Below, in pieces: positions 1 through 64,000 of a stretch of DNA of 64,000 bases. The position numbers were made by a program, and so were the translations under genes. The DNA comes from Faecalibacterium sp. I4-3-84 (lineage in GTDB: Bacteria > Bacillota > Clostridia > Oscillospirales > Ruminococcaceae). A model generated the notes under the pieces. The model was not told the origin of the DNA and made no database searches. It was given only the letters and a program-made list of their open reading frames with translations. Positions within the stretch are counted from its first letter, which is position 1, and each line of letters begins with the position of its first letter. The DNA lies in assembly GCF_023347255.1 (NCBI RefSeq), contig NZ_CP094466.1, forward strand, positions 124,001-188,000, given 5' to 3'.

Positions 1-962
1 GGAACATTGGGGCCGTAGCGGCGCTCCAGACCTTCCCAGCAGAGCTTTTCAAAAAACGCCTGATTATCCATACCGTTCGGCGCTTTGTAATATGGAATTT
101 TAGTGTGTCCAAAATCAAAATCAAAGTTACACTGTTCGGCAATTTTGGCGGTATTCTCGCAGGCTTCCGGCACCATGGAGAACAGCTCGTACATTTCGTC
201 TGTCGTTTTGACATAGAACTCGTCGGTCTGGAACTCCATTTTATCCGCATCCTGAATGGTCTTGCCGGTCTGGATGCAGAGCAGGATGCCCTGCATTTTG
301 GCATCCTCCTTGCGCAGATAGTGGGAGTCGTTGGTGGCTGCCATGGGAATTCCGGTCTCCCGTGCAAGCTTGATGAGCTGCGGCAGCACAGTATTATCCT
401 CTTCCAGACCATGGTCCTGAAGCTCGATATAATAGTTTCCCTCGCCGAAGAGGTCTCGATACCACAGCGCTGCTGCTTTGGCGCGCTCATAATCGCCCGC
501 CAGAATAGCCTGTGGAACTTCGCCTGCCAAACAGGCCGACAGGCAGATCAGACCTTCGTGATATTTTTCCAGCAGTTCCTTATCAATGCGGGGCTTGGAA
601 TAAAAGCCCTCCACAAAGGCGGCCGACACCATTTTGATCAGGTTTTTGTAGCCGGTCTCATTTTTGCACAGCAGGATCAGGTGGTTGTTGCCGTCGATCT
701 TATTTACCTTGTCAAAGCGGGTGCGGGTGGCCACATACACCTCACAGCCGATGATGGGCTTGATGCCAGCCTTTTTTGCAGCCTTATAAAACTGCACGCA
801 GCCGTACATCACGCCGTGGTCGGTGCAGGCAATGGCGGTCTGTCCGCACTCTTTTACGCGATCCATCAGCTGGTCAATGCGGCAGGCACCATCCAGCAGG
901 CTGTACTCTGTGTGGATGTGCAGATGGACAAAAGGCCGGGTATTGGGTAATGCTTCGCTCAT
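1..962 (-). CDS. dnaE: DNA polymerase III alpha subunit, N-terminal part
   Basis: Replicative DNA polymerase catalytic subunit (C family). Only the first 320 or so codons are in the window; the rest lies beyond the left edge. The protein opens with a PHP domain: residues about 10-25 read FVHLHIHTEYSLLDG, and ACTDHGVMYG follows about 35 residues later, both typical of bacterial DnaE. The ATG at 962 overlaps the whiA stop in an ATGA (959-962), so dnaE is the last visible gene of the hprK-murB-rapZ-whiA-dnaE operon and is probably translationally coupled to whiA. The N-terminal motifs fit DnaE rather than PolC, which carries OB and exonuclease domains in that region. Confidence 0.93.
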   Translation of the reverse strand, partial: MSEALPNTRPFVHLHIHTEYSLLDGACRIDQLMDRVKECGQTAIACTDHGVMYGCVQFYKAAKKAGIKPIIGCEVYVATRTRFDKVNKIDGNNHLILLCKNETGYKNLIKMVSAAFVEGFYSKPRIDKELLEKYHEGLICLSACLAGEVPQAILAGDYERAKAAALWYRDLFGEGNYYIELQDHGLEEDNTVLPQLIKLARETGIPMAATNDSHYLRKEDAKMQGILLCIQTGKTIQDADKMEFQTDEFYVKTTDEMYELFSMVPEACENTAKIAEQCNFDFDFGHTKIPYYKAPNGMDNQAFFEKLCWEGLERRYGPNV

Positions 963-1888
963 GCTTTTGCCTCCTGTTCCAGATTCTGCCGCAGATTTTC
1001 GGCCAATGCCTCCAGCTTCTTCATCCGGTGCGACAGGCCGGATTTGCTCACGGGTGGCTCAAAGCAGCCGCACAGCGCTGTGAGCGAAAGATCTGGGTAC
1101 TGCATCCGCTTGGCAGCGGCCTCCTGCAATACCTCCGGCAGAGTGCTAAGGGCATCCTGCTCTTCCAGAAAGCGGATGGCCTTCAGCGTCTGCGCATTGG
1201 CACGGGCCGTTTTGCCAAGGTTTGCCGTATCACAGTTGGTCTGTCGGTTGGTCTGGTTGCGCACCTGTTTGAAGGCTTTTTGCGCATGCATTTCCTCTGC
1301 AGCGTTTCCAGCGCCCATAAAGCTGAGCAGCCGTTCCACATTGGCCCCGGTCTTGACGTAGATCAGGTTCACGCCGTTGCGGCGGGTGCGGTGCGGTGCA
1401 AACTCATGCTCTGCCAGCAGCGCTTCAAAGTCCCGTGCCAGATTGGTGCGGGAGGTAAGGAACTCCAGATTATATTCTTTCTGCGGATCAATGACCGTTC
1501 CACTGCACAAAAAAGCTGCGCCAATGTATGCACTGACGCAGGTCTGACAGCGGATAAGGCGGGGATCGATCTGCAGGCTGGTCTCGCTGCCCGTGGTGCC
1601 GAACAGCTCGTGCACCCGGGCCACCTGCTCCGGTGCGCGGATGTTGAATTCATACAGCACGCCGCTGGGCCGCTGCTTGTGCAGGATCTCGCCCTGCACG
1701 CCGCAGCGTGCGAACAGCTGCTGGGCAGCCTGCACCGTCTCCTGCTGCTCGGTCTGCACCACCAGACCCTTTGCATCAAAATATTTGGCAAAGCACGCAA
1801 TGCCATAAGCTGCCGCACGCACACAGCAATCCTTCTGGATGCTGCGCTGCGCGATCTCCTCCCGCGCGCGGGATGCAAAACTACTCAT
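959..1888 (-). CDS. whiA: WhiA, DNA-binding division/sporulation regulator
   Basis: WhiA-family protein of 309 aa: an N-terminal LAGLIDADG-like fold and a C-terminal helix-turn-helix (region CGCFEPPVSKSGLSHRMKKL near the end). In Streptomyces it is a sporulation regulator, and in Bacillus it affects division and chromosome segregation. The ATG at 1888 (MSSFASRAREEIA) is chosen because this N terminus is family-typical; the longer open frame runs into rapZ. The gap to rapZ is 16 nt. The gene usually found between rapZ and whiA (yvcK/glmR) is missing. The stop overlaps the dnaE start by 4 bases. Confidence 0.93.
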   Translation of the reverse strand: MSSFASRAREEIAQRSIQKDCCVRAAAYGIACFAKYFDAKGLVVQTEQQETVQAAQQLFARCGVQGEILHKQRPSGVLYEFNIRAPEQVARVHELFGTTGSETSLQIDPRLIRCQTCVSAYIGAAFLCSGTVIDPQKEYNLEFLTSRTNLARDFEALLAEHEFAPHRTRRNGVNLIYVKTGANVERLLSFMGAGNAAEEMHAQKAFKQVRNQTNRQTNCDTANLGKTARANAQTLKAIRFLEEQDALSTLPEVLQEAAAKRMQYPDLSLTALCGCFEPPVSKSGLSHRMKKLEALAENLRQNLEQEAKA

Positions 1889-1904
1889 ACTTCCTCGAAT
1901 TCTG

Positions 1905-2768
1905 TCAGCGTTTGGCATCGCGGTGCTGCACGCCCGGCTCGTAGCCGAGTTGCGTGCAATACTCCGCGATCTTACGCGCAAATGTAATGGAACGGTGCTT
2001 GCCGCCGGTACATCCCACCGCAATGGTCAGCTGGCTTTTGCCCTCCTTGACGTACAGCGGCAGTGCATACTGCAAAAAGTTCTCATACCGCTTGAGCAGT
2101 TCCTGCGCTTCCGGGTGGCTCATGACAAAATCCACCACATCCTGATCAAGGCCGGTCTTATGCTTGAGTTCCGGCACGTAGAAGGGGTTGGGCAGGCAGC
2201 GCACATCCAGCACAAGGTCTGCCTCCGGCGGGATGCCGAATTTGAATCCAAAGGACATCACGGTCAGGCGCATAGCGCCCTTGGCTCCGCCATTTTTTGC
2301 AAAAAGATCGCAGATGCGTTCTTTGTTTTGTGCTGTAGAAAGCAGGGCGGTATTGATGACGTAATCTGCACGCTCCTGCAAAGGCTTCAATATTTTGCGT
2401 TCCTTTGCAAAGGCCTCCCGGGTGGAAATGCCCTCGGCAATGCTGATGGGGTGGCGGCGGCGGGTCTCGCTGTAGCGGCGCATGAGTACATCGTCCGGGG
2501 CATCCAGAAATAGAATTTTATAATCCACACCCTGCTCATCCAGCTTGTCGAGCGCACGTTCGATTTCTTCGCTGGTGCGGCAGCCGCGCACATCCATGGA
2601 AAGAGCCACCCGCTCCAGCTGGCTGTCGCCCGCTTCCGAGAATGCAGTGATGCTGGGCAGCAGTCCGGCCGGAACATTATCTATACAGAAAAAACCGATA
2701 TCTTCCAGCGCATTCATAGCCACCGACTTGCCTGCACCGGAAAGTCCGCTGACGATCAACAGCTCCAT
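1905..2768 (-). CDS. rapZ: RapZ-family nucleotide-binding protein
   Basis: RapZ/YvcJ P-loop protein, 287 aa. The Walker A motif GLSGAGKS sits at residues 8-15, right after the ATG at 2768 (MELLIVSG). The C-terminal domain carries the family signature GCTGGKHRSI. In E. coli RapZ controls GlmZ small-RNA decay and so amino-sugar synthesis; in Firmicutes the homologue is a GTP-binding protein with a less clear role. It lies 34 nt after murB in a cell-wall operon. An upstream in-frame extension would overlap the murB 3' end and lacks family similarity, so the shorter start is used. Confidence 0.94.
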   Translation of the reverse strand: MELLIVSGLSGAGKSVAMNALEDIGFFCIDNVPAGLLPSITAFSEAGDSQLERVALSMDVRGCRTSEEIERALDKLDEQGVDYKILFLDAPDDVLMRRYSETRRRHPISIAEGISTREAFAKERKILKPLQERADYVINTALLSTAQNKERICDLFAKNGGAKGAMRLTVMSFGFKFGIPPEADLVLDVRCLPNPFYVPELKHKTGLDQDVVDFVMSHPEAQELLKRYENFLQYALPLYVKEGKSQLTIAVGCTGGKHRSITFARKIAEYCTQLGYEPGVQHRDAKR

Positions 2769-2802
2769 AATCTGATCTACCGCTCCTTTTTTGCTTTTTC
2801 CG

Positions 2803-3699
2803 TTATCGGACGACCCGGATCTCTTTTTCAAGGTCGTAGCCCGTCTTTTCCTTTACGATGGCGCGCACCTCGTCACAGAGTGCCAGTACATCAGCACAGG
2901 TAGCGCCGCCAAGGTTTACCACAAAGCCGCAGTGCTTATCGCTGACGGCTGCGCCGCCGTGGCGATAGCCGCGCAGGCCGCACTGGTCGATCAGCGCAGC
3001 CGCAAAAGCACCCGCCGGGCGCTTGAAGGTGCTGCCGGCGCTGGGCTTATCCAGCGGCTGCTTGTCCACACGCTTGGCCATCAATTCATCCATTTTTGCA
3101 CGGATGTCCGCTGCGTTTCCGGGCTGCAGATGGAACTGTGCCGAGAGGATGCAGCCGCTGTTCTCTTCAAAAATGCTGTGGCGATAGCGGAGATCCAGCT
3201 CTGCGGCAGGCACTTCTCTGACCTCGCCTTCTGCCGCAAGATACCGCACTGTGGTGAGCACGTCCTTCATCTCGCCGCCGTAGGCACCCGCATTCATATA
3301 CACTGCACCACCCACCGTGCCGGGGATGCCGTAGGCAAATTCCAGCCCGGACAGGCCATGCTTCAGTGCCGCCTTACACAGTGCCGCAAGGCGGACACCT
3401 GCGCCTGCGGTCAGGACTGTATCTTCCACCGCGATCTCTGCGTCCAGTGCCGAAACATCGATCACCACGCCGGAAAAGCCTTCGTCCGCAAACAGGATGT
3501 TGCTGCCGTTGCCCAGCAGGTAATAGCGGACAGCCTGCTCTTTACAAAGCGCAACTGCACTGCAGAGCTGCTGCTCGTTTTCCGGCATGACAAACAGCTG
3601 TGCCGGGCCTCCGATTTTAAAGGTACAGTGTGCCGCAAGCGGTTCATTCTCCCTGAACGGGATCGCTGCTGCCTGCAGTTTCTGCTTGAATCGTTCCAT
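2803..3699 (-). CDS. murB: UDP-N-acetylenolpyruvoylglucosamine reductase
   Basis: MurB reduces enolpyruvyl-UDP-GlcNAc to UDP-N-acetylmuramic acid using NADPH and FAD, the second committed step of peptidoglycan synthesis in the cytoplasm. The 298-aa protein shows the FAD-domain sequence LLGNGSNILFADEGF, the motif YGIPGTVGGAVYMNAGAYGG and the C-terminal region PSAGSTFKRP, where the catalytic Ser lies in type II MurB. An AAGGAG lies 9 nt before the ATG. It is 28 nt downstream of hprK and 34 nt before rapZ. Confidence 0.96.
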   Translation of the reverse strand: MERFKQKLQAAAIPFRENEPLAAHCTFKIGGPAQLFVMPENEQQLCSAVALCKEQAVRYYLLGNGSNILFADEGFSGVVIDVSALDAEIAVEDTVLTAGAGVRLAALCKAALKHGLSGLEFAYGIPGTVGGAVYMNAGAYGGEMKDVLTTVRYLAAEGEVREVPAAELDLRYRHSIFEENSGCILSAQFHLQPGNAADIRAKMDELMAKRVDKQPLDKPSAGSTFKRPAGAFAAALIDQCGLRGYRHGGAAVSDKHCGFVVNLGGATCADVLALCDEVRAIVKEKTGYDLEKEIRVVR

Positions 3700-3727
3700 G
3701 ATAACTTGCTCCTTTTGCGGTGTGGGA

Positions 3728-4663
3728 TCAATCCATTTTATCGTCCAGACCCAGACGGATCAGCAGTTCACGCGCTGCGTTGTAACCCATCTTCTTCTGG
3801 CGGTTGTTGATGGCTGCAGTTTCCAGCACGACAGCCAGATTGCGGCCCGGTGAGACCGGAATGCTGGTGCTGGGAATGCTGACGCCCAGAATGTCGTAGT
3901 ATTCGTTTTCCAGACCGGTGCGCTGGTAGTTCTTAGTGGGGTCCCATGCTTCCAGCTGAACCACAAGGTCAAGGCTTTCGCTCAGCTTGACCGCGCCCAC
4001 GCCGTACACACGGGCCACATTGACGATGCCAATGCCGCGCAGCTCAATGAAGTGGCGGATATTCTCCGGGGCAGTACCCATGATCTGGCGGTTGGACACC
4101 TTGCGCAGCTCCACCGCATCATCTGCCACAAGGCGGTGGCCGCGCTTGACCAGCTCGATGGCAAGCTCGCTTTTGCCAATGCCGCTGTCGCCCAGGATCA
4201 GGATGCCTTCGCCGTACACTTCCACCAGCACACCATGGCGGGTGATACGCGGTGCCAGTTCCAGATTCAGCACACTGATCAGGCTGCCCATCAGAGTGCA
4301 GGTGGTCTCGTTGGAGCGCAGCAGTGCAACACCATGCTTCTGGGCCAGCTCCTGCATCTCCGGGAAGGGAGTCAATTCCTCGCTGCGGCAGACGATAACA
4401 GCCGGCGGCTGCTGACGGAACAGCTGATCCAGCGCTTCGTAGCGTTTTTCCGGTGAAAGGCCGGACAGAAAGTTCATCTCGGCCAGACCCATGATCTGCA
4501 GACGCAGCTTATCAAAATAATCGTAATAGCCCGCCAGAAACAGACCCGGGCGGTTCACTTCGGCGATCTCCACACAGATCTGATCCAGTTCCTTCGGCGT
4601 ATAGACAACTTCCATGCTGACACGGTCGGTCAGCGTTTTGAGCGAGACATTGAATGTGCCCAT
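3728..4663 (-). CDS. hprK: HPr kinase/phosphorylase
   Basis: HPrK/P phosphorylates and dephosphorylates Ser46 of HPr, the central sensor of carbon catabolite repression in Firmicutes. The 311-aa protein has the P-loop GDSGIGKS at residues 158-165, the catalytic acid/base pair at D181-D182 (LVADDAVELR) and the family signature IELRGIGIVNV near residue 210. AGGAGGA lies 9 nt before the ATG. It is the first gene of the operon and has its own strong promoter upstream. No ptsH or crh is in the window, so its partner is encoded elsewhere. Confidence 0.96.
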   Translation of the reverse strand: MGTFNVSLKTLTDRVSMEVVYTPKELDQICVEIAEVNRPGLFLAGYYDYFDKLRLQIMGLAEMNFLSGLSPEKRYEALDQLFRQQPPAVIVCRSEELTPFPEMQELAQKHGVALLRSNETTCTLMGSLISVLNLELAPRITRHGVLVEVYGEGILILGDSGIGKSELAIELVKRGHRLVADDAVELRKVSNRQIMGTAPENIRHFIELRGIGIVNVARVYGVGAVKLSESLDLVVQLEAWDPTKNYQRTGLENEYYDILGVSIPSTSIPVSPGRNLAVVLETAAINNRQKKMGYNAARELLIRLGLDDKMD

Positions 4664-4738
4664 TCTTGTTCCTCCTGTGCTCCCTTTTGCTGCACAGCCC
4701 TGCCTGCTGTCAGGTACCGTGCAGGATTCCTTCTTATT

Positions 4739-4767
4739 ATTATAATAGAACGATCGGTAAAAAACAA
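4739..4767 (-). promoter_or_regulatory. Sigma-A promoter of the hprK operon
   Basis: On the minus strand TTGTTT (4762-4767) is followed after exactly 17 nt by a perfect TATAAT (4739-4744), giving a start near 4731, about 70 nt before hprK. The box quality and spacing make this a convincing housekeeping promoter. Confidence 0.8.
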
Positions 4768-4834
4768 TATTGTGCGGGCGGCTTTTTCGCAGCCCGGCAA
4801 GAATGCACGCAGCAGCGCAGCCATGTACTGATTT

Positions 4835-4906
4835 TTTACATTTTTCTTACCTTTACACGGATTTTACATTCCCTCGATTTTGGATTTTACATTGCATCTG
4901 TATACT
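4835..4906 (+). promoter_or_regulatory. Pho-box-like repeat cluster and -10 box before the Na/Pi gene
   Basis: The hexamer TTTACA occurs at 4835, 4852, 4863 and 4886, with a degenerate copy (CTTACC) at 4846. Two pairs are spaced 11 nt start to start (4835/4846 and 4852/4863), the spacing known for PhoP boxes in Bacillus (TT(A/T)ACA repeats). A TATACT at 4901-4906 could be the -10, with no good -35 at 17 nt, as expected for an activated promoter. The repeats then cover about -20 to -70. The downstream genes are a phosphate transporter and a PhoP/PhoR-like pair. PhoP binding itself is inferred. Confidence 0.55.
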
Positions 4907-4960
4907 CAAAATCAGGAGAAACACATCAAAAACACGTCAAACCAAAGTGAGGAAATCTTT

Positions 4961-6748
4961 ATGACCATCTTCAATGTCTTTTCCCTGCTTGGAGGTCTTG
5001 CCCTGTTCCTGTTCGGCATGGACATCATGGGCAAAGCACTGGAAAAGCAGGCCGGCGGCCAGCTGCAGAAGATCCTGAGCAAGCTGACTGACAACCCCCT
5101 TAAAGGCTTTTTCCTTGGCCTGTGCGTCACCGCTGTGATCCAGAGTTCCAGCGCTACCACGGTCATGGTGGTCGGCTTTGTCAACAGCGGCATCATGGAG
5201 CTGCATCAGGCCATCGGCGTGATCATGGGCAGCAATGTGGGCACCACTGTCACCAGCTGGATCCTGAGCCTTTCCGGCCTGCAGGGCGACAGCCTCCTCA
5301 TCAATCTGCTCAAACCCACTTCTTTCAGTCCTTTGCTTGCATTTATCGGCATTTTGCTGTATATGTGTAAGAGTGAGAAGAAAAAAGGCGTGGGCACCAT
5401 CCTCATCGGCTTTGCCGTGCTGATGACTGGCATGACCACCATGTCTAACGCCGTCCTGCCCCTGCAGAACGAGGCATGGTTCACCAGCCTGTTCACCCGC
5501 TTTTCCAACCCCCTTCTGGGCGTTCTGGTGGGTGCCCTTGTTACCGGCATCATCCAGAGCTCCAGCGCCAGCGTGGGTATTCTGCAGGCGCTGAGCGCCA
5601 CCGGCGTGATCACCTACGGCAGTGCCATTCCCATTATCATGGGTCAGAACATCGGCACCTGCGTTACCGCGTTGATCTCCTCTGTGGGTGCCAACAAGAA
5701 TGCACGCCGTGCTGCCATGGTCCATCTGTACTTCAACATCATCGGTGTGACCATCTTCCTTGTCGGCTTTTACGGCCTGAATACGGTCTGCCACTTTGCT
5801 TTTGTGAACACCACCATCGAGGCATGGGGCATCGCTGTGGTGCACTCGGTGTTCAATATCGTGGCAACGCTGGTGCTGCTGCCCTTTGCAAACCTGCTGG
5901 AAAAGCTTGCTATCCTCACCATTCCGGATTCGCCGGAAAAGGAAAGCTTTGCGCTGCTGGATGACCGCCTGCTGAACACCCCTGCCGTGGCCGTGGAGCG
6001 TGCACGCTCTGCAACTGCTGAAATGGCAGAGCTTGCCCGTGTGGGCGTGATGCAGGCCATGAGCCTGACTCATGAGTGGAACGACACCCTTGCGCAGAAA
6101 GTCCGCGAGGAAGAGACGCAGGTAGACCGTTACGAGGACGCTCTCGGCACCTACCTTGTCAAGCTTTCCAGCCGTGAGCTGAACCATGCCGACAGCCAGA
6201 GCGTAAATACTCTGCTGCACACCATCAGCGATTTTGAGCGCATCAGCGACCATTCCGTAAACCTGATGGAATCTGCCGAAGAGATGCACACCAAAGAAAT
6301 CCAGTTCTCGCAGGATGCCCGCGACGAGCTGCAGGTGCTGGAGGATGCGGTGCAGGATATTCTGAACCGCACCACTGATGCTTTCCGCAAGGGTGATCTG
6401 CATCTTGCCAGCAAGGTGGAACCGCTGGAAGCCGTGGTCAACGAGCTGGTACGTGCCATCAAGGCCCACCACATTGCCCGCCTGCAGGCCGGCAGCTGCT
6501 CCATTGAATATGGCTTTGTGCTGGACGACCTGCTGACCAACTATGAGCGTGTGTGCGACCACTGCAGCAACGTAGCCGTTGCACAGATCGAGGTTGCACA
6601 GGACAGCTTTGATACCCACGCATACCTCAACGAGCTGCGTCACGGCAATGACACCAAGGAAAGTGAGGAATTCCATCGCCGTCTTGACCGTTACCGTGAA
6701 CGCTATCTCTTCCCTGAAAATCAATCTGCGGAGGATTTTGACAAATGA
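4961..6748 (+). CDS. Na+/phosphate cotransporter with PhoU-like C-terminal domain
   Basis: NptA/YjbB-type Na+/Pi symporter of 595 aa. Two inverted Na/Pi-cotransporter repeats each carry the signature QSSSA (QSSSATTVMVVGF and QSSSASVGILQAL) within about nine hydrophobic segments over residues 1-320. A cytoplasmic PhoU-like helical domain fills about 360-570. The ATG at 4961 has AGTGAGGAAA upstream and gives the family-typical start MTIFNVFSLLGG; a longer in-frame extension has no support. The stop overlaps the response-regulator ATG (ATGA, 6745-6748), so transporter and two-component system form one operon, preceded by Pho-box-like repeats. Likely role: phosphate import or phosphate sensing under limitation. 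Confidence 0.92.
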   Translation: MTIFNVFSLLGGLALFLFGMDIMGKALEKQAGGQLQKILSKLTDNPLKGFFLGLCVTAVIQSSSATTVMVVGFVNSGIMELHQAIGVIMGSNVGTTVTSWILSLSGLQGDSLLINLLKPTSFSPLLAFIGILLYMCKSEKKKGVGTILIGFAVLMTGMTTMSNAVLPLQNEAWFTSLFTRFSNPLLGVLVGALVTGIIQSSSASVGILQALSATGVITYGSAIPIIMGQNIGTCVTALISSVGANKNARRAAMVHLYFNIIGVTIFLVGFYGLNTVCHFAFVNTTIEAWGIAVVHSVFNIVATLVLLPFANLLEKLAILTIPDSPEKESFALLDDRLLNTPAVAVERARSATAEMAELARVGVMQAMSLTHEWNDTLAQKVREEETQVDRYEDALGTYLVKLSSRELNHADSQSVNTLLHTISDFERISDHSVNLMESAEEMHTKEIQFSQDARDELQVLEDAVQDILNRTTDAFRKGDLHLASKVEPLEAVVNELVRAIKAHHIARLQAGSCSIEYGFVLDDLLTNYERVCDHCSNVAVAQIEVAQDSFDTHAYLNELRHGNDTKESEEFHRRLDRYRERYLFPENQSAEDFDK

Positions 6749-7434
6749 TCTATATTGTTGAAGACGATGCCGCCATCCGGGAGCTGGAACAGTATGCCCT
6801 GCAGTCCAGCGGATACGAAGTGACCAGCTTTGAAAGCTCTGAGCTGTTCTGGCAGGCCATGCACGCTGCAGAGCCGGAACTGGTGATCTTAGACGTGATG
6901 CTGCCCGGTGAGGACGGTTTTTCCATCCTGAAAAAGCTGCGCAACACCCCTTCCCTGCGCAGGCTGCCCGTCATCATGGTGACTGCAAAATCCAGTGAGC
7001 TGGACACCGTGCGCGGGCTGGACTGCGGTGCCGATGATTACATCTCAAAGCCTTTTGGCATCATGGAATTTTTGAGCCGGGTGCGCGCCGCCTTGCGCCG
7101 CTCGGCTCCGGAAGCACGTCCCAACGTACTCAGCTTTCACGAGATCCTGCTGGACAATGCCCGTCACAACGTGACTGTGAGCGGAACGCCGGTGGAGCTG
7201 ACCTACAAGGAGTACAGCCTGCTGCGTTTGCTGCTGGAGAACACCAATCTGGTGGTGACACGCGAGACCATTCTGCAGGTGGTGTGGGGCACCGACATTT
7301 CGGTGGAGAGCCGCACTGTGGATATGCATATCCGCACCCTGCGCAAAAAGCTGGGGGATGCCGGCAAATACATCTGCACTGTGCGCAAGGTGGGTTACAA
7401 GCTGACCGATGAAGAGGAGGCCGGTGAAGAATGA
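6745..7434 (+). CDS. PhoB/PhoP-like response regulator (OmpR family)
   Basis: 229-aa regulator with a receiver domain (acidic D7/D8, phospho-acceptor D50 in VILDVMLPGEDG, K102 in SKPF) and a C-terminal winged helix (residues about 130-222, ending IRTLRKKLG...TVRKVGYKL) for DNA binding. It is fused by ATGA overlaps to the transporter upstream and the kinase downstream (7431-7434). The phosphate assignment rests on this operon context and the upstream repeats; by sequence alone it could be any OmpR-family regulator. Confidence 0.9.
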   Translation: MIYIVEDDAAIRELEQYALQSSGYEVTSFESSELFWQAMHAAEPELVILDVMLPGEDGFSILKKLRNTPSLRRLPVIMVTAKSSELDTVRGLDCGADDYISKPFGIMEFLSRVRAALRRSAPEARPNVLSFHEILLDNARHNVTVSGTPVELTYKEYSLLRLLLENTNLVVTRETILQVVWGTDISVESRTVDMHIRTLRKKLGDAGKYICTVRKVGYKLTDEEEAGEE

Positions 7435-8780
7435 AGCTGCGCAGCATGGAAGAAAAGATCAGCTACCGCCTGTTCCTGATGGGCTTCCTTGGTCTGCTGT
7501 TCACGGCGGCGCTTTGCATCTTTGTTTTTCACAAGGCATTCACGGCTCAGGCATGGACCAGCCTTGAGCGGGAAGCCGATCTGGTAAGCGCCGGTTATGA
7601 TCTGGTGCAGGACCCGCAGCAGCTTTCGTCCTTCGTTACCAATGATCTGCGCATCACCCTGATCTCGCAGGACGGCAGCGTGCTGTTTGAATCTGCTACC
7701 GATCAGCCCATGGAGAACCATCTCTCCCGCCCGGAGATCCGTCAGGCCATGACCGAAGGTGTGGGCCGGGACATCCGCGACTCCCAGACCATGGGCTACG
7801 AGACCTATTACTATGCCATATTGCTGCCCAACGGCGAAATTTTGCGCATGGCACAGGATGCAGAAACGGTCTGGTCTATTTATGATTCGACCCTGCCTGC
7901 CATCGTGCTGAGCTGCGTTGCACTCATGCTGGCCGCCGCTGTGCTGGCAGCTCTGCTCACCCGTGCATTGGTCTCCCCTGTGCTGAGCATGACCGAAGAT
8001 CTGGATCATATTCAGGACAATGTTCCCTATAAGGAGCTTGTCCCCTTTGCCGAAAGCATCCACTCTGACCGCATCCTCCGTGAGAACAATGAAAAGATGC
8101 GGCAGGAGTTTACTGCCAATGTCAGTCATGAGCTGAAAACCCCGCTGACCAGTATTTCCGGCTATGCGGAGCTGATCGAGACCGGCATTGCAAAGCCTGA
8201 GGATGTGCCGGGCTTTGCCCAGAAGATCCATGTGGAGGCCAGCCGTATGATCCAGCTGGTGAACGATATCCTGCAGCTTTCCAGTCTGGACAACGCCAGC
8301 GAAGCCGGTTCTGAGCCGGAGATGGAGACAGTGGATCTGCTTACCGTTGCCAAGGACTGCGTAGAGCGCCAGAAGCTGAATGCCCGCCGGGCTTACATCT
8401 CGCTGAACTGTCTGGGCGAAAGTGCTCTTGTGCACGGCAACCGTGCCCTGCTGGACGAGCTATGCCAGAACCTGTGCGATAATGCGATCCGTTATAATCG
8501 TCCCGGCGGTAAGGTACAGATCACCACAGCCTGCAGCCGCGACGGACACTGCACCCTGACTGTGGCCGATAACGGCATCGGCATCCCGAAAGAAGCACAG
8601 TCCAGCGTGTTTGAGCGCTTCTATCGTGTGGATAAGAGCCGCAGCAAGGCTACCGGCGGTACCGGTCTGGGCCTTGCCATCGTCAAGCATATCGCGCGCA
8701 TCCACAACGCACGCATCAAACTGGAAAGTCAGGTGGATGTGGGCACTACCATTACTGTCACCTTCCCCACTGCCAACTGA
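7431..8780 (+). CDS. PhoR-like sensor histidine kinase
   Basis: 449-aa membrane kinase. TM1 is at residues about 13-34, an extracellular segment of about 120 aa follows, and TM2 is at about 155-176. The HisKA domain carries phospho-acceptor H233 in VSHELKTPLTS; the HATPase has the N box LCDNAIRYN and the G boxes DNGIGIP and GGTGLGLAI. It is the likely partner of the regulator it overlaps. The stop lies 1 nt from the stop of the convergent gerC, and the terminator for this operon lies inside the gerC coding region. Confidence 0.9.
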   Translation: MKLRSMEEKISYRLFLMGFLGLLFTAALCIFVFHKAFTAQAWTSLEREADLVSAGYDLVQDPQQLSSFVTNDLRITLISQDGSVLFESATDQPMENHLSRPEIRQAMTEGVGRDIRDSQTMGYETYYYAILLPNGEILRMAQDAETVWSIYDSTLPAIVLSCVALMLAAAVLAALLTRALVSPVLSMTEDLDHIQDNVPYKELVPFAESIHSDRILRENNEKMRQEFTANVSHELKTPLTSISGYAELIETGIAKPEDVPGFAQKIHVEASRMIQLVNDILQLSSLDNASEAGSEPEMETVDLLTVAKDCVERQKLNARRAYISLNCLGESALVHGNRALLDELCQNLCDNAIRYNRPGGKVQITTACSRDGHCTLTVADNGIGIPKEAQSSVFERFYRVDKSRSKATGGTGLGLAIVKHIARIHNARIKLESQVDVGTTITVTFPTAN

Positions 8781-8781
8781 A

Positions 8782-9753
8782 TCACATCGGTAAAAATTTC
8801 ACGTCTGCCTGCAATTGCGGGCAGGCGTTTTTTATTGTGATCTTTTCTCTGCCCACACCGTTCTGCAATGCACTGCGCTGCTGCAGATGCACAAGGTCGA
8901 TGCCCTGCTGCCAGAAAGACTGCACCGTCTGCGTGCACAGTTCTGCCAGCTGTTCGCACTGTGCGGCGCTGGGCTGCGGCGTATCATAGCTGCGCTGACA
9001 GTCCAGCCGCAGACTGGCAGTTTCTTCCTGCAGGGTGACAGACACGCTGCATCGGCGGACCGTTACCGGCTCACCTTCCAGCCAGAACGTATGCACGCCG
9101 CCCATTTCCAGCAAAAGCCGCGCTGTTTCCGCCTGCCGGGCCTCCAGCTCAATGCTGTTTTCCACTCGCCAGAGGATGCTTGTATCTGCAAGTGCCACTT
9201 CCTGTTTCTCTGCCCGCAGCTGCGGCAGAAGCATTCCGTCCTGATACTGGTAAAGCCTCGGCATCTGGTCTGCGCACTGCTTGAGCTGCTCAAGCAGTTT
9301 GTTCGGAAATTCCTGCTTTTCTGCTGGAAGTTCCTCCAAAAATCCATCGTCCATTTCCAGCACAGAAACTTTTGCCGATACCCTGCCCTGCCTGTTTTCC
9401 AGCACCGTACGCTCATACGCTGCAAGCAGCTCTGCCGATGCATCCTGATCGATCAGCAGATAATCGCACAGGCGGTAATCCGCCTTTTGCGGCAGTTGCT
9501 TTTGAGCCGCCGCCAGCGCTTTTGCCAGCGTGTCCGCCTGCGCCAACTGCAGCTGCACAGCACCAGAAGCCTCGGATGCATCGGCGGCGGCTTCCGGAGC
9601 CTGATACAGCAGCCCTACGGTGATGGACTGTTCCTTCTGAGCAAGATACAGCGCACGCACCATGCTTTTTTCGGTGGTCTCGCAGCGCAGAAAAATCAGG
9701 CACCACCCGATCAAAAGCACCGCACTGAGAGCGCGCAGTTTCTTCTGCTTCAT
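8782..9753 (-). CDS. Ger(x)C-type germination protein (gerAC-like)
   Basis: 323-aa protein with an N-terminal signal or anchor (LRALSAVLLIGWCLIFLRC) and a divergent Ger(x)C C-terminal domain (region QSFWQQGIDLVHLQQR, matching the family's conserved Q..GID block). In spore formers GerAC-type proteins are lipoproteins of the germinant receptor in the inner spore membrane. A Cys follows the hydrophobic stretch but the residue before it is Arg, so the lipobox is poor. The start at 9753 overlaps the gerB stop (ATGA), making gerA-gerB-gerC one operon. The protein is about 50 aa shorter than typical GerAC. The family call rests mostly on operon position and the C-terminal block. Confidence 0.7.
   Translation of the reverse strand: MKQKKLRALSAVLLIGWCLIFLRCETTEKSMVRALYLAQKEQSITVGLLYQAPEAAADASEASGAVQLQLAQADTLAKALAAAQKQLPQKADYRLCDYLLIDQDASAELLAAYERTVLENRQGRVSAKVSVLEMDDGFLEELPAEKQEFPNKLLEQLKQCADQMPRLYQYQDGMLLPQLRAEKQEVALADTSILWRVENSIELEARQAETARLLLEMGGVHTFWLEGEPVTVRRCSVSVTLQEETASLRLDCQRSYDTPQPSAAQCEQLAELCTQTVQSFWQQGIDLVHLQQRSALQNGVGREKITIKNACPQLQADVKFLPM
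8801..8833 (+). terminator. Rho-independent terminator of the phosphate operon
   Basis: Stem CGTCTGCCTGC (8802-8812) pairs with GCGGGCAGGCG (8817-8827) around a 4-nt loop, followed by six T (8828-8833). It ends the plus-strand transcript 20-50 nt after the kinase stop. The same bases code for the last residues of GerC on the other strand. Confidence 0.8.
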
Positions 9754-10550
9754 TTTACCGCTCCTTTCCCGCACTGCACCGCGCGCTGCCACACGGTACG
9801 CACTGCCGCGCAGAGAAAGCCGGTGCGGAAGATCGCGCAGGTGAGCCAGATGAGCAAAAGCAGCGCATCCATGCGGGAGAAAACATCTGCGCTCCATGCC
9901 CGCAGCAGCTCCTGTGCCGGGTAATCCGCTGCGCCAAATACGAGGCACATCCCGGCAGTAAGACCCGCCTGTACCAGAAAGGTGAGCCATGGCAGCCAGG
10001 ACATGCTGCGCGGCTCTTCATAACCTGCAAGAAGCGGCCAGAACAAATACTCCGCATACAGCGGAACACGCGGCCAGCGGGTCAGTTGCACAGCATCTGC
10101 CGTCAGCAGGTGCGCCCAGTCCATCTGCCCGGCAAGCCCTGTCAGACAGACCAGCCCACCCAGCAGCACGAACCACCACAGCACCCGTGCCGGAGCATCC
10201 CAGCCGGAAGGCGGAATACACCACCCTGCCCAGAGCAAAAGCGGCAGCAGGCCGATCAGCGCCATGGAGCGGAACTCCTGCTGGCAGATGTTCTGGGCCT
10301 GCATTACGGTTTCAAACAACTCTGCCAGAAACCATGCTCCTGCGGAAAACAGCCAGACCCACTGCATGGCTGCCCGCTGCCAACAGGCAGAGAACACCCC
10401 ACTGATGCATGTGAGCAAAAGAGTCTGAACCGCTCCATGAATGATCATCCCACGCGGAGAGATACCGGTCTGCATTTCTTCTGCCAGCGCAGCTGTCCAC
10501 ACGCTCAGTGCCAGCACGGGAGCAGAAAAGCCTTTCTGTTTTTGTATCAT
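9750..10550 (-). CDS. GerAB-like membrane permease, shortened
   Basis: Very hydrophobic 266-aa protein with roughly seven or eight membrane segments, placed exactly where gerAB lies, between gerAA and gerAC homologues with ATGA overlaps on both sides. GerAB proteins belong to the amino acid/polyamine/organocation superfamily and bind germinants. The usual length is about 360 aa with ten segments, so this one lacks roughly 90 residues. No frameshift is visible in the neighbouring frames. Position and hydropathy support the call more than any clear motif. Confidence 0.6.
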   Translation of the reverse strand: MIQKQKGFSAPVLALSVWTAALAEEMQTGISPRGMIIHGAVQTLLLTCISGVFSACWQRAAMQWVWLFSAGAWFLAELFETVMQAQNICQQEFRSMALIGLLPLLLWAGWCIPPSGWDAPARVLWWFVLLGGLVCLTGLAGQMDWAHLLTADAVQLTRWPRVPLYAEYLFWPLLAGYEEPRSMSWLPWLTFLVQAGLTAGMCLVFGAADYPAQELLRAWSADVFSRMDALLLLIWLTCAIFRTGFLCAAVRTVWQRAVQCGKGAVK

Positions 10551-12007
10551 TTTTCCTCCCGTTTCTGCCAGATATTAAAGTCGTGCGCTGAAAGGCGGCG
10601 GTAGTTGCGGCGGATGATGCCATCCTCTTCCATGGGCCGCTGCGGGAACGGATGCGCCGCCAGATATGGCACCTGCAGGCAGGCTGTGCCGGAAAGACTG
10701 AGCAGAACTGCAAAAAAAGCTCCCGCAAGGCCCACCGGCCCGGCAAGGCCTGCAGCCAGCACCACGCCCAGACGCAGCAGCGTAGCAGGCTCGTACAAAG
10801 AGGGCGTGACGAACACCGCGATGGCCGTGATGCTTGCCACAAAGATCACCGGCGTGCTCATAAGCCCGGTGGCAATGGCAGCATCGCCGATGATCAACGC
10901 GGACACCAGACTGACCGAATGCCCCAGCGACTGCGGCATCCGCAGTCCTGCTTCCCGGATGACCTCCAAAATGAGTATGACCAGCAGCATTTCCGCAAAC
11001 AGCGGCAGCGGTGTGGCCTTCTCCGCCGCTTCGATCTTGTACAGAAGCTGCGGTGGGATCAGCTCCGGCAGGTAGACCGCCAGACAGACGAACACACCCG
11101 GCAGAAATACTGTGAGGTAGAACGAAACATATTTGAGGATGCGCAGAAAAGAGGAAAACACGGCGGTGGATGCATAATCGTCCAAGCACTCAAAATTTTC
11201 GCAGAAAAGAGCCGGAAGCACCATGGCAGAGGGACTTCCGTTGACCAGCACCACGATCTTGCCCTCACAGATCTTTGCCGCCGCCACGGCAGGCCGCTCG
11301 GTGTAGCTTACCGGCGTGAACAGCCGCGCCCTGCCCGGCAGCAGCCACGGCACAAAGTAACTGGAATCCAGCAAAAGCTCCGGCTTTGCAGCGGCAAGCG
11401 CTTTGCGCACACGGATCACCATGGCGGAGTCTGCCCTGTTTTTGCAGTAGCAGATGGCGTATTCCGTTTGCATTTCGGTATCGGCCTGCGCCACCTCCTG
11501 CACCAGATGTTCGGTACGGATGAGCCGCCGCAGCAGGCTCAGATTGACCCGCAGCAGGTCGGCAAAGCCTTCGCGGGAGCCGCGCAGATTGCCCTCCCCG
11601 GAAGGCTCGTCTACCGAGCGGAACTTCAGTCCCTGCACCGAGAAGGCAATGCCCTTTGCGCAGCCGTCCAGCAGTAAGACCGCCATGCCTGCCGTCATTC
11701 GTTTGATCAGATCAGCCAGATCTGTTACCGGCTCACTTTCTGCCGGAAAGGCTGAGCCGTGCAGGATCAGCTCAAAGACCTGCGGCCCGGTGCAACGCTG
11801 GCCTGCCTGCTGCGGCGGTGCCTGACGGCTGGCCGCATCCAGTAAAAGCTCCCACAAAGAATCCAGGCTTGCCATGCCGTCAAACAGCAGGATGCTTCCC
11901 CTGCAATGATAAATCGTGATCTCCTTGGCATAATAATCCGCAGAGGTGCCAAACATTTTGTCCAGCACCGCAAGATTTGCCGCAAGGCTCTGTGATAACT
12001 GCCGCAT
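10547..12007 (-). CDS. GerAA-type spore germination protein
   Basis: 486-aa GerA-family protein: a soluble N-terminal domain (about 1-260, including YCKNRADSAMVIRVRKAL and a GKIVVLVNGSPSAMVLP block) followed by a membrane domain (about 270-450) with the family-typical stretch LLVILILEVIREAGLRMPQ and LVSALIIGDAAI. In Bacillus and Clostridium this is the A subunit of nutrient receptors in the spore inner membrane. The ATG at 12007 has AAGGAG 8 nt upstream; longer in-frame extension upstream is antisense to the divergent yetF gene. It is a well-preserved gene in a lineage often described as non-sporulating. Confidence 0.88.
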   Translation of the reverse strand: MRQLSQSLAANLAVLDKMFGTSADYYAKEITIYHCRGSILLFDGMASLDSLWELLLDAASRQAPPQQAGQRCTGPQVFELILHGSAFPAESEPVTDLADLIKRMTAGMAVLLLDGCAKGIAFSVQGLKFRSVDEPSGEGNLRGSREGFADLLRVNLSLLRRLIRTEHLVQEVAQADTEMQTEYAICYCKNRADSAMVIRVRKALAAAKPELLLDSSYFVPWLLPGRARLFTPVSYTERPAVAAAKICEGKIVVLVNGSPSAMVLPALFCENFECLDDYASTAVFSSFLRILKYVSFYLTVFLPGVFVCLAVYLPELIPPQLLYKIEAAEKATPLPLFAEMLLVILILEVIREAGLRMPQSLGHSVSLVSALIIGDAAIATGLMSTPVIFVASITAIAVFVTPSLYEPATLLRLGVVLAAGLAGPVGLAGAFFAVLLSLSGTACLQVPYLAAHPFPQRPMEEDGIIRRNYRRLSAHDFNIWQKREEK

Positions 12008-12028
12008 CCAACCACTCCTTTGCACAGC

Positions 12029-12058
12029 AGTATGCCCGGCTGCAGCGGCATCCATTCC
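12029..12058 (-). promoter_or_regulatory. Possible forespore-type (sigma-G-like) promoter before gerA
   Basis: On the minus strand GGAATG (12053-12058) is followed after 18 nt by CATACT (12029-12034), partly matching sigma-F/G boxes (about TGAATA and CATACTA). A start here would leave a very short leader before the AAGGAG. No sigma-A promoter is visible in the 78-nt gap shared with the divergent yetF. Weak, pattern-based evidence. Confidence 0.2.
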
Positions 12059-12085
12059 GTCAGAAACGACAGGAGGTCTTGTTAC

Positions 12086-12778
12086 TTGAAGCTTCTGATC
12101 TGCCGCACGATCATCATTTATCTGTGCGTCCTGTTTGCCATGCGGCTGATGGGCAAGCGCCAGCTGGGCGAACTGCAGCCCGAAGAACTGGTGTCCACCA
12201 TTCTCATTTCCAATCTGGCATCCATCTCCATTGAATCGGAAGAGGTGCCCATCACATCCAGCCTGATCCCGCTGTTTCTCATTGCAGCGCTGGAACTGCT
12301 TGGCTCCGTGCTGAGCTTCCGCAGCCAGAAATTCTTCAACTTTCTCTCCGGCAGACCAAAGACGGTGATCTTGGACGGGCAGATCGATCAGAAAGCCTTG
12401 CGGATGCTGCGGCTGACCACAGCCGACCTGATGGAAGCGCTGCGCGGTAAAAATATTTTTGACCCACGGGAGGTCTCCTACGCGGTGATCGAGACGAACG
12501 GTACCCTTTCGGCAGCACTGCGGCCAGAAAAAGAGCCAGCCCGTCTTGCTGACCTGCAGCTGAAGGTGACCCATATCAACGCCACCATTCCCTTTGTGCT
12601 GGACGGACAGGTGCTGGAAGACAACCTGCGCTGGTGCGGCAAGGACCGCGCGTGGCTGGAACGCACGGCGCAGGCCAACACCCTGCTGCCGGAAGAAATT
12701 TTGCTGCTGATCGGCAACGAGACCGAGGATTATTTTTTGCTAAAAAAAGAGAACCGCCGTGCCGGCGGCTCCCATTGA
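12086..12778 (+). CDS. YetF/DUF421 membrane protein
   Basis: 230-aa protein with three N-terminal membrane segments and a C-terminal YetF-type soluble domain (sequence FNFLSGRPKTVILDGQIDQ, then DLMEALRGKNIFDPREVSYA). The biochemical role is unknown; DUF421 proteins are common in endospore formers and some occur in spore-resistance operons. The TTG at 12086 is chosen because AGGAGG lies 9 nt upstream and the protein then starts LKLLICRTIIIYL, like relatives; the upstream part of the frame has no such similarity. It is divergent from gerA and followed 9 nt later by a DUF4363 gene, a recurring partner. Confidence 0.85.
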   Translation: MKLLICRTIIIYLCVLFAMRLMGKRQLGELQPEELVSTILISNLASISIESEEVPITSSLIPLFLIAALELLGSVLSFRSQKFFNFLSGRPKTVILDGQIDQKALRMLRLTTADLMEALRGKNIFDPREVSYAVIETNGTLSAALRPEKEPARLADLQLKVTHINATIPFVLDGQVLEDNLRWCGKDRAWLERTAQANTLLPEEILLLIGNETEDYFLLKKENRRAGGSH

Positions 12779-12787
12779 GGTGAGCGG

Positions 12788-13156
12788 ATGAAGCGGATCT
12801 ATGCATGTATCGCCATTGTGGCCGTACTGCTGAGCGTGGCCTTTTACAGCAGCTGGAAGGTGCAGAGCTTTGCGGATGTGATCTCGGCAGACCTTGACAC
12901 CGCCGCCGAAGCCATCCGCAATACCGACTACCCTGCCGCCCGGCAGGCGCTTGCTGATGGTGCCGACCGGTGCGACCAAATGCGCACCAAAATGAACCAC
13001 CTGCTGCGCACCGCAGATTTTACCGAGCTGGAAGCTGCACTGCGGGCGGCGGACGGACACCTGGAAATGGGTGCCCCAGAGGAGGCCTTTGGTGAGCTGC
13101 GCCGCGCACAGGTACAGGTGGAAACACTGGAATGGCTCTCGCACCGGCTGGTATAA
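12788..13156 (+). CDS. DUF4363 family protein
   Basis: 122-aa protein with one N-terminal membrane helix or signal anchor (about residues 4-20) and a helical extracytoplasmic part with regular charged and leucine spacing. Length, topology and position right after a DUF421 gene match the DUF4363 family, whose function is unknown. GAGGTGAGCGG precedes the ATG. The two genes probably share one transcript. Confidence 0.8.
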   Translation: MKRIYACIAIVAVLLSVAFYSSWKVQSFADVISADLDTAAEAIRNTDYPAARQALADGADRCDQMRTKMNHLLRTADFTELEAALRAADGHLEMGAPEEAFGELRRAQVQVETLEWLSHRLV

Positions 13157-13160
13157 ACAA

Positions 13161-13196
13161 AAGCACCGGCCCTGCCCCATTGGGCGAAAGCCGGTG
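13161..13196 (-). terminator. Terminator after nrdR
   Basis: CACCGGC (13164-13170) pairs with GCCGGTG (13190-13196). On the minus strand the stem is followed by CTTTTGTTT, so it mainly serves nrdR; it may also stop the convergent DUF4363 transcript. Confidence 0.65.
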
Positions 13197-13208
13197 TTCT
13201 GATGCAAA

Positions 13209-13679
13209 TTATTTCTGTGGTTCCTTGCGGTCGCCCATCAGCTTTTTCAGCTCATTGAAAAAACTTTCCACGTCTGCAAACTGACGGTAGACCGATGCAA
13301 AGCGAACATATGCCACTTCGTCGATCTTTTTCAGTTCCTGCATGGTCAGCTCACCGATGCGCACGCTGGGGATTTCACGGTCGTAGGAGCTGAGCAGCGT
13401 CTGCTCAATGCTGCTTACCGCACGCTCCAGCGATTCGTAGCTGACCGGCCGCTTGGCGCAGGCACGCACCATGGCGTTGAGCAGCTTCTGCCGGTCGAAC
13501 GGCTCACGGGAGCTGTCCTTTTTGATGACCACAAGCGGAACAGTCTCCACGACCTCATAGGTCGTAAAGCGCATATGGCAGCTCAGGCATTCGCGGCGGC
13601 GGCGGATGCGCTCACTGTCTTCGGTGGGGCGGGAATCGATTACTTTGGATTCCTCGGCTCCGCAATAGGGACACTTCAT
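13209..13679 (-). CDS. nrdR: Transcriptional repressor NrdR
   Basis: NrdR represses ribonucleotide reductase genes through ATP/dATP sensing. The 156-aa protein has the N-terminal zinc ribbon (C3, C6, C31, C34), the basic stretch RIRRRRECLSC and a following ATP-cone domain (VVIKKDSSREPFDRQKLLNA onward). Length is typical. AGGAGG lies 8 nt before the ATG. It is 38 nt downstream of secDF and is followed by a terminator. No nrd genes are in the window. Confidence 0.96.
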   Translation of the reverse strand: MKCPYCGAEESKVIDSRPTEDSERIRRRRECLSCHMRFTTYEVVETVPLVVIKKDSSREPFDRQKLLNAMVRACAKRPVSYESLERAVSSIEQTLLSSYDREIPSVRIGELTMQELKKIDEVAYVRFASVYRQFADVESFFNELKKLMGDRKEPQK

Positions 13680-13717
13680 GTTCTGTTCCTCCTGTCCGGT
13701 CTGACCGGGCTGTGTTT

Positions 13718-16054
13718 TTAGGCTTTGGTCTTGGGCTTGCGCTCACTCCACAGCACCCACGCAGAGGTGGAAACGCACAGCGAAGTGTACACGCCGCTGA
13801 TCATGCCCATCATCAGCGGGAACGCAAAGGTAAAGATGCTGTCCAGACCATACAGCTTTGCCACGATGCACATAACGCCCAGCGCCATCACCGTGGTAAT
13901 GGTGGTGATCAGGGTGCGGCGGGCGGACTGGTTCACCGAGTGGTTCACCAGCTCTTCAAAGGATGCCTTTTTACCCATCAGGGTGCGGTTCTCGCGGATA
14001 CGGTCGTAGACCACAACGGTATCGTTGATGGAGTAGCCAAGGATGGTAAGCATGGCGGCAATGAAGTTGCCATCCAGCGCGGTGCGCAGCAACACGAAGG
14101 TGCCAAACACCACCATCAGGTCGTTCACAAGCGCCAGCACTGCCATCATGCCGCCGGTCAGGCCGCCGATGTTCTTGAAGCGCAGGGCGATGTACAGCAG
14201 GATCAGCACCAGTGCAAACACCACGGCAACCAGACTCTTCTGCAGGAACTTGGTGCCCATGGCAGCGCTGACGTTGCTTAGCGACAGTTGTTCAAAATTG
14301 TTGTCCGGGCAGCTTTCGTTCAGGCTGTCCAGCAGCTTGGCCACCTGCTCGGTAGTCACTGTTTCGGTACCGGGCATCGAGATTTTCAGGGTCTGGCCAC
14401 CGGTAGCAACATTCTCACCGGTCTGCAGGGTCAGGCCGTTATTCTCCAATGCAGAGGATGCAACCTTCTGCACATCCGACATGGTAAAGCTGCCCTCGTA
14501 GCTCAGGGTGATCATGGCACCGCCGGTGAACTCGGTATCCAGATGGACACCCAAAACCACAGCGCACAGCACGATGGCTGCCATCAGGCAGGAGGAGATC
14601 GTCAGGAAGCGCTTGCGCAGGCCCACAAAGTCGATGGGCTTCTTCTCGGTTTTTTCCTTGCCGGGCTTTTCTGCACCGTAGAGCCAAGGGTTGCGCAGTG
14701 CCTTGATAGATGCCGCACCGCGGATCATCACACGGGTAGCAAACACGCCAAACACAAAGTTCAGCAGCACGCCGGTGAGCAGCGTGTAACCGAAGGCATA
14801 AATAGTGCCTGCGGTGGAGGGGCCAAAGGCAAAGAACACAAAGTGGAGTGCCTTTGCAAACATGCTGTCCGAGGGGCCAAAGGCACCCATCAGCACGATG
14901 GCCACGATGACGATGGTCACGTTGCCGTCAACAATGGGGGTCAGGCCGCGGGCAAAACCGCTCTTGAGCGCGCCATCCAGGGACTTGCCGTTTTTCAGCT
15001 CTTCCTTGATGCGTTCTGCCGTGATAACATTGGCATCCACGCCCATGCCGATGGCAAGGATGATGCCTGCGATGCCGGGCAGAGTCATGGTAAAGCTTTC
15101 AAACACCGGGAAGTAGCCGGAAACGAACGCCAGCGTTGCTGCCACCTGACCAGCCAGTGCAATACATGCAAGGAAGCCCGGCAGACGGTACAGCATCGTC
15201 ATGAACACCACGATCAGTGCAAAGGCGATCAGGCCGGCCAGAACCATGGCGCTTAGGCTGTTCTCGCCCAGACTGGGGCTGACGGTGGAATAGCTGTCCA
15301 CCGTCAGTGCAAAGGGCAGTGCGCCGGAGTTGATCTGGCGGGCCATCTTGACGACCTGCTCCTGCGTGAAAGGATTGGAAGCCGAGCTTGTAATGATGGC
15401 AGAGCCATCGGTAATAGCGGTGTTGACCGTAGCCGTGCTCACGTTTTCATCGTCCAGCCAGATGCTGATGGTGCCGCCCGATGCAGCCAGCTTTGTGGTA
15501 GCATCGCCAAATGCCTTGGCACCGTCCTCTGTAAATTTGAGGGAGACGAAATACTCCGAAGCACCGCCATTGCTGACGGGGCCATACTGAGCTGCGGCGC
15601 TCTCGATCATGGAGCCGTCCAGGATCAGCTCACCGTCCGCACTGCTTCCCTCGCGGAAGGTCAGATAGGCGGTGGTGCCGATCTCATCGATCGCAGCTTC
15701 CGGGTCAAAATCTGTCTCACCGGACTGCCACGGGAACTCCAGGATCAGGCTGTCGGAATTGTTGTCCACATACAGCTCGTAGTCGGTCACATTCAGCGCC
15801 ACGAGACGGTTCTCAATGACGAGCTGGGCTGCTTCCAGCTGTTCTTCGGTAGCATCGTAGCCATCCGACGGCACAAAGGTGACGTTGACACCGCCCTTGA
15901 TATCCACACCGAAGCGGATATCCTTTGCACCTTTGATGTAGGTCGTGGTCGTATCGCCGTACTTGGCATACACACCGAAGAACGCAGTATACACAAATAC
16001 CACGATCAACAGCACTGTGGCGATCAGATGCCATGCTTTGCCTTTTGTTTTCAT
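13718..16054 (-). CDS. secDF: SecDF protein-export membrane protein (fused SecD and SecF)
   Basis: 778-aa RND-type accessory of the Sec translocon that uses the proton gradient to help release secreted proteins. The SecD half (about 1-440) has TM1, the motif RFGVDIKGGVNVTF, an extracytoplasmic P1 domain and the membrane motif ILAIGMGVDANVITAERIKE. The SecF half (about 480-778) carries LDTEFTGGAMITLSYEG and the motif LTILGYSINDTVVVYDRIRE. A single-chain SecDF is usual in Bacilli and several Clostridia. GGAGG is 13 nt before the ATG, somewhat long spacing. About 180 nt of intergenic DNA separates it from the aminotransferase gene. Confidence 0.96.
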   Translation of the reverse strand: MKTKGKAWHLIATVLLIVVFVYTAFFGVYAKYGDTTTTYIKGAKDIRFGVDIKGGVNVTFVPSDGYDATEEQLEAAQLVIENRLVALNVTDYELYVDNNSDSLILEFPWQSGETDFDPEAAIDEIGTTAYLTFREGSSADGELILDGSMIESAAAQYGPVSNGGASEYFVSLKFTEDGAKAFGDATTKLAASGGTISIWLDDENVSTATVNTAITDGSAIITSSASNPFTQEQVVKMARQINSGALPFALTVDSYSTVSPSLGENSLSAMVLAGLIAFALIVVFMTMLYRLPGFLACIALAGQVAATLAFVSGYFPVFESFTMTLPGIAGIILAIGMGVDANVITAERIKEELKNGKSLDGALKSGFARGLTPIVDGNVTIVIVAIVLMGAFGPSDSMFAKALHFVFFAFGPSTAGTIYAFGYTLLTGVLLNFVFGVFATRVMIRGAASIKALRNPWLYGAEKPGKEKTEKKPIDFVGLRKRFLTISSCLMAAIVLCAVVLGVHLDTEFTGGAMITLSYEGSFTMSDVQKVASSALENNGLTLQTGENVATGGQTLKISMPGTETVTTEQVAKLLDSLNESCPDNNFEQLSLSNVSAAMGTKFLQKSLVAVVFALVLILLYIALRFKNIGGLTGGMMAVLALVNDLMVVFGTFVLLRTALDGNFIAAMLTILGYSINDTVVVYDRIRENRTLMGKKASFEELVNHSVNQSARRTLITTITTVMALGVMCIVAKLYGLDSIFTFAFPLMMGMISGVYTSLCVSTSAWVLWSERKPKTKA

Positions 16055-16192
16055 AAAATTCAGAGAACCTCCAAAAGCAGCAGTTCTTGCAGCTGCCGCC
16101 CGTATTCTAGCGCGGACCGCCTGCTCCGGCGGGCCTTATCATTTCCGCAAGGGGGCCGTCGTGCCGGCTTTCTTGCGACAAAACTCCCCTGA

Positions 16193-16208
16193 CGGCCCAG
16201 ACGGGCCG
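16193..16208 (-). terminator. Weak hairpin after the aminotransferase gene
   Basis: Inverted repeat CGGCCC-4nt-GGGCCG lies about 30 nt after the aminotransferase stop. On the minus strand only GTTTTG follows, some 8 nt later, so termination is uncertain. The rest of 16055-16234 shows nothing else I can name, and no clear secDF promoter. Confidence 0.3.
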
Positions 16209-16234
16209 CACAGAGGAGATAAAATCAAAAAATG

Positions 16235-17518
16235 TTAGTCTGCCTTGTCAGCCAGCAGTTTTTCTGCCACAGCCAGACGCACACAGATGCACAGCAGTTC
16301 GGAAGCGGTTTCCACCTCGTCCAGACTGGGATAGGTGGGCGCAATGCGCAGGTGAGAATCCTCGGGGTCCTTGTGATAGGGATATGCAGAACCGGCACCG
16401 GTCAGGGTCAGGCCCGCATCCTTGCACAGACCCGCCACGCGCTTTGCACAGCCGGGCATCACATACAGGCTGATGAAGTAGCCGCCCTTGGGGTCCGTCC
16501 AGTGGGCAATATCCCCGCAGGGGATGAGGTTGTTCTTGAATGCGGTCTTGACGGCATCAAAGCAGGGCACCAGACGACGACGGTGCTTTGCCATGTGGGC
16601 CAGCACACCTTCCTTGTTCTTCAGGAAGCGGACGTGGCGCAGCTGGTTCATCTTGTCATAGCTGATGATCATGACCGAGAAGCGCTTGCAGATATACTTC
16701 ATGCTGCTCTCGCTGCAGGCAATGGCAGAGACACCTGCGCCCGGGAAGGTGATCTTGCTGGTGGAAGTGAACATGAACACACGGTTTTCGTTGCCGTACT
16801 TCTTGCTCTCGTTCAGCAGCACCGGAGTCTCGATGATCTCATCGGTCAGGTGATGGACGATATAGGCTTCATCCCAGAAGATCTTGAAATCAGGCGCAGC
16901 GGTCTTCATCTTGGCAAAACGCTCGATGGTCTCATCGCTGTAGGTGTAGCCATCGGGGTTGGAATACTGCGGCACACACCAGATGCCCTTGATGTCAGGA
17001 TCCTCGGCCACCAGCTTTTCCACAATGTCCATATCCGGGCCATTGGGGGTCATAGGCACGCTGACCAGCTCAAAGCCAAACTCCTCGGTAATAGCAAAGT
17101 GACGGTCATAGCCGGGCACCGGGCAGAGGAACTTGCGCTTCTCCACCTGAGACCAGGGGCACGGAGACTCCGGGAAACCGAACACATAGCCGATATTGAC
17201 GAGGTTATACATCAGCTGCAGGCTGGAGTTGCCGCCCACGAACACTTCCTCCGGCTTTACGCCAAAGACATCCGCAAACAGCACGCGGGCCTCCTGCAGG
17301 CCTTCCAGCTCGCCATAGTTGCGGGCATCCGTACCGGCATCGGTGGTATAGTCATTCATCTTCAGCAGGTCCATAGCCAGATCCATCTGGTGAGGGCCGG
17401 GCTTGCCGCGGGCCATGTTCAGCTTGAGACCCTTGGCCTGAAATTTTTTATACTCTGCTTCGAGCGCTGCCTTTTCGGCAGTGAGTTCATCACGATTCAT
17501 TGCAAGATAATTTGCCAT
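16235..17518 (-). CDS. PLP-dependent aspartate aminotransferase (alternative class I family)
   Basis: 427-aa fold-type I PLP enzyme of the PF12897-type aspartate aminotransferase family. Visible features: NMARGKPGPHQMDLAMD near the N terminus, substrate/cofactor residues in GGNSSLQLMYN, the aspartate loop FKIFWDEAYIVHHL and the PLP-binding lysine in FTSTSKITFPGAG. It should transfer the amino group between aspartate and 2-oxoglutarate. The ATG at 17518 has AAGGAG 10 nt upstream; a GTG three codons earlier is too close to that site. It is a single-gene unit with its own strong promoter. Confidence 0.9.
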   Translation of the reverse strand: MANYLAMNRDELTAEKAALEAEYKKFQAKGLKLNMARGKPGPHQMDLAMDLLKMNDYTTDAGTDARNYGELEGLQEARVLFADVFGVKPEEVFVGGNSSLQLMYNLVNIGYVFGFPESPCPWSQVEKRKFLCPVPGYDRHFAITEEFGFELVSVPMTPNGPDMDIVEKLVAEDPDIKGIWCVPQYSNPDGYTYSDETIERFAKMKTAAPDFKIFWDEAYIVHHLTDEIIETPVLLNESKKYGNENRVFMFTSTSKITFPGAGVSAIACSESSMKYICKRFSVMIISYDKMNQLRHVRFLKNKEGVLAHMAKHRRRLVPCFDAVKTAFKNNLIPCGDIAHWTDPKGGYFISLYVMPGCAKRVAGLCKDAGLTLTGAGSAYPYHKDPEDSHLRIAPTYPSLDEVETASELLCICVRLAVAEKLLADKAD

Positions 17519-17625
17519 TAGAAACACACTCCTTTATCGTACTTCCTGTTACCCATAGCGCCAGAGCGGCATTTTGCGGAGCATTCCTGCCAGGGAGCGT
17601 TCCCCATGCCATTCCAGACCTTAAT

Positions 17626-17654
17626 ATTATAGTACATTTTGCCCTCGGAAACAA
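17626..17654 (-). promoter_or_regulatory. Sigma-A promoter of the aminotransferase gene
   Basis: Minus-strand TTGTTT (17649-17654), 17 nt, TATAAT (17626-17631), giving a start about 100 nt before the ATG. The remaining part of the 230-nt gap up to clpX holds AT-rich inverted repeats (around 17660-17740), possibly the clpX terminator, without a clear stem plus T-run. Confidence 0.8.
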
Positions 17655-17748
17655 GAATAATAAAGCAAAAAGCCCTGCCAAAAGCAAAAAGCTTTTGAAA
17701 CAGAGCTTGAATGCCGGGTCTTTGCTCCCCTGCTGTACGCTAAAAGCG

Positions 17749-19071
17749 TCAGCTCAGAGCGACCTGATTTTTATAGCGCTTGCGCACCGCGCCGTATTCC
17801 AGATGTGCTTCGCCGCCTTCCACGGTATCTTCATCCACAGTTACGCGGATGATGGTAGCATCGGTGGGCACCTCGTACATGATGGGCAGCAGAATGCTTT
17901 CCATCACGCTGCGCAAGCCGCGGGCACCGGTCTTGCGCTCGATCGTCTTGCGGGCAATGGCGTGGAGTGCTTCGTCAGTGAAGTTCAGTTCCACATTATC
18001 CATGCTCAGAAGTTCCTTATACTGCTTCACAAGGCTGTTGCGCGGCTCCTTGAGTACGCGAACCAGAGCGTCCTCGTCCAGATCGTCCAGCACGGTAATG
18101 ACCGGCAGACGGCCGATCAGTTCCGGGATCAGGCCGAACTTGACCAGATCGTGGGGTTCCACCTTGCGCAGCAGAGCCTTCTCCGCTTCGCTGGAATTAT
18201 CCTTCAGGCTGCTGCCGAAGCCCAGTGCGGACTTATCGGTGCGGCGCAGGATATACTTATCCAAGCCATCAAATGCACCGCCGCAGATGAACAGGATGTT
18301 GGTGGTGTCGATCTGGATGAACTCCTGCTGCGGGTGCTTGCGGCCGCCCTGCGGAGGAACATTGCTCACAGTGCCCTCCAAAATCTTCAGCAGGGCCTGC
18401 TGCACGCCCTCACCGCCCACATCGCGGGTGATGGAGGGGTTCTCACTCTTGCGGGTGATCTTGTCGATCTCGTCGATATAGATAATACCGATCTGTGCCT
18501 TCTGCACATCAAAATCCGCTGCTTGGATCAACTTGAGCAGAATGTTCTCCACATCCTCGCCCACATAACCGGCTTCGGTCAGGGTGGTGGCATCGGCAAT
18601 GGCGAAGGGAACGCCCAGCATTTTTGCCAGAGTCTGTGCCAGCAGGGTCTTGCCCACGCCGGAAGGACCCAGCAGCAGCACGTTGGACTTCTGCAGCTCC
18701 ACATCGCTGCCCTTGCCGCTGAGGATGCGCTTGTAGTGGTTGTAGACCGAGACGGCCAGCACACGCTTTGCCTCGTCCTGACCGATCACATACTGATCCA
18801 AACCTTCCTTGATCTCGGCCGGGGTCAGGATGTTGATATCCAGATCGTCCGCAGGCTGGATGTGTGCACGGTTTGCACCACGGGCCGGTCGGGCGCTTTT
18901 GGGCTGATCCGGCTTGTCGGAAAGCAGGTCGTGGCACAGGCCGATGCATTCGCTGCAGATATTGACACCGGGGCCGATGATCATACGCTCCACTTCGTCC
19001 TGATGCTTTCCGCAGAAGCTGCAGACCAGATCCTTTTCGTTTTTGTCTCTGCCGGAATTGTTATTTGCCAT
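17749..19071 (-). CDS. clpX: ClpX, ATP-dependent unfoldase of ClpXP
   Basis: AAA+ unfoldase that feeds substrates to ClpP. The 440-aa protein has the N-terminal zinc-binding domain (C17, C20, C39, C42), Walker A GPSGVGKT, Walker [11 protein letters not shown] and the ClpP-docking region near FGSSLK (IGF-loop position). It lies 41 nt after clpP; with tig upstream the order tig-clpP-clpX is the common bacterial one. Confidence 0.97.
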
Positions 19072-19112
19072 AGCTGTTTTTCCTTATCCTGGGTAAATTA
19101 AATGTCGGCGGC

Positions 19113-19709
19113 TCAGCGGTGGGCAATGACCTCATCGATCAGGCCGTATTCCTTTGCCTGCAGTGCGGACATATAGTTGTCGCGCTCGGTATCCAGCTGG
19201 ATCTTTTCCAGCGGCTGGCCGGTGTACTCGCTGAGCATGCGGTTCATCTTATCGCGGATATACACCATGTGCTCGGCATGGATCTTGATATCGGTGGTCT
19301 GGCCGGAAAGGCCGCCGCCCTGCCCGCCGATCAGCGGCTGATGGATCAGAATTTCCGAGTTGGGCAGTGCAAAACGCTTTCCCTTGGTGCCGCTTGCCAG
19401 CAGGAAGGCACCCATGGAAGCTGCCATGCCCATGCAGATGGTGGAAACATCGCACTTGATATACTGCATGGTATCGTGGATGGCCATGCCGGCGCTGATG
19501 GAGCCGCCGGGGCTGTTGATATACAGGCTGATGTCCTTGTCCGGGTCCTGCCCTTCCAGATACAGCAGCTGTGCCACAACAAGGCTGGCGGAGGTATCGT
19601 TGACATCCTCGCTCAGAACGATGATGCGATCGTTCAAAAGACGGGAGAAAATATCATAGGAACGCTCGCCATGGGACGACTGTTCCACAACGTAAGGAAC
19701 AAAACTCAT
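19113..19709 (-). CDS. clpP: ClpP protease catalytic subunit
   Basis: 198-aa serine protease subunit of ClpXP/ClpCP. The catalytic triad is visible: S98 in [11 protein letters not shown]123 in LIHQPL and D173 in LDTERDNYM. The glycine-rich handle region ([11 protein letters not shown]) and YINSPGGS oxyanion area are intact. AGGAGG lies 9 nt before the ATG. A long hairpin separates it from tig, so its level may be set apart from that of trigger factor. Confidence 0.97.
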
Positions 19710-19744
19710 AAAGTTCGCCTCCTGAAATGGAATATAGTATTTGC

Positions 19745-19795
19745 AAAATTGACCGATACGGTTTCCCTGCCGGTTCTTCCGTATCGGTCAATTTT
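19745..19795 (-). terminator. Long perfect hairpin between tig and clpP
   Basis: AAAATTGACCGATACGG (19745-19761) is perfectly complementary to 19779-19795, a 17-bp stem with a 17-nt loop. On the minus strand the stem ends in AATTTTGC. It lies 60 nt after the tig stop and 35 nt before the clpP ATG, and probably ends or attenuates the tig transcript. Confidence 0.65.
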
Positions 19796-19855
19796 TACAA
19801 CCTTTGATTGAAACCGTGCAGCATACTGCTCGCTTCAAAGGAACACAGGAGCTGA

Positions 19856-21172
19856 TTACTCAGCGTCTGCAGCCTTCTCTTCCTCAGCAGCCTTCTCCAC
19901 GATGTTTGCGTGGCTCTTGATGAAGTCGATGGCCTTGTTGATGGCCAGATCCTTCTTCAGGTCGTCAACATTGACCAGCTCACGAACCTTGTCCTCTTCC
20001 ATCTTGTACTGGTCAGCAATGCGCTTGATCTCAGCGGAAACTTCCTCCTCGGAAGCCTCGATGTTCTCAGCAGCAGCAACAGCCTCCAGAGCCAGACGGA
20101 TCTTGACCTGCTTCTCAGCCTGCGGCATGAAGGAAGCGCGGAACTGCTCCATAGTCTGGCCCATATACTTCAGGTAGTCCTCGAGGCGCAGGCCCTGCTG
20201 CTCCACGCGGAATGCAAAGTCGTTGACCATCTCGTCCATGCGGGCATCATACATTGCCTGGGGGATCTCACCCTCCATGCTCTCGATGACCTGATCCACC
20301 AGAGCATTCTCAACAGCCAGATCGTCCTGCTTGTCCAGCTGCTCCTGATTGTTCTTGCGGATGGAAGCCTTGAACTCGTCCAGAGTGTCGTACTCAGAGC
20401 AATCCTTAGCCAGCTCGTCATCCAGAGCAGGCAGCTCCTTGTACTTCACTTCGTGCAGCTTGATCTTGAACACAGCAGCCTTGCCAGCCAGTTCGGCAGC
20501 CTGATACTCGGTGGGGAAGGTAACATTCACGTCGAACTCTTCGCCAGCGGAGTGGCCCACGATCTGATCCTCAAAGCCGGGGATGAAGCTGCCGCTGCCC
20601 AGAGTCAGGCTGTAGTGCTCAGCCTTGCCGCCCTCGAAAGCCACGCCATCGACGAAGCCCTCGAAGTCGATATCAGCGATGTCGCCGTTCTCAGCAGCGC
20701 CCTCACGGGTCAGCTCACGGGCATTGCGCTCCTGCACACGCTTCAGCTCAGCTTCAACAGCCTCGTCAGAAACAGTATGGACAGTCTTTTCAACTGTCAG
20801 ACCATTGTAGCTGCCAATCTTGACTTCAGGCTTGACAGCGACCTTGACGGTCAGGGTGACACCGTTGGTCTCATCAGCAGAGTCAACAGTGACCTCCGGA
20901 CGGCCGACCGGCTCAACGCCAGCTTCCTTGACAGCAGCCTCGAAAGCCTCGGGGAACAGCTCATTGATGGCATCATAGGTAAAGACATCAGCGCCGTACA
21001 TCTTCTCGATCAGAGCGCGGGGAGCCTTGCCCTTACGGAAGCCGGGAACAGCGTACTTCTTGCCTTCCTTCTTGAAAACATCGGCAACAGCCTTCTTGAA
21101 AGCCTCTGCGTCGATGGAGAACTGCAGTTCTGCCATGCTCTTCTCGAGCTTTTCACACTTGATGAAATTCAT
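19856..21172 (-). CDS. tig: Trigger factor
   Basis: Ribosome-associated chaperone and peptidyl-prolyl isomerase. The 438-aa protein shows the N-terminal ribosome-binding signature VPGFRKGKAPRALIEKMYG, a central FKBP domain (about 155-245, ENGDIADIDFEGFVDGVAF) and a long helical C-terminal chaperone domain. The ATG at 21172 (MNFIKCEKLEKS) has GGAGG 8 nt upstream; a GTG five codons earlier would overlap that site. An extended -10 promoter lies about 150 nt upstream. Confidence 0.96.
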   Translation of the reverse strand: MNFIKCEKLEKSMAELQFSIDAEAFKKAVADVFKKEGKKYAVPGFRKGKAPRALIEKMYGADVFTYDAINELFPEAFEAAVKEAGVEPVGRPEVTVDSADETNGVTLTVKVAVKPEVKIGSYNGLTVEKTVHTVSDEAVEAELKRVQERNARELTREGAAENGDIADIDFEGFVDGVAFEGGKAEHYSLTLGSGSFIPGFEDQIVGHSAGEEFDVNVTFPTEYQAAELAGKAAVFKIKLHEVKYKELPALDDELAKDCSEYDTLDEFKASIRKNNQEQLDKQDDLAVENALVDQVIESMEGEIPQAMYDARMDEMVNDFAFRVEQQGLRLEDYLKYMGQTMEQFRASFMPQAEKQVKIRLALEAVAAAENIEASEEEVSAEIKRIADQYKMEEDKVRELVNVDDLKKDLAINKAIDFIKSHANIVEKAAEEEKAADAE

Positions 21173-21318
21173 TTGTTTTTCCTCCACTCAAAAATTCTAT
21201 TGCGCAGGGCAGGAAGTTTTTGCCCTTTGCAACCGCGCACTGCGTCCTGGATGAACTTGCTTTTGCAATATGCGGGGACGCGCGCGCTCAATTGGGTGCA
21301 ACAATCGCGTCAAAAACT

Positions 21319-21327
21319 ATTATAGCA
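21319..21327 (-). promoter_or_regulatory. Extended -10 promoter of tig
   Basis: Minus-strand TGCTATAAT (21319-21327) is an extended -10 element. The best -35 (TGGCAA, 17 nt upstream) is weak, as usual for this class. The predicted leader is about 140 nt. The stretch 21173-21318 shows nothing else clear. Confidence 0.6.
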
Positions 21328-21381
21328 CGCTCCTGACACAATTGCCAGCCCAAATTGTTAATTTTTATTGGTTTTAACGGT

Positions 21382-22065
21382 TCAATTGATGCGGTACGGG
21401 CAAAAACGCAGCCCATCGGCACTGACCAGCTTGTAGTGGATGCCATCCACATCGCCCTGCACCGCATAGCGGATGGCATTGCCGTGCAGATGGCCATAGT
21501 AGCAGGTCCTGATGCTGTATTCCTTTAAGGTGGCTACGATCTCCGGCGCACTGGTGCCGGTATACACCGGCGGATAGTGCAGGAACACCAGCTTTTCCAG
21601 CCCGGGTTCGGCGGCATCCAAGCTCATGCGCAGCCGTCCGATCTCGCGGTTCATCACCTTTTCGTCGTGGGCCTCGCCTGCATCAAACAGCCAGCCGCGG
21701 GTACCGCACAGTGCATACCCCTCTACACTGTAGGAGTTGTTGTGCAGAATGTGCAGGGTATCAAAGCCTTCTGCTTTGAGGTAGGCATTCATCTTGTTCA
21801 CGGTAGACCACCAGTAATCGTGGTTGCCCTTCATGATGATCTTCTGCCCGGGCAGGCTCTGCAGAAATTCAAAATCCTTACGGGTATCGGTCAGGCGCAT
21901 GGCCCAGCTGATATCGCCCGCCAATACAATGGTATCCTCTGGTTTGATGAGCTTGCGCCAGTTTTTCTCAAGGCGCTCCACATAATCATTCCAGCCGGGA
22001 AAAATATCCATCGGCTTGGAAGCGCCCAGAGAAAGGTGGGTATCGCCAAGCACAAAAAGTGCCAT
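21382..22065 (-). CDS. Calcineurin-like metallophosphoesterase
   Basis: 227-aa phosphoesterase with all motifs of the family: GDTHLS, VLAGDISWAM, MKGNHDYWW, a lone H in FLHYPPV, and YGHLHGNAI. These bind two divalent metals. The substrate cannot be told from sequence. AGGAG precedes the ATG. It starts 34 nt after thrC and may be co-transcribed with it, without an evident functional link. Confidence 0.88.
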   Translation of the reverse strand: MALFVLGDTHLSLGASKPMDIFPGWNDYVERLEKNWRKLIKPEDTIVLAGDISWAMRLTDTRKDFEFLQSLPGQKIIMKGNHDYWWSTVNKMNAYLKAEGFDTLHILHNNSYSVEGYALCGTRGWLFDAGEAHDEKVMNREIGRLRMSLDAAEPGLEKLVFLHYPPVYTGTSAPEIVATLKEYSIRTCYYGHLHGNAIRYAVQGDVDGIHYKLVSADGLRFCPYRIN

Positions 22066-22099
22066 GTTTTTTCTCCTGTTCTAAATGCAGCAGGATGTG

Positions 22100-23560
22100 T
22101 TATTCCTGATAGCCCAGCGCCACCTCGGCGATCTGCGCAGGATCGATCACGGTGTTAAAGCGCTCCGGCTTCTGGCGCAGCGCGGCAAGGCTTGCCGGTG
22201 CGGTATGCGCGGTAGCTGCTTCCAGCTGCTGCATTGCTTCAAAATCATTTTCCGGGGCGGTGCGGCCCAGTGCTTCCAGCACACTGCGCGGGAACTTGAA
22301 GGGAGACGCGGTGGACAGCACCACCATGGGCACGCCCGCGCGCTTTTTCTGCGCTGCCACATGGAACGCAACGGCGGTGTGGGTATCACACAGGTAGTTG
22401 TCCTTCTCGTAGCGGACACGGATCTCCCCTGCCACTTCTTCCTCACTGCTCCAGCCGCAGGAGAAGTTCTCCTGAATGGCAGCCAGCGTCTCCGGACGCA
22501 CAGTATAGCTACCAGTCTCGGCAAGGCTCTTCATCAGGCCCGCCACCTCGGCATCACTGCCGGTGACATGGTACAGAAGGCGCTCGAGGTTCGAGGACAC
22601 CAGAATGTCCATGCTGGGTGAGGTGGTCTTGAAGAACTCCCGCTTTGCGGTGTAGGTGCCGGTGGTGAGGAAATCGGTCAGCACGTTGTTCTCGTTGGAA
22701 GCGCAGACCAGCTTGCCCACGGGCAGGCCCATGCGCTTTGCATAGTAGCCTGCCAGAATGTCGCCGAAGTTACCGGTGGGTACGCAGAAGTCCACTTCAT
22801 CGCCGAAGGTGATCCTGCCCGCCTTGAGCAGCTGGGCATAGGCGGCAAAGTAATAGACGATCTGCGGCACCAGACGGCCCCAGTTGATGGAGTTGGCGCT
22901 GGACAGGCGGATGTTCCGCTTGGCAAGCTCTGCTGCAATGGCAGTGTCACCAAAGACCTTCTTCACACCGGTCTGTGCATCATCAAAGTTGCCGCGCACA
23001 GCGTACACTGCCACGTTGGCACCCTCCTGCGTTGCCATCTGCAGGCGCTGGATCTCGCTGGTGCCGCCCGTGGGATAGAACACTGCGATCTCCACGCCCG
23101 GGATATCATGGTAGCCGTCCAGAGCTGCCTTGCCGGTATCGCCGCTGGTCGCCACAAGGATCAGGGTCTTTTCCGTGCGGCCCAGATTCTTTTTGGCTTC
23201 CACCAGAAGCTTCGGCATCAGCTGCAGAGCATAATCCTTGAATGCACAGGTAGGGCCATGCCACAGCTCTAAGGCATAGGTGTCCCCTTCCACCGGGGCA
23301 AGATAGCCTGCCTTGCCGCCAAAGGCCTCTCCGTAGGTCTTGTGGGCAGCTTCAGTCAGGAAATCCTGCGAGTAGTCGGTCAGATATTCTTTGATGACGG
23401 CAGCTGCCATGGCCGGGTAGTCCAGCTCGCACAGTGCCTTCACATCCACCTGCGGAAAGCTTTCCGGTACAAACAGACCGCCCTCGTTGGACAGGCCCTG
23501 TGCGATTGCTTCCGAGGAAGTCACTTTGCGGTTTTGGTCTCTGGTACTAAAAAACTGCAT
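22100..23560 (-). CDS. thrC: Threonine synthase
   Basis: 486-aa PLP enzyme making threonine from O-phosphohomoserine. It is of the longer type, with FFSTRDQNRKVTSSEAI at the N terminus, the PLP lysine in GPTCAFKDYALQL and the phosphate-binding loop ATSGDTGKAALDG. The start at 23560 has AAGGAG 8 nt upstream; the longer frame reaching 23638 lacks family similarity. The 99 nt between yraN and thrC contain two short hairpins (GGCAGAG/CTCTGCC and GCGTGC/GCACGT) but no T-box signature. Confidence 0.95.
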   Translation of the reverse strand: MQFFSTRDQNRKVTSSEAIAQGLSNEGGLFVPESFPQVDVKALCELDYPAMAAAVIKEYLTDYSQDFLTEAAHKTYGEAFGGKAGYLAPVEGDTYALELWHGPTCAFKDYALQLMPKLLVEAKKNLGRTEKTLILVATSGDTGKAALDGYHDIPGVEIAVFYPTGGTSEIQRLQMATQEGANVAVYAVRGNFDDAQTGVKKVFGDTAIAAELAKRNIRLSSANSINWGRLVPQIVYYFAAYAQLLKAGRITFGDEVDFCVPTGNFGDILAGYYAKRMGLPVGKLVCASNENNVLTDFLTTGTYTAKREFFKTTSPSMDILVSSNLERLLYHVTGSDAEVAGLMKSLAETGSYTVRPETLAAIQENFSCGWSSEEEVAGEIRVRYEKDNYLCDTHTAVAFHVAAQKKRAGVPMVVLSTASPFKFPRSVLEALGRTAPENDFEAMQQLEAATAHTAPASLAALRQKPERFNTVIDPAQIAEVALGYQE

Positions 23561-23659
23561 TGTTGTCGCTCCTTTTTCGCCGTAGAACGTGCAAAGCACG
23601 CTCTTCTGCTGTGGCAGAGAAGCCCTCTGCCCGTACATTTTCCCACCGGGGCCGTTGCT

Positions 23660-24022
23660 TTACGTGAGAAAAGCGCCCCTTATAATATGTACCATCCAGC
23701 GCCCGCTGTCAAGAGGGAACACTTCTGCCACGTCAAATCGCACCGGTGCATCGCTCAGGCCGTTCTGCTGCAGATAACACTGTGCTGCACGGATCAGGCG
23801 GCGCTGTTTGGGCCGGTCCACCGCTTCTGCCGGGCTGGCCAGAGAGCCTTCCGCACGGGTCTTGACCTCACAGATGACAATGGTCCCATCCGGCTCCTGC
23901 ACCACAACATCCAGCTCACCCATCCGGGTGTGGAAGTTGTGTGCCAGCAGCCTGCAGCCCTGCTTCTGATACCAGCGGGCCGCAGCTGCTTCTCCCCTGC
24001 GCCCTGTCTCGGCGCGGTTCAC
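23660..24022 (-). CDS. yraN: YraN/UPF0102 endonuclease-like protein
   Basis: 120-aa restriction-endonuclease-fold protein of unknown function. The conserved core is visible: N-terminal [16 protein letters not shown], then [22 protein letters not shown], giving the usual E-D-ExK metal-binding set. GTG start in a GTGA overlap with the rnhB stop (24019-24022). It is the last gene of the lepB-rbgA-rnhB-yraN run, a common Firmicutes order. Confidence 0.9.
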
Positions 24023-24666
24023 TTTCCGTTCTCCGGCCAGTAGCCCTGCTTTTTGAGGAAGCTGCGGCGGTAGAACGGCTGGATGCCGTACTGGGCGATC
24101 AGCTCATAGTGGAGCTTGGTCGGGTAGCCCTTGTGCTTTGCCAGCTGATACTGCGGATACTGTCTGTCCAGTTCCAGCATATAGCGGTCACGGCTGACCT
24201 TGGCAAGGACGGATGCTGCGCCGATGCTGGCACTGGTGGCATCGCCCTTGACCACCGGCTGTGCCGGGACCAGCAGCCCTGCCGGGGTGCGGTTTCCATC
24301 CACGAGAACAAGGTTCGGCACGATGTCCAGCTCTTCCACAGCCTGCTTCATGCCGCCCATGGTGGCGTTGAGGATGTTGTCCCGGTCAATGATCTCCGGC
24401 CCCACAAAAACAATTTTGTAGGCCAACGCCTTTTCAATGATCTCATCAAACAGAGCTTCCCGCTTTTTCTCAGTAAGCTTTTTGGAGTCGTTGATGCCAA
24501 AGACCGGATTCTCCGGGTCCAGAATACAGGCCGCTACGCACACCGGGCCGCACAGAGGGCCGCGTCCGGCTTCGTCCACGCCTGCAAAGCAGCCATACTG
24601 ACTGCGTACAGCGGCATCGTACTCATACAACGGAGCCGAGATCTCCTCGTCGGAACGGCGCTTCAT
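24019..24666 (-). CDS. rnhB: Ribonuclease HII
   Basis: Removes RNA from RNA-DNA hybrids and cuts single ribonucleotides in DNA. 215 aa; the first acidic pair D31-E32 sits in [14 protein letters not shown], the third acid in LVLVDGNR, and the signature [23 protein letters not shown] follows. AGGAGG precedes the ATG, which overlaps the rbgA stop by 4 bases. Confidence 0.96.
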
Positions 24667-25586
24667 TCGTCATCCTCCTCGGCAAAATCAGCCAGATCAT
24701 CCCGCTGCGGCGGACGCTCCAGCGAGATGCGGCCCCACTTGCAGGCGCGGAACTCGTCCACCAGCATAATGGCGCAGCGCTCGGTGTTCACCTCGCCGCC
24801 GCGCACCAGCAGACCGCGCTTGCGGCCGATGGCTTCCATCAGCTCGTAGGGCGGCAGGGCCAGCGTTTCGGCATCCAGCTTGTAGCGCTGGGCCACAAGG
24901 TCGGGGTAGTTGCGGCGCACCTCGTCCAGCAGGTTCATGGCCAGCTCTTCCACATCCAGAATATCATCCTTGATGGAGCCGATAAAGGCCAGATTGGACG
25001 CAATGGTCTTGGAGTCAAACTTCTTCCACAGTACGCCGGGCATATCCAGCAGGTCAAATTTGTCGGTGCTGACCCACTGTTTGCCCTTGGTTACGCCCGG
25101 GCGGTCTGCCGCCTTGGCGCGGGCAGAGCCTGCAAAGGTGTTGATGAAGGTGGATTTGCCCACATTGGGGATGCCGCACAGCATCACCTGTGTTTTGGCA
25201 CCGCCCATGCCGCGGTTCTGGCGGCGTTCCAGCAGGCCCGCCAGTTCTTTTTCAATGGCAGCCTTTACCGCATTGGCACCGCCCTTCTGCTTGGCGCTGA
25301 TGGCCACACAGCCGGCATCTGCCGCACGGAAATACTTGATCCACTCTTCCGTTACAGCCGGGTCTGCCAGATCGGCCTTGTTCAGCGCGTATAGTTTCGG
25401 CTTGCGGGCCGTGATGCGCTCGATCTCCGGGTTCAGGCTGGAAAGCGGGATTCGGGCATCCAGCAGCACAAGGCTGGCATCCACGTGCTGGATCTCCTGC
25501 TCCATCATGCGCAGAGTCTTGGTCATGTGGCCCGGGAACCACTGAATATTGTACTGGTTTGCAAAGCGGGTATCCATTTCGTTCAT
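24663..25586 (-). CDS. rbgA: RbgA (YlqF) ribosome-assembly GTPase
   Basis: Circularly permuted GTPase needed for late 50S maturation. In the 307-aa protein the G4 motif (LNKADL) precedes G1 (GIPNVGKST) and G3 (LLDMPG), and the N terminus has the family motif [11 protein letters not shown]. The ATG at 25586 overlaps the lepB stop (ATGA) with GGGGTGG upstream. Gene order rplS-lepB-rbgA-rnhB matches the Bacillus group. Confidence 0.95.
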
Positions 25587-26131
25587 TTTACCACCCCAAA
25601 ATCTGTAAAGGGCATAAAGCACAAAAGCACCCTGCCCAGAATGTCCCGTTCGTCAATGCAGCCCACATAGGTGGAACGGCTGTCCAGTGATTGGTTGCGG
25701 TTATCACCCATCACGAACACCGTGCCCTCCGACACTGTGTACGGGAACTGCACATCGTAGCCAAGATAGGTAGGCTCTGCAATGTAGTCCTCCTGCAAGA
25801 CCTCACCGTTCACCATGACCACACCGGAATCGTAATCAATGCTGATGGTATCTCCGCCCTTGGCGATGACACGCTTGACCAGCGGTTTACCGTAGGAGGT
25901 ATAGCTGTCCACAATGACCACGTCACCACGCTGCGGGGTATAGCCTGCTCCCCACACGATGAGCTTATCACCGTTCACCAGTGTGGGCACCATGGAGCTG
26001 CCGTCCACCTGAATGATGCGGAAGAAAAACGAAAAGATCAGCACCAGCACCAGCGCTGCCGAGATCAATGCCTCGTACCATTCCAGCAGGTTCTGCCCGC
26101 GCACGGGCTTTGTCTGTTCCTGTTTTTCCAT
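25583..26131 (-). CDS. lepB: Signal peptidase I
   Basis: 182-aa membrane protease that removes signal peptides. One N-terminal membrane helix (about 20-38), nucleophile S46 (GSSMVPTL), general base K86 (PLVKRVIA) and the box MGDNRNQSLDSR. It starts a four-gene operon with its own promoter, separated from rplS by a terminator. Confidence 0.95.
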   Translation of the reverse strand: MEKQEQTKPVRGQNLLEWYEALISAALVLVLIFSFFFRIIQVDGSSMVPTLVNGDKLIVWGAGYTPQRGDVVIVDSYTSYGKPLVKRVIAKGGDTISIDYDSGVVMVNGEVLQEDYIAEPTYLGYDVQFPYTVSEGTVFVMGDNRNQSLDSRSTYVGCIDERDILGRVLLCFMPFTDFGVVK

Positions 26132-26172
26132 ATCCGGTACACCTCACCTTCTGGTTTTACACTGCTGACCCG

Positions 26173-26202
26173 ATTATACCGCAACCGACAGGCTCTTCGC
26201 AA
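26173..26202 (-). promoter_or_regulatory. Promoter of the lepB-rbgA-rnhB-yraN operon
   Basis: Minus-strand TTGCGA (26197-26202), 18 nt, TATAAT (26173-26178), about 35 nt before the lepB ATG. Confidence 0.65.
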
Positions 26203-26250
26203 GAACGGTGCCTGCAAAAAGCCGCATTTTTCCGAAATTTTGATAAAGAA

Positions 26251-26277
26251 AAAAGGGACAACAAGGTTGTCCCTTTT
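26251..26277 (-). terminator. Terminator after rplS
   Basis: GGGACAAC pairs with GTTGTCCC, flanked by AAAA/TTTT; on the minus strand the stem runs into TTTTTTCTTT. It lies about 25 nt after the rplS stop. Confidence 0.85.
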
Positions 26278-26300
26278 CTCCCGTTTCAAATCGGGGATGA

Positions 26301-26642
26301 TCAAATATCGCTCTTGACCTTGGCAGCCTTGCCCGTACGGCCACGCAGGTAGAACAGCTTTGCGCGGCGGACCTTGCCCTTGCGGACAACGGTGACCTTC
26401 TCAACGAAGGGGCTGTTGATGGGGAAGACACGCTCGATGCCAACACCGTAAGCAACGCGGCGAACGGTAAAGGTCTCAGCAACGCCGCCGTGCTTCTTTG
26501 CGATCACAGTGCCCTCAAAGGCCTGAATGCGCTCACGGTCGCCTTCCTTGATACGAACATCAACGCGGACGGTATCGCCAACGTTGAACTGGGGCTTTTC
26601 AGCCTTGATGCTGCCTTCAGAAATAATCTTCAGTGCGTCCAT
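26301..26642 (-). CDS. rplS: Ribosomal protein bL19
   Basis: 113-aa large-subunit protein at the 30S/50S interface. The family core is intact: [44 protein letters not shown] and the basic end [17 protein letters not shown]. The ATG at 26642 follows GGAGG by 8 nt. It forms a single-gene unit with a promoter, a structured leader and a terminator. Confidence 0.97.
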
Positions 26643-26756
26643 TTTTGAATCCTCCATTTGTTTTTAGACGTTCATACACGGCACTTTGCCGTCAGAGGAC
26701 CGCCCGTTTAATGATATTGTCATTAACCCCGCTGTGGTCTCAGCGGACACTAACGC
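26643..26756 (-). promoter_or_regulatory. Structured 5' leader of rplS, possible L19 autoregulatory element
   Basis: The roughly 113-nt leader can fold into three hairpins: CCGCTG/CAGCGG, TTAATGA-CAATA-TCATTAA and ACGGC-AAAGT-GCCGT. Ribosomal protein leaders, including one for L19, are known in Firmicutes. I see the hairpins; identity with the known L19 leader family is inferred. Confidence 0.45.
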
Positions 26757-26762
26757 CTAAAT

Positions 26763-26791
26763 AGGATATCACAAAACCTGCGTGAATGCAA
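26763..26791 (-). promoter_or_regulatory. Promoter of rplS
   Basis: Minus-strand TTGCAT (26786-26791), 17 nt, TATCCT (26763-26768). It lies between rplS and the DUF2344 gene, whose transcript may end at the hairpin TCTGTT/AACAGA at 26822-26839. Confidence 0.6.
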
Positions 26792-26857
26792 GCGTTCTGA
26801 CCAAAATAAATGCAAAAATTTTCTGTTTTGCCCAACAGACAGTCTTTCACGCTCCGA

Positions 26858-27502
26858 TCAGACAAACAGCTGCTTATCTGCCGTCAAAAACTTTTTGCGC
26901 AGGATGTTGGCGCTGACGGCAGGCAGGCCGAATTTTTCTTCCAGAAAGCCGGTGAGCAGCGAGGGGTTCAGGTTCAGCTCCTGCGCAGCGGGCAGGCACA
27001 GATCAATGTGCACGCTGTCCCCCTCCGTGGTGTACTCCACCTTGGGCAGATATTCCTTCAGCTCAATGATCTTGTTGCCTTTTTTGCCGTGCTTTTCCAC
27101 CGGGGCGCTTTCCAGCGCGTTGTACGCATCCAGCGCCGCAGCCGCTGCCGCCGGGTAGGTGATGCGATAGCATGCGTAGGCAATGAGGTCCGCTTTCATC
27201 TGCACCGGGCCAACGTGCGTGATCACGATGCCTGCGGGCATGATGGCATTGAGGGCCGCTTTCCACTGTTCAAAATCCGGGGCTTCCGCTTCGGTCTTGA
27301 CGTCCACGCACTCGCACTCGCTCTCCTGCCCCAGAGAAAGCGGGCAGGCAAAGGTCATATAGATGTGGGGATTGAAACCCAGCGTATGCCACACCGGCAG
27401 GCCGCTGCGCTTGAGCACCCGCTGCATCACCCGCTGCAGGTCCAGCAGGGAGATGTAGGAGGCCTCATTCTTTTTCTCAAACGAGATTCTGACTGTAATC
27501 AA
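26858..27502 (-). CDS. DUF2344/TIGR03936 family protein
   Basis: 214-aa protein with the family N terminus (VRISFEKKNEASYISLLDLQ) and the block GLPVWHTLGFNPHIYMTFACP. Function unknown; it resembles the C-terminal extension of some radical-SAM proteins of the TIGR03960 group and almost always follows such a gene. The start is a TTG at 27502 with AGGAGG 8 nt upstream, inside the last 26 nt of the radical-SAM gene, so the two are probably translationally coupled. Confidence 0.85.
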   Translation of the reverse strand: MITVRISFEKKNEASYISLLDLQRVMQRVLKRSGLPVWHTLGFNPHIYMTFACPLSLGQESECECVDVKTEAEAPDFEQWKAALNAIMPAGIVITHVGPVQMKADLIAYACYRITYPAAAAAALDAYNALESAPVEKHGKKGNKIIELKEYLPKVEYTTEGDSVHIDLCLPAAQELNLNPSLLTGFLEEKFGLPAVSANILRKKFLTADKQLFV

Positions 27503-29339
27503 AGCAGGGACCTCCTAACAGGTGATTTGCACCGCAGCCGTGGCAGGCACGGTTGCAGGGCTGGGTAGTCTGGGCGGCAAGGGCCTTTTTGTACTCCCGT
27601 ACCAGATATTCGTGGGTAACACCGTAGTCCATATGGGACCAGGGCGTTACCTCGTCCAGACCGATGGGCCGCTGGCAGTAGAACGCCGGGTCGATGCCCA
27701 GATCAGCAAAGGTCTGCAGCCAAGTATCGTACTTGAAGCACTCCTCCCAGCCGTCGAAGTAGCAGCCGCGCTTGTAGGCTTCCACAATGACCGGTGCCAG
27801 ACGGCGGTCGCCCTTGGCGAACACGCCCTCCAAAAAGCTGGTGGTGCTGTCGTGGTAGTTGACCTTGATCTTGCGGCTGCGCACACTTTCCAGCAGGTGC
27901 TTCTGCTTGGCGCGCAGCATTTCTTCAGTGTCCATGGGCACGAACTCAAACGGCGTATGGGGCTTGGGCACAAAGCAGGCACAGCTGATGGTCACCTGAA
28001 CGCCCTTTCCCTTGCCGCGCTTGGGCAGCGAATAATAGAGGTCTACCACCTTCTGCGCCGTCTCTGCGATGCCCTCAATGTCCTCCATGGTCTCAGTGGG
28101 CAGGCCCATCATGAAGTAGAGCTTGACCGAGGTGTAGCCCGCGTTGAATGCAATGGTGCAGGTCTTTTCGATCTCATCCCATGTGACATTCTTGTTGATG
28201 ACGTTGCGCAGGCGCTGGGTGCCGGCTTCGGCGGCGAAGGTCAGGCCGCTCTTGCGCACCTTGGTGGTCTTTTCAATGAGGCTCTGGGAGAAGTTGTCCA
28301 CGCGCAGCGAAGGCAGCGACAGACTCACATGCTCCTTGGGTGCCCACTCGTTCAGATCGTCCAGCAGCTCTTCCAGCTGCCCGTGGTCAGAGGTGGACAG
28401 GCTGGAAAGGCTCAGTTCTTCATAGCCGGTGTTAGCGCACAGCTCCTGCGCCGCCCTGTTCAGAAGGCCCGCGTCACGCTGGCGCATGGGACGGTACAGA
28501 AAGCCCGCCTGACAGAAACGGCAGCCACGCACACAGCCGCGCAGCACCTCGATGCTGGCGCGGTCCTGAATGGCACCCACCATGGGCACCACGAAATTCG
28601 TAGGCGGGGCAAACTCGTTCAGGTCCTTGATGATCGCCTTGGTGATGCGCGCTGGGATGCCCGGCTCATTGGGGGTGATGGCCTTGACCCGGCCATCTTC
28701 GTAATACTCCACATCGTAGAACGCCGGGATATAGACGCCGGGGATCTTTGCAATGCGCAGCAGCAGTTCCTTTTTGGAAACGCCGCCCTCCTTCTTGGCC
28801 TTTTCGATCTCGGCGCAGATGCCGGGCAGCTGGTTTTCGCCCTCACCCAGCTGGACCACATCAAAAAAGTCCGCAATGGGTTCCGCGTTGCAGGCGCAGG
28901 GGCCGCCCGCCACGATCAGCGGCCAGCTTTCATCGCGATCCTTGGAATAGAACGGGATGCCCGCCAGATCCAGCATAGCCAGAATATTGGTATAGGAAAG
29001 CTCGTACTGCAGGGTGAAGCCCACTGCATCAAAAGCGGTGAGCGGGTCCTTGCTCTCCATGGTGTAGAGCGGCAGACCAAGACGCTCCATCTCAGCCTTC
29101 ATATCCAGCCACGGCATAAAAGCACGCTCGCACCACCAGTTTTCGTGGCGGTTGAGCAGCTCATACAGGATCTTTTCGCCGAGGAAGGACATACCCACCT
29201 CATAGGTGTCCGGAAAGCAGAACGCAAAGCGGACATCCACTTTTTCTTTGTCCTTATATACACTGCCGGGTTCTCCGCCGGTATAACGACCAGGCTTCTG
29301 TACCCGTCCCAGTGCTTCTTTCAGTTTTGGATCAAACAT
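27477..29339 (-). CDS. B12-binding-type radical SAM protein (TIGR03960 family)
   Basis: 620-aa radical-SAM enzyme. The N-terminal part (about 30-230) resembles a B12-binding domain without an obvious cobalamin His motif. The cluster motif CVRGCRFC (CxxxCxxC) sits near residue 275, and a C-terminal TIGR03960 region follows. The reaction is unknown; a tRNA or rRNA modification role is only a guess from neighbours in other genomes. The ATG at 29339 is preferred because GGAGG lies just upstream. It has its own promoter and is coupled to the DUF2344 gene. Confidence 0.87.
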   Translation of the reverse strand: MFDPKLKEALGRVQKPGRYTGGEPGSVYKDKEKVDVRFAFCFPDTYEVGMSFLGEKILYELLNRHENWWCERAFMPWLDMKAEMERLGLPLYTMESKDPLTAFDAVGFTLQYELSYTNILAMLDLAGIPFYSKDRDESWPLIVAGGPCACNAEPIADFFDVVQLGEGENQLPGICAEIEKAKKEGGVSKKELLLRIAKIPGVYIPAFYDVEYYEDGRVKAITPNEPGIPARITKAIIKDLNEFAPPTNFVVPMVGAIQDRASIEVLRGCVRGCRFCQAGFLYRPMRQRDAGLLNRAAQELCANTGYEELSLSSLSTSDHGQLEELLDDLNEWAPKEHVSLSLPSLRVDNFSQSLIEKTTKVRKSGLTFAAEAGTQRLRNVINKNVTWDEIEKTCTIAFNAGYTSVKLYFMMGLPTETMEDIEGIAETAQKVVDLYYSLPKRGKGKGVQVTISCACFVPKPHTPFEFVPMDTEEMLRAKQKHLLESVRSRKIKVNYHDSTTSFLEGVFAKGDRRLAPVIVEAYKRGCYFDGWEECFKYDTWLQTFADLGIDPAFYCQRPIGLDEVTPWSHMDYGVTHEYLVREYKKALAAQTTQPCNRACHGCGANHLLGGPCFDYSQNLV

Positions 29340-29379
29340 CGAGTCCTCCAATAAACAGTCCATTTTTACACGTCATTTT

Positions 29380-29408
29380 ATTGTACCCGAAATGAGCTGT
29401 TTTTTCAA
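29380..29408 (-). promoter_or_regulatory. Promoter of the radical-SAM/DUF2344 pair
   Basis: Minus-strand TTGAAA (29403-29408), 17 nt, TACAAT (29380-29385). The -35 overlaps the stop codon of the upstream M50 peptidase gene. Confidence 0.7.
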
Positions 29409-29890
29409 TCATTTCCCTTAAACTTTTTGCCTGCACGCCGCATTTCGCACAGGCAGGATGCCAGCTGCGCCCCATCCAGCGGTGGAACGGGCAGCAGATT
29501 GAATCCCCCGGTCAGCAGATTTGCCGCCCAGAAGGCACTGCCGCGGATGGTCAGTTCCTGTTCCAGCCGCAGCGCCCAGATGCCTGCCAGCATGAAATTG
29601 ACCGCCGGGCCTGCAGCAGCCAGCCAGAAGAGCCGCCCCGGTGAAAGGCCCCGGGCCGGAGCGTCCATCCGCATACAAAAGCCAGTCATGGTCACCTCAA
29701 TGACCGGAAAGCGGCGCAGAAACACACAATACACCAGAATGTGCCCGCACTCGTGCAGGAACGCCGCCAGCAGCCCCAGCCGCAAAAAGCCGCTTGCATC
29801 AAAGTAGAGCAGAAAATACAGTGCGCTACACAAAAGCAGCGGGTCGCGGAACACCAGCGGCCCCAGCTGCCGGAAATCATGCAGCTTCAT
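29405..29890 (-). CDS. M50 membrane metallopeptidase (SpoIVFB-like)
   Basis: 161-aa polytopic protein with the zinc motif HECGH (H46, E47, H50) in a membrane helix and a second motif NLLPVPPLDGAQL, the LxxxDG site of site-2 proteases. It is close to the minimal size of the SpoIVFB group, which cleaves pro-sigma-K in spore formers; other M50 members process other membrane proteins. The ATG overlaps the stop of an M23 peptidase gene (29887-29890), so the pair mimics spoIVFA-spoIVFB. The substrate is unknown. Confidence 0.8.
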   Translation of the reverse strand: MKLHDFRQLGPLVFRDPLLLCSALYFLLYFDASGFLRLGLLAAFLHECGHILVYCVFLRRFPVIEVTMTGFCMRMDAPARGLSPGRLFWLAAAGPAVNFMLAGIWALRLEQELTIRGSAFWAANLLTGGFNLLPVPPLDGAQLASCLCEMRRAGKKFKGND

Positions 29891-30417
29891 GAGGAAAGGC
29901 CCAGCGCATCCGCCGGGTCACAGGCTGTTCCCTTCCGGTACAGTTCAAAATGCAGGTGTGCTCCCGTAGCGCGCCCGCTGCGCCCTGCTGCGCCCAGCAG
30001 CTGCCCTGCTTCCACCACCTCGCCCGGGCGGACATAGGCGTACTGCAAATGGGCGTAAAGTGACTCGCTGCCATCTGTATGGAGAACACGCAGACAGGTG
30101 CCATAGCTTGTGCTGCGGTATGCCTGCACCACCGCACCGCCTTCCGCAGCAAGCACTTTTGTTCCCTCTGCACAGGCAAGATCAATGCCCTTATGGAACG
30201 TCCTTTCCCCGGTAAAAGGATCCTGCCGCCAGCCGTATCCGTCCGAAACACGGTACTGTGTGGTGTCCAGCGGGAAACAGAGCTTCCCCGTTTTTTTCTG
30301 CGCCCGCACCGGAAGCACCACGCACACCAGCAGTCCGGCTAAAACTGCCAGAAAAATCACCCTCCGTCTGGGCTGCTCCCTGCCGTGCCCGGCTCGTCCC
30401 CATCGCTTTGCCCGCAC
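29887..30417 (-). CDS. Membrane-anchored M23 (LytM-type) peptidase, SpoIVFA-like position
   Basis: 176-aa protein: basic N terminus, one membrane helix (about 20-38) and an extracytoplasmic M23 domain. The metal ligands look intact: H and D in TFHKGIDLAC and the HxH in GAHLHFELYRKG, so it may be an active peptidoglycan endopeptidase, unlike SpoIVFA, whose LytM domain is degenerate. GTG at 30417 is chosen because AGGAGG lies 6 nt upstream; a longer frame to 30465 lacks a ribosome site. Coupled to the M50 gene by a 4-base overlap. Confidence 0.8.
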   Translation of the reverse strand: MRAKRWGRAGHGREQPRRRVIFLAVLAGLLVCVVLPVRAQKKTGKLCFPLDTTQYRVSDGYGWRQDPFTGERTFHKGIDLACAEGTKVLAAEGGAVVQAYRSTSYGTCLRVLHTDGSESLYAHLQYAYVRPGEVVEAGQLLGAAGRSGRATGAHLHFELYRKGTACDPADALGLSS

Positions 30418-30466
30418 CTTCTGCCTCCTGCCTTCCGTTTGCTTTTTATTTATGCAGGCAAACACG

Positions 30467-30504
30467 CAAAAAGACCCGGCAGAGGGTTTGCTCTGTCGGG
30501 TCTT
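30467..30504 (-). terminator. Terminator after ppk
   Basis: Minus-strand AAGACCCGACAGAG (30491-30504) pairs with CTCTGCCGGGTCTT, then TTTTT. It lies right after the ppk stop and just before the M23 gene. Confidence 0.85.
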
Positions 30505-30511
30505 GCAAATA

Positions 30512-32899
30512 TTATCTGCGTAACCTGAAGAAATCCAAAATCCGTTTCAGGCGGCTTCTGGGGGCGGGTGTCTCCACCACCACCGGCTTTATCGGCTTGG
30601 CTGCAGGGGCAGGCTGCGGCTCTGTACGCTTTTTATGATTGACCATCTGTTCCAGCTGGTCAAAACGGTCGCCGCTTTCCGGTGCCGCAGCAGATTCCGG
30701 GTGAGAAGCTTCTGCCTGTTTTGCAGCGGGAGCTACTTCCGTTTTCGCAGGTTCTGGCTTTTCTGCTTCGGCAGAAGGTTCAGGCTGTTTTTCCTGCGCA
30801 GCGGCAGAAAGCCTCCAAGGCTCCGGCTGCGTCCAGTCATTTTTCAACAGCTCATACATGCCCATCTGGCCGTTCACCAGTGCTTCGCCCTCAGCGGGCT
30901 TTACCTTCTGGTAGCTGCCGTCCGGGCGCATCTCGCGGGCATTGACGTTATCCCGCAGCTGCAGCTGCAGAATATCGGTAAGCTTCCGCACCAGCACGGG
31001 ATCCTCCACGCGCACGCCCACCTCCACGCGGCACTCGGTGTTGCGGGTGAGGAAATCGCCGGATGCAATATAGATGCGGGTATGTGCACCATCGAAGAAG
31101 CTGTAAATGCGGCCATGCTCCAGATAACGACCCACAAGGCTGCGGATATGCAGGTTCTCCGTCTTGCCGGGCACGCCGGCGCGCACGCAGCAGATGCCGC
31201 GCACGATCATATCAATGCGCACACCGGCACAGCTGGCTTCCTGCAGCTTGAGGATGATATCCCGGTCGCTGATGGAATTGTTTTTCAGGATCATGGATGC
31301 CGGACGGCCCATGCGGGCGGCGGCAATGACACGATCCATCTCTTCCAGCAATACGCTCTTGAAGCGCAGCGGTGCTACCAGCATCCGGTCGCTCTCCTCC
31401 GTCAGCTTCTGCACGGCAAGGTTCTGGAACACATTGGAAGCTTCCTCGCCAATGCCATGGTCTGCCGTAATGAAGGAATAATCCGTGTAAAGCTCACTGG
31501 TCTTTTCGTTGTAGTTGCCGGTGCCGATCTGGGTGATATAAGAGTAGCCCTCTTTGCTCTTTTTGGTGATAAGGGTCAGCTTGGAGTGCACTTTGTAATC
31601 ATCAAAGCCATAAATGACCGTGCAGCCTGCGCTTTCCAGCTGCTTCGACCAGTCGATATTGTTCTGCTCGTCAAAGCGGGCGCGCAGCTCCACCAGCGCC
31701 ACCACCTCTTTGCCGTTCTCAGCGGCTTCCATCAGCGCCTGCACGATCTGGGACTCCCGCGCCATACGGTACAGCGTCATTTTGATGGAAATGACCTCAG
31801 GATCATGGGCAGCCTTTTTGAGCATGGCAATGAAGGGCCGGATGGACTGGTACGGATAGCTGAGCAGCACATCGTGCTTCTGCACCTCAGCGGCAAGGTC
31901 GTAGTCCGGCGGCGGCAGCATGGGCCGTGCAGCCGGGTAGAACAGTTCCGGCCGTTCCTCCGCTTCCATGCGGCCGGTGAGCTTGTAGAAAAAGCTCAGA
32001 TCCAGCGGGCTTTTCTGCTCGAACACCCGTTTATGGGTGAGCAGCAGACGGTTGCACAGCAGGCGTTCTACCTCCGGGGCCGGGGCAGGCGTGATCTGCA
32101 GACGCACCGCAGCCAGCTTACGGCGGCGCTTGAGCAGCTCGGTCATGATCTCGCGGTAGTCGATATCATGATCCATCATGCCCTCTTTTACGTCGATATC
32201 CGCATTGCGGGTAACACGGAAGAGACATTTTTCCTGAATCGTCTCTTTGCCAAAGATGCTGGCCGCAAAGTGCAGCACCAGCTCTTCGGTAAGTGCAAAC
32301 TGCGTTTCGCCGTCTTTTTTTACAACGTGCATCCGTTCCATCTGGCTGGAAATGGGAATGATGCCAAGGCTCTGCCCTGCCGGGTGTTTTTCCTTGAGCA
32401 GAACGCCAAGGTAAATCTCCTTATTGCGCAGGAATGGGAACGGATGGCGGTTATCCACGATCTGCGGGCTGAGGATGGGGAACAGCTCCGTTTGGAAGTA
32501 CTTCTTCCAGAAGTGCTCGTCCTCCTTGGACAAGTGGTCAAGATCCACCTTGCGCCAGCCGCACTCCGCCAGTGCTTCCAGCGCCTTTGCGTAGTATTTA
32601 TCGCACTCCTCCTGCAGCTGTGCCGTTTTGGGCATGATGGCAGTCAGCTGTTCCGCCGCGGACATGTTGGTCTTGTTTTCCCTCTTGACCTTTTTGCCCT
32701 GTTCCTGTTCCAGATTGGCGCGCTCCTGCAGAGAACCCACGCGCACCATAAAAAACTCGTCCAGATTGGAGCCGTAGATCGCAAGAAATTTGACCCGCTC
32801 TGCAAGCGGAACATTTTTATCCTTTCCCAGCGCAAGAACGCGCCGGTTGAAATCCAGCCAGCTCAGTTCCCGGTTGATAAAAATGGTATCGTCACTCAT
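30512..32899 (-). CDS. ppk: Polyphosphate kinase 1 with a long C-terminal tail
   Basis: PPK1 reversibly polymerises the gamma phosphate of ATP into polyphosphate. The 795-aa protein has the N domain (FINRELSWLDFNRRVL, AIYGSNLDEFFMVRV), the head domain and the two phospholipase-D-like C domains, with the phospho-histidine region GFDDYKVHSKLTLITKK. The normal domain ends near residue 690. The last 105 residues are a Pro/Ala/Glu-rich linker ending in a basic amphipathic piece (RSRLKRILDFFRLRR), unlike standard PPK1. The second of two close ATGs (32899) is preferred for spacing to AAGGGG. Confidence 0.94.
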   Translation of the reverse strand: MSDDTIFINRELSWLDFNRRVLALGKDKNVPLAERVKFLAIYGSNLDEFFMVRVGSLQERANLEQEQGKKVKRENKTNMSAAEQLTAIMPKTAQLQEECDKYYAKALEALAECGWRKVDLDHLSKEDEHFWKKYFQTELFPILSPQIVDNRHPFPFLRNKEIYLGVLLKEKHPAGQSLGIIPISSQMERMHVVKKDGETQFALTEELVLHFAASIFGKETIQEKCLFRVTRNADIDVKEGMMDHDIDYREIMTELLKRRRKLAAVRLQITPAPAPEVERLLCNRLLLTHKRVFEQKSPLDLSFFYKLTGRMEAEERPELFYPAARPMLPPPDYDLAAEVQKHDVLLSYPYQSIRPFIAMLKKAAHDPEVISIKMTLYRMARESQIVQALMEAAENGKEVVALVELRARFDEQNNIDWSKQLESAGCTVIYGFDDYKVHSKLTLITKKSKEGYSYITQIGTGNYNEKTSELYTDYSFITADHGIGEEASNVFQNLAVQKLTEESDRMLVAPLRFKSVLLEEMDRVIAAARMGRPASMILKNNSISDRDIILKLQEASCAGVRIDMIVRGICCVRAGVPGKTENLHIRSLVGRYLEHGRIYSFFDGAHTRIYIASGDFLTRNTECRVEVGVRVEDPVLVRKLTDILQLQLRDNVNAREMRPDGSYQKVKPAEGEALVNGQMGMYELLKNDWTQPEPWRLSAAAQEKQPEPSAEAEKPEPAKTEVAPAAKQAEASHPESAAAPESGDRFDQLEQMVNHKKRTEPQPAPAAKPIKPVVVETPAPRSRLKRILDFFRLRR

Positions 32900-32940
32900 A
32901 ATCATTCCCCTTTTTGCTGCGCCGGGCCGCCGGCTGCGGC

Positions 32941-33300
32941 TCAGCTCACGGTTGCCATTCCTGCCCAGGAATCCACAATGGTCTGTGTCAGGCCCGGAAC
33001 ATCGGCTGCATCTTCTACCCGTTCAAACGGGCCATTCTGCGTCCGGTAATCCAGAATCGTCTGTGCGCGCTTTTCCCCTACGCCCGGCAGTGTGCACAGC
33101 GCAGAGAGATCAGCAGTGTTCAGATCCACCAGCACATACTGTTCCAGCCCGGTCGTATCCGGCAGGACCTGCGGTTCGGCAGCCTGCAGCGGCACGGCAA
33201 AGCCAAAGGCCAGCACTGTGCACAAAACCACCGCCGCCAGCGACAGCGCAAGAAAGAGTTTTTCCTTCTTTTGCAGGACCAGAAGATGCGTTTCTCTCAT
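32941..33300 (-). CDS. ComEA-like helix-hairpin-helix protein
   Basis: 119-aa protein with one N-terminal membrane helix (about 15-38) and a C-terminal helix-hairpin-helix pair (VDLNTADLSALCTLPGVGEK, then FERVEDAADVPGL). This is the ComEA DNA-receptor architecture of competence systems, but here the linker and SLBB-type region are almost absent, so it is a reduced form. No comEB or comEC is adjacent. The ATG at 33300 gives a plausible signal anchor; GGAGG is 13 nt away. Confidence 0.75.
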   Translation of the reverse strand: MRETHLLVLQKKEKLFLALSLAAVVLCTVLAFGFAVPLQAAEPQVLPDTTGLEQYVLVDLNTADLSALCTLPGVGEKRAQTILDYRTQNGPFERVEDAADVPGLTQTIVDSWAGMATVS

Positions 33301-33318
33301 TGTACCTGACTTTCCTCC

Positions 33319-33357
33319 AAAAAGAAAGGCTTCTGCGAAAGAATTTGCAGAAGCCTT
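33319..33357 (-). terminator. Terminator after the lspA-rluD-HAD operon
   Basis: AAGGCTTCTGC (33326-33336) pairs with GCAGAAGCCTT (33347-33357); the minus strand then reads TCTTTTT. It lies 10 nt after the HAD gene stop and about 20 nt before the comEA-like ATG. Confidence 0.85.
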
Positions 33358-33366
33358 GCACAAATT

Positions 33367-34197
33367 TTACGCCAAATTTTCAGCATCCCGCACCATACGG
33401 TACAGCACTTCCACTGCAGAACCTGCCGCAGCATCGGTCAAAGTGACCTTTTGGGCAGCAAGACGCAGCTCAGCCGGGGCATCCGCAGCTGCGGTGCTCT
33501 GGCTGGAAGCGCGCACCATGTCCAGCATAGGCAGCCCTCCGGCAAGTACCAGCACATCTTCCGGGTCGATGCCCACCGGCATACACACGGCATCCAGCAT
33601 TTCACGGCCAGAGACGGTTCTGGGGGTCAGGATCAGCGTATCCGCTGCGGCACGCTCGCCCAGCAGCACCGCTGTGCGGTCGCCCAGAGATTTTTCCAGC
33701 AGCGAGATCATGGGCACTACCTTGCTGTCCTGATACAGCAACACCCGCAGCACTTCTTCCCCCTTGATGTCTGCCGCATTTGCCAGCAGATAAGGGGTCC
33801 ATTCCTGCCGCAGATGACGCTCCAATGCCTCGCTCATGCGCAGCACGCGGGTAGTACCGTCGGTCATCTGCAGGGCAATGCCCACGCCCTCTGCCACCGG
33901 CAGGCGGGCGAACAGGTCGGCATCCTGCCCGGCAAAGGTGCACAGCGGCTGGCGGGTGCCATCGGAAAAATGGTAGGCCATGGCACCGCCGCACACCAGC
34001 GCAGGAGCACTGAGCCGCACACTGCCCAGAATGGACCGCACTGCCCGCGGCGTGCGCTGGGAAAACACCGTAAAACGTCCGCCACGGCGGACGAACAGCT
34101 GCAGCACATCCCGCACCACCTGCGTCAGGTTGCCGTCGGCACCCAAAAGCAGATGGTCCAGATCACACAGTACAAGCGTTGAAGAAAGATGGTTCAT
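33367..34197 (-). CDS. HAD-family (Cof-like) hydrolase, motif IV altered
   Basis: 276-aa member of the Cof-type HAD superfamily: motif I CDLDHLLL with D12 and D14, a cap domain in the middle and the end region GIDPEDVLVLAGGLPMLDMV. In active Cof enzymes this last motif reads about GDGxNDxxML and supplies two Asp for Mg2+; here the first Asp and the Asn-Asp are replaced (AGGLPMLD). Catalysis may therefore be weak or lost. AGGAGG precedes the ATG, which overlaps the rluD stop (ATGA). Confidence 0.75.
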   Translation of the reverse strand: MNHLSSTLVLCDLDHLLLGADGNLTQVVRDVLQLFVRRGGRFTVFSQRTPRAVRSILGSVRLSAPALVCGGAMAYHFSDGTRQPLCTFAGQDADLFARLPVAEGVGIALQMTDGTTRVLRMSEALERHLRQEWTPYLLANAADIKGEEVLRVLLYQDSKVVPMISLLEKSLGDRTAVLLGERAAADTLILTPRTVSGREMLDAVCMPVGIDPEDVLVLAGGLPMLDMVRASSQSTAAADAPAELRLAAQKVTLTDAAAGSAVEVLYRMVRDAENLA

Positions 34198-35126
34198 ACC
34201 GTTCCCCTCCTGAGCGTTGCAAGAAAACGAGTGAAGTATTCCGGCAATTCCGAATCGAACCGCAGATGTTCGCCGGTGATCGGGTGCACAAAGCCCAGCG
34301 TTTTGGCGTGCAGGCACTGGCCGTGCAGGCTGGTGATGCAATTGTGCGGGCCATACACCGGGTCGCCCGCCACCGGGTGCTGGATGGATGCCATGTGCAC
34401 GCGGATCTGATGGGTGCGGCCGGTCTTCAGGCGGCATTCCAGCATGGTAAAGTTGTTCAGCCGTTCCAGCACCTGATAGCCGGTATAGGCATATTTGGTG
34501 TGCGGCTCACTGGCCGGGTAGACCGCCATCTTTTTGCGGTCGGTCTTGCTGCGGCCCAGATTGCTTTCCACAAAGCCCTCATCTTGTGCAAAGCCGCCGT
34601 ACACGATGGTGCGATACGCGCGCTCCACACTGTGCACCGCCATCTGCTGGGAAAGGCCGATGTGCGTTGCATCGTCCTTTGCCACCACCAGCAGTCCGCT
34701 GGTGTCCTTATCGATGCGGTGCACGATGCCGGGGCGAATCTCGCCGCCGATACCGGACAGGCTTCCCTTGCAGTGCCACAGCAGCGCGTTCACCAGCGTG
34801 CCGTCCGGGTTGCCGGGAGCCGGGTGCACCACCATGCCTTTGGGCTTGTTGACCACCAGCAGATGCTCGTCCTCATAGACGATTTCCAGCGGGATGTCCT
34901 GCGGCACGGCCTCAATGGGCTTTGCGTCCGGAATTTCCAAAACGATGGTGTCGCCCGCCTTGAGCTTCAGGCTTTTGGCGACCAGCTTGCCGTTGCACAA
35001 CACATGACCGTCGGCCACCAGCGCCTGCAGAGCAGACCGGGAAAGGCCGGTGTCCTCGCCGCTCAGAAAGCGGTCGATGCGCTGGCCTGCCGTCTCCTGC
35101 TCCACCACAAATTCACGCTGTTCCAT
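34194..35126 (-). CDS. RluD-family 23S rRNA pseudouridine synthase
   Basis: 310-aa RluA/RluD-family enzyme: N-terminal S4 domain (about 15-75) and catalytic domain with the nucleophile Asp in RPGIVHRIDKDTSGLLVVAK, plus CRLKTGRTHQIRVH. Members modify U1911/1915/1917 of helix 69 or other sites; which one cannot be told here. Starts 3 nt after lspA, the usual Firmicutes pairing. Confidence 0.93.
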   Translation of the reverse strand: MEQREFVVEQETAGQRIDRFLSGEDTGLSRSALQALVADGHVLCNGKLVAKSLKLKAGDTIVLEIPDAKPIEAVPQDIPLEIVYEDEHLLVVNKPKGMVVHPAPGNPDGTLVNALLWHCKGSLSGIGGEIRPGIVHRIDKDTSGLLVVAKDDATHIGLSQQMAVHSVERAYRTIVYGGFAQDEGFVESNLGRSKTDRKKMAVYPASEPHTKYAYTGYQVLERLNNFTMLECRLKTGRTHQIRVHMASIQHPVAGDPVYGPHNCITSLHGQCLHAKTLGFVHPITGEHLRFDSELPEYFTRFLATLRRGTV

Positions 35127-35129
35127 GGC

Positions 35130-35615
35130 TCACTGCTCCTTCGGGGACTGCCCGTTCTCAGCGTGCAGCTCTTCCAGAAAAATTACCAGCACCCAGAGGC
35201 CCACGCCCACACACACGCAGATATCCGCAAAATTGAACACCGCAAACTGCATGAACAGCAGATTGATGTAGTCCACCACCTCGCCGTTGAGCACACGGTC
35301 GATCAGGTTGCCGACACCGCCGGCAAGGATCAGCAGCAGTGCGGCCTGCTGCAGGTATCTGCCGCGGCTGCGGAAGAACAGCCCGTAGGCCACAAGGATC
35401 AGCGCTATGCTGGTAGCGATGATAAGGAACAGCTGCTTGCCGCTGAGCAGGCTGAACGCCATGCCCGGGTTGAGCACGAACCGCAGCTCCACCACATGGG
35501 GGATCAGCGGCATTGCACCAACGGGCTGCAGCACATTTGTGGCCCACAGCTTGATGACCTGATCGATGCCAATGAGTGCCGCAGCCGCGAGCAGATTAAA
35601 AACAACAAATGCCAT
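35130..35615 (-). CDS. lspA: Lipoprotein signal peptidase
   Basis: 161-aa type II signal peptidase with four membrane segments. The catalytic aspartates lie in GGVGNLIDRVLNGEVVDYI and FAVFNFADICVCVG. It processes lipoproteins such as the two solute-binding proteins at the right end of the window. First gene of the lspA-rluD-HAD operon, just after the ileS terminator. Confidence 0.95.
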   Translation of the reverse strand: MAFVVFNLLAAAALIGIDQVIKLWATNVLQPVGAMPLIPHVVELRFVLNPGMAFSLLSGKQLFLIIATSIALILVAYGLFFRSRGRYLQQAALLLILAGGVGNLIDRVLNGEVVDYINLLFMQFAVFNFADICVCVGVGLWVLVIFLEELHAENGQSPKEQ

Positions 35616-35642
35616 AGGATACTCCCAAAATCATTCAGTATA

Positions 35643-35674
35643 AAAAACGGCGCTCCCCGGTATAAGGGAGCGCC
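35643..35674 (-). terminator. Terminator after ileS
   Basis: GGCGCTCCC (35649-35657) pairs with GGGAGCGCC (35666-35674); on the minus strand TTTTTT follows. Confidence 0.9.
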
Positions 35675-35705
35675 GCCCTTTAAAACATTGTTTTATGCGG
35701 AACGC

Positions 35706-38501
<2,796 letters not shown>

Positions 38502-38540
38502 TGGTTTACACTCTCCTCTATATTTCCTTATGGGGTTGCC

Positions 38541-39374
38541 TTACTCGCTGAACTTGACACCCTGAAAAGCATCGTAGTCTGGCTCGTCCGGCTTAAAATC
38601 AGCAGGAGGCGCGGGCGGCGGGTCCAGCTTGAGCTGGCTCTCATCCTTTGCCCAGAAATCCTCGCTGCTGTCAGCTGCCTTGTCGTCGTCATTTTCAACA
38701 ACGGCAGCAGGTTCTGCATCTTCCTGTGCGGGCTGTGCAGGCTCTGCTTCCGGCTCCTGCACGTCCGCTGCCTGCGGCTGGGCTGCAGCGGCAGGCTCAC
38801 TTTCCTCTGCAGCAGGCTCTGCCTGTTCGGCATCCTGTGCAGCCGTTTCCTTCTGGAACTCCGGCAGACGGCTCAGAGACTCCACATGGCTGCGGTACAG
38901 GTTGAGCACGTCAGACTTGAAGCGGGTCACTTCCAGACGCACGCGGTCATACTCGCGCTCCTCTGCAAGGCGCTTCTCGTTTGCTTCGTTCTCGATCTCG
39001 TCTGCACGGTCGTTTGCCTTCTGCAGCAGTTCGTTGGCATCGCGGATGATATCATCACCGCGCAGATTTGCACGATGGATGATCTCTTCTGCTTTCTGGT
39101 TTGCTTCGCGGATGACATTTTCGCCCATGCGCTGTGCATTGATCAGCGCACTCTTGAGCATTTCACCATCTGCCTCAAAGCTCTTCAGTTCATCGTGCAG
39201 CTTCTGGTTTTCAGCAGTCAGGTCCGCAATCTGCTTGCGAAGCTGTTCCGCCTGCGCATCGTCTTCCCGCAGCTGTTCTTCCACCTTATCCAGAAAACGG
39301 TCTACGTCCTCTGTGCGGTAGCCGCGGAGGTTTTTCTCAAATTGCACAGAACGGACATCCTGCGGAGTCAGCAT
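38541..39374 (-). CDS. divIVA: DivIVA-family cell-pole/division protein
   Basis: 277-aa protein. The N-terminal membrane-binding DivIVA domain (LTPQDVRSVQFEKNLRGYR, DVDRFLDKVEEQL) is followed by a coiled coil to about residue 165 and then an Ala/Glu/Pro-rich acidic tail. It binds curved membrane at poles and septa and recruits partners. The second ATG (39374) is chosen because GGGAGG is 8 nt upstream. It lies 21 nt after ylmH in the division cluster. Confidence 0.93.
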   Translation of the reverse strand: MLTPQDVRSVQFEKNLRGYRTEDVDRFLDKVEEQLREDDAQAEQLRKQIADLTAENQKLHDELKSFEADGEMLKSALINAQRMGENVIREANQKAEEIIHRANLRGDDIIRDANELLQKANDRADEIENEANEKRLAEEREYDRVRLEVTRFKSDVLNLYRSHVESLSRLPEFQKETAAQDAEQAEPAAEESEPAAAAQPQAADVQEPEAEPAQPAQEDAEPAAVVENDDDKAADSSEDFWAKDESQLKLDPPPAPPADFKPDEPDYDAFQGVKFSE

Positions 39375-39395
39375 AGTCATTTCCTCCCGTTGCTT

Positions 39396-40214
39396 TTAAT
39401 ATTGAAAAAATTCGATGATCGACCGATCTTTTCTGCTTTTGCCGGGCAGTGCAGTCAGGTTGAAGCGGCCCTTGCCGCGCACCGTGAACACATCGCCCTC
39501 ATATACCTGCGCATGAGGTTTATCCGCCGGCAGGTGGTTGATCTCCACCCTGCCCGCCTCGATCAGTTCCGAAGCCTGTCCTCGGCTGCAGTGCAGCATA
39601 GCTGCCAGCACAGCGTCCAGCCGCAGGGACGATACCGTTGCACTGTGCATCTCACGCTCCGCCTGCGGAAACTGCGGCACCTCGTCCAGCGTCAGCAGTT
39701 CCGTGGTCAGCTCCGTGTGTCCAGCCTGAAACAGTTCCCGGCAGATCAGCTGTGCTGCCGGTTCCAGCGCAAACACATAAGCTGTGCCCGGCTGATCCTC
39801 CGGCAGAACGATATCTCCCAGCGCCTCGCGCCGCAGCTCAAGGCCCATCAGACTGCCCAGGTAATCCTTGTGGGCGGGCAGCGCAGCTCCCGCCTGTGCA
39901 CGGCATTGCAGCCGCACACAGCAGATGGGTGCTTCGCCGCAGCTGTACTCCGGCTCGATACAGAGCACTCTGCGCTCCGCATTCAGCCAGCCGCCCTCAA
40001 ACCGGAAGCTCTCCTGCACACCGGCACGGCCCAGTGCCGCGCGGGCCAAGTCCTGCTCGCGGTCACTCAGGAAAGCCGAATACCGCGCAATGTCCCGGGA
40101 AAAGGCCGTGTGGGCCAAGTCCTCGATATGGCGCATGAGATAGCGTTCTTCATCGGTACGCGCAGGGATGAACCCGCGCGCCGCCTTGGGCTGCGGATCA
40201 ATAGAACGCGCCAT
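39396..40214 (-). CDS. ylmH: YlmH-like S4-domain RNA-binding protein
   Basis: 272-aa protein with an RRM-like N-terminal part and a C-terminal S4 domain (RLDAVLAAMLHCSRGQASEL, VEINHLPADKPHAQVYEGD). YlmH homologues bind stalled 50S subunits and assist ribosome quality control in Bacillus; the gene is a fixed member of the sepF-divIVA cluster. The ATG at 40214 overlaps the sepF end by 17 nt with GGAG just upstream. ylmG (YggT), normally between sepF and ylmH, is absent. Confidence 0.88.
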   Translation of the reverse strand: MARSIDPQPKAARGFIPARTDEERYLMRHIEDLAHTAFSRDIARYSAFLSDREQDLARAALGRAGVQESFRFEGGWLNAERRVLCIEPEYSCGEAPICCVRLQCRAQAGAALPAHKDYLGSLMGLELRREALGDIVLPEDQPGTAYVFALEPAAQLICRELFQAGHTELTTELLTLDEVPQFPQAEREMHSATVSSLRLDAVLAAMLHCSRGQASELIEAGRVEINHLPADKPHAQVYEGDVFTVRGKGRFNLTALPGKSRKDRSIIEFFQY

Positions 40215-40662
40215 TGTTCTCCAGCTCGTCCAGCAGATCACCCATGATATCCACGTTGTACGGAGTGATGATGAAGGTGCTGTTGGCCACGCGCTTGATC
40301 TGGCCATTGTTTGCATATGCAACACCGGACAGGAAGTCCACCAGACGGCGGGACACTTCCTTGTTGGTGGACTCCAGATTGAGCACCACGGTGCGCTTGT
40401 TGTTCAGGTGGTCAGCAATGGTACTGGCATCCTCAAAACGCTCAGGCTTGACCAGAACGACCTTGAGCTGAGTGGTGGCATTGATGTTGACCACCTTGCC
40501 GTTCTTCTTGGCACCCTCAACAGGCTCTTCATTTTCGTCGTCAGCACCAAGGCCGATGCCATTGTTATTGTTTACCATCTGGGGGCCATCGTCAATGTAC
40601 TGATCCTCGTAATCGTCTTCCTGGTCAAACAGACCTTTCTTAATGCTGTCAAGCAAAGACAT
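40198..40662 (-). CDS. sepF: SepF cell-division protein
   Basis: 154-aa FtsZ-binding membrane anchor. It has an N-terminal amphipathic helix (MSLLDSIKKGLF), an acidic linker and the C-terminal SepF domain (KVVLVKPERFEDASTIADHL, RRLVDFLSGVAYANNG). AAGGAG is 8 nt before the ATG at 40662. First gene of the sepF-ylmH-divIVA-ileS unit with a consensus promoter. Confidence 0.95.
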   Translation of the reverse strand: MSLLDSIKKGLFDQEDDYEDQYIDDGPQMVNNNNGIGLGADDENEEPVEGAKKNGKVVNINATTQLKVVLVKPERFEDASTIADHLNNKRTVVLNLESTNKEVSRRLVDFLSGVAYANNGQIKRVANSTFIITPYNVDIMGDLLDELENNGAFY

Positions 40663-40740
40663 ACAATCTGCTCCTTTCATTCGGGCAGCATGGCGCTGCC
40701 TGGCGTTCTTTGCAAATAGATGCAAATAATAGCTTTATCT

Positions 40741-40769
40741 ATTATCGGATTTTTTGCCTCAGATGTCAA
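40741..40769 (-). promoter_or_regulatory. Promoter of the sepF division operon
   Basis: Minus-strand TTGACA (40764-40769), 17 nt, GATAAT (40741-40746). A perfect -35 and near-perfect -10, about 80 nt before sepF. Confidence 0.82.
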
Positions 40770-40772
40770 TAA

Positions 40773-42086
40773 CTACAAAAGCTTTCCATCATACAAATTT
40801 TGTCCGGAAACGATTATTTCGTCATATAGCCTCACCTTGCTGACCGAGCCCTCGGTCCCTTCGGGCAGAACAAGGATGTAATCGCCGTCCGTGATGAGGG
40901 GATGGTCTGCGTCCACCGGGTCGATCCGGCAGAAGCGGGCAATGTTGCCAAGTTTCACGTACACACCGGGAATGTAGTTTTCGCCCTGCGTTTGTGCCTC
41001 GGTGCCATCCTCTTTCAAATAGTGCACAGCCGCAGCAGGCACCCGCAGGCCGCTGCGCTCTCCTACCGAGATGCGTGCTGCAGCCCGGTTCAGGCAAAGC
41101 ACATCGCCGTTGATGGAGTTGCAAGCAAGCACAAAGCGGGCAAGGCCGCTGTCCTGATCGATCTCCACCTCGGTGACGGTGGCCTTGAGGCTGTTCTCCA
41201 CCTGACCCGGGAAGCTGATCTCCACCGCTGTGCTCAGCGGCTTGCCGTTCTGACCCAGCAGCTTTTCGCCCTGCTTTGCAGTGCACACACCCACATAGCG
41301 CCATGTGAACCCTGCCACGATCTTACCGGCGCAGCCGTCCAGTGCCAGCACTGGGTCGGACTGCAGATAGCCCTGCAGCTCCTGTGCATTCAGTGCAAGG
41401 ATATCATCGGCACTGGCATTGAGCCGTCCGCTGCTGGAAGAGCGCACAAAATAGCCGGTCTGCGGTGCAGTGATCTGCGCCGGGCTGCCCAGCTGCGCCT
41501 GCACGCTCTGGGACTGCTGGACCAGCGCAGTGATCTGATCGGTAAAGTTTGCAGCTTCGCCCGTTACCACCCAGAGCTTGTTCTGGGCCAGCAGGTAGGC
41601 ATTGGCATCATCATCCACCGCTTCATAATCGCTGTCGTCCAGCGTATCCAGCAGGTCATACAGCGCAGAAGAACGTTCTTTTAAAAGGGTATCCAGCTGC
41701 AGCGCAGAAGTGTTCTGCGATTTCTGCAGCAGGTCGATCTGATCATTCAGCTGGTTCAGCTGCAGGCGCAGCGAAGCCTGCGAAGCGTTGCTGTACACCT
41801 CTGCCACTGCGGTGCCCGCTGAAACGCGCTCGCCGTCGGCAGCAAGATATCCAAGGTTTCCGCTGCCTGCCACATAGCTTTCGTCGAACAGCAGAACTCC
41901 GTCGGCTTCCACCGTATCCGAAATGACCGCAGGCAGCGCAGTCTCATAAACATTCTGCGGGAACAGGATATGTGCGGCCTGATACACCACATAAATTGCT
42001 GCCAGCAGCAGAAACGCGATCAGCACGCCTGCCAGAGTGGTAAGCACATGCGGCGCATGGCGTTCCTTCTGGGTCTCATCCGGCAT
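40773..42086 (-). CDS. HlyD-like membrane-fusion protein
   Basis: 437-aa protein with one membrane helix (about 18-40) and a long extracytoplasmic part. It contains an N-terminal barrel segment (DTVEADGVLLFDE, GYLAADGERVSAGTAVAEV), a helical hairpin (about 95-190) and C-terminal beta domains. It resembles the putative membrane-fusion proteins found beside sepF/ylmH in other Clostridia. No efflux pump gene is adjacent, so a classic transport role is doubtful; a role in envelope or division is an inference from position. The ATG at 42086 is taken for spacing to AAAGG; an alternative ATG at 42095 overlaps the miaA stop. Confidence 0.7.
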   Translation of the reverse strand: MPDETQKERHAPHVLTTLAGVLIAFLLLAAIYVVYQAAHILFPQNVYETALPAVISDTVEADGVLLFDESYVAGSGNLGYLAADGERVSAGTAVAEVYSNASQASLRLQLNQLNDQIDLLQKSQNTSALQLDTLLKERSSALYDLLDTLDDSDYEAVDDDANAYLLAQNKLWVVTGEAANFTDQITALVQQSQSVQAQLGSPAQITAPQTGYFVRSSSSGRLNASADDILALNAQELQGYLQSDPVLALDGCAGKIVAGFTWRYVGVCTAKQGEKLLGQNGKPLSTAVEISFPGQVENSLKATVTEVEIDQDSGLARFVLACNSINGDVLCLNRAAARISVGERSGLRVPAAAVHYLKEDGTEAQTQGENYIPGVYVKLGNIARFCRIDPVDADHPLITDGDYILVLPEGTEGSVSKVRLYDEIIVSGQNLYDGKLL

Positions 42087-42091
42087 ATCGA

Positions 42092-43036
42092 TCATCCTTT
42101 CGCTAAAAATTCGCTCGTTTTGCGGATGGCAGTCTGCACTGCATCCGGTGCACCGGCATCCAGCCAGACCACACCGTCCATATGGCGGAACCAGGTCAGC
42201 TGGCGCTTGGCATAGTTGCGGGACGCCTGCTTGAGCTTTTCCGTGCAGGCTTCCAGTGGAGCCGTCTGCTCAAAATACGGAAAGAACTCCTTGTATCCGA
42301 TGGCCTGCGCTGCCGTGCGGAAGCTTTCCCGGTTCTGCCAGACATGCTCCGCTTCCTTTATAAGGCCCGCTTCCAGCATTTTGTCCACACGCAGGTCAAT
42401 GCGGCGGTAAAGTACCGCGCGCTCTGGGAAATCCAGACCGAGGATCAGGCTGCGGTAGGGCCGCTCCGGTGGGAGAGACTCCGCCTTCTGTTCGCTCAGC
42501 TTTTTGCCGGTGGCACGATAATGTTCGAGTGCGCGCAGCACCCGCACCTGATTGTTCGGGTGGATAGCCGCAGCAGCTTCCGGGTCGGCCTGCTTCAGTT
42601 CTTCGTACATGGCAGCACCGCCTTTTGCAGCCAGTTCCGCCGCCAGCTGCTCCCGCAGACCGGCAGGTGCTTTTTCCTCTGTAAAGCGCACCCCATACAG
42701 AAAGCTCTGAACATACAGCCCTGTGCCGCCCACAAGGATGGGCAGCTTCTTCCGGGCAGAGATCTCTTCTTCCAGCTTTCCGGCCATGGCGGTAAAGTCT
42801 GCCACGCTGAAAGCCTTGTCCGGCGTAAGGATATCCACGCCGTGATGCGGGATACCGCAGGTCTCCTCCGGTGTCACCTTTGCCGTGCCTATGTCCAGAC
42901 CTTTATAGATCTGCATGGAATCACAGCTGATGACCTCGCCGGAAAAATGTTTTGCAAGCTCTACGCCCAACGCCGTCTTTCCGGTTGCGGTAGGGCCGAC
43001 GACGGCCACCACGGGATGTTTATACGATGCGTCCAA
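42092..43036 (-). CDS. miaA: tRNA dimethylallyltransferase
   Basis: Adds the isopentenyl group to A37 of tRNAs reading UNN codons. 314 aa; P-loop VVGPTATGKTALG, the substrate region ISCDSMQIYKGLDIGTAK and LVGGTGLYVQSFLYG. TTG start at 43036 overlaps the mutL end by 17 nt. miaB, which acts on the same base, lies 6 kb upstream in the same direction. Confidence 0.95.
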   Translation of the reverse strand: MDASYKHPVVAVVGPTATGKTALGVELAKHFSGEVISCDSMQIYKGLDIGTAKVTPEETCGIPHHGVDILTPDKAFSVADFTAMAGKLEEEISARKKLPILVGGTGLYVQSFLYGVRFTEEKAPAGLREQLAAELAAKGGAAMYEELKQADPEAAAAIHPNNQVRVLRALEHYRATGKKLSEQKAESLPPERPYRSLILGLDFPERAVLYRRIDLRVDKMLEAGLIKEAEHVWQNRESFRTAAQAIGYKEFFPYFEQTAPLEACTEKLKQASRNYAKRQLTWFRHMDGVVWLDAGAPDAVQTAIRKTSEFLAKG

Positions 43037-45158
43037 ACTGCTTTTCCAGCTCCTTCCGGGTCAATTTGAGTACGCAGGGGCGGCCATGCGGGCAGAACGG
43101 CGGCACCTCGCCGGAAAGGATCTTTTCGGCCAGCGCCAGCAGTTCCTGCGGCGAGGACTTGTCCCCCGCCTTGATGGCTGCACGGCAGGAGATAGAATGC
43201 AGCACCCACTCGGTGTGCTCGTTCAGCGCATCATGGCCGCCCTTGAGCAGCTTATTTGCGATCTCCACCAGCAGGCTTTCGGCATTCTGCGGCTCCACAT
43301 CTGCGGGCACCGCGCGCAGCACCACGGTATTGCCGCCAAAGTCCGCGATTTCAAGGCCCGCATTTTCCAGCAGAGGAATGTTATCCAGCAGGGCCTGCTT
43401 TTCCTCCGCAGCAAGGTCGATGGCAGCAGGCTCCAGCAGCATCTGGCTGGGCACATTGCCATAGTTCGCGGCCAGTTTTTCGTACAGCTGGCGCTCGTGG
43501 GCAGCGTGTTTATCGATCAGGCACAGCTCGTCGCCGCGTTCTGCAAGGATATATGTTCTGAACACCTCGCCCACATAGCGCAGCGGCTCCGGCTGATCCG
43601 CCGTCGGATCAAAGTTCATCTGCTCCGGCTCGGCCAGTACAGTTTCCTGTTCTGCCGCTTCCGGCGCATCCGGTTCTGTTTCTACATAAGGTGCACTCTC
43701 AGGTTCTTCCTTTGGTGCTTCCTGCGCAGGGTTCCACGCTGCCATATGGTCCTGAGGCGAATGCAGTTTTGTTTCACCAAATTCCGGTTCCACATCCAGC
43801 TGTGTTTCACTTGCCGCCGCACGGAACGGCTCTGGTGCCTTTGTCGTTTCCAGCTTCGGGCTGTGAAGGGTCACGAACGGATCAAGCATATCCTCGTTCT
43901 GAGCACTGCCTTTCCAGCGCGGCACACTGGGTGCTGTCGGTATTTGCATTGCAGCAGACGGGGCAGGCTGCTGCGGTGCTGCGGCGGGTTTTGCCGGTTC
44001 CCAGTGCTGCTGTGGCAGAACGCCCGGGTCTGCCTGCCCCCGAATGATCGCGGAAAGACCTGTAAAGTTATTGTTCTTTACATCATTTTTGATTATATCA
44101 GTGTCTTTTTTTAAATTTTCAGCTTTTTCTTCTTTGTCTGCTTCAAAAGTAAAAAGCCGTTCACCGGTGCCGGGCTGAGCCAATGCCAGCTTGACGGCAT
44201 GATACACCACATCAAAAACATCATTTTCGCGGGCAAAGCGGGCTTCGATCTTGGCCGGATGCACATTGACATCCACAAGGTCGGCCGGCATTTCCAGCAG
44301 CAGAATGCCGCCCGGGAACTTGCCCTGCATCATGGTACCCTTGAACGCCATCTCCATACCGGCCATCATGGTGCGGTTGCGCACATAGCGGCCATTGATG
44401 TAAAAATGCTGCATGCTTCGGCTGGCGCGGCAGCTTTTGGGCGGGGTGACCAGACCGGTGATGCGGTACACGCCCTCCTGATTTTTCAGCTCAATGAGGT
44501 CCCGGCTGAACTCCCGGCCCAGCACCGCATAGGCTGCACCGCGCAGCTGGCCGTCGCCGGGCGTGACATACTGCAGCTTGCCCTCACGGATGAATTTGAC
44601 GCTGACTTCCGGGTGGCTGAGCGCTACATGGGTAACTGTATCCGACACAAAGGTGCCCTCGGAGGAGTCCTTTTTGAGGAACTTCATGCGGGCAGGCGTG
44701 TTGTAAAACAGATCCTTTACCCGGATGGTGGTGCCCACAGCTCTGGCACCCGGCTCACGGGAGACCTCTTCCCCGCCCTCAATGCGGTAGACCGTGGCAA
44801 ACTCGTCCACCTCGGTTCGGGTGGTCAGCTCTACACGGGCCACGCTGGCAATGGATGCCAGTGCTTCACCGCGGAAGCCAAGCGTATGGATGTTGGTCAG
44901 ATCGTCCGGTGTTTCAATTTTGCTGGTGGCGTGGCGGATAAACGCCGTGGAGATATATTCTGCCTCGATGCCGGTGCCGTTATCGCTGATTTCGATCAGC
45001 TTAACGCCGCCGGATTCAATGCTGACGGTCACCTGCGTGGCACCGGCATCAATGGAGTTTTCCAGCAGCTCCTTAACAACGGATGCCGGACGCTCGACCA
45101 CCTCACCGGCTGCGATCAGCTCGGCTGTGTGCTTATCCAGAACATGGATCACTGCCAT
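43020..45158 (-). CDS. mutL: DNA mismatch repair protein MutL
   Basis: 712-aa GHKL ATPase/endonuclease. The N-terminal ATPase has AGEVVERPASVVKELLENS, SDNGTGI and GFRGEAL; the C-terminal nuclease domain has DKHAAHERQLYE and CPHGRPCVLKL, so it is an endonuclease-type MutL. The linker (about 335-525) is long, Pro/Ala/Glu-rich and less GC-rich around 44060-44150. AGGAGG precedes the ATG. It lies 43 nt after mutS. Confidence 0.96.
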   Translation of the reverse strand: MAVIHVLDKHTAELIAAGEVVERPASVVKELLENSIDAGATQVTVSIESGGVKLIEISDNGTGIEAEYISTAFIRHATSKIETPDDLTNIHTLGFRGEALASIASVARVELTTRTEVDEFATVYRIEGGEEVSREPGARAVGTTIRVKDLFYNTPARMKFLKKDSSEGTFVSDTVTHVALSHPEVSVKFIREGKLQYVTPGDGQLRGAAYAVLGREFSRDLIELKNQEGVYRITGLVTPPKSCRASRSMQHFYINGRYVRNRTMMAGMEMAFKGTMMQGKFPGGILLLEMPADLVDVNVHPAKIEARFARENDVFDVVYHAVKLALAQPGTGERLFTFEADKEEKAENLKKDTDIIKNDVKNNNFTGLSAIIRGQADPGVLPQQHWEPAKPAAAPQQPAPSAAMQIPTAPSVPRWKGSAQNEDMLDPFVTLHSPKLETTKAPEPFRAAASETQLDVEPEFGETKLHSPQDHMAAWNPAQEAPKEEPESAPYVETEPDAPEAAEQETVLAEPEQMNFDPTADQPEPLRYVGEVFRTYILAERGDELCLIDKHAAHERQLYEKLAANYGNVPSQMLLEPAAIDLAAEEKQALLDNIPLLENAGLEIADFGGNTVVLRAVPADVEPQNAESLLVEIANKLLKGGHDALNEHTEWVLHSISCRAAIKAGDKSSPQELLALAEKILSGEVPPFCPHGRPCVLKLTRKELEKQFGRIV

Positions 45159-45201
45159 GGTGTTTTCCCTCCTTGTATGGTCTGGGTCAGGTAGAGCAGT
45201 T

Positions 45202-47817
45202 TCATCTGTTCAGGCTGCCCTTCAGGGTCTTTTTCAGCTCGTAGAGGAAGTTCAAAGCCTCAATGGGGGTGAGTGTTTCCACATCCAGAGCTTCCAGCTT
45301 GTCCATCATCTCGCTGGGCACAGCCGGAGAGTTATACTCCTGCAGGGCATCAAAATCCATCTGCTCTACTTTATTTTTAGGTGCAGTTGCTTCCAGCGCG
45401 CGCAGCACCTCATGGGCGCGGCGGGTCACACTGCCGGGCAGGCCTGCCAGCTTTGCCACCTCGATGCCGTAGCTGTCATCCGCCGGGCCGCGCACGATGC
45501 GGCGCAGGAAGGTGATGTCCTCGCCGCGTTTTTTTACTGCAATATTGTAGTTTTTTACGCCGTCCACGCCGCCTTCCAGCTCGGTCAGCTCGTGGTAGTG
45601 GGTGGCAAACAGAGTCTTGCAGCCAAGGCCCTTGGCGGGGTCTGCAATGTGCTCCACTACGGCGCGGGCAATGCTCATACCGTCAAAGGTGGAAGTGCCG
45701 CGGCCGATCTCGTCCAGCACCACAAGGCTTTTGGCGGTGGCATTTTTCAGGATCTCCGCTACCTCGGTCATCTCCACCATAAAGGTGGACTGACCGGCAG
45801 ACAGATCGTCCGACGCACCGATGCGAGTGAAAATGGCATCCACCACACCCACATGGCAGCTGGAAGCCGGTACAAAGGAGCCGATCTGCGCCATCAGCGC
45901 AATCAGTGCATTCTGGCGCATGTACGTAGATTTACCTGCCATGTTGGGGCCGGTGATGATCAGGCAGCGGTCTGCACCGCAGTTCAGGGTGGTATCATTG
46001 GGTACAAACAGGCTGCCTTTCAGCATCTGCTCCACCACAGGGTGACGGCCCTCGGTGATGGTCAGCTCGTCACTGTCGTCCACGATGGGACGGCAGTAGT
46101 TGTTTTCCGCTGCCACCTGCGCCAGCGCCGTGAGCACATCCAGCTGGGCCACCGCATTGGCCGTGCGCTGGATGCGGTCCAGCTGAGCGCTGATGCTTTC
46201 CAGCAGTTCGCTGAACAGGCGGTGCTCCAGCGTGATGAGCCGTTCGTGGGCACCTAAGATCTTGCTTTCCAGCTCTTTCAGTTCCTGCGTGATGTAGCGT
46301 TCGCCGGAAGTCAGGGTCTGCTTGCGGATGTAGGTCTCCGGCACCATGCTCTTATAGGAGTTGCTTACCTCGATGAAGTAGCCAAACACGTGGTTATAGC
46401 CGATCTTCAGCTTGGGGATGCCGGTCTCCTGCCGCAGGCGGGCTTCCAGCTGCGCCAGAACGCCCTTGGTATTGTCGCGGATGGAGCGCAGCTCGTCCAC
46501 CTCGGCATGGTAGCCTTTGGCAATGACACCGCCATCCTTGAGGGTAGAGGGCGCTTCCGGGTCCACCGCCGCATAAATACGGGCCTTGATGTCCTCCAAC
46601 GGATCGATCTGTACTGCCAGTTCAGCAAGCTCCGGGCAGCCGCAGGCCTCAGCCTGCCTGCGCAGGCCGGGCAGCCGGTCGCAGGTCTGGGCCAGCGTAT
46701 AGATCTCCTTGGGTGTGGCAGAGCCGTAAACCGTGCGGGTCATCAGGCGTTCCATATCCGCAATGTAACCCAGCTCTTCGGTCAGGTCGCCGCGGGCCAT
46801 GGTCTGCTTGACAAGGCTCTCCACAGCGTTCAGGCGGTGGTTGATGAGTGCACTGGAAATAAGCGGCTGCTCGATCCAGCTGCGCAGCATACGCTTGCCC
46901 ATAGATGTACTGGTCTTATCCAGCACCCAAAGCAGCGTGCCCCGCTTTTCGCGGCCGCGCAGCGTCTCGGTCAGCTCCAGATTGGCGCGGGTCACGGGCG
47001 AAAGACGCATGAACTGGGCCTTATTATAGGTTATGACCGTTTTCAGACGTTCCACGCCCTTGATCTGGGTATCGTGCAGATATTCCAGCAGTGCCGCCAT
47101 GGCAAAGCGCACAAGGCCGTCCGCTGCAATGCCGGTGGTCTGCGCCCAGTCGCGGCCAAACTGGTTTTCCAGCGATGCCGCCACAAGGCCCGGTGCATAG
47201 CGTTCCTCTTCGATCAGCTCCACCGAACAAGTCATATTCTTTTTGATGTACGCTGTCACCTCGCGGCAGTCCAGCAGACCCGGATTCATCAGCACTTCGC
47301 TGGGATGGTAGCGGCACAGCTCCGTAATGACCGCCGGGGCGATCTTGTCTGCATCCAGCTCTGTGATATGGGCCGTGCCGGTAGAGACATCCGCAAAGCA
47401 CAAACCTGCTTTCTTTCCTTTGAGGAAGATACTGGCAATGTAGTTATTGCGGTCATCCTGCAGCATACTGCTCTCAATGACCGTGCCGGGTGTGACCACG
47501 CGGATGATGTCCCGCTTGACAAGGCCCTTGGCCTTGGCCGGGTCTTCCACCTGCTCACAGATGGCTACTTTGTAGCCCTTGGCGATCAGCCGCGCCACAT
47601 AGCCCTCGTAGCTGTGGAAGGGCACGCCGCACATGGGCGCTCGCTCTTCCATGCCGCACTGCTTGCCGGTCAGAGTCAGGTCCAGTTCCTTGGATGCCGT
47701 CAGGGCATCGTCAAAGAACATCTCGTAAAAATCGCCGATGCGGTAAAACAGAATTTCGTCCTTATGTTGTTTTTTGATCTCAAGATATTGCTGCATCATG
47801 GGCGACAGCTCTGCCAT
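45202..47817 (-). CDS. mutS: DNA mismatch repair protein MutS
   Basis: 871-aa mismatch-recognition ATPase. N-terminal domain with the mismatch-binding Phe motif (IGDFYEMFFDDAL), connector, lever and clamp domains, and the ATPase with Walker A TGPNMAGKSTYMRQ and VLDEIGRGTSTFDG. Family-typical length. A terminator separates it from ylbF upstream. Confidence 0.97.
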   Translation of the reverse strand: MAELSPMMQQYLEIKKQHKDEILFYRIGDFYEMFFDDALTASKELDLTLTGKQCGMEERAPMCGVPFHSYEGYVARLIAKGYKVAICEQVEDPAKAKGLVKRDIIRVVTPGTVIESSMLQDDRNNYIASIFLKGKKAGLCFADVSTGTAHITELDADKIAPAVITELCRYHPSEVLMNPGLLDCREVTAYIKKNMTCSVELIEEERYAPGLVAASLENQFGRDWAQTTGIAADGLVRFAMAALLEYLHDTQIKGVERLKTVITYNKAQFMRLSPVTRANLELTETLRGREKRGTLLWVLDKTSTSMGKRMLRSWIEQPLISSALINHRLNAVESLVKQTMARGDLTEELGYIADMERLMTRTVYGSATPKEIYTLAQTCDRLPGLRRQAEACGCPELAELAVQIDPLEDIKARIYAAVDPEAPSTLKDGGVIAKGYHAEVDELRSIRDNTKGVLAQLEARLRQETGIPKLKIGYNHVFGYFIEVSNSYKSMVPETYIRKQTLTSGERYITQELKELESKILGAHERLITLEHRLFSELLESISAQLDRIQRTANAVAQLDVLTALAQVAAENNYCRPIVDDSDELTITEGRHPVVEQMLKGSLFVPNDTTLNCGADRCLIITGPNMAGKSTYMRQNALIALMAQIGSFVPASSCHVGVVDAIFTRIGASDDLSAGQSTFMVEMTEVAEILKNATAKSLVVLDEIGRGTSTFDGMSIARAVVEHIADPAKGLGCKTLFATHYHELTELEGGVDGVKNYNIAVKKRGEDITFLRRIVRGPADDSYGIEVAKLAGLPGSVTRRAHEVLRALEATAPKNKVEQMDFDALQEYNSPAVPSEMMDKLEALDVETLTPIEALNFLYELKKTLKGSLNR

Positions 47818-47880
47818 GGTTTACCCTCTCTCCCGTTCTATGGTTCTGTGCACAAGTTTGCGGCTTGTAACCGCTTTTGC

Positions 47881-47920
47881 AAACAAAACGCGGTCTGTTT
47901 TGCACAGCCGCGTTTTGTTT
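47881..47920 (-). terminator. Terminator after ylbF
   Basis: AAACAAAACGCGG (47881-47893) pairs perfectly with CCGCGTTTTGTTT (47908-47920), a 13-bp stem with T-rich ends on both strands, so it could work in either direction; the minus-strand ylbF transcript is the natural user. Confidence 0.75.
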
Positions 47921-47929
47921 TTGCCGGTT

Positions 47930-48337
47930 TTAGTGGCAGCCGCCGCAGGTGGAGCAGCTGCCGGTGCAGGAAGCAGAAGGCTCCTGTACCGTCATGGGGT
48001 CGCCGCCATTCATGGCAGTGTTGATGATGGCATCAATATAGTTCACAAGGTTCTCGCAGTCACGCTTGGCCTCGTTGTAAGCCACCATGCCTTCGTTGCC
48101 CATGATCTGGCCGTACAGGCTGTTCACCTTTTCGTTCAGTTCGGCGATGCGGGCATCGTTGCGCTCACTCTTGCCGATCTCGTTGTTCAGATCCATGCGG
48201 GCGAGGTTGAACTCGCCGATCAGGTTCTGCAGCTCTTCGTCCTTATCGTTTGCCTTGCGGGTCTGATCCAGAACGAGGTAGCGGCTATCGGTCTGCAACG
48301 CAACGGCTGCGCGCTTGAAAAGATCAATGCAATCCAT
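47930..48337 (-). CDS. YlbF/YmcA-family protein with cysteine-rich tail
   Basis: 135-aa helical protein of the YlbF/YmcA family. In Bacillus subtilis YlbF, YmcA and YaaT form the Y-complex, which carries Fe-S clusters and affects RNase Y, competence and sporulation. This copy ends in C124-x3-C128-x2-C131-x2-C134-H135, a likely metal or Fe-S site. It lies between miaB and mutS, the place of ymcA in Bacillus. AGGAG precedes the ATG. Which of the two families it belongs to is not settled. Confidence 0.85.
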   Translation of the reverse strand: MDCIDLFKRAAVALQTDSRYLVLDQTRKANDKDEELQNLIGEFNLARMDLNNEIGKSERNDARIAELNEKVNSLYGQIMGNEGMVAYNEAKRDCENLVNYIDAIINTAMNGGDPMTVQEPSASCTGSCSTCGGCH

Positions 48338-48389
48338 TTGAATGGTCTCCTTCTTATTTATATGTTCAGGGGCACTGCCCCGGAATCAC

Positions 48390-49769
48390 TCAGGCAAGCT
48401 CACCCAGCAGCACAGTCGCCCGTGCGCCCGTGAGATGTACGTTGGCATAGCTGCCCATCAGGGAAGCGTCTGCCGTGAACTCCACCGTCAGGTTGTTGTC
48501 CAGACGGCCGGAGAGGGTGCCCTCACTGCGTCCAAAGCCCTCTACCAGCACCTTCACGGTTTGGCCCACCTGCGCCTTGACCAGTGCCATGGCGATCTCG
48601 TCCTGCAGCTTGAGCAGGCGGGTCATGCGGTCGGTCTTTTCCTTGCGGGGGGTGGGATCGGGCATTTCGGCAGCCTTGGTGCCGGTGCGCTTGGAATAGA
48701 TAAAGGTGAACAGCTGCATATAGCCCACCTTCTGCACCAGTTCCAGCGTCTTTACAAAGTCCGCTTCGGTCTCGCCGGGGAAGCCAACGATGATGTCACT
48801 GGAAAAGGTGATGCCGGGCACCGTTTTGCGGGCGTATTCAACGAGTTCAAGATACTGTTCCACGGTGTAGTGGCGGTTCATCTTCTTCAGCAGTTCATCG
48901 GAGCCGCACTGCACCGGCAGGTGCAGGTGCTTGCACAGCTTCGGCTGGGCGGCAATGGTGTCGATCAGCTTGTGACTGGCATCCTTGGGGTGGCTGGTCA
49001 TAAAGCGGATGTGGTAATCGCCAGGCACCGTGCACAGCAGGTTGAGCAGATCAGAAAAGTCCACCTTTTCTTCCAGACCCTTGCCGTAGCTGTTGACGTT
49101 CTGTCCCAGCAATGTGATCTCCTTATAGCCTGCCTCCACAAGACCACGGAACTCAGCAAGGATATCTCCGGGCTTGCGGCTCTTTTCGCGGCCGCGCACA
49201 TAGGGCACGATGCAGTAGGTGCAGAAGTTGTCGCAGCCGTACATGATGGGCAGCCATGCGCGGAACTCACTCTCACGCCGGATGGGGATATTCTCCACGA
49301 TGACCGGGCGCTGGGCGGGCTCCATCAGCACACGCTTATGCTTCTGCAGCTTCTGGGCAATGAGCTGCGGCAGGGTGTCGATGCCATCCACGCCAAACAC
49401 AAGGTCTACATAGGGGTAACTCTTGCGCAGCTTTTCTACCACGTGCTTCTGGTTGGCCATGCATCCGCACAGGCCGATGATGAGATCATGCTTTTTTTCC
49501 TTGAGTCCCTTCAGGGCACCTACGTTGCCGAACACACGCTGCTCGGCATGCTCACGCACGGCGCAGGTGTTGAAGAGGATCAGGTCTGCATCCTCGGGCT
49601 TATCGCACAGGCCATAGCCGATGTCCATCAGCACGCCCTTGATCCGCTCGCCGTCGTTCACGTTCTGCTGACAGCCATAGCTGTGCACAAAGGCCAGCGG
49701 CGGCGTATCATAGGCCTGCTTTACCAGCTCAGCGGCAATGTTATTATGTTCAAAACTAATGTATTCCAA
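48390..49769 (-). CDS. miaB: tRNA-2-methylthio-N6-dimethylallyladenosine synthase
   Basis: 459-aa methylthiotransferase acting after MiaA. N-terminal UPF0004 domain with cluster cysteines (HSYGCQQN, FNTCAVRE, GLCGCMA), radical-SAM motif CDNFCTYC and a C-terminal TRAM domain. TTG start at 49769 with AAGGATGG upstream. It has its own promoter and is followed after 52 nt by the ylbF-like gene. Confidence 0.95.
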   Translation of the reverse strand: MEYISFEHNNIAAELVKQAYDTPPLAFVHSYGCQQNVNDGERIKGVLMDIGYGLCDKPEDADLILFNTCAVREHAEQRVFGNVGALKGLKEKKHDLIIGLCGCMANQKHVVEKLRKSYPYVDLVFGVDGIDTLPQLIAQKLQKHKRVLMEPAQRPVIVENIPIRRESEFRAWLPIMYGCDNFCTYCIVPYVRGREKSRKPGDILAEFRGLVEAGYKEITLLGQNVNSYGKGLEEKVDFSDLLNLLCTVPGDYHIRFMTSHPKDASHKLIDTIAAQPKLCKHLHLPVQCGSDELLKKMNRHYTVEQYLELVEYARKTVPGITFSSDIIVGFPGETEADFVKTLELVQKVGYMQLFTFIYSKRTGTKAAEMPDPTPRKEKTDRMTRLLKLQDEIAMALVKAQVGQTVKVLVEGFGRSEGTLSGRLDNNLTVEFTADASLMGSYANVHLTGARATVLLGELA

Positions 49770-49850
49770 TCAAACCATCCTTCTCCGCCGGACCGAAGTG
49801 CCCTGTGCGGCGAAAATCTACTTGCACTTTCTGAAAAGAGCCTTCTCTAT

Positions 49851-49879
49851 AGTATACCCTGTTTATACGCTCCGGGCAA
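49851..49879 (-). promoter_or_regulatory. Promoter of miaB-ylbF
   Basis: Minus-strand TTGCCC (49874-49879), 17 nt, TATACT (49851-49856), about 75 nt before miaB. Confidence 0.6.
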
Positions 49880-49903
49880 GAGGTTCCGTGCAAATTTTAT
49901 GGT

Positions 49904-50296
49904 TCAGTGGGCGTTTTCCTGCGCCTGCTTCTCGCAGCAGGCCTCGCATACGCCGATCAGCACAACAGCGCAGTCCTGCACATGGCCCTTCTGGTTTTTC
50001 ACCAGTTTCATTACCTGCTTTTCGTCCACCTCGGCATCGGTCACGCTGCCGCACACGGTGCAGTACAGATGGCTGTGCCAGGGCAGCGTGTGGTCAAAGC
50101 GGTCAGCTTTGCCTGGAATGGACACCCGGCGCACCCGGCCCGCATCCACCAGACTATTCAGGTTACGGTATACGGTGCCAAGGCTCAGGCCCGGGCATTC
50201 CTTGACCGCAGCATCATAAATTTCCTCGGCGGTGGGGTGGTCGCACAGGTTCTGCACCGTCTGCATGACCAGCTCGCGCTGTTTGGAATATCGCAT
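49904..50296 (-). CDS. Fur-family regulator, PerR-like
   Basis: 130-aa Fur-superfamily repressor. Winged helix in the first 70 residues (HPTAEEIYDAAVKECPGLSLGTVYRNLNSL shape, with the recognition helix at LSLGTVYRNLNSL), a metal site with H residues in RFDHTLPWHSHLYC, and the structural zinc pairs CTVC and CEAC. PerR- versus Fur- or Zur-type cannot be fixed without structural comparison; length and His pattern lean to PerR. Starts 39 nt after rarA. Confidence 0.87.
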   Translation of the reverse strand: MRYSKQRELVMQTVQNLCDHPTAEEIYDAAVKECPGLSLGTVYRNLNSLVDAGRVRRVSIPGKADRFDHTLPWHSHLYCTVCGSVTDAEVDEKQVMKLVKNQKGHVQDCAVVLIGVCEACCEKQAQENAH

Positions 50297-50335
50297 AACT
50301 TCTCCTTTGCTTTCTCCTCATACAAAAGGTCTTGT

Positions 50336-51610
50336 TCAGACGTTCTCTTCGCCCTTGATCTTTGCCCAGTAGGCACGGGCCGCCTGCTCATTTTTGTTAT
50401 CGCCAAAGGTGTAATATTTCACGTCCTTGATGGCATCTGGCAGGTACTGCTGCTCCACCCAGTGGTGGGCGTAATCATGGGCATATTTGTAATTCTGTCC
50501 CTTTACCAGCGCATCCTCACCGTCGTAGTGCTTGTTCTGCAGCTGGCGCGGGATCGGCCCGGTACGGCCCGCCTGCACATCCGCAATGGCCGCGTTGATG
50601 GCATCATGGGCACTGTTGGACTTGGGACTGGTGGCCACCAGAATGACGGCATCTGCCAGCGGGAGCCGTGCTTCCGGCAGGCCCACCATGTTGGCGGCAT
50701 CAATTGCCGCCTTCACAATGGGGATGATCTGTGGATAGGCAAGGCCCACATCCTCGCAGGCACATACCATCAGGCGACGGCAGGCCGAGGGCAGATCTCC
50801 TGCTTCCAGCAGACGGGCCAGATAATGCAGCGCCGCATCCGGGTCGGAGCCGCGCATGGACTTCTGGTAGGCTGACACGATGTCGTAGTGGTCATCGCCC
50901 TCCCGGTCATACCGCATGGCAGTGCGGCGGGTGACCTGCTGGATCATTTCCAGCGTAATGTGCTTTTCCCCATCCTCAATGGGAGCTGCCGTCACCGCAA
51001 AATCAAGACAGCCCAGCGCCTTGCGCAGGTCGCCGCCTGCGCTCTCGGCAAGGTAGGCACAGGCATCCTCGTCCATGCAGACCTTTGTGCTCTCCCCTTC
51101 CGAAAGCTTTTTCAGTGCATTGTGCACCCCACGCTCCACATCTGCCGCCGAAAGCGATTTGAACTCAAACACCATGCAGCGGGACAGCAGCGCATTATAA
51201 ATGTAGAAGTACGGATTTTCGGTGGTGGATGCAATGAGCGTGACCGAGCCGTCTTCAATGCATTCCAGCAGGCTCTGCTGCTGTTTTTTGTTCAGGTACT
51301 GGATCTCGTCCAGATACAGCAGGATGCCTCCCGCACCTGCCAGCGTGCCGATATCCTTGAGCACCGCCTTGATGTCCCCGGTGCCGCAGGAAGTGCCATT
51401 GAGCTTATGCAGCGTCATACCGCTGTTTTCTGCAATGATACGTGCCACCGTCGTTTTTCCGGTACCGGACGGGCCGTAGAAGATCATGTTCGGGATGCGT
51501 CCGCTCTCGATGGTACGGCGGAACACCCTGCCCGGTGCCAGCAGATGCTGCTGACCGCAGACATCTGCCAGTGTTTTGGGCCGCAGACGCTGTGCCAGTG
51601 GTTCGTTCAT
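50336..51610 (-). CDS. rarA: RarA/MgsA replication-associated AAA+ ATPase
   Basis: 424-aa clamp-loader-like ATPase acting at stalled forks. Walker A GPSGTGKTT, Walker B LLYLDEIQYL, sensor 1 ASTTENPYF and the C-terminal MgsA tetramerisation region (RRLMVCACEDVGLAYPQ). The ATG at 51610 (MNEPLAQRLRPKTL) follows GGAGGAGG; the longer frame would cross its own promoter. Confidence 0.93.
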   Translation of the reverse strand: MNEPLAQRLRPKTLADVCGQQHLLAPGRVFRRTIESGRIPNMIFYGPSGTGKTTVARIIAENSGMTLHKLNGTSCGTGDIKAVLKDIGTLAGAGGILLYLDEIQYLNKKQQQSLLECIEDGSVTLIASTTENPYFYIYNALLSRCMVFEFKSLSAADVERGVHNALKKLSEGESTKVCMDEDACAYLAESAGGDLRKALGCLDFAVTAAPIEDGEKHITLEMIQQVTRRTAMRYDREGDDHYDIVSAYQKSMRGSDPDAALHYLARLLEAGDLPSACRRLMVCACEDVGLAYPQIIPIVKAAIDAANMVGLPEARLPLADAVILVATSPKSNSAHDAINAAIADVQAGRTGPIPRQLQNKHYDGEDALVKGQNYKYAHDYAHHWVEQQYLPDAIKDVKYYTFGDNKNEQAARAYWAKIKGEENV

Positions 51611-51660
51611 CGTGTTTCCCTCCTCCCGTACCGAGGCGCGATTCCCCCAGCATTTTTTAT

Positions 51661-51689
51661 AGTATATCGCATTTTGGCAGTAAGAGCAA
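51661..51689 (-). promoter_or_regulatory. Promoter of rarA
   Basis: Minus-strand TTGCTC (51684-51689), 17 nt, TATACT (51661-51666), back to back with the nth promoter. Confidence 0.6.
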
Positions 51690-51731
51690 GGTTTTATCTG
51701 AAAATCATTCTCAGATAATTTTTGCCCGCAG

Positions 51732-51760
51732 TTTACAAAAAACGCAAAACATGGTATTAT
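51732..51760 (+). promoter_or_regulatory. Promoter of nth
   Basis: TTTACA (51732-51737), 17 nt, TATTAT (51755-51760), about 35 nt before the ATG. Confidence 0.65.
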
Positions 51761-51792
51761 CGTATCAGCTTTTGTTGATGGGAGTGGATGAA

Positions 51793-52482
51793 ATGCCTGT
51801 TCGCAAAAAAGCACCAGAAGACCTTACTGCAAAAAAGGCGCTGGCGCTGGAAGTGATCGACCGGTTAAAAAAAGAATACCCAGATGCCGGCTGTACATTG
51901 GATTATGACCACGCCTGGCAGCTTCTGGTCAGCGTGCGTCTGGCAGCCCAGTGCACCGATGCCCGCGTGAACATTGTGGTGGAAGACCTGTTTGCCAAAT
52001 ATCCCAATGTTGCTGCGCTGGCTGCTGCGGAACCCGAAGACATTGAAGCCATCGTCAAGCCCTGCGGGTTGGGACACTCCAAAGCGCGGGATATCTCCGC
52101 CTGTATGCGGGTGCTGCGCGATAAATACGGTTGTCAGGTGCCCACCACCTTTGAAGAGCTGCTCGCCCTGCCCGGCGTAGGCCGCAAGAGCGCAAACCTT
52201 ATCATGGGCGATGTGTTTGGCAAGCCTGCTATCGTAACAGACACCCACTGCATCCGGCTGTGCAACAAGATCGGCCTTGTGGACGGCATCAAGGAACCGC
52301 AGAAGGTGGAAATGGCCCTGTGGAAGATCGTTCCTCCGGAAGAAGGCAGCGACCTGTGCCACCGCTTTGTGATGCATGGTCGGGCAGTGTGCAATGCGCG
52401 CAAACCAGAATGCGAAAAATGTTGTTTGAAGGATATTTGCCGCTTTGCCCGGGAAACCGCCGGGCAGAGCGCAGAGCTTTAA
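51793..52482 (+). CDS. nth: Endonuclease III
   Basis: 229-aa bifunctional glycosylase/AP lyase for oxidised pyrimidines. Helix-hairpin-helix LPGVGRKSANLI with catalytic K132, D150 in VTDTHCIRLC, and the [4Fe-4S] cysteines in the spacing C-x6-C-x2-C-x5-C near the C terminus. The ATG at 51793 follows GGAGTGGATG closely; a longer frame upstream lies in promoter DNA. Confidence 0.95.
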   Translation: MPVRKKAPEDLTAKKALALEVIDRLKKEYPDAGCTLDYDHAWQLLVSVRLAAQCTDARVNIVVEDLFAKYPNVAALAAAEPEDIEAIVKPCGLGHSKARDISACMRVLRDKYGCQVPTTFEELLALPGVGRKSANLIMGDVFGKPAIVTDTHCIRLCNKIGLVDGIKEPQKVEMALWKIVPPEEGSDLCHRFVMHGRAVCNARKPECEKCCLKDICRFARETAGQSAEL

Positions 52483-52502
52483 AATTCAGGAGGTCGAGTA
52501 TT

Positions 52503-52742
52503 ATGTTTGGTTTTATTTTCAGTCTACTGATCGGCGCTCTGGCTGGTTACATCGCTGGCCGCATTATGGGCAGCGAAACTTCCACCGTGCGCAATATCGT
52601 GCTGGGCATTCTGGGCGGTTTTGTAGGCAGTATCGTGTTCGGCCTGATCGGTCTGAGCGCTACCGGCATCGTGGGTGAGATCCTCGTTTCCGTTGTGGGT
52701 GCCTGCATCTGCATCTGGATCGGCCGTAAGCTGTTCAACTGA
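52503..52742 (+). CDS. GlsB/YeaQ/YmgE-family small membrane protein
   Basis: 79-aa protein made of three hydrophobic, glycine-rich helices (FSLLIGALAGYIAGRIMG, then NIVLGILGGFVGSIVFGLIG and a third). Known as the transglycosylase-associated family, often linked to stress, with no firm function. AGGAGG lies 9 nt before the ATG. It is 20 nt after nth and followed by a terminator. Confidence 0.88.
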   Translation: MFGFIFSLLIGALAGYIAGRIMGSETSTVRNIVLGILGGFVGSIVFGLIGLSATGIVGEILVSVVGACICIWIGRKLFN

Positions 52743-52760
52743 TTATTCTTGTGTGCAAGG

Positions 52761-52799
52761 CTGCTCTTCGAGTTTTTCTCGGAGGGCAGTTATATTTTT
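52761..52799 (+). terminator. Terminator after nth-glsB
   Basis: CTGCTCTTCGAG (52761-52772) pairs, with G-T pairs, with CTCGGAGGGCAG (52778-52789), then TTATATTTTT. Confidence 0.75.
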
Positions 52800-52842
52800 G
52801 CATCACAGACGATTTGCACCTGTTCTGCCGCAAAATCAAATC

Positions 52843-52871
52843 TTGACAGCGCACAGGAAGTATGATAGAAT
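52843..52871 (+). promoter_or_regulatory. Promoter of tRNA-Thr
   Basis: Perfect TTGACA (52843-52848), 17 nt, TAGAAT (52866-52871), about 37 nt before the tRNA. Confidence 0.8.
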
Positions 52872-52907
52872 ATTTCTCGTTGCAGAACATGCAAGAAAAT
52901 TTTATCT

Positions 52908-52983
52908 GCTACTGTGGCTCAGCTGGTAGAGCAGCTCACTCGTAATGAGCAGGTCGCCTGTTCGAATCAGGTCAGTAGCTCCA
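52908..52983 (+). tRNA. tRNA-Thr (anticodon CGT)
   Basis: Complete cloverleaf of 76 nt with encoded CCA. Acceptor GCTACTG/CAGTAGC, D arm GCTC/GAGC, anticodon stem GCTCA/TGAGC around loop CTCGTAA (anticodon CGT, reading ACG), T arm with TTCGAAT. The discriminator base is T. Confidence 0.96.
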
Positions 52984-52984
52984 G

Positions 52985-53032
52985 AAATCCTACGAATTTA
53001 CGTTTAAAATCGTAATTCCGTAGGATTTTTTT
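52985..53032 (+). terminator. Terminator after tRNA-Thr
   Basis: AAATCCTACG-AATT-ACG pairs with CGT-AATT-CCGTAGGATTT around an AT-rich loop, followed by a run of T ending at 53032. Confidence 0.85.
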
Positions 53033-53034
53033 AT

Positions 53035-53551
53035 TTAGTCTCGCAAGTTTTCGCAAAACCGCAGCATAAACCGCAACATCGCCCACAAAACAAGACAAAA
53101 TAAAACGCCCCGCAACACCATTTCATAGGGCGTTATGCGCATTTTTATGCTTTCTTTTGGACAGGCTCCTTGAGTTCACAATGCAGGTTTGTCAATGATG
53201 TGTTTCTGTGATGTTTGGTGTAGCAATTTAACTGTACCACAGAACGACTCATTCGTCTTTTTCACTTTGTAACACATCTATTGTAATCCCATACAGTTTT
53301 TATGGATCAATCCATGAAATTTTATTGATAATCCTTCATGGGAGTGGTAAAATATTTTTATATCTCTGTCATTCTGTGCCCCTTCGCGGTAGAGGGAGAG
53401 CGCAAAACAGAAAAGACGCAAAAATTGCGGCATCCTTTCCGTGGGTGGGTTTTACAGCGCACACTCTTGCGGGCGGTGATGTATGATCAGTAAGCCAAAG
53501 CAGCCAGCCGCAAAACGATGGCTGCCCAAGAAGTGTGAGGAGAAGGATCGG
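53035..53551. other. AT-rich gene-free stretch beside tRNA-Thr
   Basis: About 0.5 kb, clearly richer in A+T than its neighbours. It holds one inverted repeat (AACGCCC 53104-53110 / GGGCGTT 53128-53134), a minus-strand reading frame of only 35 codons (53035-53142; not called) and the promoter of the next operon. No recognisable integrase, direct repeat or RNA gene. Its position right after a tRNA makes it a possible old integration junction, but I see no att repeat. Confidence 0.5.
53302..53353 (+). promoter_or_regulatory. Promoter and possible operator of the binding-protein/kinase operon
   Basis: TTGATA (53325-53330), 17 nt, TAAAAT (53348-53353). The palindrome ATGGAT-CA-ATCCAT (53302-53315) lies just upstream of the -35, a plausible regulator site. 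The leader to the ATG is about 190 nt and contains a CCCCT/AGAGGG-type hairpin of unknown meaning. Confidence 0.6.
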
Positions 53552-55417
53552 ATGAAAACAAAAACATTGCGCCGCCTATTTTCCATGCTTGCGGCACTGG
53601 TGATGGGGCTATCCCTGCTCACCGGATGCAGCGGAAAAGATGCGGAACGAACACAGAAGCTGGAAGACGCTCAGACCATTCAGGTGTATCTGTGGAGCAC
53701 CAGCCTGTACGAAAACTATGCGCCCTATGTTCAGGCGCAGCTGCCGGACGTGAACATTGAATTCATCGTAGGCAACAACGATCTGGATTTTTACAAGTTT
53801 TTGCAGCAGAACGGCGGTCTGCCGGATATCATCACCTGCTGCCGCTTCTCGCTGCACGATGCGGCACCGTTGAAGGACAGCCTGATGAACCTTGCCATGA
53901 CCAATGAGGCGGGCGCTGTGTACAACACCTACCTCAACAGCTTCAAAAACGAGGATGGCAGTGTGAACTGGCTGCCGGTGTGCGCGGATGCCCACGGCTT
54001 TGTGGTCAACCGCAGCCTTTTTGAGCAGTACGATATTCCCCTGCCCACCGATTACGCAAGCTTTGCAGCGGCCTGTCAGGCTTTTGAAAAGATCGGCATC
54101 CGCGGCTTTACCGCCGATTACGCCTACGACTACACCTGCATGGAAACGCTGCAGGGGCTTTCCGCTGCCGAGCTTACCACCACCGCGGGACGCAAGTGGC
54201 GTACTGCCTACAGCGACCCCGCCAACACCGCACGGGTCGGTCTGGACGACACCGTGTGGCCGGGGGCATTTGAGCGGATGGAGCAGTTCATTCAGGATAC
54301 CCACCTTACGGCAGACGATCTTGCGTTGAATTACGACGATGTGACCGGGATGTTCCGGAACGGAGAAGTTGCCATGTACTTTGGCAGCTCTGCCGGCGTG
54401 AAGATGTTTCAGGATGAGGGCATCGACACCACCTTTTTGCCCTTCTTCAGCCAGAACGGCGAACAGTGGATCATGACCACCCCCTATTTCCAAGTTGCCC
54501 TGAACCGGGATCTGGAGCAGGACACTGCGCGCCGCGAAAAAGCCATGAAGGTGCTGAACGTCATGCTCTCCGAACAGGCGCAGAACCGCATCGTCTCGGA
54601 GGGGCAGGACGTACTGAGCTACAGCCAGAACGTCCCCCTGCGCCTGACCGAGTATCTGAAAGACGTGCGCAGCGTAGTGGAAGAAAACCACATGTATATC
54701 CGCATCGCCTCCAACGATTTCTTTGCCGTTTCCAAGGATGTGGTCTCCAAAATGATCGCAGGCGAGCTTACCGCTGCGCAGGCGTATCAGGCCTTCAATG
54801 CCAAGCTCCTTGCCGAAGAGGAGCCTGCCGACAACGAGACCGTGCTGACCTCCGGGAAGGCCTATTCCAACGTATTCCACGCAAACGGCGGCAGCGCTGC
54901 CTTCTCCGTGATGGCAAACACGCTGCGCGGCGTGTATGGCACCGATGTGCTGCTTGCCACCGCAAACAGCTTTACCGGCAGTGTGCTGCAGGCGGATTAT
55001 AACCAGAAAATGGCAGCTTCCATGATCATGCCGAACGGTCTGATGTCCCGCCAGCGCACCATGACCGGTGCGGAGCTGAAAGAGACCGTCCGCGCCTTTG
55101 TGGAAGGCTGCGAGGGCGGGTTTGTGCCCTTCAACCGCGGCTCTCTGCCGGTGGTCAGCGGCATTGCCGTGGAGGTAAAAGAGGCAAACGGCAGCTATAC
55201 CCTGACCGGCATCACCCGGAACGGTCAGCCGCTGGGGGATGGCGACACCGTTACCGTGACCTGCCTTGCAACGGAAAAGCAGATGGAAGCGCTGCTCGCG
55301 AGCGATAGCGGCACGTCTGCGGGCGAAGATGCGTGGGTAAAATCCACATGGACAGATTACGTTTCCGGCGGCAAGGCAGTGCTTGCAGAGCCTGAAAACT
55401 ACATGACACTGAGGTGA
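53552..55417 (+). CDS. Lipoprotein: solute-binding domain fused to 5'-nucleotidase-C-like domain
   Basis: 621-aa predicted lipoprotein (signal [20 protein letters not shown], lipobox LLTGC with C26). Residues about 40-420 look like an extracellular ABC-type (family 1) solute-binding protein: [20 protein letters not shown], repeated aromatic patches and a long two-lobe fold. Residues about 430-590 resemble the C-terminal, substrate-binding domain of 5'-nucleotidases ([17 protein letters not shown], then SGIAVEV); the catalytic metallophosphatase domain is absent. The ATG at 53552 follows GAGGAGAAGG. The next gene, a hybrid kinase, begins 5 nt after the stop, so a sensing role is likely. No transporter genes are adjacent. 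Confidence 0.8.
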
Positions 55418-55422
55418 GCGGG

Positions 55423-58371
55423 ATGGCAGACGAAAAGCACGAATCCAAACGCAGCTGCTATTCCCGGCACAAGTGGCTGCTTGCCGCCGCTGCCATCCTT
55501 CTTTTGGTCTTTCTGGCAGCCGGTTTCAGCGTCCGGTACATCTCGTTTGTGTCGCAGACCATCTATCAGGAAAGCACCTCGCATCTGGAAGAGGTACTGT
55601 ATAAATCCAATAGTATGCTGAAAGAGATGGTGCGCAAAAACCTGACCTATCTGCATCTGTACAACGGCTTTCTGAAAAGCACCTCGAATGAGGATGAAAT
55701 TCAGGCATATATCGAGGAAGCACAGCAGGCAACCGGATTTGTTGACTTCTACTTTCTTTCCTATGACGGCAACTACACGACCGTGACCGGGGAAACCGGC
55801 TACCTTGGCCTGCAGACCAATCTGGACGAAAAGCTCTCCGATGGCGAGGATATCGTCGTGAATACGGCGCTGCCCGGCAAAGCCCCGATGCTTGCGTTCA
55901 TCTGCCCCGAAACGCAGGGCAGCTACCGGGGCTTTGCCTACGATGCTGTTGCCATCACCTATTATAATGATGCTGTGCTGCGATTGCTGGACAACTCTGC
56001 TTTTCAGGGCAATGCCAGCAACTATGTGATCTACCCGGATGGGCGGGTGGTCATCGACAATTCCGTAAACCGCAAGGAAATCATTTACAACTTCATTGCG
56101 ATGCTGCGCGACCATTCCGACCTTTCTGAGGAACAGATTCTTGCCCTTTCGGATGATTTTGCGCAGGGCCGCAGCGGAAACCTGAGGGTCAAACTTGGCG
56201 ACATCAGTTATTATCTGGTCTACGAGAATACCGCGGTCCAGAACTGGACGATGGTGGGGCTTGTGCCGGTCAGCATCGTCAATGCCAGTCTGGATAAGCT
56301 GTGGTTCCACACGGTGCAGATCGTGGCGAGCATCGCCTTTGGCCTTGCTGTGCTGATCATCCTGCTGATCCTGCGCAGAAGCCATACGACCCTGCGCCGG
56401 AAGGACACTGAGATCCTGTACCGGGATGAGCTGTTCCAAAAGCTTTCGCTGAACGTGGACGACGTTTTCCTGATGCTGGACGCAAAAACCTCCAAGGTGG
56501 ATTATGTCAGCCCCAACGTCGAACGGCTGCTGGGCATCCCGTGGAAAGAAGTGCGGCAGGATGTCCATGTTCTGGCGAACCTGCACCCGAAAGACGACCC
56601 GGACCGTGACAAGAACTTTCTGGAGAGGCTTCACCGCGGGGAACAGCGCGAGTGGGATGCGGCGTATATGCATCAGGAGACAAAAGAGCTGCGCTGGTTC
56701 CACATCGTTGCCATGGGCAGCGATGTGGCAGGCAGGACAAAATATATCCTTGTCATGTCCGACCGCACCGCCGACAAACAGATAAACCAGGCGCTTTCGG
56801 ATGCCGTTGCAGCTGCCGAAACGGCCAACCGCGCCAAGAGCACCTTCCTTTCCAATATGTCCCACGACATCCGCACCCCCATGAACGCCATCATCGGCTT
56901 TACCACGCTGGCACTCAGCAACATTGACGATAAAGACCGGGTGAAGGATTATCTTGCCAAGACCCTCGCTTCCAGCAATCATCTGCTTTCCCTCATCAAC
57001 GATGTGCTGGATATGAGCCGTATCGAAAGCGGAAAGATCCATCTGGAAGAAGTGGAAGTCAACCTTTCGGATGTGCTGCACGACCTGAAAACCATCGTCA
57101 GCGGGCAGATCTACGCAAAGCAGCTGGAGCTTTATATGGATGCCATGGATGTGACCGATGAGGACGTCTACTGCGATAAGACCCGGCTGAATCAGGTACT
57201 GCTGAACCTGCTGTCCAACGCCATCAAGTTCACCCCGGCGGGCGGCACGGTCTCGGTGCGGGTGCGGCAGCTTGCCGGAGCGGTGCGCGGCTGCGGGCAG
57301 TACGAGTTCCGCGTCAAGGACAACGGCATCGGCATGAGCCAGGAGTTCGCCAAAAAGATCTTTGAGCCGTTTGAGCGGGAGCGCACCTCCACGGTAAGCC
57401 GGATCCAGGGCACCGGCCTTGGCATGGCTATTACCAAAAACATCGTGGATATGATGGGCGGCACCATCGAGGTGCAGACGGCGCAGGGCAAGGGCAGCGA
57501 GTTTATCATTCGTGTGCCGATGCGTGCGCAGGCCGAGCACCGTCCGGTGGAAAAGATCACCGAACTGGAAGGCCTGAAGGCACTGGTGGTTGATGACGAT
57601 TTCAACACCTGCGACAGCGTGACAAAGATGCTGGTCAAGGTGGGAATGCGTGCCGAGTGGACCCTTTCCGGCAAGGAAGCGGTGCTGCGTGCACGGCAGT
57701 CCATCGAGATGAGCGATGCTTACCATGCCTATATCATCGACTGGCGCTTGCCGGACATGAACGGCATCGAGGTCACCCGCCAGATCCGCAGCCTGAACGA
57801 TGATACGCCCATCATTATCCTGACCGCCTACGACTGGTCCGACATTGAGGTGGAGGCAAAGGCTGCCGGTGTGACCGCCTTCTGCTCCAAGCCCATGTTC
57901 ATATCCGACCTGCGCGAGACCCTGATGAACGCCATCGGACAGACACAGACGGATGCGGCGCAGGAGCTTCTGCCGGAAAAGAACACCAACTTCAAGGGCA
58001 GGCACATCCTGCTGGTAGAGGACAACGAGCTGAACCGTGAGATCGCGCAGGAGATCCTGTGCGAGTACGGCTTCCGGGTCGATACGGCGGAAAACGGTGC
58101 CGTGGCGGTGGAAAAGGTAAGCACTGCCGCACCGGGCAGCTATGATCTGGTGCTGATGGATGTGCAGATGCCGGTGATGGACGGCTATACCGCCACCCGG
58201 CAGATCCGCGCACTGGATGACCCTGCACTGGCAAAGATCCCGATCCTTGCCATGACTGCCAACGCATTCGATGAAGACCGCCGCAATGCCTTGGAAAGCG
58301 GCATGACCGGCTTTTTGTCCAAACCCATCGTGATCGGCGACCTTGTGCAGGAGCTGCGCAAAATTTTGTAA
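55423..58371 (+). CDS. Hybrid sensor histidine kinase (PAS, HisKA, HATPase, REC, REC)
   Basis: 982-aa membrane protein. TM1 about 18-38, a 250-aa extracellular sensor (Cache-like by size and position), TM2 about 297-318, PAS about 335-450, HisKA with H481 ([12 protein letters not shown]), HATPase (N599, [15 protein letters not shown]), REC1 with D773 and REC2 with D913. No Hpt domain, so phosphate must pass to a separate protein. The ATG at 55423 follows GAGGTGAG. It is paired with the binding lipoprotein upstream, which could present ligand to the extracellular domain, as in LuxP-LuxQ (inference). Confidence 0.9.
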
Positions 58372-58400
58372 CAAGCCGCCTGTCAGGCATAAAAAAAAAT

Positions 58401-58466
58401 AAAGCACCCGCAGCAATTTGCTCACCGGAGATTCAAAACCTCTGTGGCGTTTGCTGTGGGTGCTTT
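58401..58466. terminator. Bidirectional terminator between the two hybrid-kinase genes
   Basis: AAAGCACCCGCAGCAA (58401-58416) pairs, with one mismatch, with TTGCTGTGGGTGCTTT (58451-58466). A nine-base A run precedes it (T run on the minus strand) and TTTTGCTTTT follows on the plus strand, so it can stop both convergent transcripts. Confidence 0.8.
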
Positions 58467-58482
58467 TGCTTTTGGGTGCTGT

Positions 58483-61059
58483 TTATTTCAGTACATCTGC
58501 AAGGACCTGCAGCAGGTGCGGAATATCCAGCGGCTTTGCAATATGGCCGTTCATACCGGCCTGCAGTGCGTTCTGACGGTCTTCCTCAAAGGCATTTGCC
58601 GTCATTGCAAAGATGGGGATGCCAGCCTTTGCGGCATCCGGCAGCGCACGAATCTGCCGCGTTGCCTCGTAGCCGTCCATGTTGGGCATCTGGATGTCCA
58701 TGAGGATCAGGTCATACTGTCCGTCTGCCGCCTGCTTCATCTTCCGGACGGCGATCTCGCCATCCTCGGCAGATTCCACCTCAAAGCCCGCTTCCTTCAG
58801 GATCTCCACTGCGATCTCACGGTTCAGCTCGTTGTCCTCCACCAGCAGGATCTTTTTCCCTTTGAAGGCCTCCGCGTTCCGCTGCACCGGCCTGCAGTCA
58901 GGCTCTGCACCGAACGGCTCTGCCAGCACTCTGCGCAGCTCCGAGAGGAACAGCGGCTTTTCGCAGAAGGCGGTAACACCGGCAGCGCGAGCTTCCTCTT
59001 CAATATCGGCCCAGTCGTAGGCGGTCAGGATGATGATGGGGCAGCTTTTCCCAATCACCTTGCGGATCTGCCGCACGATCTCGATGCCGTTCATATCGGG
59101 GATCAGCCAGTCGATGATGTAAACGCTGAATTCATCCCCCTGCTCCATGGCATACCGGGTGCGGATCACCGCTTCCCTGCCGGAGATCGTCCACTCCGGC
59201 CGCATCCCGATCTTGGACAGCATGGTGCTGACGCTCAGGCAGGTGTCGGTATCGTCGTCCGCCACCAGTGCCCGCAGCCCTTCCAGCTGCGGGAGCTGCC
59301 TGAGCTCCACCTTTTGTCCGCTGAGCGCAAAGCAGAGATTCACGATGAACTCGCTGCCCTTGCCTGGCTCGCTCTCAATGGCGATGGTGCCGCCCATCAG
59401 GTCCACAATGTTCTTGGTGATGGACATGCCGAGGCCGGTGCCCTGAATGCCGCTGACGGTGGAGTTTTCCTCACGGGTGAACTCCTCAAAGATGTGCTTC
59501 TGGAATTCCTCGCTCATGCCGATGCCGTTGTCCTTGATGCGGAACTCATAGCAGGCCCGGCCCGCAGGCGCACCGTTTTTCTCAGCAATGCGAATGCTGA
59601 TCATGCCGCCTGTGGGAGTGAACTTGATGGCATTGGACAAAATGTTCAGCAGGATCTGGTTCAGCCGCAGCGGGTCGGTGATGATATCCTCGTTCTCCAC
59701 ATCCATGGTATCAATAAAAAGCGACAGCCGCTTTGCCGAAACATTGGGCTGAATGATGGAGCGCACATCGTGGACGAGGTCCGGCAGATGCACCGCTTTT
59801 TCCTCGATCTTTACCTTTCCGCTCTCGATGCGGCTCATATCCAGCACATCATTGATGAGGGAAAGCAGATGCTGGCTGGAGGTGGAGATCTTTTTGAGGT
59901 AGTCCAGCACCTGTTCCCTATTGTCGATATGGGTCGCAGCCAGCGAGGTGAAGCCGATGATGGCGTTCATGGGGGTGCGGATATCGTGGCTCATATTGAA
60001 CAGGAACTCCCGTTTGGCGCGGTTTGCCGCCCCCTCGTGCTGAAGCGCGATCTCCAGCTTGCGGTTCTGTTCCTCCAGCTGGGTCTGGTACTTCCTCTCC
60101 TGCTCTTTTTTCTGCAGCTCCATCTCCTGCACGGAGCGGCGGCGCAGCAGCTGAAGGATCATTACAAGCAGGATGTAGCCGACCAGAACCGTCAGGATCA
60201 GCAAAAGCGACTCCCGGAAGATTATTTTTTCATCCGTGTACGCATAGAGATCGAAGGATCTGCCATGGCAGAACATCCCGAAATAGCAGCCGGAGCCGTT
60301 CCAGTCCCGGGTATGGGTCAGCTTCTCTGCGGCCCCGGCTTTGCGAATTCCCTGCGCCAGCGGACTGCCTGCAACATCCTGCCCAATCAGCTCCGGGCGG
60401 TTTGCGGCAACGACCTGATTGTTCTGCACGATGAACAGCGTGCCGCTGGTTTCTGCCGGGTAGCCATCCAGTATGCTCTGGATGGACAGCGCCGTTTCCT
60501 CCACAAATTCCGCCGGGGTGTACCGGTAGGCAAGCAGGAGCAGCTCTGTGCTTTCTGCCCGGTGCGCCGCAACATCCACAGCAGAGCCATCTTCCAGCAG
60601 GACGCGCTTCACATAGGTCTTTCGCGGGTAAGATAAAACGTCCAGAACAGCGTCATTTTTCAGCCGGTCGCCAAACCGGTCATAGCCGATGCCGTTGGTC
60701 GTGGACTCGCACCGGAGCGTGCCATCCGGTCCCAGAACCGAAACGCCGGTGAGCCAGAGCTTTTCTGCCTGCCTGTTCAGGCACTGTGGGTCGGAGAGAT
60801 CGAGGGCAGTGTCCTCTGCCAGCTGATGGACTGCGACCGCCGTGCGGCGGAGTGCCTTTGCCGTGATGGTATCGTTGTGCTTTTCAAAGCTGGTGGACTG
60901 GGATTTGACAAACTCAAGGGTCTGGCAAAAGCGTTCCTCTGCTGTGCGCATTGCCCGCCAGCTGGAGAAAAAAGCAACACCGGCCATCAAGAGCACGCCG
61001 ATGATCAGATAGGCTGTCCATATCCTTTTATCCGGGGTGGTTCTGTTTTTACGCGCCAA
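58483..61059 (-). CDS. Hybrid sensor histidine kinase (HisKA, HATPase, REC, REC)
   Basis: 858-aa paralogue of the convergent kinase, but without PAS. TM1 about 14-33, extracellular domain of about 250 aa, TM2 about 285-305, a coiled coil ([20 protein letters not shown]), HisKA with H358, HATPase, REC1 with D650 and REC2 with D788; no Hpt. The TTG at 61059 is chosen since GGAGG lies 9 nt upstream and it overlaps the binding-protein end by 11 nt; ATG further inside would remove TM1. Last gene of a leftward operon with the family 3 binding lipoprotein and the cyclic-di-GMP protein. Confidence 0.88.
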
Positions 61060-61876
61060 CGGTGTCCACCTCCAGATACTGCGAAGCATTTTCAAGGTAT
61101 CGGCCAACGATCCGCTCCAGCGTGCCATCCGCGCGCATCTGCGCAAGGGTATCGGTCAGCTGGCTGTCCAGCCCGCGGGTGTCGTTCTTGGCAAAGGCGA
61201 CGCCCAGCCCGGTGACCAGCAGCGGTTCCTCCAAAATGCGGAACTCCACATCATTGTCCTTCATGTATTGCAGGATGGCCATCTCATGGGCGGCGATGGC
61301 ATCCACATAGCCGCAGGCCAGCATTGCATACTGCACGCTGCGGTTTTCGATGCTGAGCACCTCCACCGTCTGCGGGATGCGCGGGTCGGAGCCGCTGAGA
61401 AAGATCTCCTCCGGCTTGCCGGTGCTCTGCACGGCGATGGTCTTGCCGGTAAGGTCGCTGAGGAATCGGATGCTGCTGTCGGCATCCACCGCAACCACCT
61501 GACGGCTCACCATGTAAGGCCCCGCCCAGCGGTATACCTCTTCGCGTCCATCCATGGAAAAGCAGCCCCAGATGCAGTCGATGGCGCCGCTTTCCACAAG
61601 ATTTGTTTTTTGTTCCCAATCGATCGTTTCAAACCGGGGAGCATACCCCATGCGGCGGAACGCCTCGGTGGCGATCTCCACATCGATCCCGGTGGGAACA
61701 CCGTCATTGTTCAGATAGATATAAGGTGGATAGGTGTCACTTCCCACAACGATTTGTGCAAGACCGCTGTCTTTCGCTTCCTTTTCTCCGCAGGAAGTCA
61801 GACTGCTTACGGCAGCAGCTGCCGCCAGCAGCGTGCATCCGTTCAGGAATGCACGGCGTGAGATTCTGTGTTTCAT
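61049..61876 (-). CDS. Family 3 solute-binding lipoprotein
   Basis: 275-aa amino-acid-type binding protein (SBP_bac_3). The signal [17 protein letters not shown] carries a twin-arginine-like SRRAFL motif and the lipobox LTSC (C29). The mature domain reads [37 protein letters not shown], and CIWGCFSM in the binding cleft. It binds small ligands outside the membrane; ligand unknown. It overlaps the hybrid-kinase start by 11 nt and no permease or ATPase is near, so it probably works as a sensor for that kinase. Confidence 0.87.
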
Positions 61877-61915
61877 TCGGGCTTTTTATACTCCTGTTTT
61901 GATTGCATCCGCAGC

Positions 61916-63652
61916 TCAGTTGTGCTGCTGTAATTCTTCTTTCAGGGCAGCTTGGATATCCGTCAGGCATTGCAGCAGAAGCGGGTTGAATGCTCCGCAC
62001 TCACCGTTCAGGATCATCTGCACGGCTTTTTCGTGGGAGAAGGCTTTTTTATAGCAGCGTTCGCTGGTCAGCGCATCGTATACATCGGCCAGCGAAACCA
62101 GTTGTGCGCTGATGGGAATTTCATCGTCCTTCAGCCCATCCGGGTAGCCGCGCCCATCCCAGCGTTCGTGGTGCCAGCGGGCGATCTCGTAGGCGGTTTG
62201 CAGCAACGGCTGCTCGGCAAATTCATCCAGATCATGCAGCATCCCGGCTCCAAGCATACTGTGGGTCTTAATGATTTCAAATTCCTCCGGGGCCAGTTTT
62301 CCGGGTTTATTAAGAATTTTTTCGTCAATGCCAATTTTTCCGATGTCATGCAAGGCGGAGGCCAGCGGGATCATATCCTGCTGTTCCGCAGAGATCGAGT
62401 ACCTGTTGCTGACCCCCAATAGGCAGTGGAGCAGCATTTCTGTGATGATACGAATGTGCCGCACATGGGCACCGCTTTCGCCGTTGCGGAATTCTACGAT
62501 ATGGCTCAGTACACCCACCAGCATATCCGTATTATTCTCACGGGCGCGGATCTGGTCAGAGACCATCTGCACCAGCCGCCGCTGCTTGGCGTACAGCTTG
62601 ATGGTGTTGGTCACGCGGCGGTATACGATGCGTGCATCGAAGGGGCGGTTGACATAATCACTTGCGCCCAGTTCGTAGGACTTCCGAATTGCAGCGTCGG
62701 AGTCCTCGCTGGAGATCATAATGACTGGGGTATCCTCGATGGTGTGGTTGACATTCATGGCTTTCAGCACTTCAAAGCCGTTCATGACCGGCATATTGAT
62801 GTCCAGCAGCACCAGTGCAATGTTTCCGGCTTCTGCCTGCAATTTTTCCATGCATTCCTGCCCGTTTTCTGCTTCCAGAATATGGTAGCTATCTCCTAAG
62901 ATCTCTGCCAGTATCATGCGGTTCATTGCAGAGTCGTCCACAAGCAGGATCTGGGATTTTTCCTGCAAAAGCGTTTCCCGTGTGGTCAGGCTATGCCCCG
63001 GAACCTCCACCATGACGGCATTTTTGCGGCACTTTGCCTGATACATCAGCCAATCTGCACGACGAACGATGTTTTTCATAGGGTCGGCGAGGGACTGTAT
63101 CGTTCCGCCAATGCTCAGCGAGATGCGGAAATGCGAACAGCCGGGTACGGATGCCATCTGCACGGCAGTGCGGATCTGTTCCAGTTTGGTTTGCAGGAAG
63201 TCTCCCGGAATGCCGGGCAGGACCAATAGAAACTCATCCCCGCCGTAGCGGATGAGCAGGTCCGACTCCCGGATGCAGGACTGAATGGCGTTTGCTGCCG
63301 TTTTCAGTGCCATGTCCCCGGCGTAATGCCCATAGGTGTCGTTACAGATCTTGAAATTGTCCACATCCAGCAGTGCGACACCCGCCGGGCCGATGGTCTT
63401 GCGGACGACCTCTTCGTAATAGCGGCGGTTGTAAGCACCTGTCAGAGAATCCCGATAGAGTTCTTCTTTGAATGCCCGCTCCCGTGCAGCACGCTGCTTG
63501 GTGGTTTCGTCCATCAGTGTTTTCTGATTTTCGGTCAATTGTTTCAGCGTTTGCTCCGCTGCGGCAAGAGCGGCTTCCTGTTGATGAAGTTTTTCCAACA
63601 GCTGCTGCTCACGCGCTTTGTAATATTCCTCGATCTCGGAAAGTGTATTCAC
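61916..63652 (-). CDS. GGDEF-REC-HD-GYP cyclic-di-GMP turnover protein
   Basis: 578-aa cytoplasmic protein: coiled coil (about 5-65), GGDEF diguanylate cyclase (YGGDEF 136-141 with an inhibitory-site RESD at 128-131), receiver domain (D239/D240, phospho-acceptor D284) and HD-GYP phosphodiesterase (H435-D436 in HDIGKIGID, HHERWDGRGYP 494-504). It appears able both to make and to break cyclic di-GMP under control of phosphorylation. The receiver's conserved Lys is an Arg (R336 in VNRPF). GTG start with AGGAGAAG upstream. It lies 40 nt before the family 3 lipoprotein gene and may be the target of the kinases nearby (inference). Confidence 0.92.
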   Translation of the reverse strand: MNTLSEIEEYYKAREQQLLEKLHQQEAALAAAEQTLKQLTENQKTLMDETTKQRAARERAFKEELYRDSLTGAYNRRYYEEVVRKTIGPAGVALLDVDNFKICNDTYGHYAGDMALKTAANAIQSCIRESDLLIRYGGDEFLLVLPGIPGDFLQTKLEQIRTAVQMASVPGCSHFRISLSIGGTIQSLADPMKNIVRRADWLMYQAKCRKNAVMVEVPGHSLTTRETLLQEKSQILLVDDSAMNRMILAEILGDSYHILEAENGQECMEKLQAEAGNIALVLLDINMPVMNGFEVLKAMNVNHTIEDTPVIMISSEDSDAAIRKSYELGASDYVNRPFDARIVYRRVTNTIKLYAKQRRLVQMVSDQIRARENNTDMLVGVLSHIVEFRNGESGAHVRHIRIITEMLLHCLLGVSNRYSISAEQQDMIPLASALHDIGKIGIDEKILNKPGKLAPEEFEIIKTHSMLGAGMLHDLDEFAEQPLLQTAYEIARWHHERWDGRGYPDGLKDDEIPISAQLVSLADVYDALTSERCYKKAFSHEKAVQMILNGECGAFNPLLLQCLTDIQAALKEELQQHN

Positions 63653-63671
63653 GTTCTAATCTTCTCCTGCA

Positions 63672-64000
63672 TCATTTACATCGTTTGTGTGCTTCCTCTG
63701 CGGAAACGCGCTTGTCCATGCCGGCTTCCCTGCTCTTCTGCATATCCTCAAGGAAGGCATTGGCGGTCATGGCAAGGGTGGGAATGATCCTGCTCAGCGG
63801 GTCAACAATGTTCTTGGTGATGGCCATACCAAGGCCGGTGCCCTGCACCTTGTTGGTGCCGGAGCGCTCCTCGCGGGTAAAGGGGTCAAAAAGGGTCTTC
63901 TGGTAGGCCTCGCTCATGCCAATGCCGTCATCCTGCACCACAAAGCGGTATCGGGCGTAGTGCTCGTTTCGGGGCAGCTCGTCCACCTCAAACCGGATAT
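63672..64000 (-). pseudogene. Hybrid histidine kinase remnant with internal deletion, continues past edge
   Basis: The visible end codes for the HATPase part ([27 protein letters not shown]) joined in frame, at about 63800, to the tail of a receiver domain ([11 protein letters not shown]). Against the convergent kinase, residue 676 is joined to residue 934, so about 257 residues are missing: the end of HATPase, REC1 and most of REC2 with its phospho-acceptor. The C terminus (DKRVSAEEAHKRCK) is also unusual. The start lies beyond 64000. It may be a dead gene or a shortened kinase with altered function. It is 19 nt before the GGDEF gene. Confidence 0.75.

Follow-up and report, generated by a model that had tools for sequence, protein, structure and literature searches.

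The locus analysed here raises the question of what binding lipoproteins do when each is encoded beside a hybrid kinase, close to a cyclic-di-GMP enzyme and with no transporter genes. It lies at the end of the window, the whole 64,000-nucleotide stretch of Faecalibacterium sp. I4-3-84 DNA that was analysed. We propose, with a probability of roughly 0.6, that the level of cyclic di-GMP is set by one phosphorelay with input from two surface receptor pairs, of which there were originally three.

Gene content and layout of the locus

The features are listed below in window coordinates, except where a prefix gives another numbering.

52908..52983, + strand: tRNA-Thr(CGT), a local neighbour only
53325..53353, + strand: promoter-like TTGATA-17-TAAAAT upstream of SBP1 (1 found vs 0.9 expected in shuffles, weak alone)
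53552..55417, + strand: SBP1, binding lipoprotein of 621 aa, ATG at 53552 (start refined by reading the sequence), lipobox LTGC
55414..58371, + strand: HK1, hybrid kinase, TM - predicted dCACHE sensor - TM - weak PAS - HisKA - HATPase - REC - REC
58394..58473, no strand: inverted repeat I2 between convergent HK1 and HK2, 23 nt arms, 83%
58483..61059, - strand: HK2, membrane hybrid kinase, uncharacterised extracytoplasmic sensor - HisKA - HATPase - REC - REC
61049..61876, - strand: SBP3, SBP_bac_3 lipoprotein, twin-arginine-like signal and lipobox
61916..63652, - strand: GRH, GGDEF (RxxD I-site, GGDEF) - REC - HD-GYP
63672..64000 and on past the window to L002:5211, - strand: HK3, remnant of a third hybrid kinase
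L002:5239-5462: remnant of a third lipoprotein, beyond HK3
C1:1029542-1029886: stand-alone Hpt, the only Hpt match in the whole genome (genome-wide profile match)

Pfam domains defined a set of five genes, two binding lipoproteins, two HisKA-HATPase-REC-REC kinases and one GGDEF-REC-HD enzyme, in the frames 53483-55414 (+, SBP1), 55414-58368 (+, HK1), 58486-61146 (-, HK2), 61052-61876 (-, SBP3) and 61919-63652 (-, GRH). Neither Pfam nor a motif scan revealed an ABC ATPase or permease among the five genes. Pfam also found no DNA-binding domain in any island protein, so there is no adjacent DNA-binding response regulator for transport genes. The first-pass annotation had coupled each of two lipoproteins to a hybrid kinase without ABC parts, and the Pfam domains and the reading of the starts agree on this point. 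HK1 likely starts at ATG 55423, or else at GTG 55414, as read from the sequence. HK2 starts at a TTG at about 61059 that is preceded by GGAGGT and overlaps the SBP3 stop by 11 bp, and the gap from GRH to SBP3 is 39 bp. The twin-arginine-like signal of SBP3 scored 18.8 bits against a TIGR01409 cutoff of 16.7, and its lipobox, LTSC, was recognised by eye. Near the HK1/HK2 junction, two terminator-like sites were found on the + strand vs 0.4 expected; the inverted repeat at 58394..58473 is possibly a two-way terminator. The same gene arrangement was found repeatedly across species when the loci of relatives were compared, and its recurrence in other species is beyond chance. A simple genome-trained gene caller was unsuitable for A+T-rich relatives (e.g. 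L094, L122), and loci were compared by stop-to-stop frames.

The extent and placement originally given for the island had to be revised. It does not stop at 64000, since what is left of a third lipoprotein-kinase pair runs on to about 64.46 kb (window numbering, L002), past which lie recombinase genes. This third pair is decayed in the window strain; a sister species and a second genome of the window's own species carry HK3 and the third lipoprotein intact. Placing the island beside tRNA-Thr was misleading, as the tRNA is outside the unit and the genes upstream of SBP1-HK1 define at least seven different neighbourhoods within the genus.

Properties of the receptor proteins

SBP1 matched SBP_bac_8/SBP_bac_1 in Pfam, and its fold is of the family-1 oligosaccharide-binding type (Z 33.1 to 3quf in a structural neighbour list covering residues 27-414). 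Its C-terminal domain, at about residues 450-621, was recognised through homologs as 5_nucleotid_C-type; a profile search with PF02872 (5_nucleotid_C) gave no match to the window SBP1 itself. Among 34 aligned SBP1-type proteins, 20 matched PF02872 at E<=1. Homologs scored up to 46.8 bits, and those of L182, L187, L188, L194, L195 and L203 exceeded the cutoff of 23.6; for those of L129, L155 and L185 no match appeared within the limits applied. As profiles, the close set and the distant set aligned at E 1.6e-61 in a forced global alignment, and a PDB sequence search with the domain profile returned nothing below E 0.1. While homolog scores liken the domain to PF02872, it differs in being fused to a binding protein without a metallophosphatase, a family not listed for any SBP1-type protein with the PF02872-type domain. 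Judged through its homologs, SBP1 appears to carry a 5'-nucleotidase C-terminal-type domain behind its sugar-type binding part, a fusion newly reported here.

The structural model of the HK1 sensor (pLDDT 83) matched mmHK1S-Z3 in Foldseek at E 3.1e-9, with similar values to chemoreceptor dCACHE structures. The Pfam dCache_1 score by itself was below cutoff. The model points to a two-module PDC (dCACHE) fold, which is a new assignment. The His, the ATPase boxes and the receiver Asp/Lys are intact in both HK1 and HK2, the Asp of the first receiver by motif search and that of the second (LMDxQMP) by eye. LuxP-LuxQ and TorT-TorS combine a binding-protein co-receptor and a hybrid kinase with a separate or fused Hpt, but HK1 falls far below both NCBIfam equivalog cutoffs (LuxQ, 314.5 vs 1200; TorS, 346.4 vs 676.5).

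Neighbourhoods of the lipoprotein-kinase pairs

Eighty SBP1 loci were counted with duplicates kept. A kinase lay directly downstream in 59 and directly upstream in three, five loci ended at a contig end, and the script detected no kinase in 13, one of which (L176) has an overlapping kinase on inspection. A permease was found at two of the 80 loci overall and at none within 3 kb. Such a comparison had been suggested to see whether the lipoproteins are regularly beside permeases; they are not, and the direct neighbour is a kinase in 62 loci. More distant homologs are found next to ABC permease-like genes (L100, L117).

At L133 and L137 (Blautia, Eubacterium ramulus), REC-HD-GYP, SBP1-HK1 and SBP3-HK2 are joined in one direction. 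Of the 12 genomes with HK2, 10 have an uninterrupted GRH immediately ahead of SBP3-HK2; the exceptions are G320 and G321. SBP1-HK1 is less closely tied to GRH than SBP3-HK2 is, because it forms a convergent unit of its own and has no GRH nearby in several Faecalibacterium species (L126, L128, L293, L298, L300).

The cyclic-di-GMP enzyme

GRH retains the GGDEF, RxxD I-site, HD and HHExxDGxGYP motifs, and by these motif criteria it is predicted to be an active cyclic-di-GMP enzyme. Its receiver has the Asp, and Arg replaces the conserved Lys. The same Arg was present in 51 of 63 sampled REC-HD-GYP receivers (45/57 without duplicates), with eight of the other 12 having Lys and four lacking the motif; since it is so common, it looks like a subfamily trait rather than decay. 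About 65 residues precede the GGDEF domain and matched no sensor domain. In some relatives (L127, L186) a hydrophobic stretch lies ahead of it, and the GRH copy of the sister species G171 gave no match to a periplasmic domain. PleD and RpfG-type proteins have a receiver joined to GGDEF or to HD-GYP; GRH differs in that both flank one receiver, and it scored 166.7 bits with the PleD model vs a cutoff of 474. Two GRH-like proteins are encoded elsewhere in the genome (C1:877286, C1:750715) and could be the true targets. No PilZ protein was found in the genome, while five of 14 control genomes gave matches. A search for c-di-GMP-I riboswitches gave no match there or in any control, so this absence is not informative.

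A stand-alone Hpt accompanies the kinases

No Pfam Hpt model matched HK1 or HK2, in agreement with the first-pass annotation, which expected a separate phosphotransfer protein. The single Hpt match of the genome fits this expectation, and it is distant from the island and unlinked to it. An Hpt ortholog (at least 48% identity, E 1.2e-30 or better; best among non-carriers 38%) was present in 12/12 genus genomes with HK1/HK2-type kinases and in 0/19 without, a split among related species, not 31 independent events, with some non-carrier genomes incomplete. In G171 the order is Hpt - SBP1 - HK1 in the same direction, convergent with HK2 - SBP3 - GRH - HK3 - SBPx, and in G322 Hpt faces HK2 - SBP3 - GRH - HK3 - SBPx. 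Hpt adjoins a GGDEF-REC-HD-GYP gene in G308 and G297 and, in G303 and G310, a GGDEF-REC gene that is truncated where the locus ends; six of the 12 carriers have no domain of the set within 1.5 kb of Hpt. By gene presence and linkage, Hpt is associated with the hybrid kinases.

Among 297 genomes of the family, REC-HD-GYP (E 1e-60 or better) occurred in 101, Hpt in 111 and both in 73, giving an odds ratio of 10.8. There were 134 Hpt matches, 59 of them within 2 kb of a REC-HD-GYP match and the other 75 not, among the REC-HD-GYP matches listed. Genus genomes without the kinases have other Hpt proteins beside REC-HD-GYP genes of their own (seven loci, L322-L328), and REC-HD-GYP/Hpt relays are therefore independent of SBP1- and SBP3-type receptors.

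Proposed mechanism and alternatives

We suggest that SBP1 would bind an extracellular solute, probably oligosaccharide-like, and SBP3 one that is probably amino-acid-like. Each lipoprotein, as a co-receptor, would contact the kinase from the adjacent gene at its extracytoplasmic sensor domain. That kinase would phosphorylate its own His, and the phosphate would pass to its own receivers, to the stand-alone Hpt and on to the receiver of GRH, perhaps also to other REC-HD-GYP proteins of the genome. Phosphorylation of the GRH receiver may then shift the balance of the GGDEF and HD-GYP halves. In this scheme we infer the binding, the direction of phosphate flow, the GRH half that responds, the ligands and the output. 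The locus had been interpreted as a nutrient-sensing module controlling cyclic di-GMP by phosphorelay. The transporter-free pairing, the linkage of kinase, separate Hpt and REC-HD-GYP and the intact enzyme motifs favour that interpretation; for SBP1-HK1, with its weaker link to the enzyme, it holds less well.

The kinases and Hpt might instead signal mainly to a transcription-type regulator or to other REC-HD-GYP proteins; GRH would then ride along in the SBP3-HK2 operon as a passenger and receive an input of its own. The SBP1-HK1 units without nearby GRH would fit, as would the remnant of GRH in the same-species genome G320, its interruption in G321 (L291), where a diverged SBP3-kinase pair (L290) has no adjacent GRH, and the Arg in the receiver. 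That Arg, however, is shared by most REC-HD-GYP receivers, GRH stands uninterrupted before SBP3-HK2 in all but two of the HK2 genomes, and Hpt is linked to REC-HD-GYP family-wide; we consider a passenger GRH unlikely, if worth keeping in mind. A role of the lipoproteins in transport, serving permeases encoded elsewhere while kinase adjacency is regulatory bookkeeping, we regard as quite improbable. Gram-positives do share ABC parts though unlinked, which counts for this explanation along with the distant homologs beside permease-like genes, but none of the 80 loci of closer relatives has a permease within 3 kb, 62 have the directly adjacent kinase, and SBP1 carries an extra C-terminal domain. 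Finally, the system could be decaying in the window strain and no longer signal as a whole. Its HK3 and third lipoprotein are remnants, and relatives show further losses: HK1 and HK2 are interrupted in G320, where GRH is a remnant, SBP1 is split in F. longum, and most of SBP1-HK1 is lost in G322. With SBP1, HK1, HK2, SBP3, GRH and Hpt all open in the window strain and the checked catalytic motifs intact, we judge such decay very improbable. We favour receptor pairs that feed one relay to cyclic di-GMP.

Relation to known systems

Lipoprotein-kinase pairs had been called little described in monoderms, which is too strong given the published Clostridia cases XylFII-LytS and CuaDSR. XylFII-LytS is reportedly from Clostridium beijerinckii, and LytS is said to be an ordinary class-I kinase whose partner regulates transport genes. 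In CuaDSR of Ruminiclostridium cellulolyticum, a monoderm, the orphan sugar-binding lipoprotein CuaD is encoded beside a membrane kinase and acts as co-receptor; CuaS is likewise a class-I kinase of the ordinary kind, and its partner regulator acts on transport genes; XylFII-LytS is cited as a pair of the same type (PMC10384115). About 10 kinases activated by binding proteins have been characterised, according to PMC9602780. The present locus resembles these systems in that its binding lipoproteins are encoded next to sensor kinases and no permease genes accompany them. It departs from them in its hybrid kinases with two REC domains each, the Hpt encoded separately, a cyclic-di-GMP enzyme, the lack of a transporter and a C-terminal domain fused to the binding protein.

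Control of a cyclic-di-GMP enzyme by a binding protein is described for NspS-MbaA (Vibrio cholerae, Sinorhizobium). MbaA is a membrane GGDEF-EAL protein on which the binding protein acts directly; here a kinase and Hpt would stand between, and degradation would be by HD-GYP. Nor does GRH look like a membrane cyclic-di-GMP enzyme with a periplasmic domain. Pairs in monoderms and control of cyclic di-GMP by binding proteins are thus already known, and it is the combination that is new. A literature search on cyclic di-GMP and histidine kinases in Faecalibacterium gave no paper that names any of these subjects in its title or abstract, and the inputs to cyclic di-GMP in non-pathogenic gut Clostridia seem hardly known. 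The proposed chain, from a surface co-receptor to a named cyclic-di-GMP enzyme through a candidate Hpt, is testable in vitro with six proteins.

The SBP1-HK1 unit as a cassette

The left border of the SBP1-HK1 unit, at about 53297, is kept at 53296-53298 in six loci at different chromosomal sites. As inter-species homology begins there, the promoter-like sequence at 53325..53353 is placed inside the conserved unit. In G320, about 53202-58364 is inverted. The constant border at different sites and this inversion show that the unit behaves as a cassette, which had not been recognised before. No long inverted repeat was found across the inversion breakpoints, leaving phase-variable inversion by a dedicated invertase unsupported.

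The unit is at the tRNA-adjacent site of the window only in G320, and it is absent from the nth locus in G307, G298, G311 and G321. Other tRNAs are near the unit in three of 10 relatives' loci, with a cluster that follows HK1 by about 0.4 kb (L128), tRNA-Val about 0.9 kb before SBP1 (L129) and tRNA-Gly at about 4 kb (L127); the other seven have none. Integration at tRNA-Thr as a general rule was rejected, since units sit elsewhere in other species; some preference for tRNA regions might conceivably exist.

Compared with three Blautia genomes, MutS is 50-52% identical, SBP1 69-72% and the closest-matching kinase core of the locus 85-86%. There is no such excess within the genus (G171: MutS 92%, SBP1 87%). 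These values are suggestive of horizontal transfer between families; selection could also explain the excess, given that identity in the HK1 sensor is as low as 50-52%. As a tentative and rather doubtful extension, gut Clostridia might share plug-in sensing, in which movable promoter-receptor cassettes (binding lipoprotein and hybrid kinase), gained, inverted, fused or lost, would feed one resident Hpt and cyclic di-GMP, such that the inputs of a strain would be the cassettes it carries. The SBP1 class would then integrate an oligosaccharide, through the binding fold, with a nucleoside-like ligand, through the nucleotidase-type domain. The behaviour of SBP1-HK1 as a cassette amounts to a natural experiment on attaching new inputs to a phosphorelay.

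In G171 the SBP1-HK1 unit lies beside an operon that resembles polyamine-synthesis genes (named by eye). Polyamine sensing, by analogy with NspS, was considered and is not supported, as no such operon was seen next to the unit in the remaining species and SBP1 resembles sugar-binding proteins in its fold.

Gene layout of the receptor–kinase pairs

The genome containing the window is a single contig of 3.12 Mb. Past tRNA-Thr, SBP1 and HK1 on the forward strand converge with HK2, SBP3 and GRH on the reverse strand.

Features of the receptor–kinase region (positions in the window unless a contig or locus is given)
53552-55417, +, SBP1, binding lipoprotein
55414-58371, +, HK1, hybrid kinase with two receivers
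58483-61059, -, HK2, hybrid kinase
61049-61876, -, SBP3, binding lipoprotein
61916-63652, -, GRH, GGDEF-REC-HD-GYP enzyme
from 63672, HK3, third-kinase remnant
L002:6048-16095, just past the window end, mobile-type stretch of ~10 kb (names by eye)
C1:1029542-1029886, stand-alone Hpt, same genome

SBP1 and HK1 are 5 bp apart (alternatively, they overlap by 4 bp) and HK2 starts inside the 3' end of SBP3, so both lipoprotein–kinase pairs are probably co-translated. None of the five proteins SBP1, HK1, HK2, SBP3 and GRH has a Pfam match to a permease, an ABC ATPase, a DNA-binding domain or an Hpt domain. The first-pass annotation, which had described lipoproteins abutting or overlapping hybrid kinases with no ABC permease or ATPase, was borne out on both points. 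SBP3 carries a twin-arginine-type signal before its lipobox; that of the third lipoprotein (L088:6027-7808) is weak and falls below the Pfam cutoff. These signals would suggest export in a folded state.

Lipoprotein–kinase pairing among relatives

The neighbourhoods of SBP1 relatives were surveyed in the best 80 of 265 matching stretches, which came from named genomes and were not dereplicated. A kinase gene lies immediately 3' of SBP1 in 59 of the 80 loci and immediately 5' in only 3. SBP1 adjoins a contig end in 5 loci, and the script found no kinase in 13, one of which (L176) has an overlapping kinase when viewed as stop-to-stop frames. Permease matches occurred in 2 of these best 80 loci and in none within 3 kb. 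Homologous lipoproteins lying regularly next to ABC permease genes would have contradicted the co-receptor reading; in most of these loci the neighbour is a kinase. Judged by gene neighbourhood, the lipoprotein–kinase pairing is conserved. SBP3 is present in 14 of the 80 loci, and Hpt, GGDEF or HD-GYP in 30. Several taxa, among them Blautia, Coprococcus and Fusicatenibacter, carry the SBP3-HK2 and SBP1-HK1 pairs in tandem, and L133 and L137 have a REC-HD-GYP gene in addition. L149 and L164 yielded no kinase next to their SBP1 relative but have GGDEF/HD-GYP genes adjacent or close to it, possibly a shorter wiring.

CuaD is presented as an SBP-type sensing system in PMC10384115, and PMC9602780 and PMC11113362 concern SBP-activated kinases, a literature within which XylFII-LytS is cited; NspS-MbaA is a published comparison system in which a binding protein controls a c-di-GMP enzyme. 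Among the matches listed, judged by title and start of abstract and mostly outside subscription journals, none was an account of this lipoprotein–hybrid kinase–Hpt–c-di-GMP combination.

Structural features of the receptors

The predicted SBP1 model has a pLDDT of 89, and its first 400 residues resemble oligosaccharide-binding proteins (for 3quf, Z 33.1 and 3.6 Å with 367 residues aligned). The C-terminal 190 residues, overlooked in the first-pass annotation, have no Pfam match in the window protein. PF02872, the 5'-nucleotidase C-terminal domain, matches 20 of 34 aligned SBP1-type proteins; the match is above the curated cutoff in L187, L188 and L195 (E 4e-12 to 7e-12), and, among closer relatives, weak in L173, L164 and L141 and absent in L129 and L155. 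When the close and distant sets of C-terminal sequences were compared as profiles, E was 1.6e-61, a value from a forced global alignment of sets previously aligned together. Since no metallophosphatase family was listed for the SBP1-type proteins examined with PF02872, we infer that this domain is more likely a second binding site than catalytic.

Structure prediction gives the HK1 sensor a dCACHE fold (pLDDT 83; Foldseek E 3.1e-9). In Lachnospiraceae-type loci the SBP1 binding domain is 67-77% identical versus 46-54% for the HK1 sensor, and in relatives SBP3 is ~60% identical versus ~27% for the HK2 sensor. The binders are thus better conserved than the kinase sensors, SBP1 by a wide margin, the reverse of what is expected for a freely varying ligand binder.

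A stand-alone Hpt co-occurs with the kinases

A separate phosphotransfer protein had been anticipated, and the whole genome yielded exactly one Hpt match, which passes the cutoff; it is a stand-alone protein of 115 residues, ~0.85 Mb from the window. HK1/HK2-type kinases (E 1e-200 or better) occur in 12 of the 31 genomes of the genus; among these carriers, G322 is represented by HK2 alone and G309 by just the C-terminal half of HK1. Hpt is found at 48% identity or higher in exactly these 12; the remaining 19 reach 38% at best. The random probability of this perfect co-occurrence, 7e-9, overstates its strength because the species are related and some genomes are incomplete. The ortholog in the sister species G171 (78% identical) lies immediately 5' of SBP1, and that in G322 faces HK2. 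Hpt adjoins a GGDEF-REC-HD-GYP gene in G308 and G297, and in G303 and G310 a GGDEF-REC gene truncated by the locus boundary; the six remaining carriers have no member of the domain set within 1.5 kb of Hpt.

Seven non-carrier loci (L322-L328) contain other Hpt proteins, each with its own REC-HD-GYP neighbour, and the Hpt–REC-HD-GYP relay is therefore broader than these receptors. Across 297 genomes of the family, 59 of 134 Hpt matches lie within 2 kb of a REC-HD-GYP match, and 73 genomes have both (odds ratio 10.8, with at most four REC-HD-GYP candidates scored per genome). Such linkage and co-occurrence would be expected of a kinase–Hpt–REC-HD-GYP relay.

A putative phosphorelay to c-di-GMP

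The best reading of these sequence comparisons is a multi-input phosphorelay, in which SBP1 and SBP3, as predicted co-receptors, would act on their adjacent hybrid kinases, the kinases would feed one shared Hpt, and Hpt would signal to GRH, a two-sided c-di-GMP enzyme (GGDEF plus HD-GYP). By motif reading, GRH has an RxxD inhibitory site, and its GGDEF, HD and HHExxDGxGYP motifs are complete; it lies uninterrupted and immediately before SBP3-HK2 in 10 of 12 genomes with HK2. In G321 it is interrupted, and its reduction to a remnant in G320, which is conspecific with the window genome, speaks against a relay through GRH. Hpt could instead serve the two further REC-HD-GYP proteins of the window genome. 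The case for a c-di-GMP output of the proposed phosphorelay is further weakened by a search of the window genome for PilZ, a known c-di-GMP receptor, which found none.

The GRH receiver has Arg (RPFD) in place of the conserved Lys, as do 51 of the 63 receivers in a sample of REC-HD-GYP proteins taken from relatives; on this sampling the substitution looks like a subfamily trait. A hydrophobic N-terminal stretch in some relatives (L127:18334-20139, L186:18339-20150), absent in the window copy as called, suggests membrane anchoring of those enzymes.

Cassette-like SBP1-HK1 unit and third-pair remnants

Homology to other Faecalibacterium species begins at 53296-53298 in six loci (L126, L127, L128, L178, L293, L304), farther upstream of which the genes differ, and at 53476-53538 in four others (L186, L298, L300, L129). 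It ends near 58369 or 58467 in loci without the second unit. The SBP1-HK1 unit, with these borders, therefore contains a promoter-like site and a possible terminator. Its surroundings form at least seven neighbourhoods in the 12 carriers (upstream genes, by eye). G320 carries the segment 53202-58364 in inverted orientation at the tRNA-Thr site it shares with the window, with no long inverted repeats found at the breakpoints. Most of SBP1-HK1 is lost through an internal deletion in G322; in G309 SBP1 and the HK1 sensor are gone, and an apparent chimera (L302:4548-7787) joins the N-terminal part of a neighbouring kinase with the kinase core and receivers of HK1. SBP1 of F. longum (L178:9911-11834) is split in two frames.

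Compared with MutS of the window genome, that of 10 genomes outside Faecalibacterium and Gemmiger, including Blautia, shows 50-53% identity (Gemmiger, 70%), and SBP1 in those relatives is 64-75% identical. In nine of the ten loci the best kinase core is 80-86% and the HK1 sensor 46-54% identical. Transfer between families is plausible from these identities.

The kinase fragment at the window end is a third-kinase remnant followed by a third-lipoprotein remnant; both genes are uninterrupted in G171 and G320. Farther out, L002:6048-16095 contains a serine recombinase, a RelE/DinJ-like toxin–antitoxin pair, a methyltransferase fragment, a reverse transcriptase-like gene and an integrase fragment, all named by eye. 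Two short coding stretches that resemble each other, at L002:5991 and L002:16170, may mark the ends of this mobile-type region.
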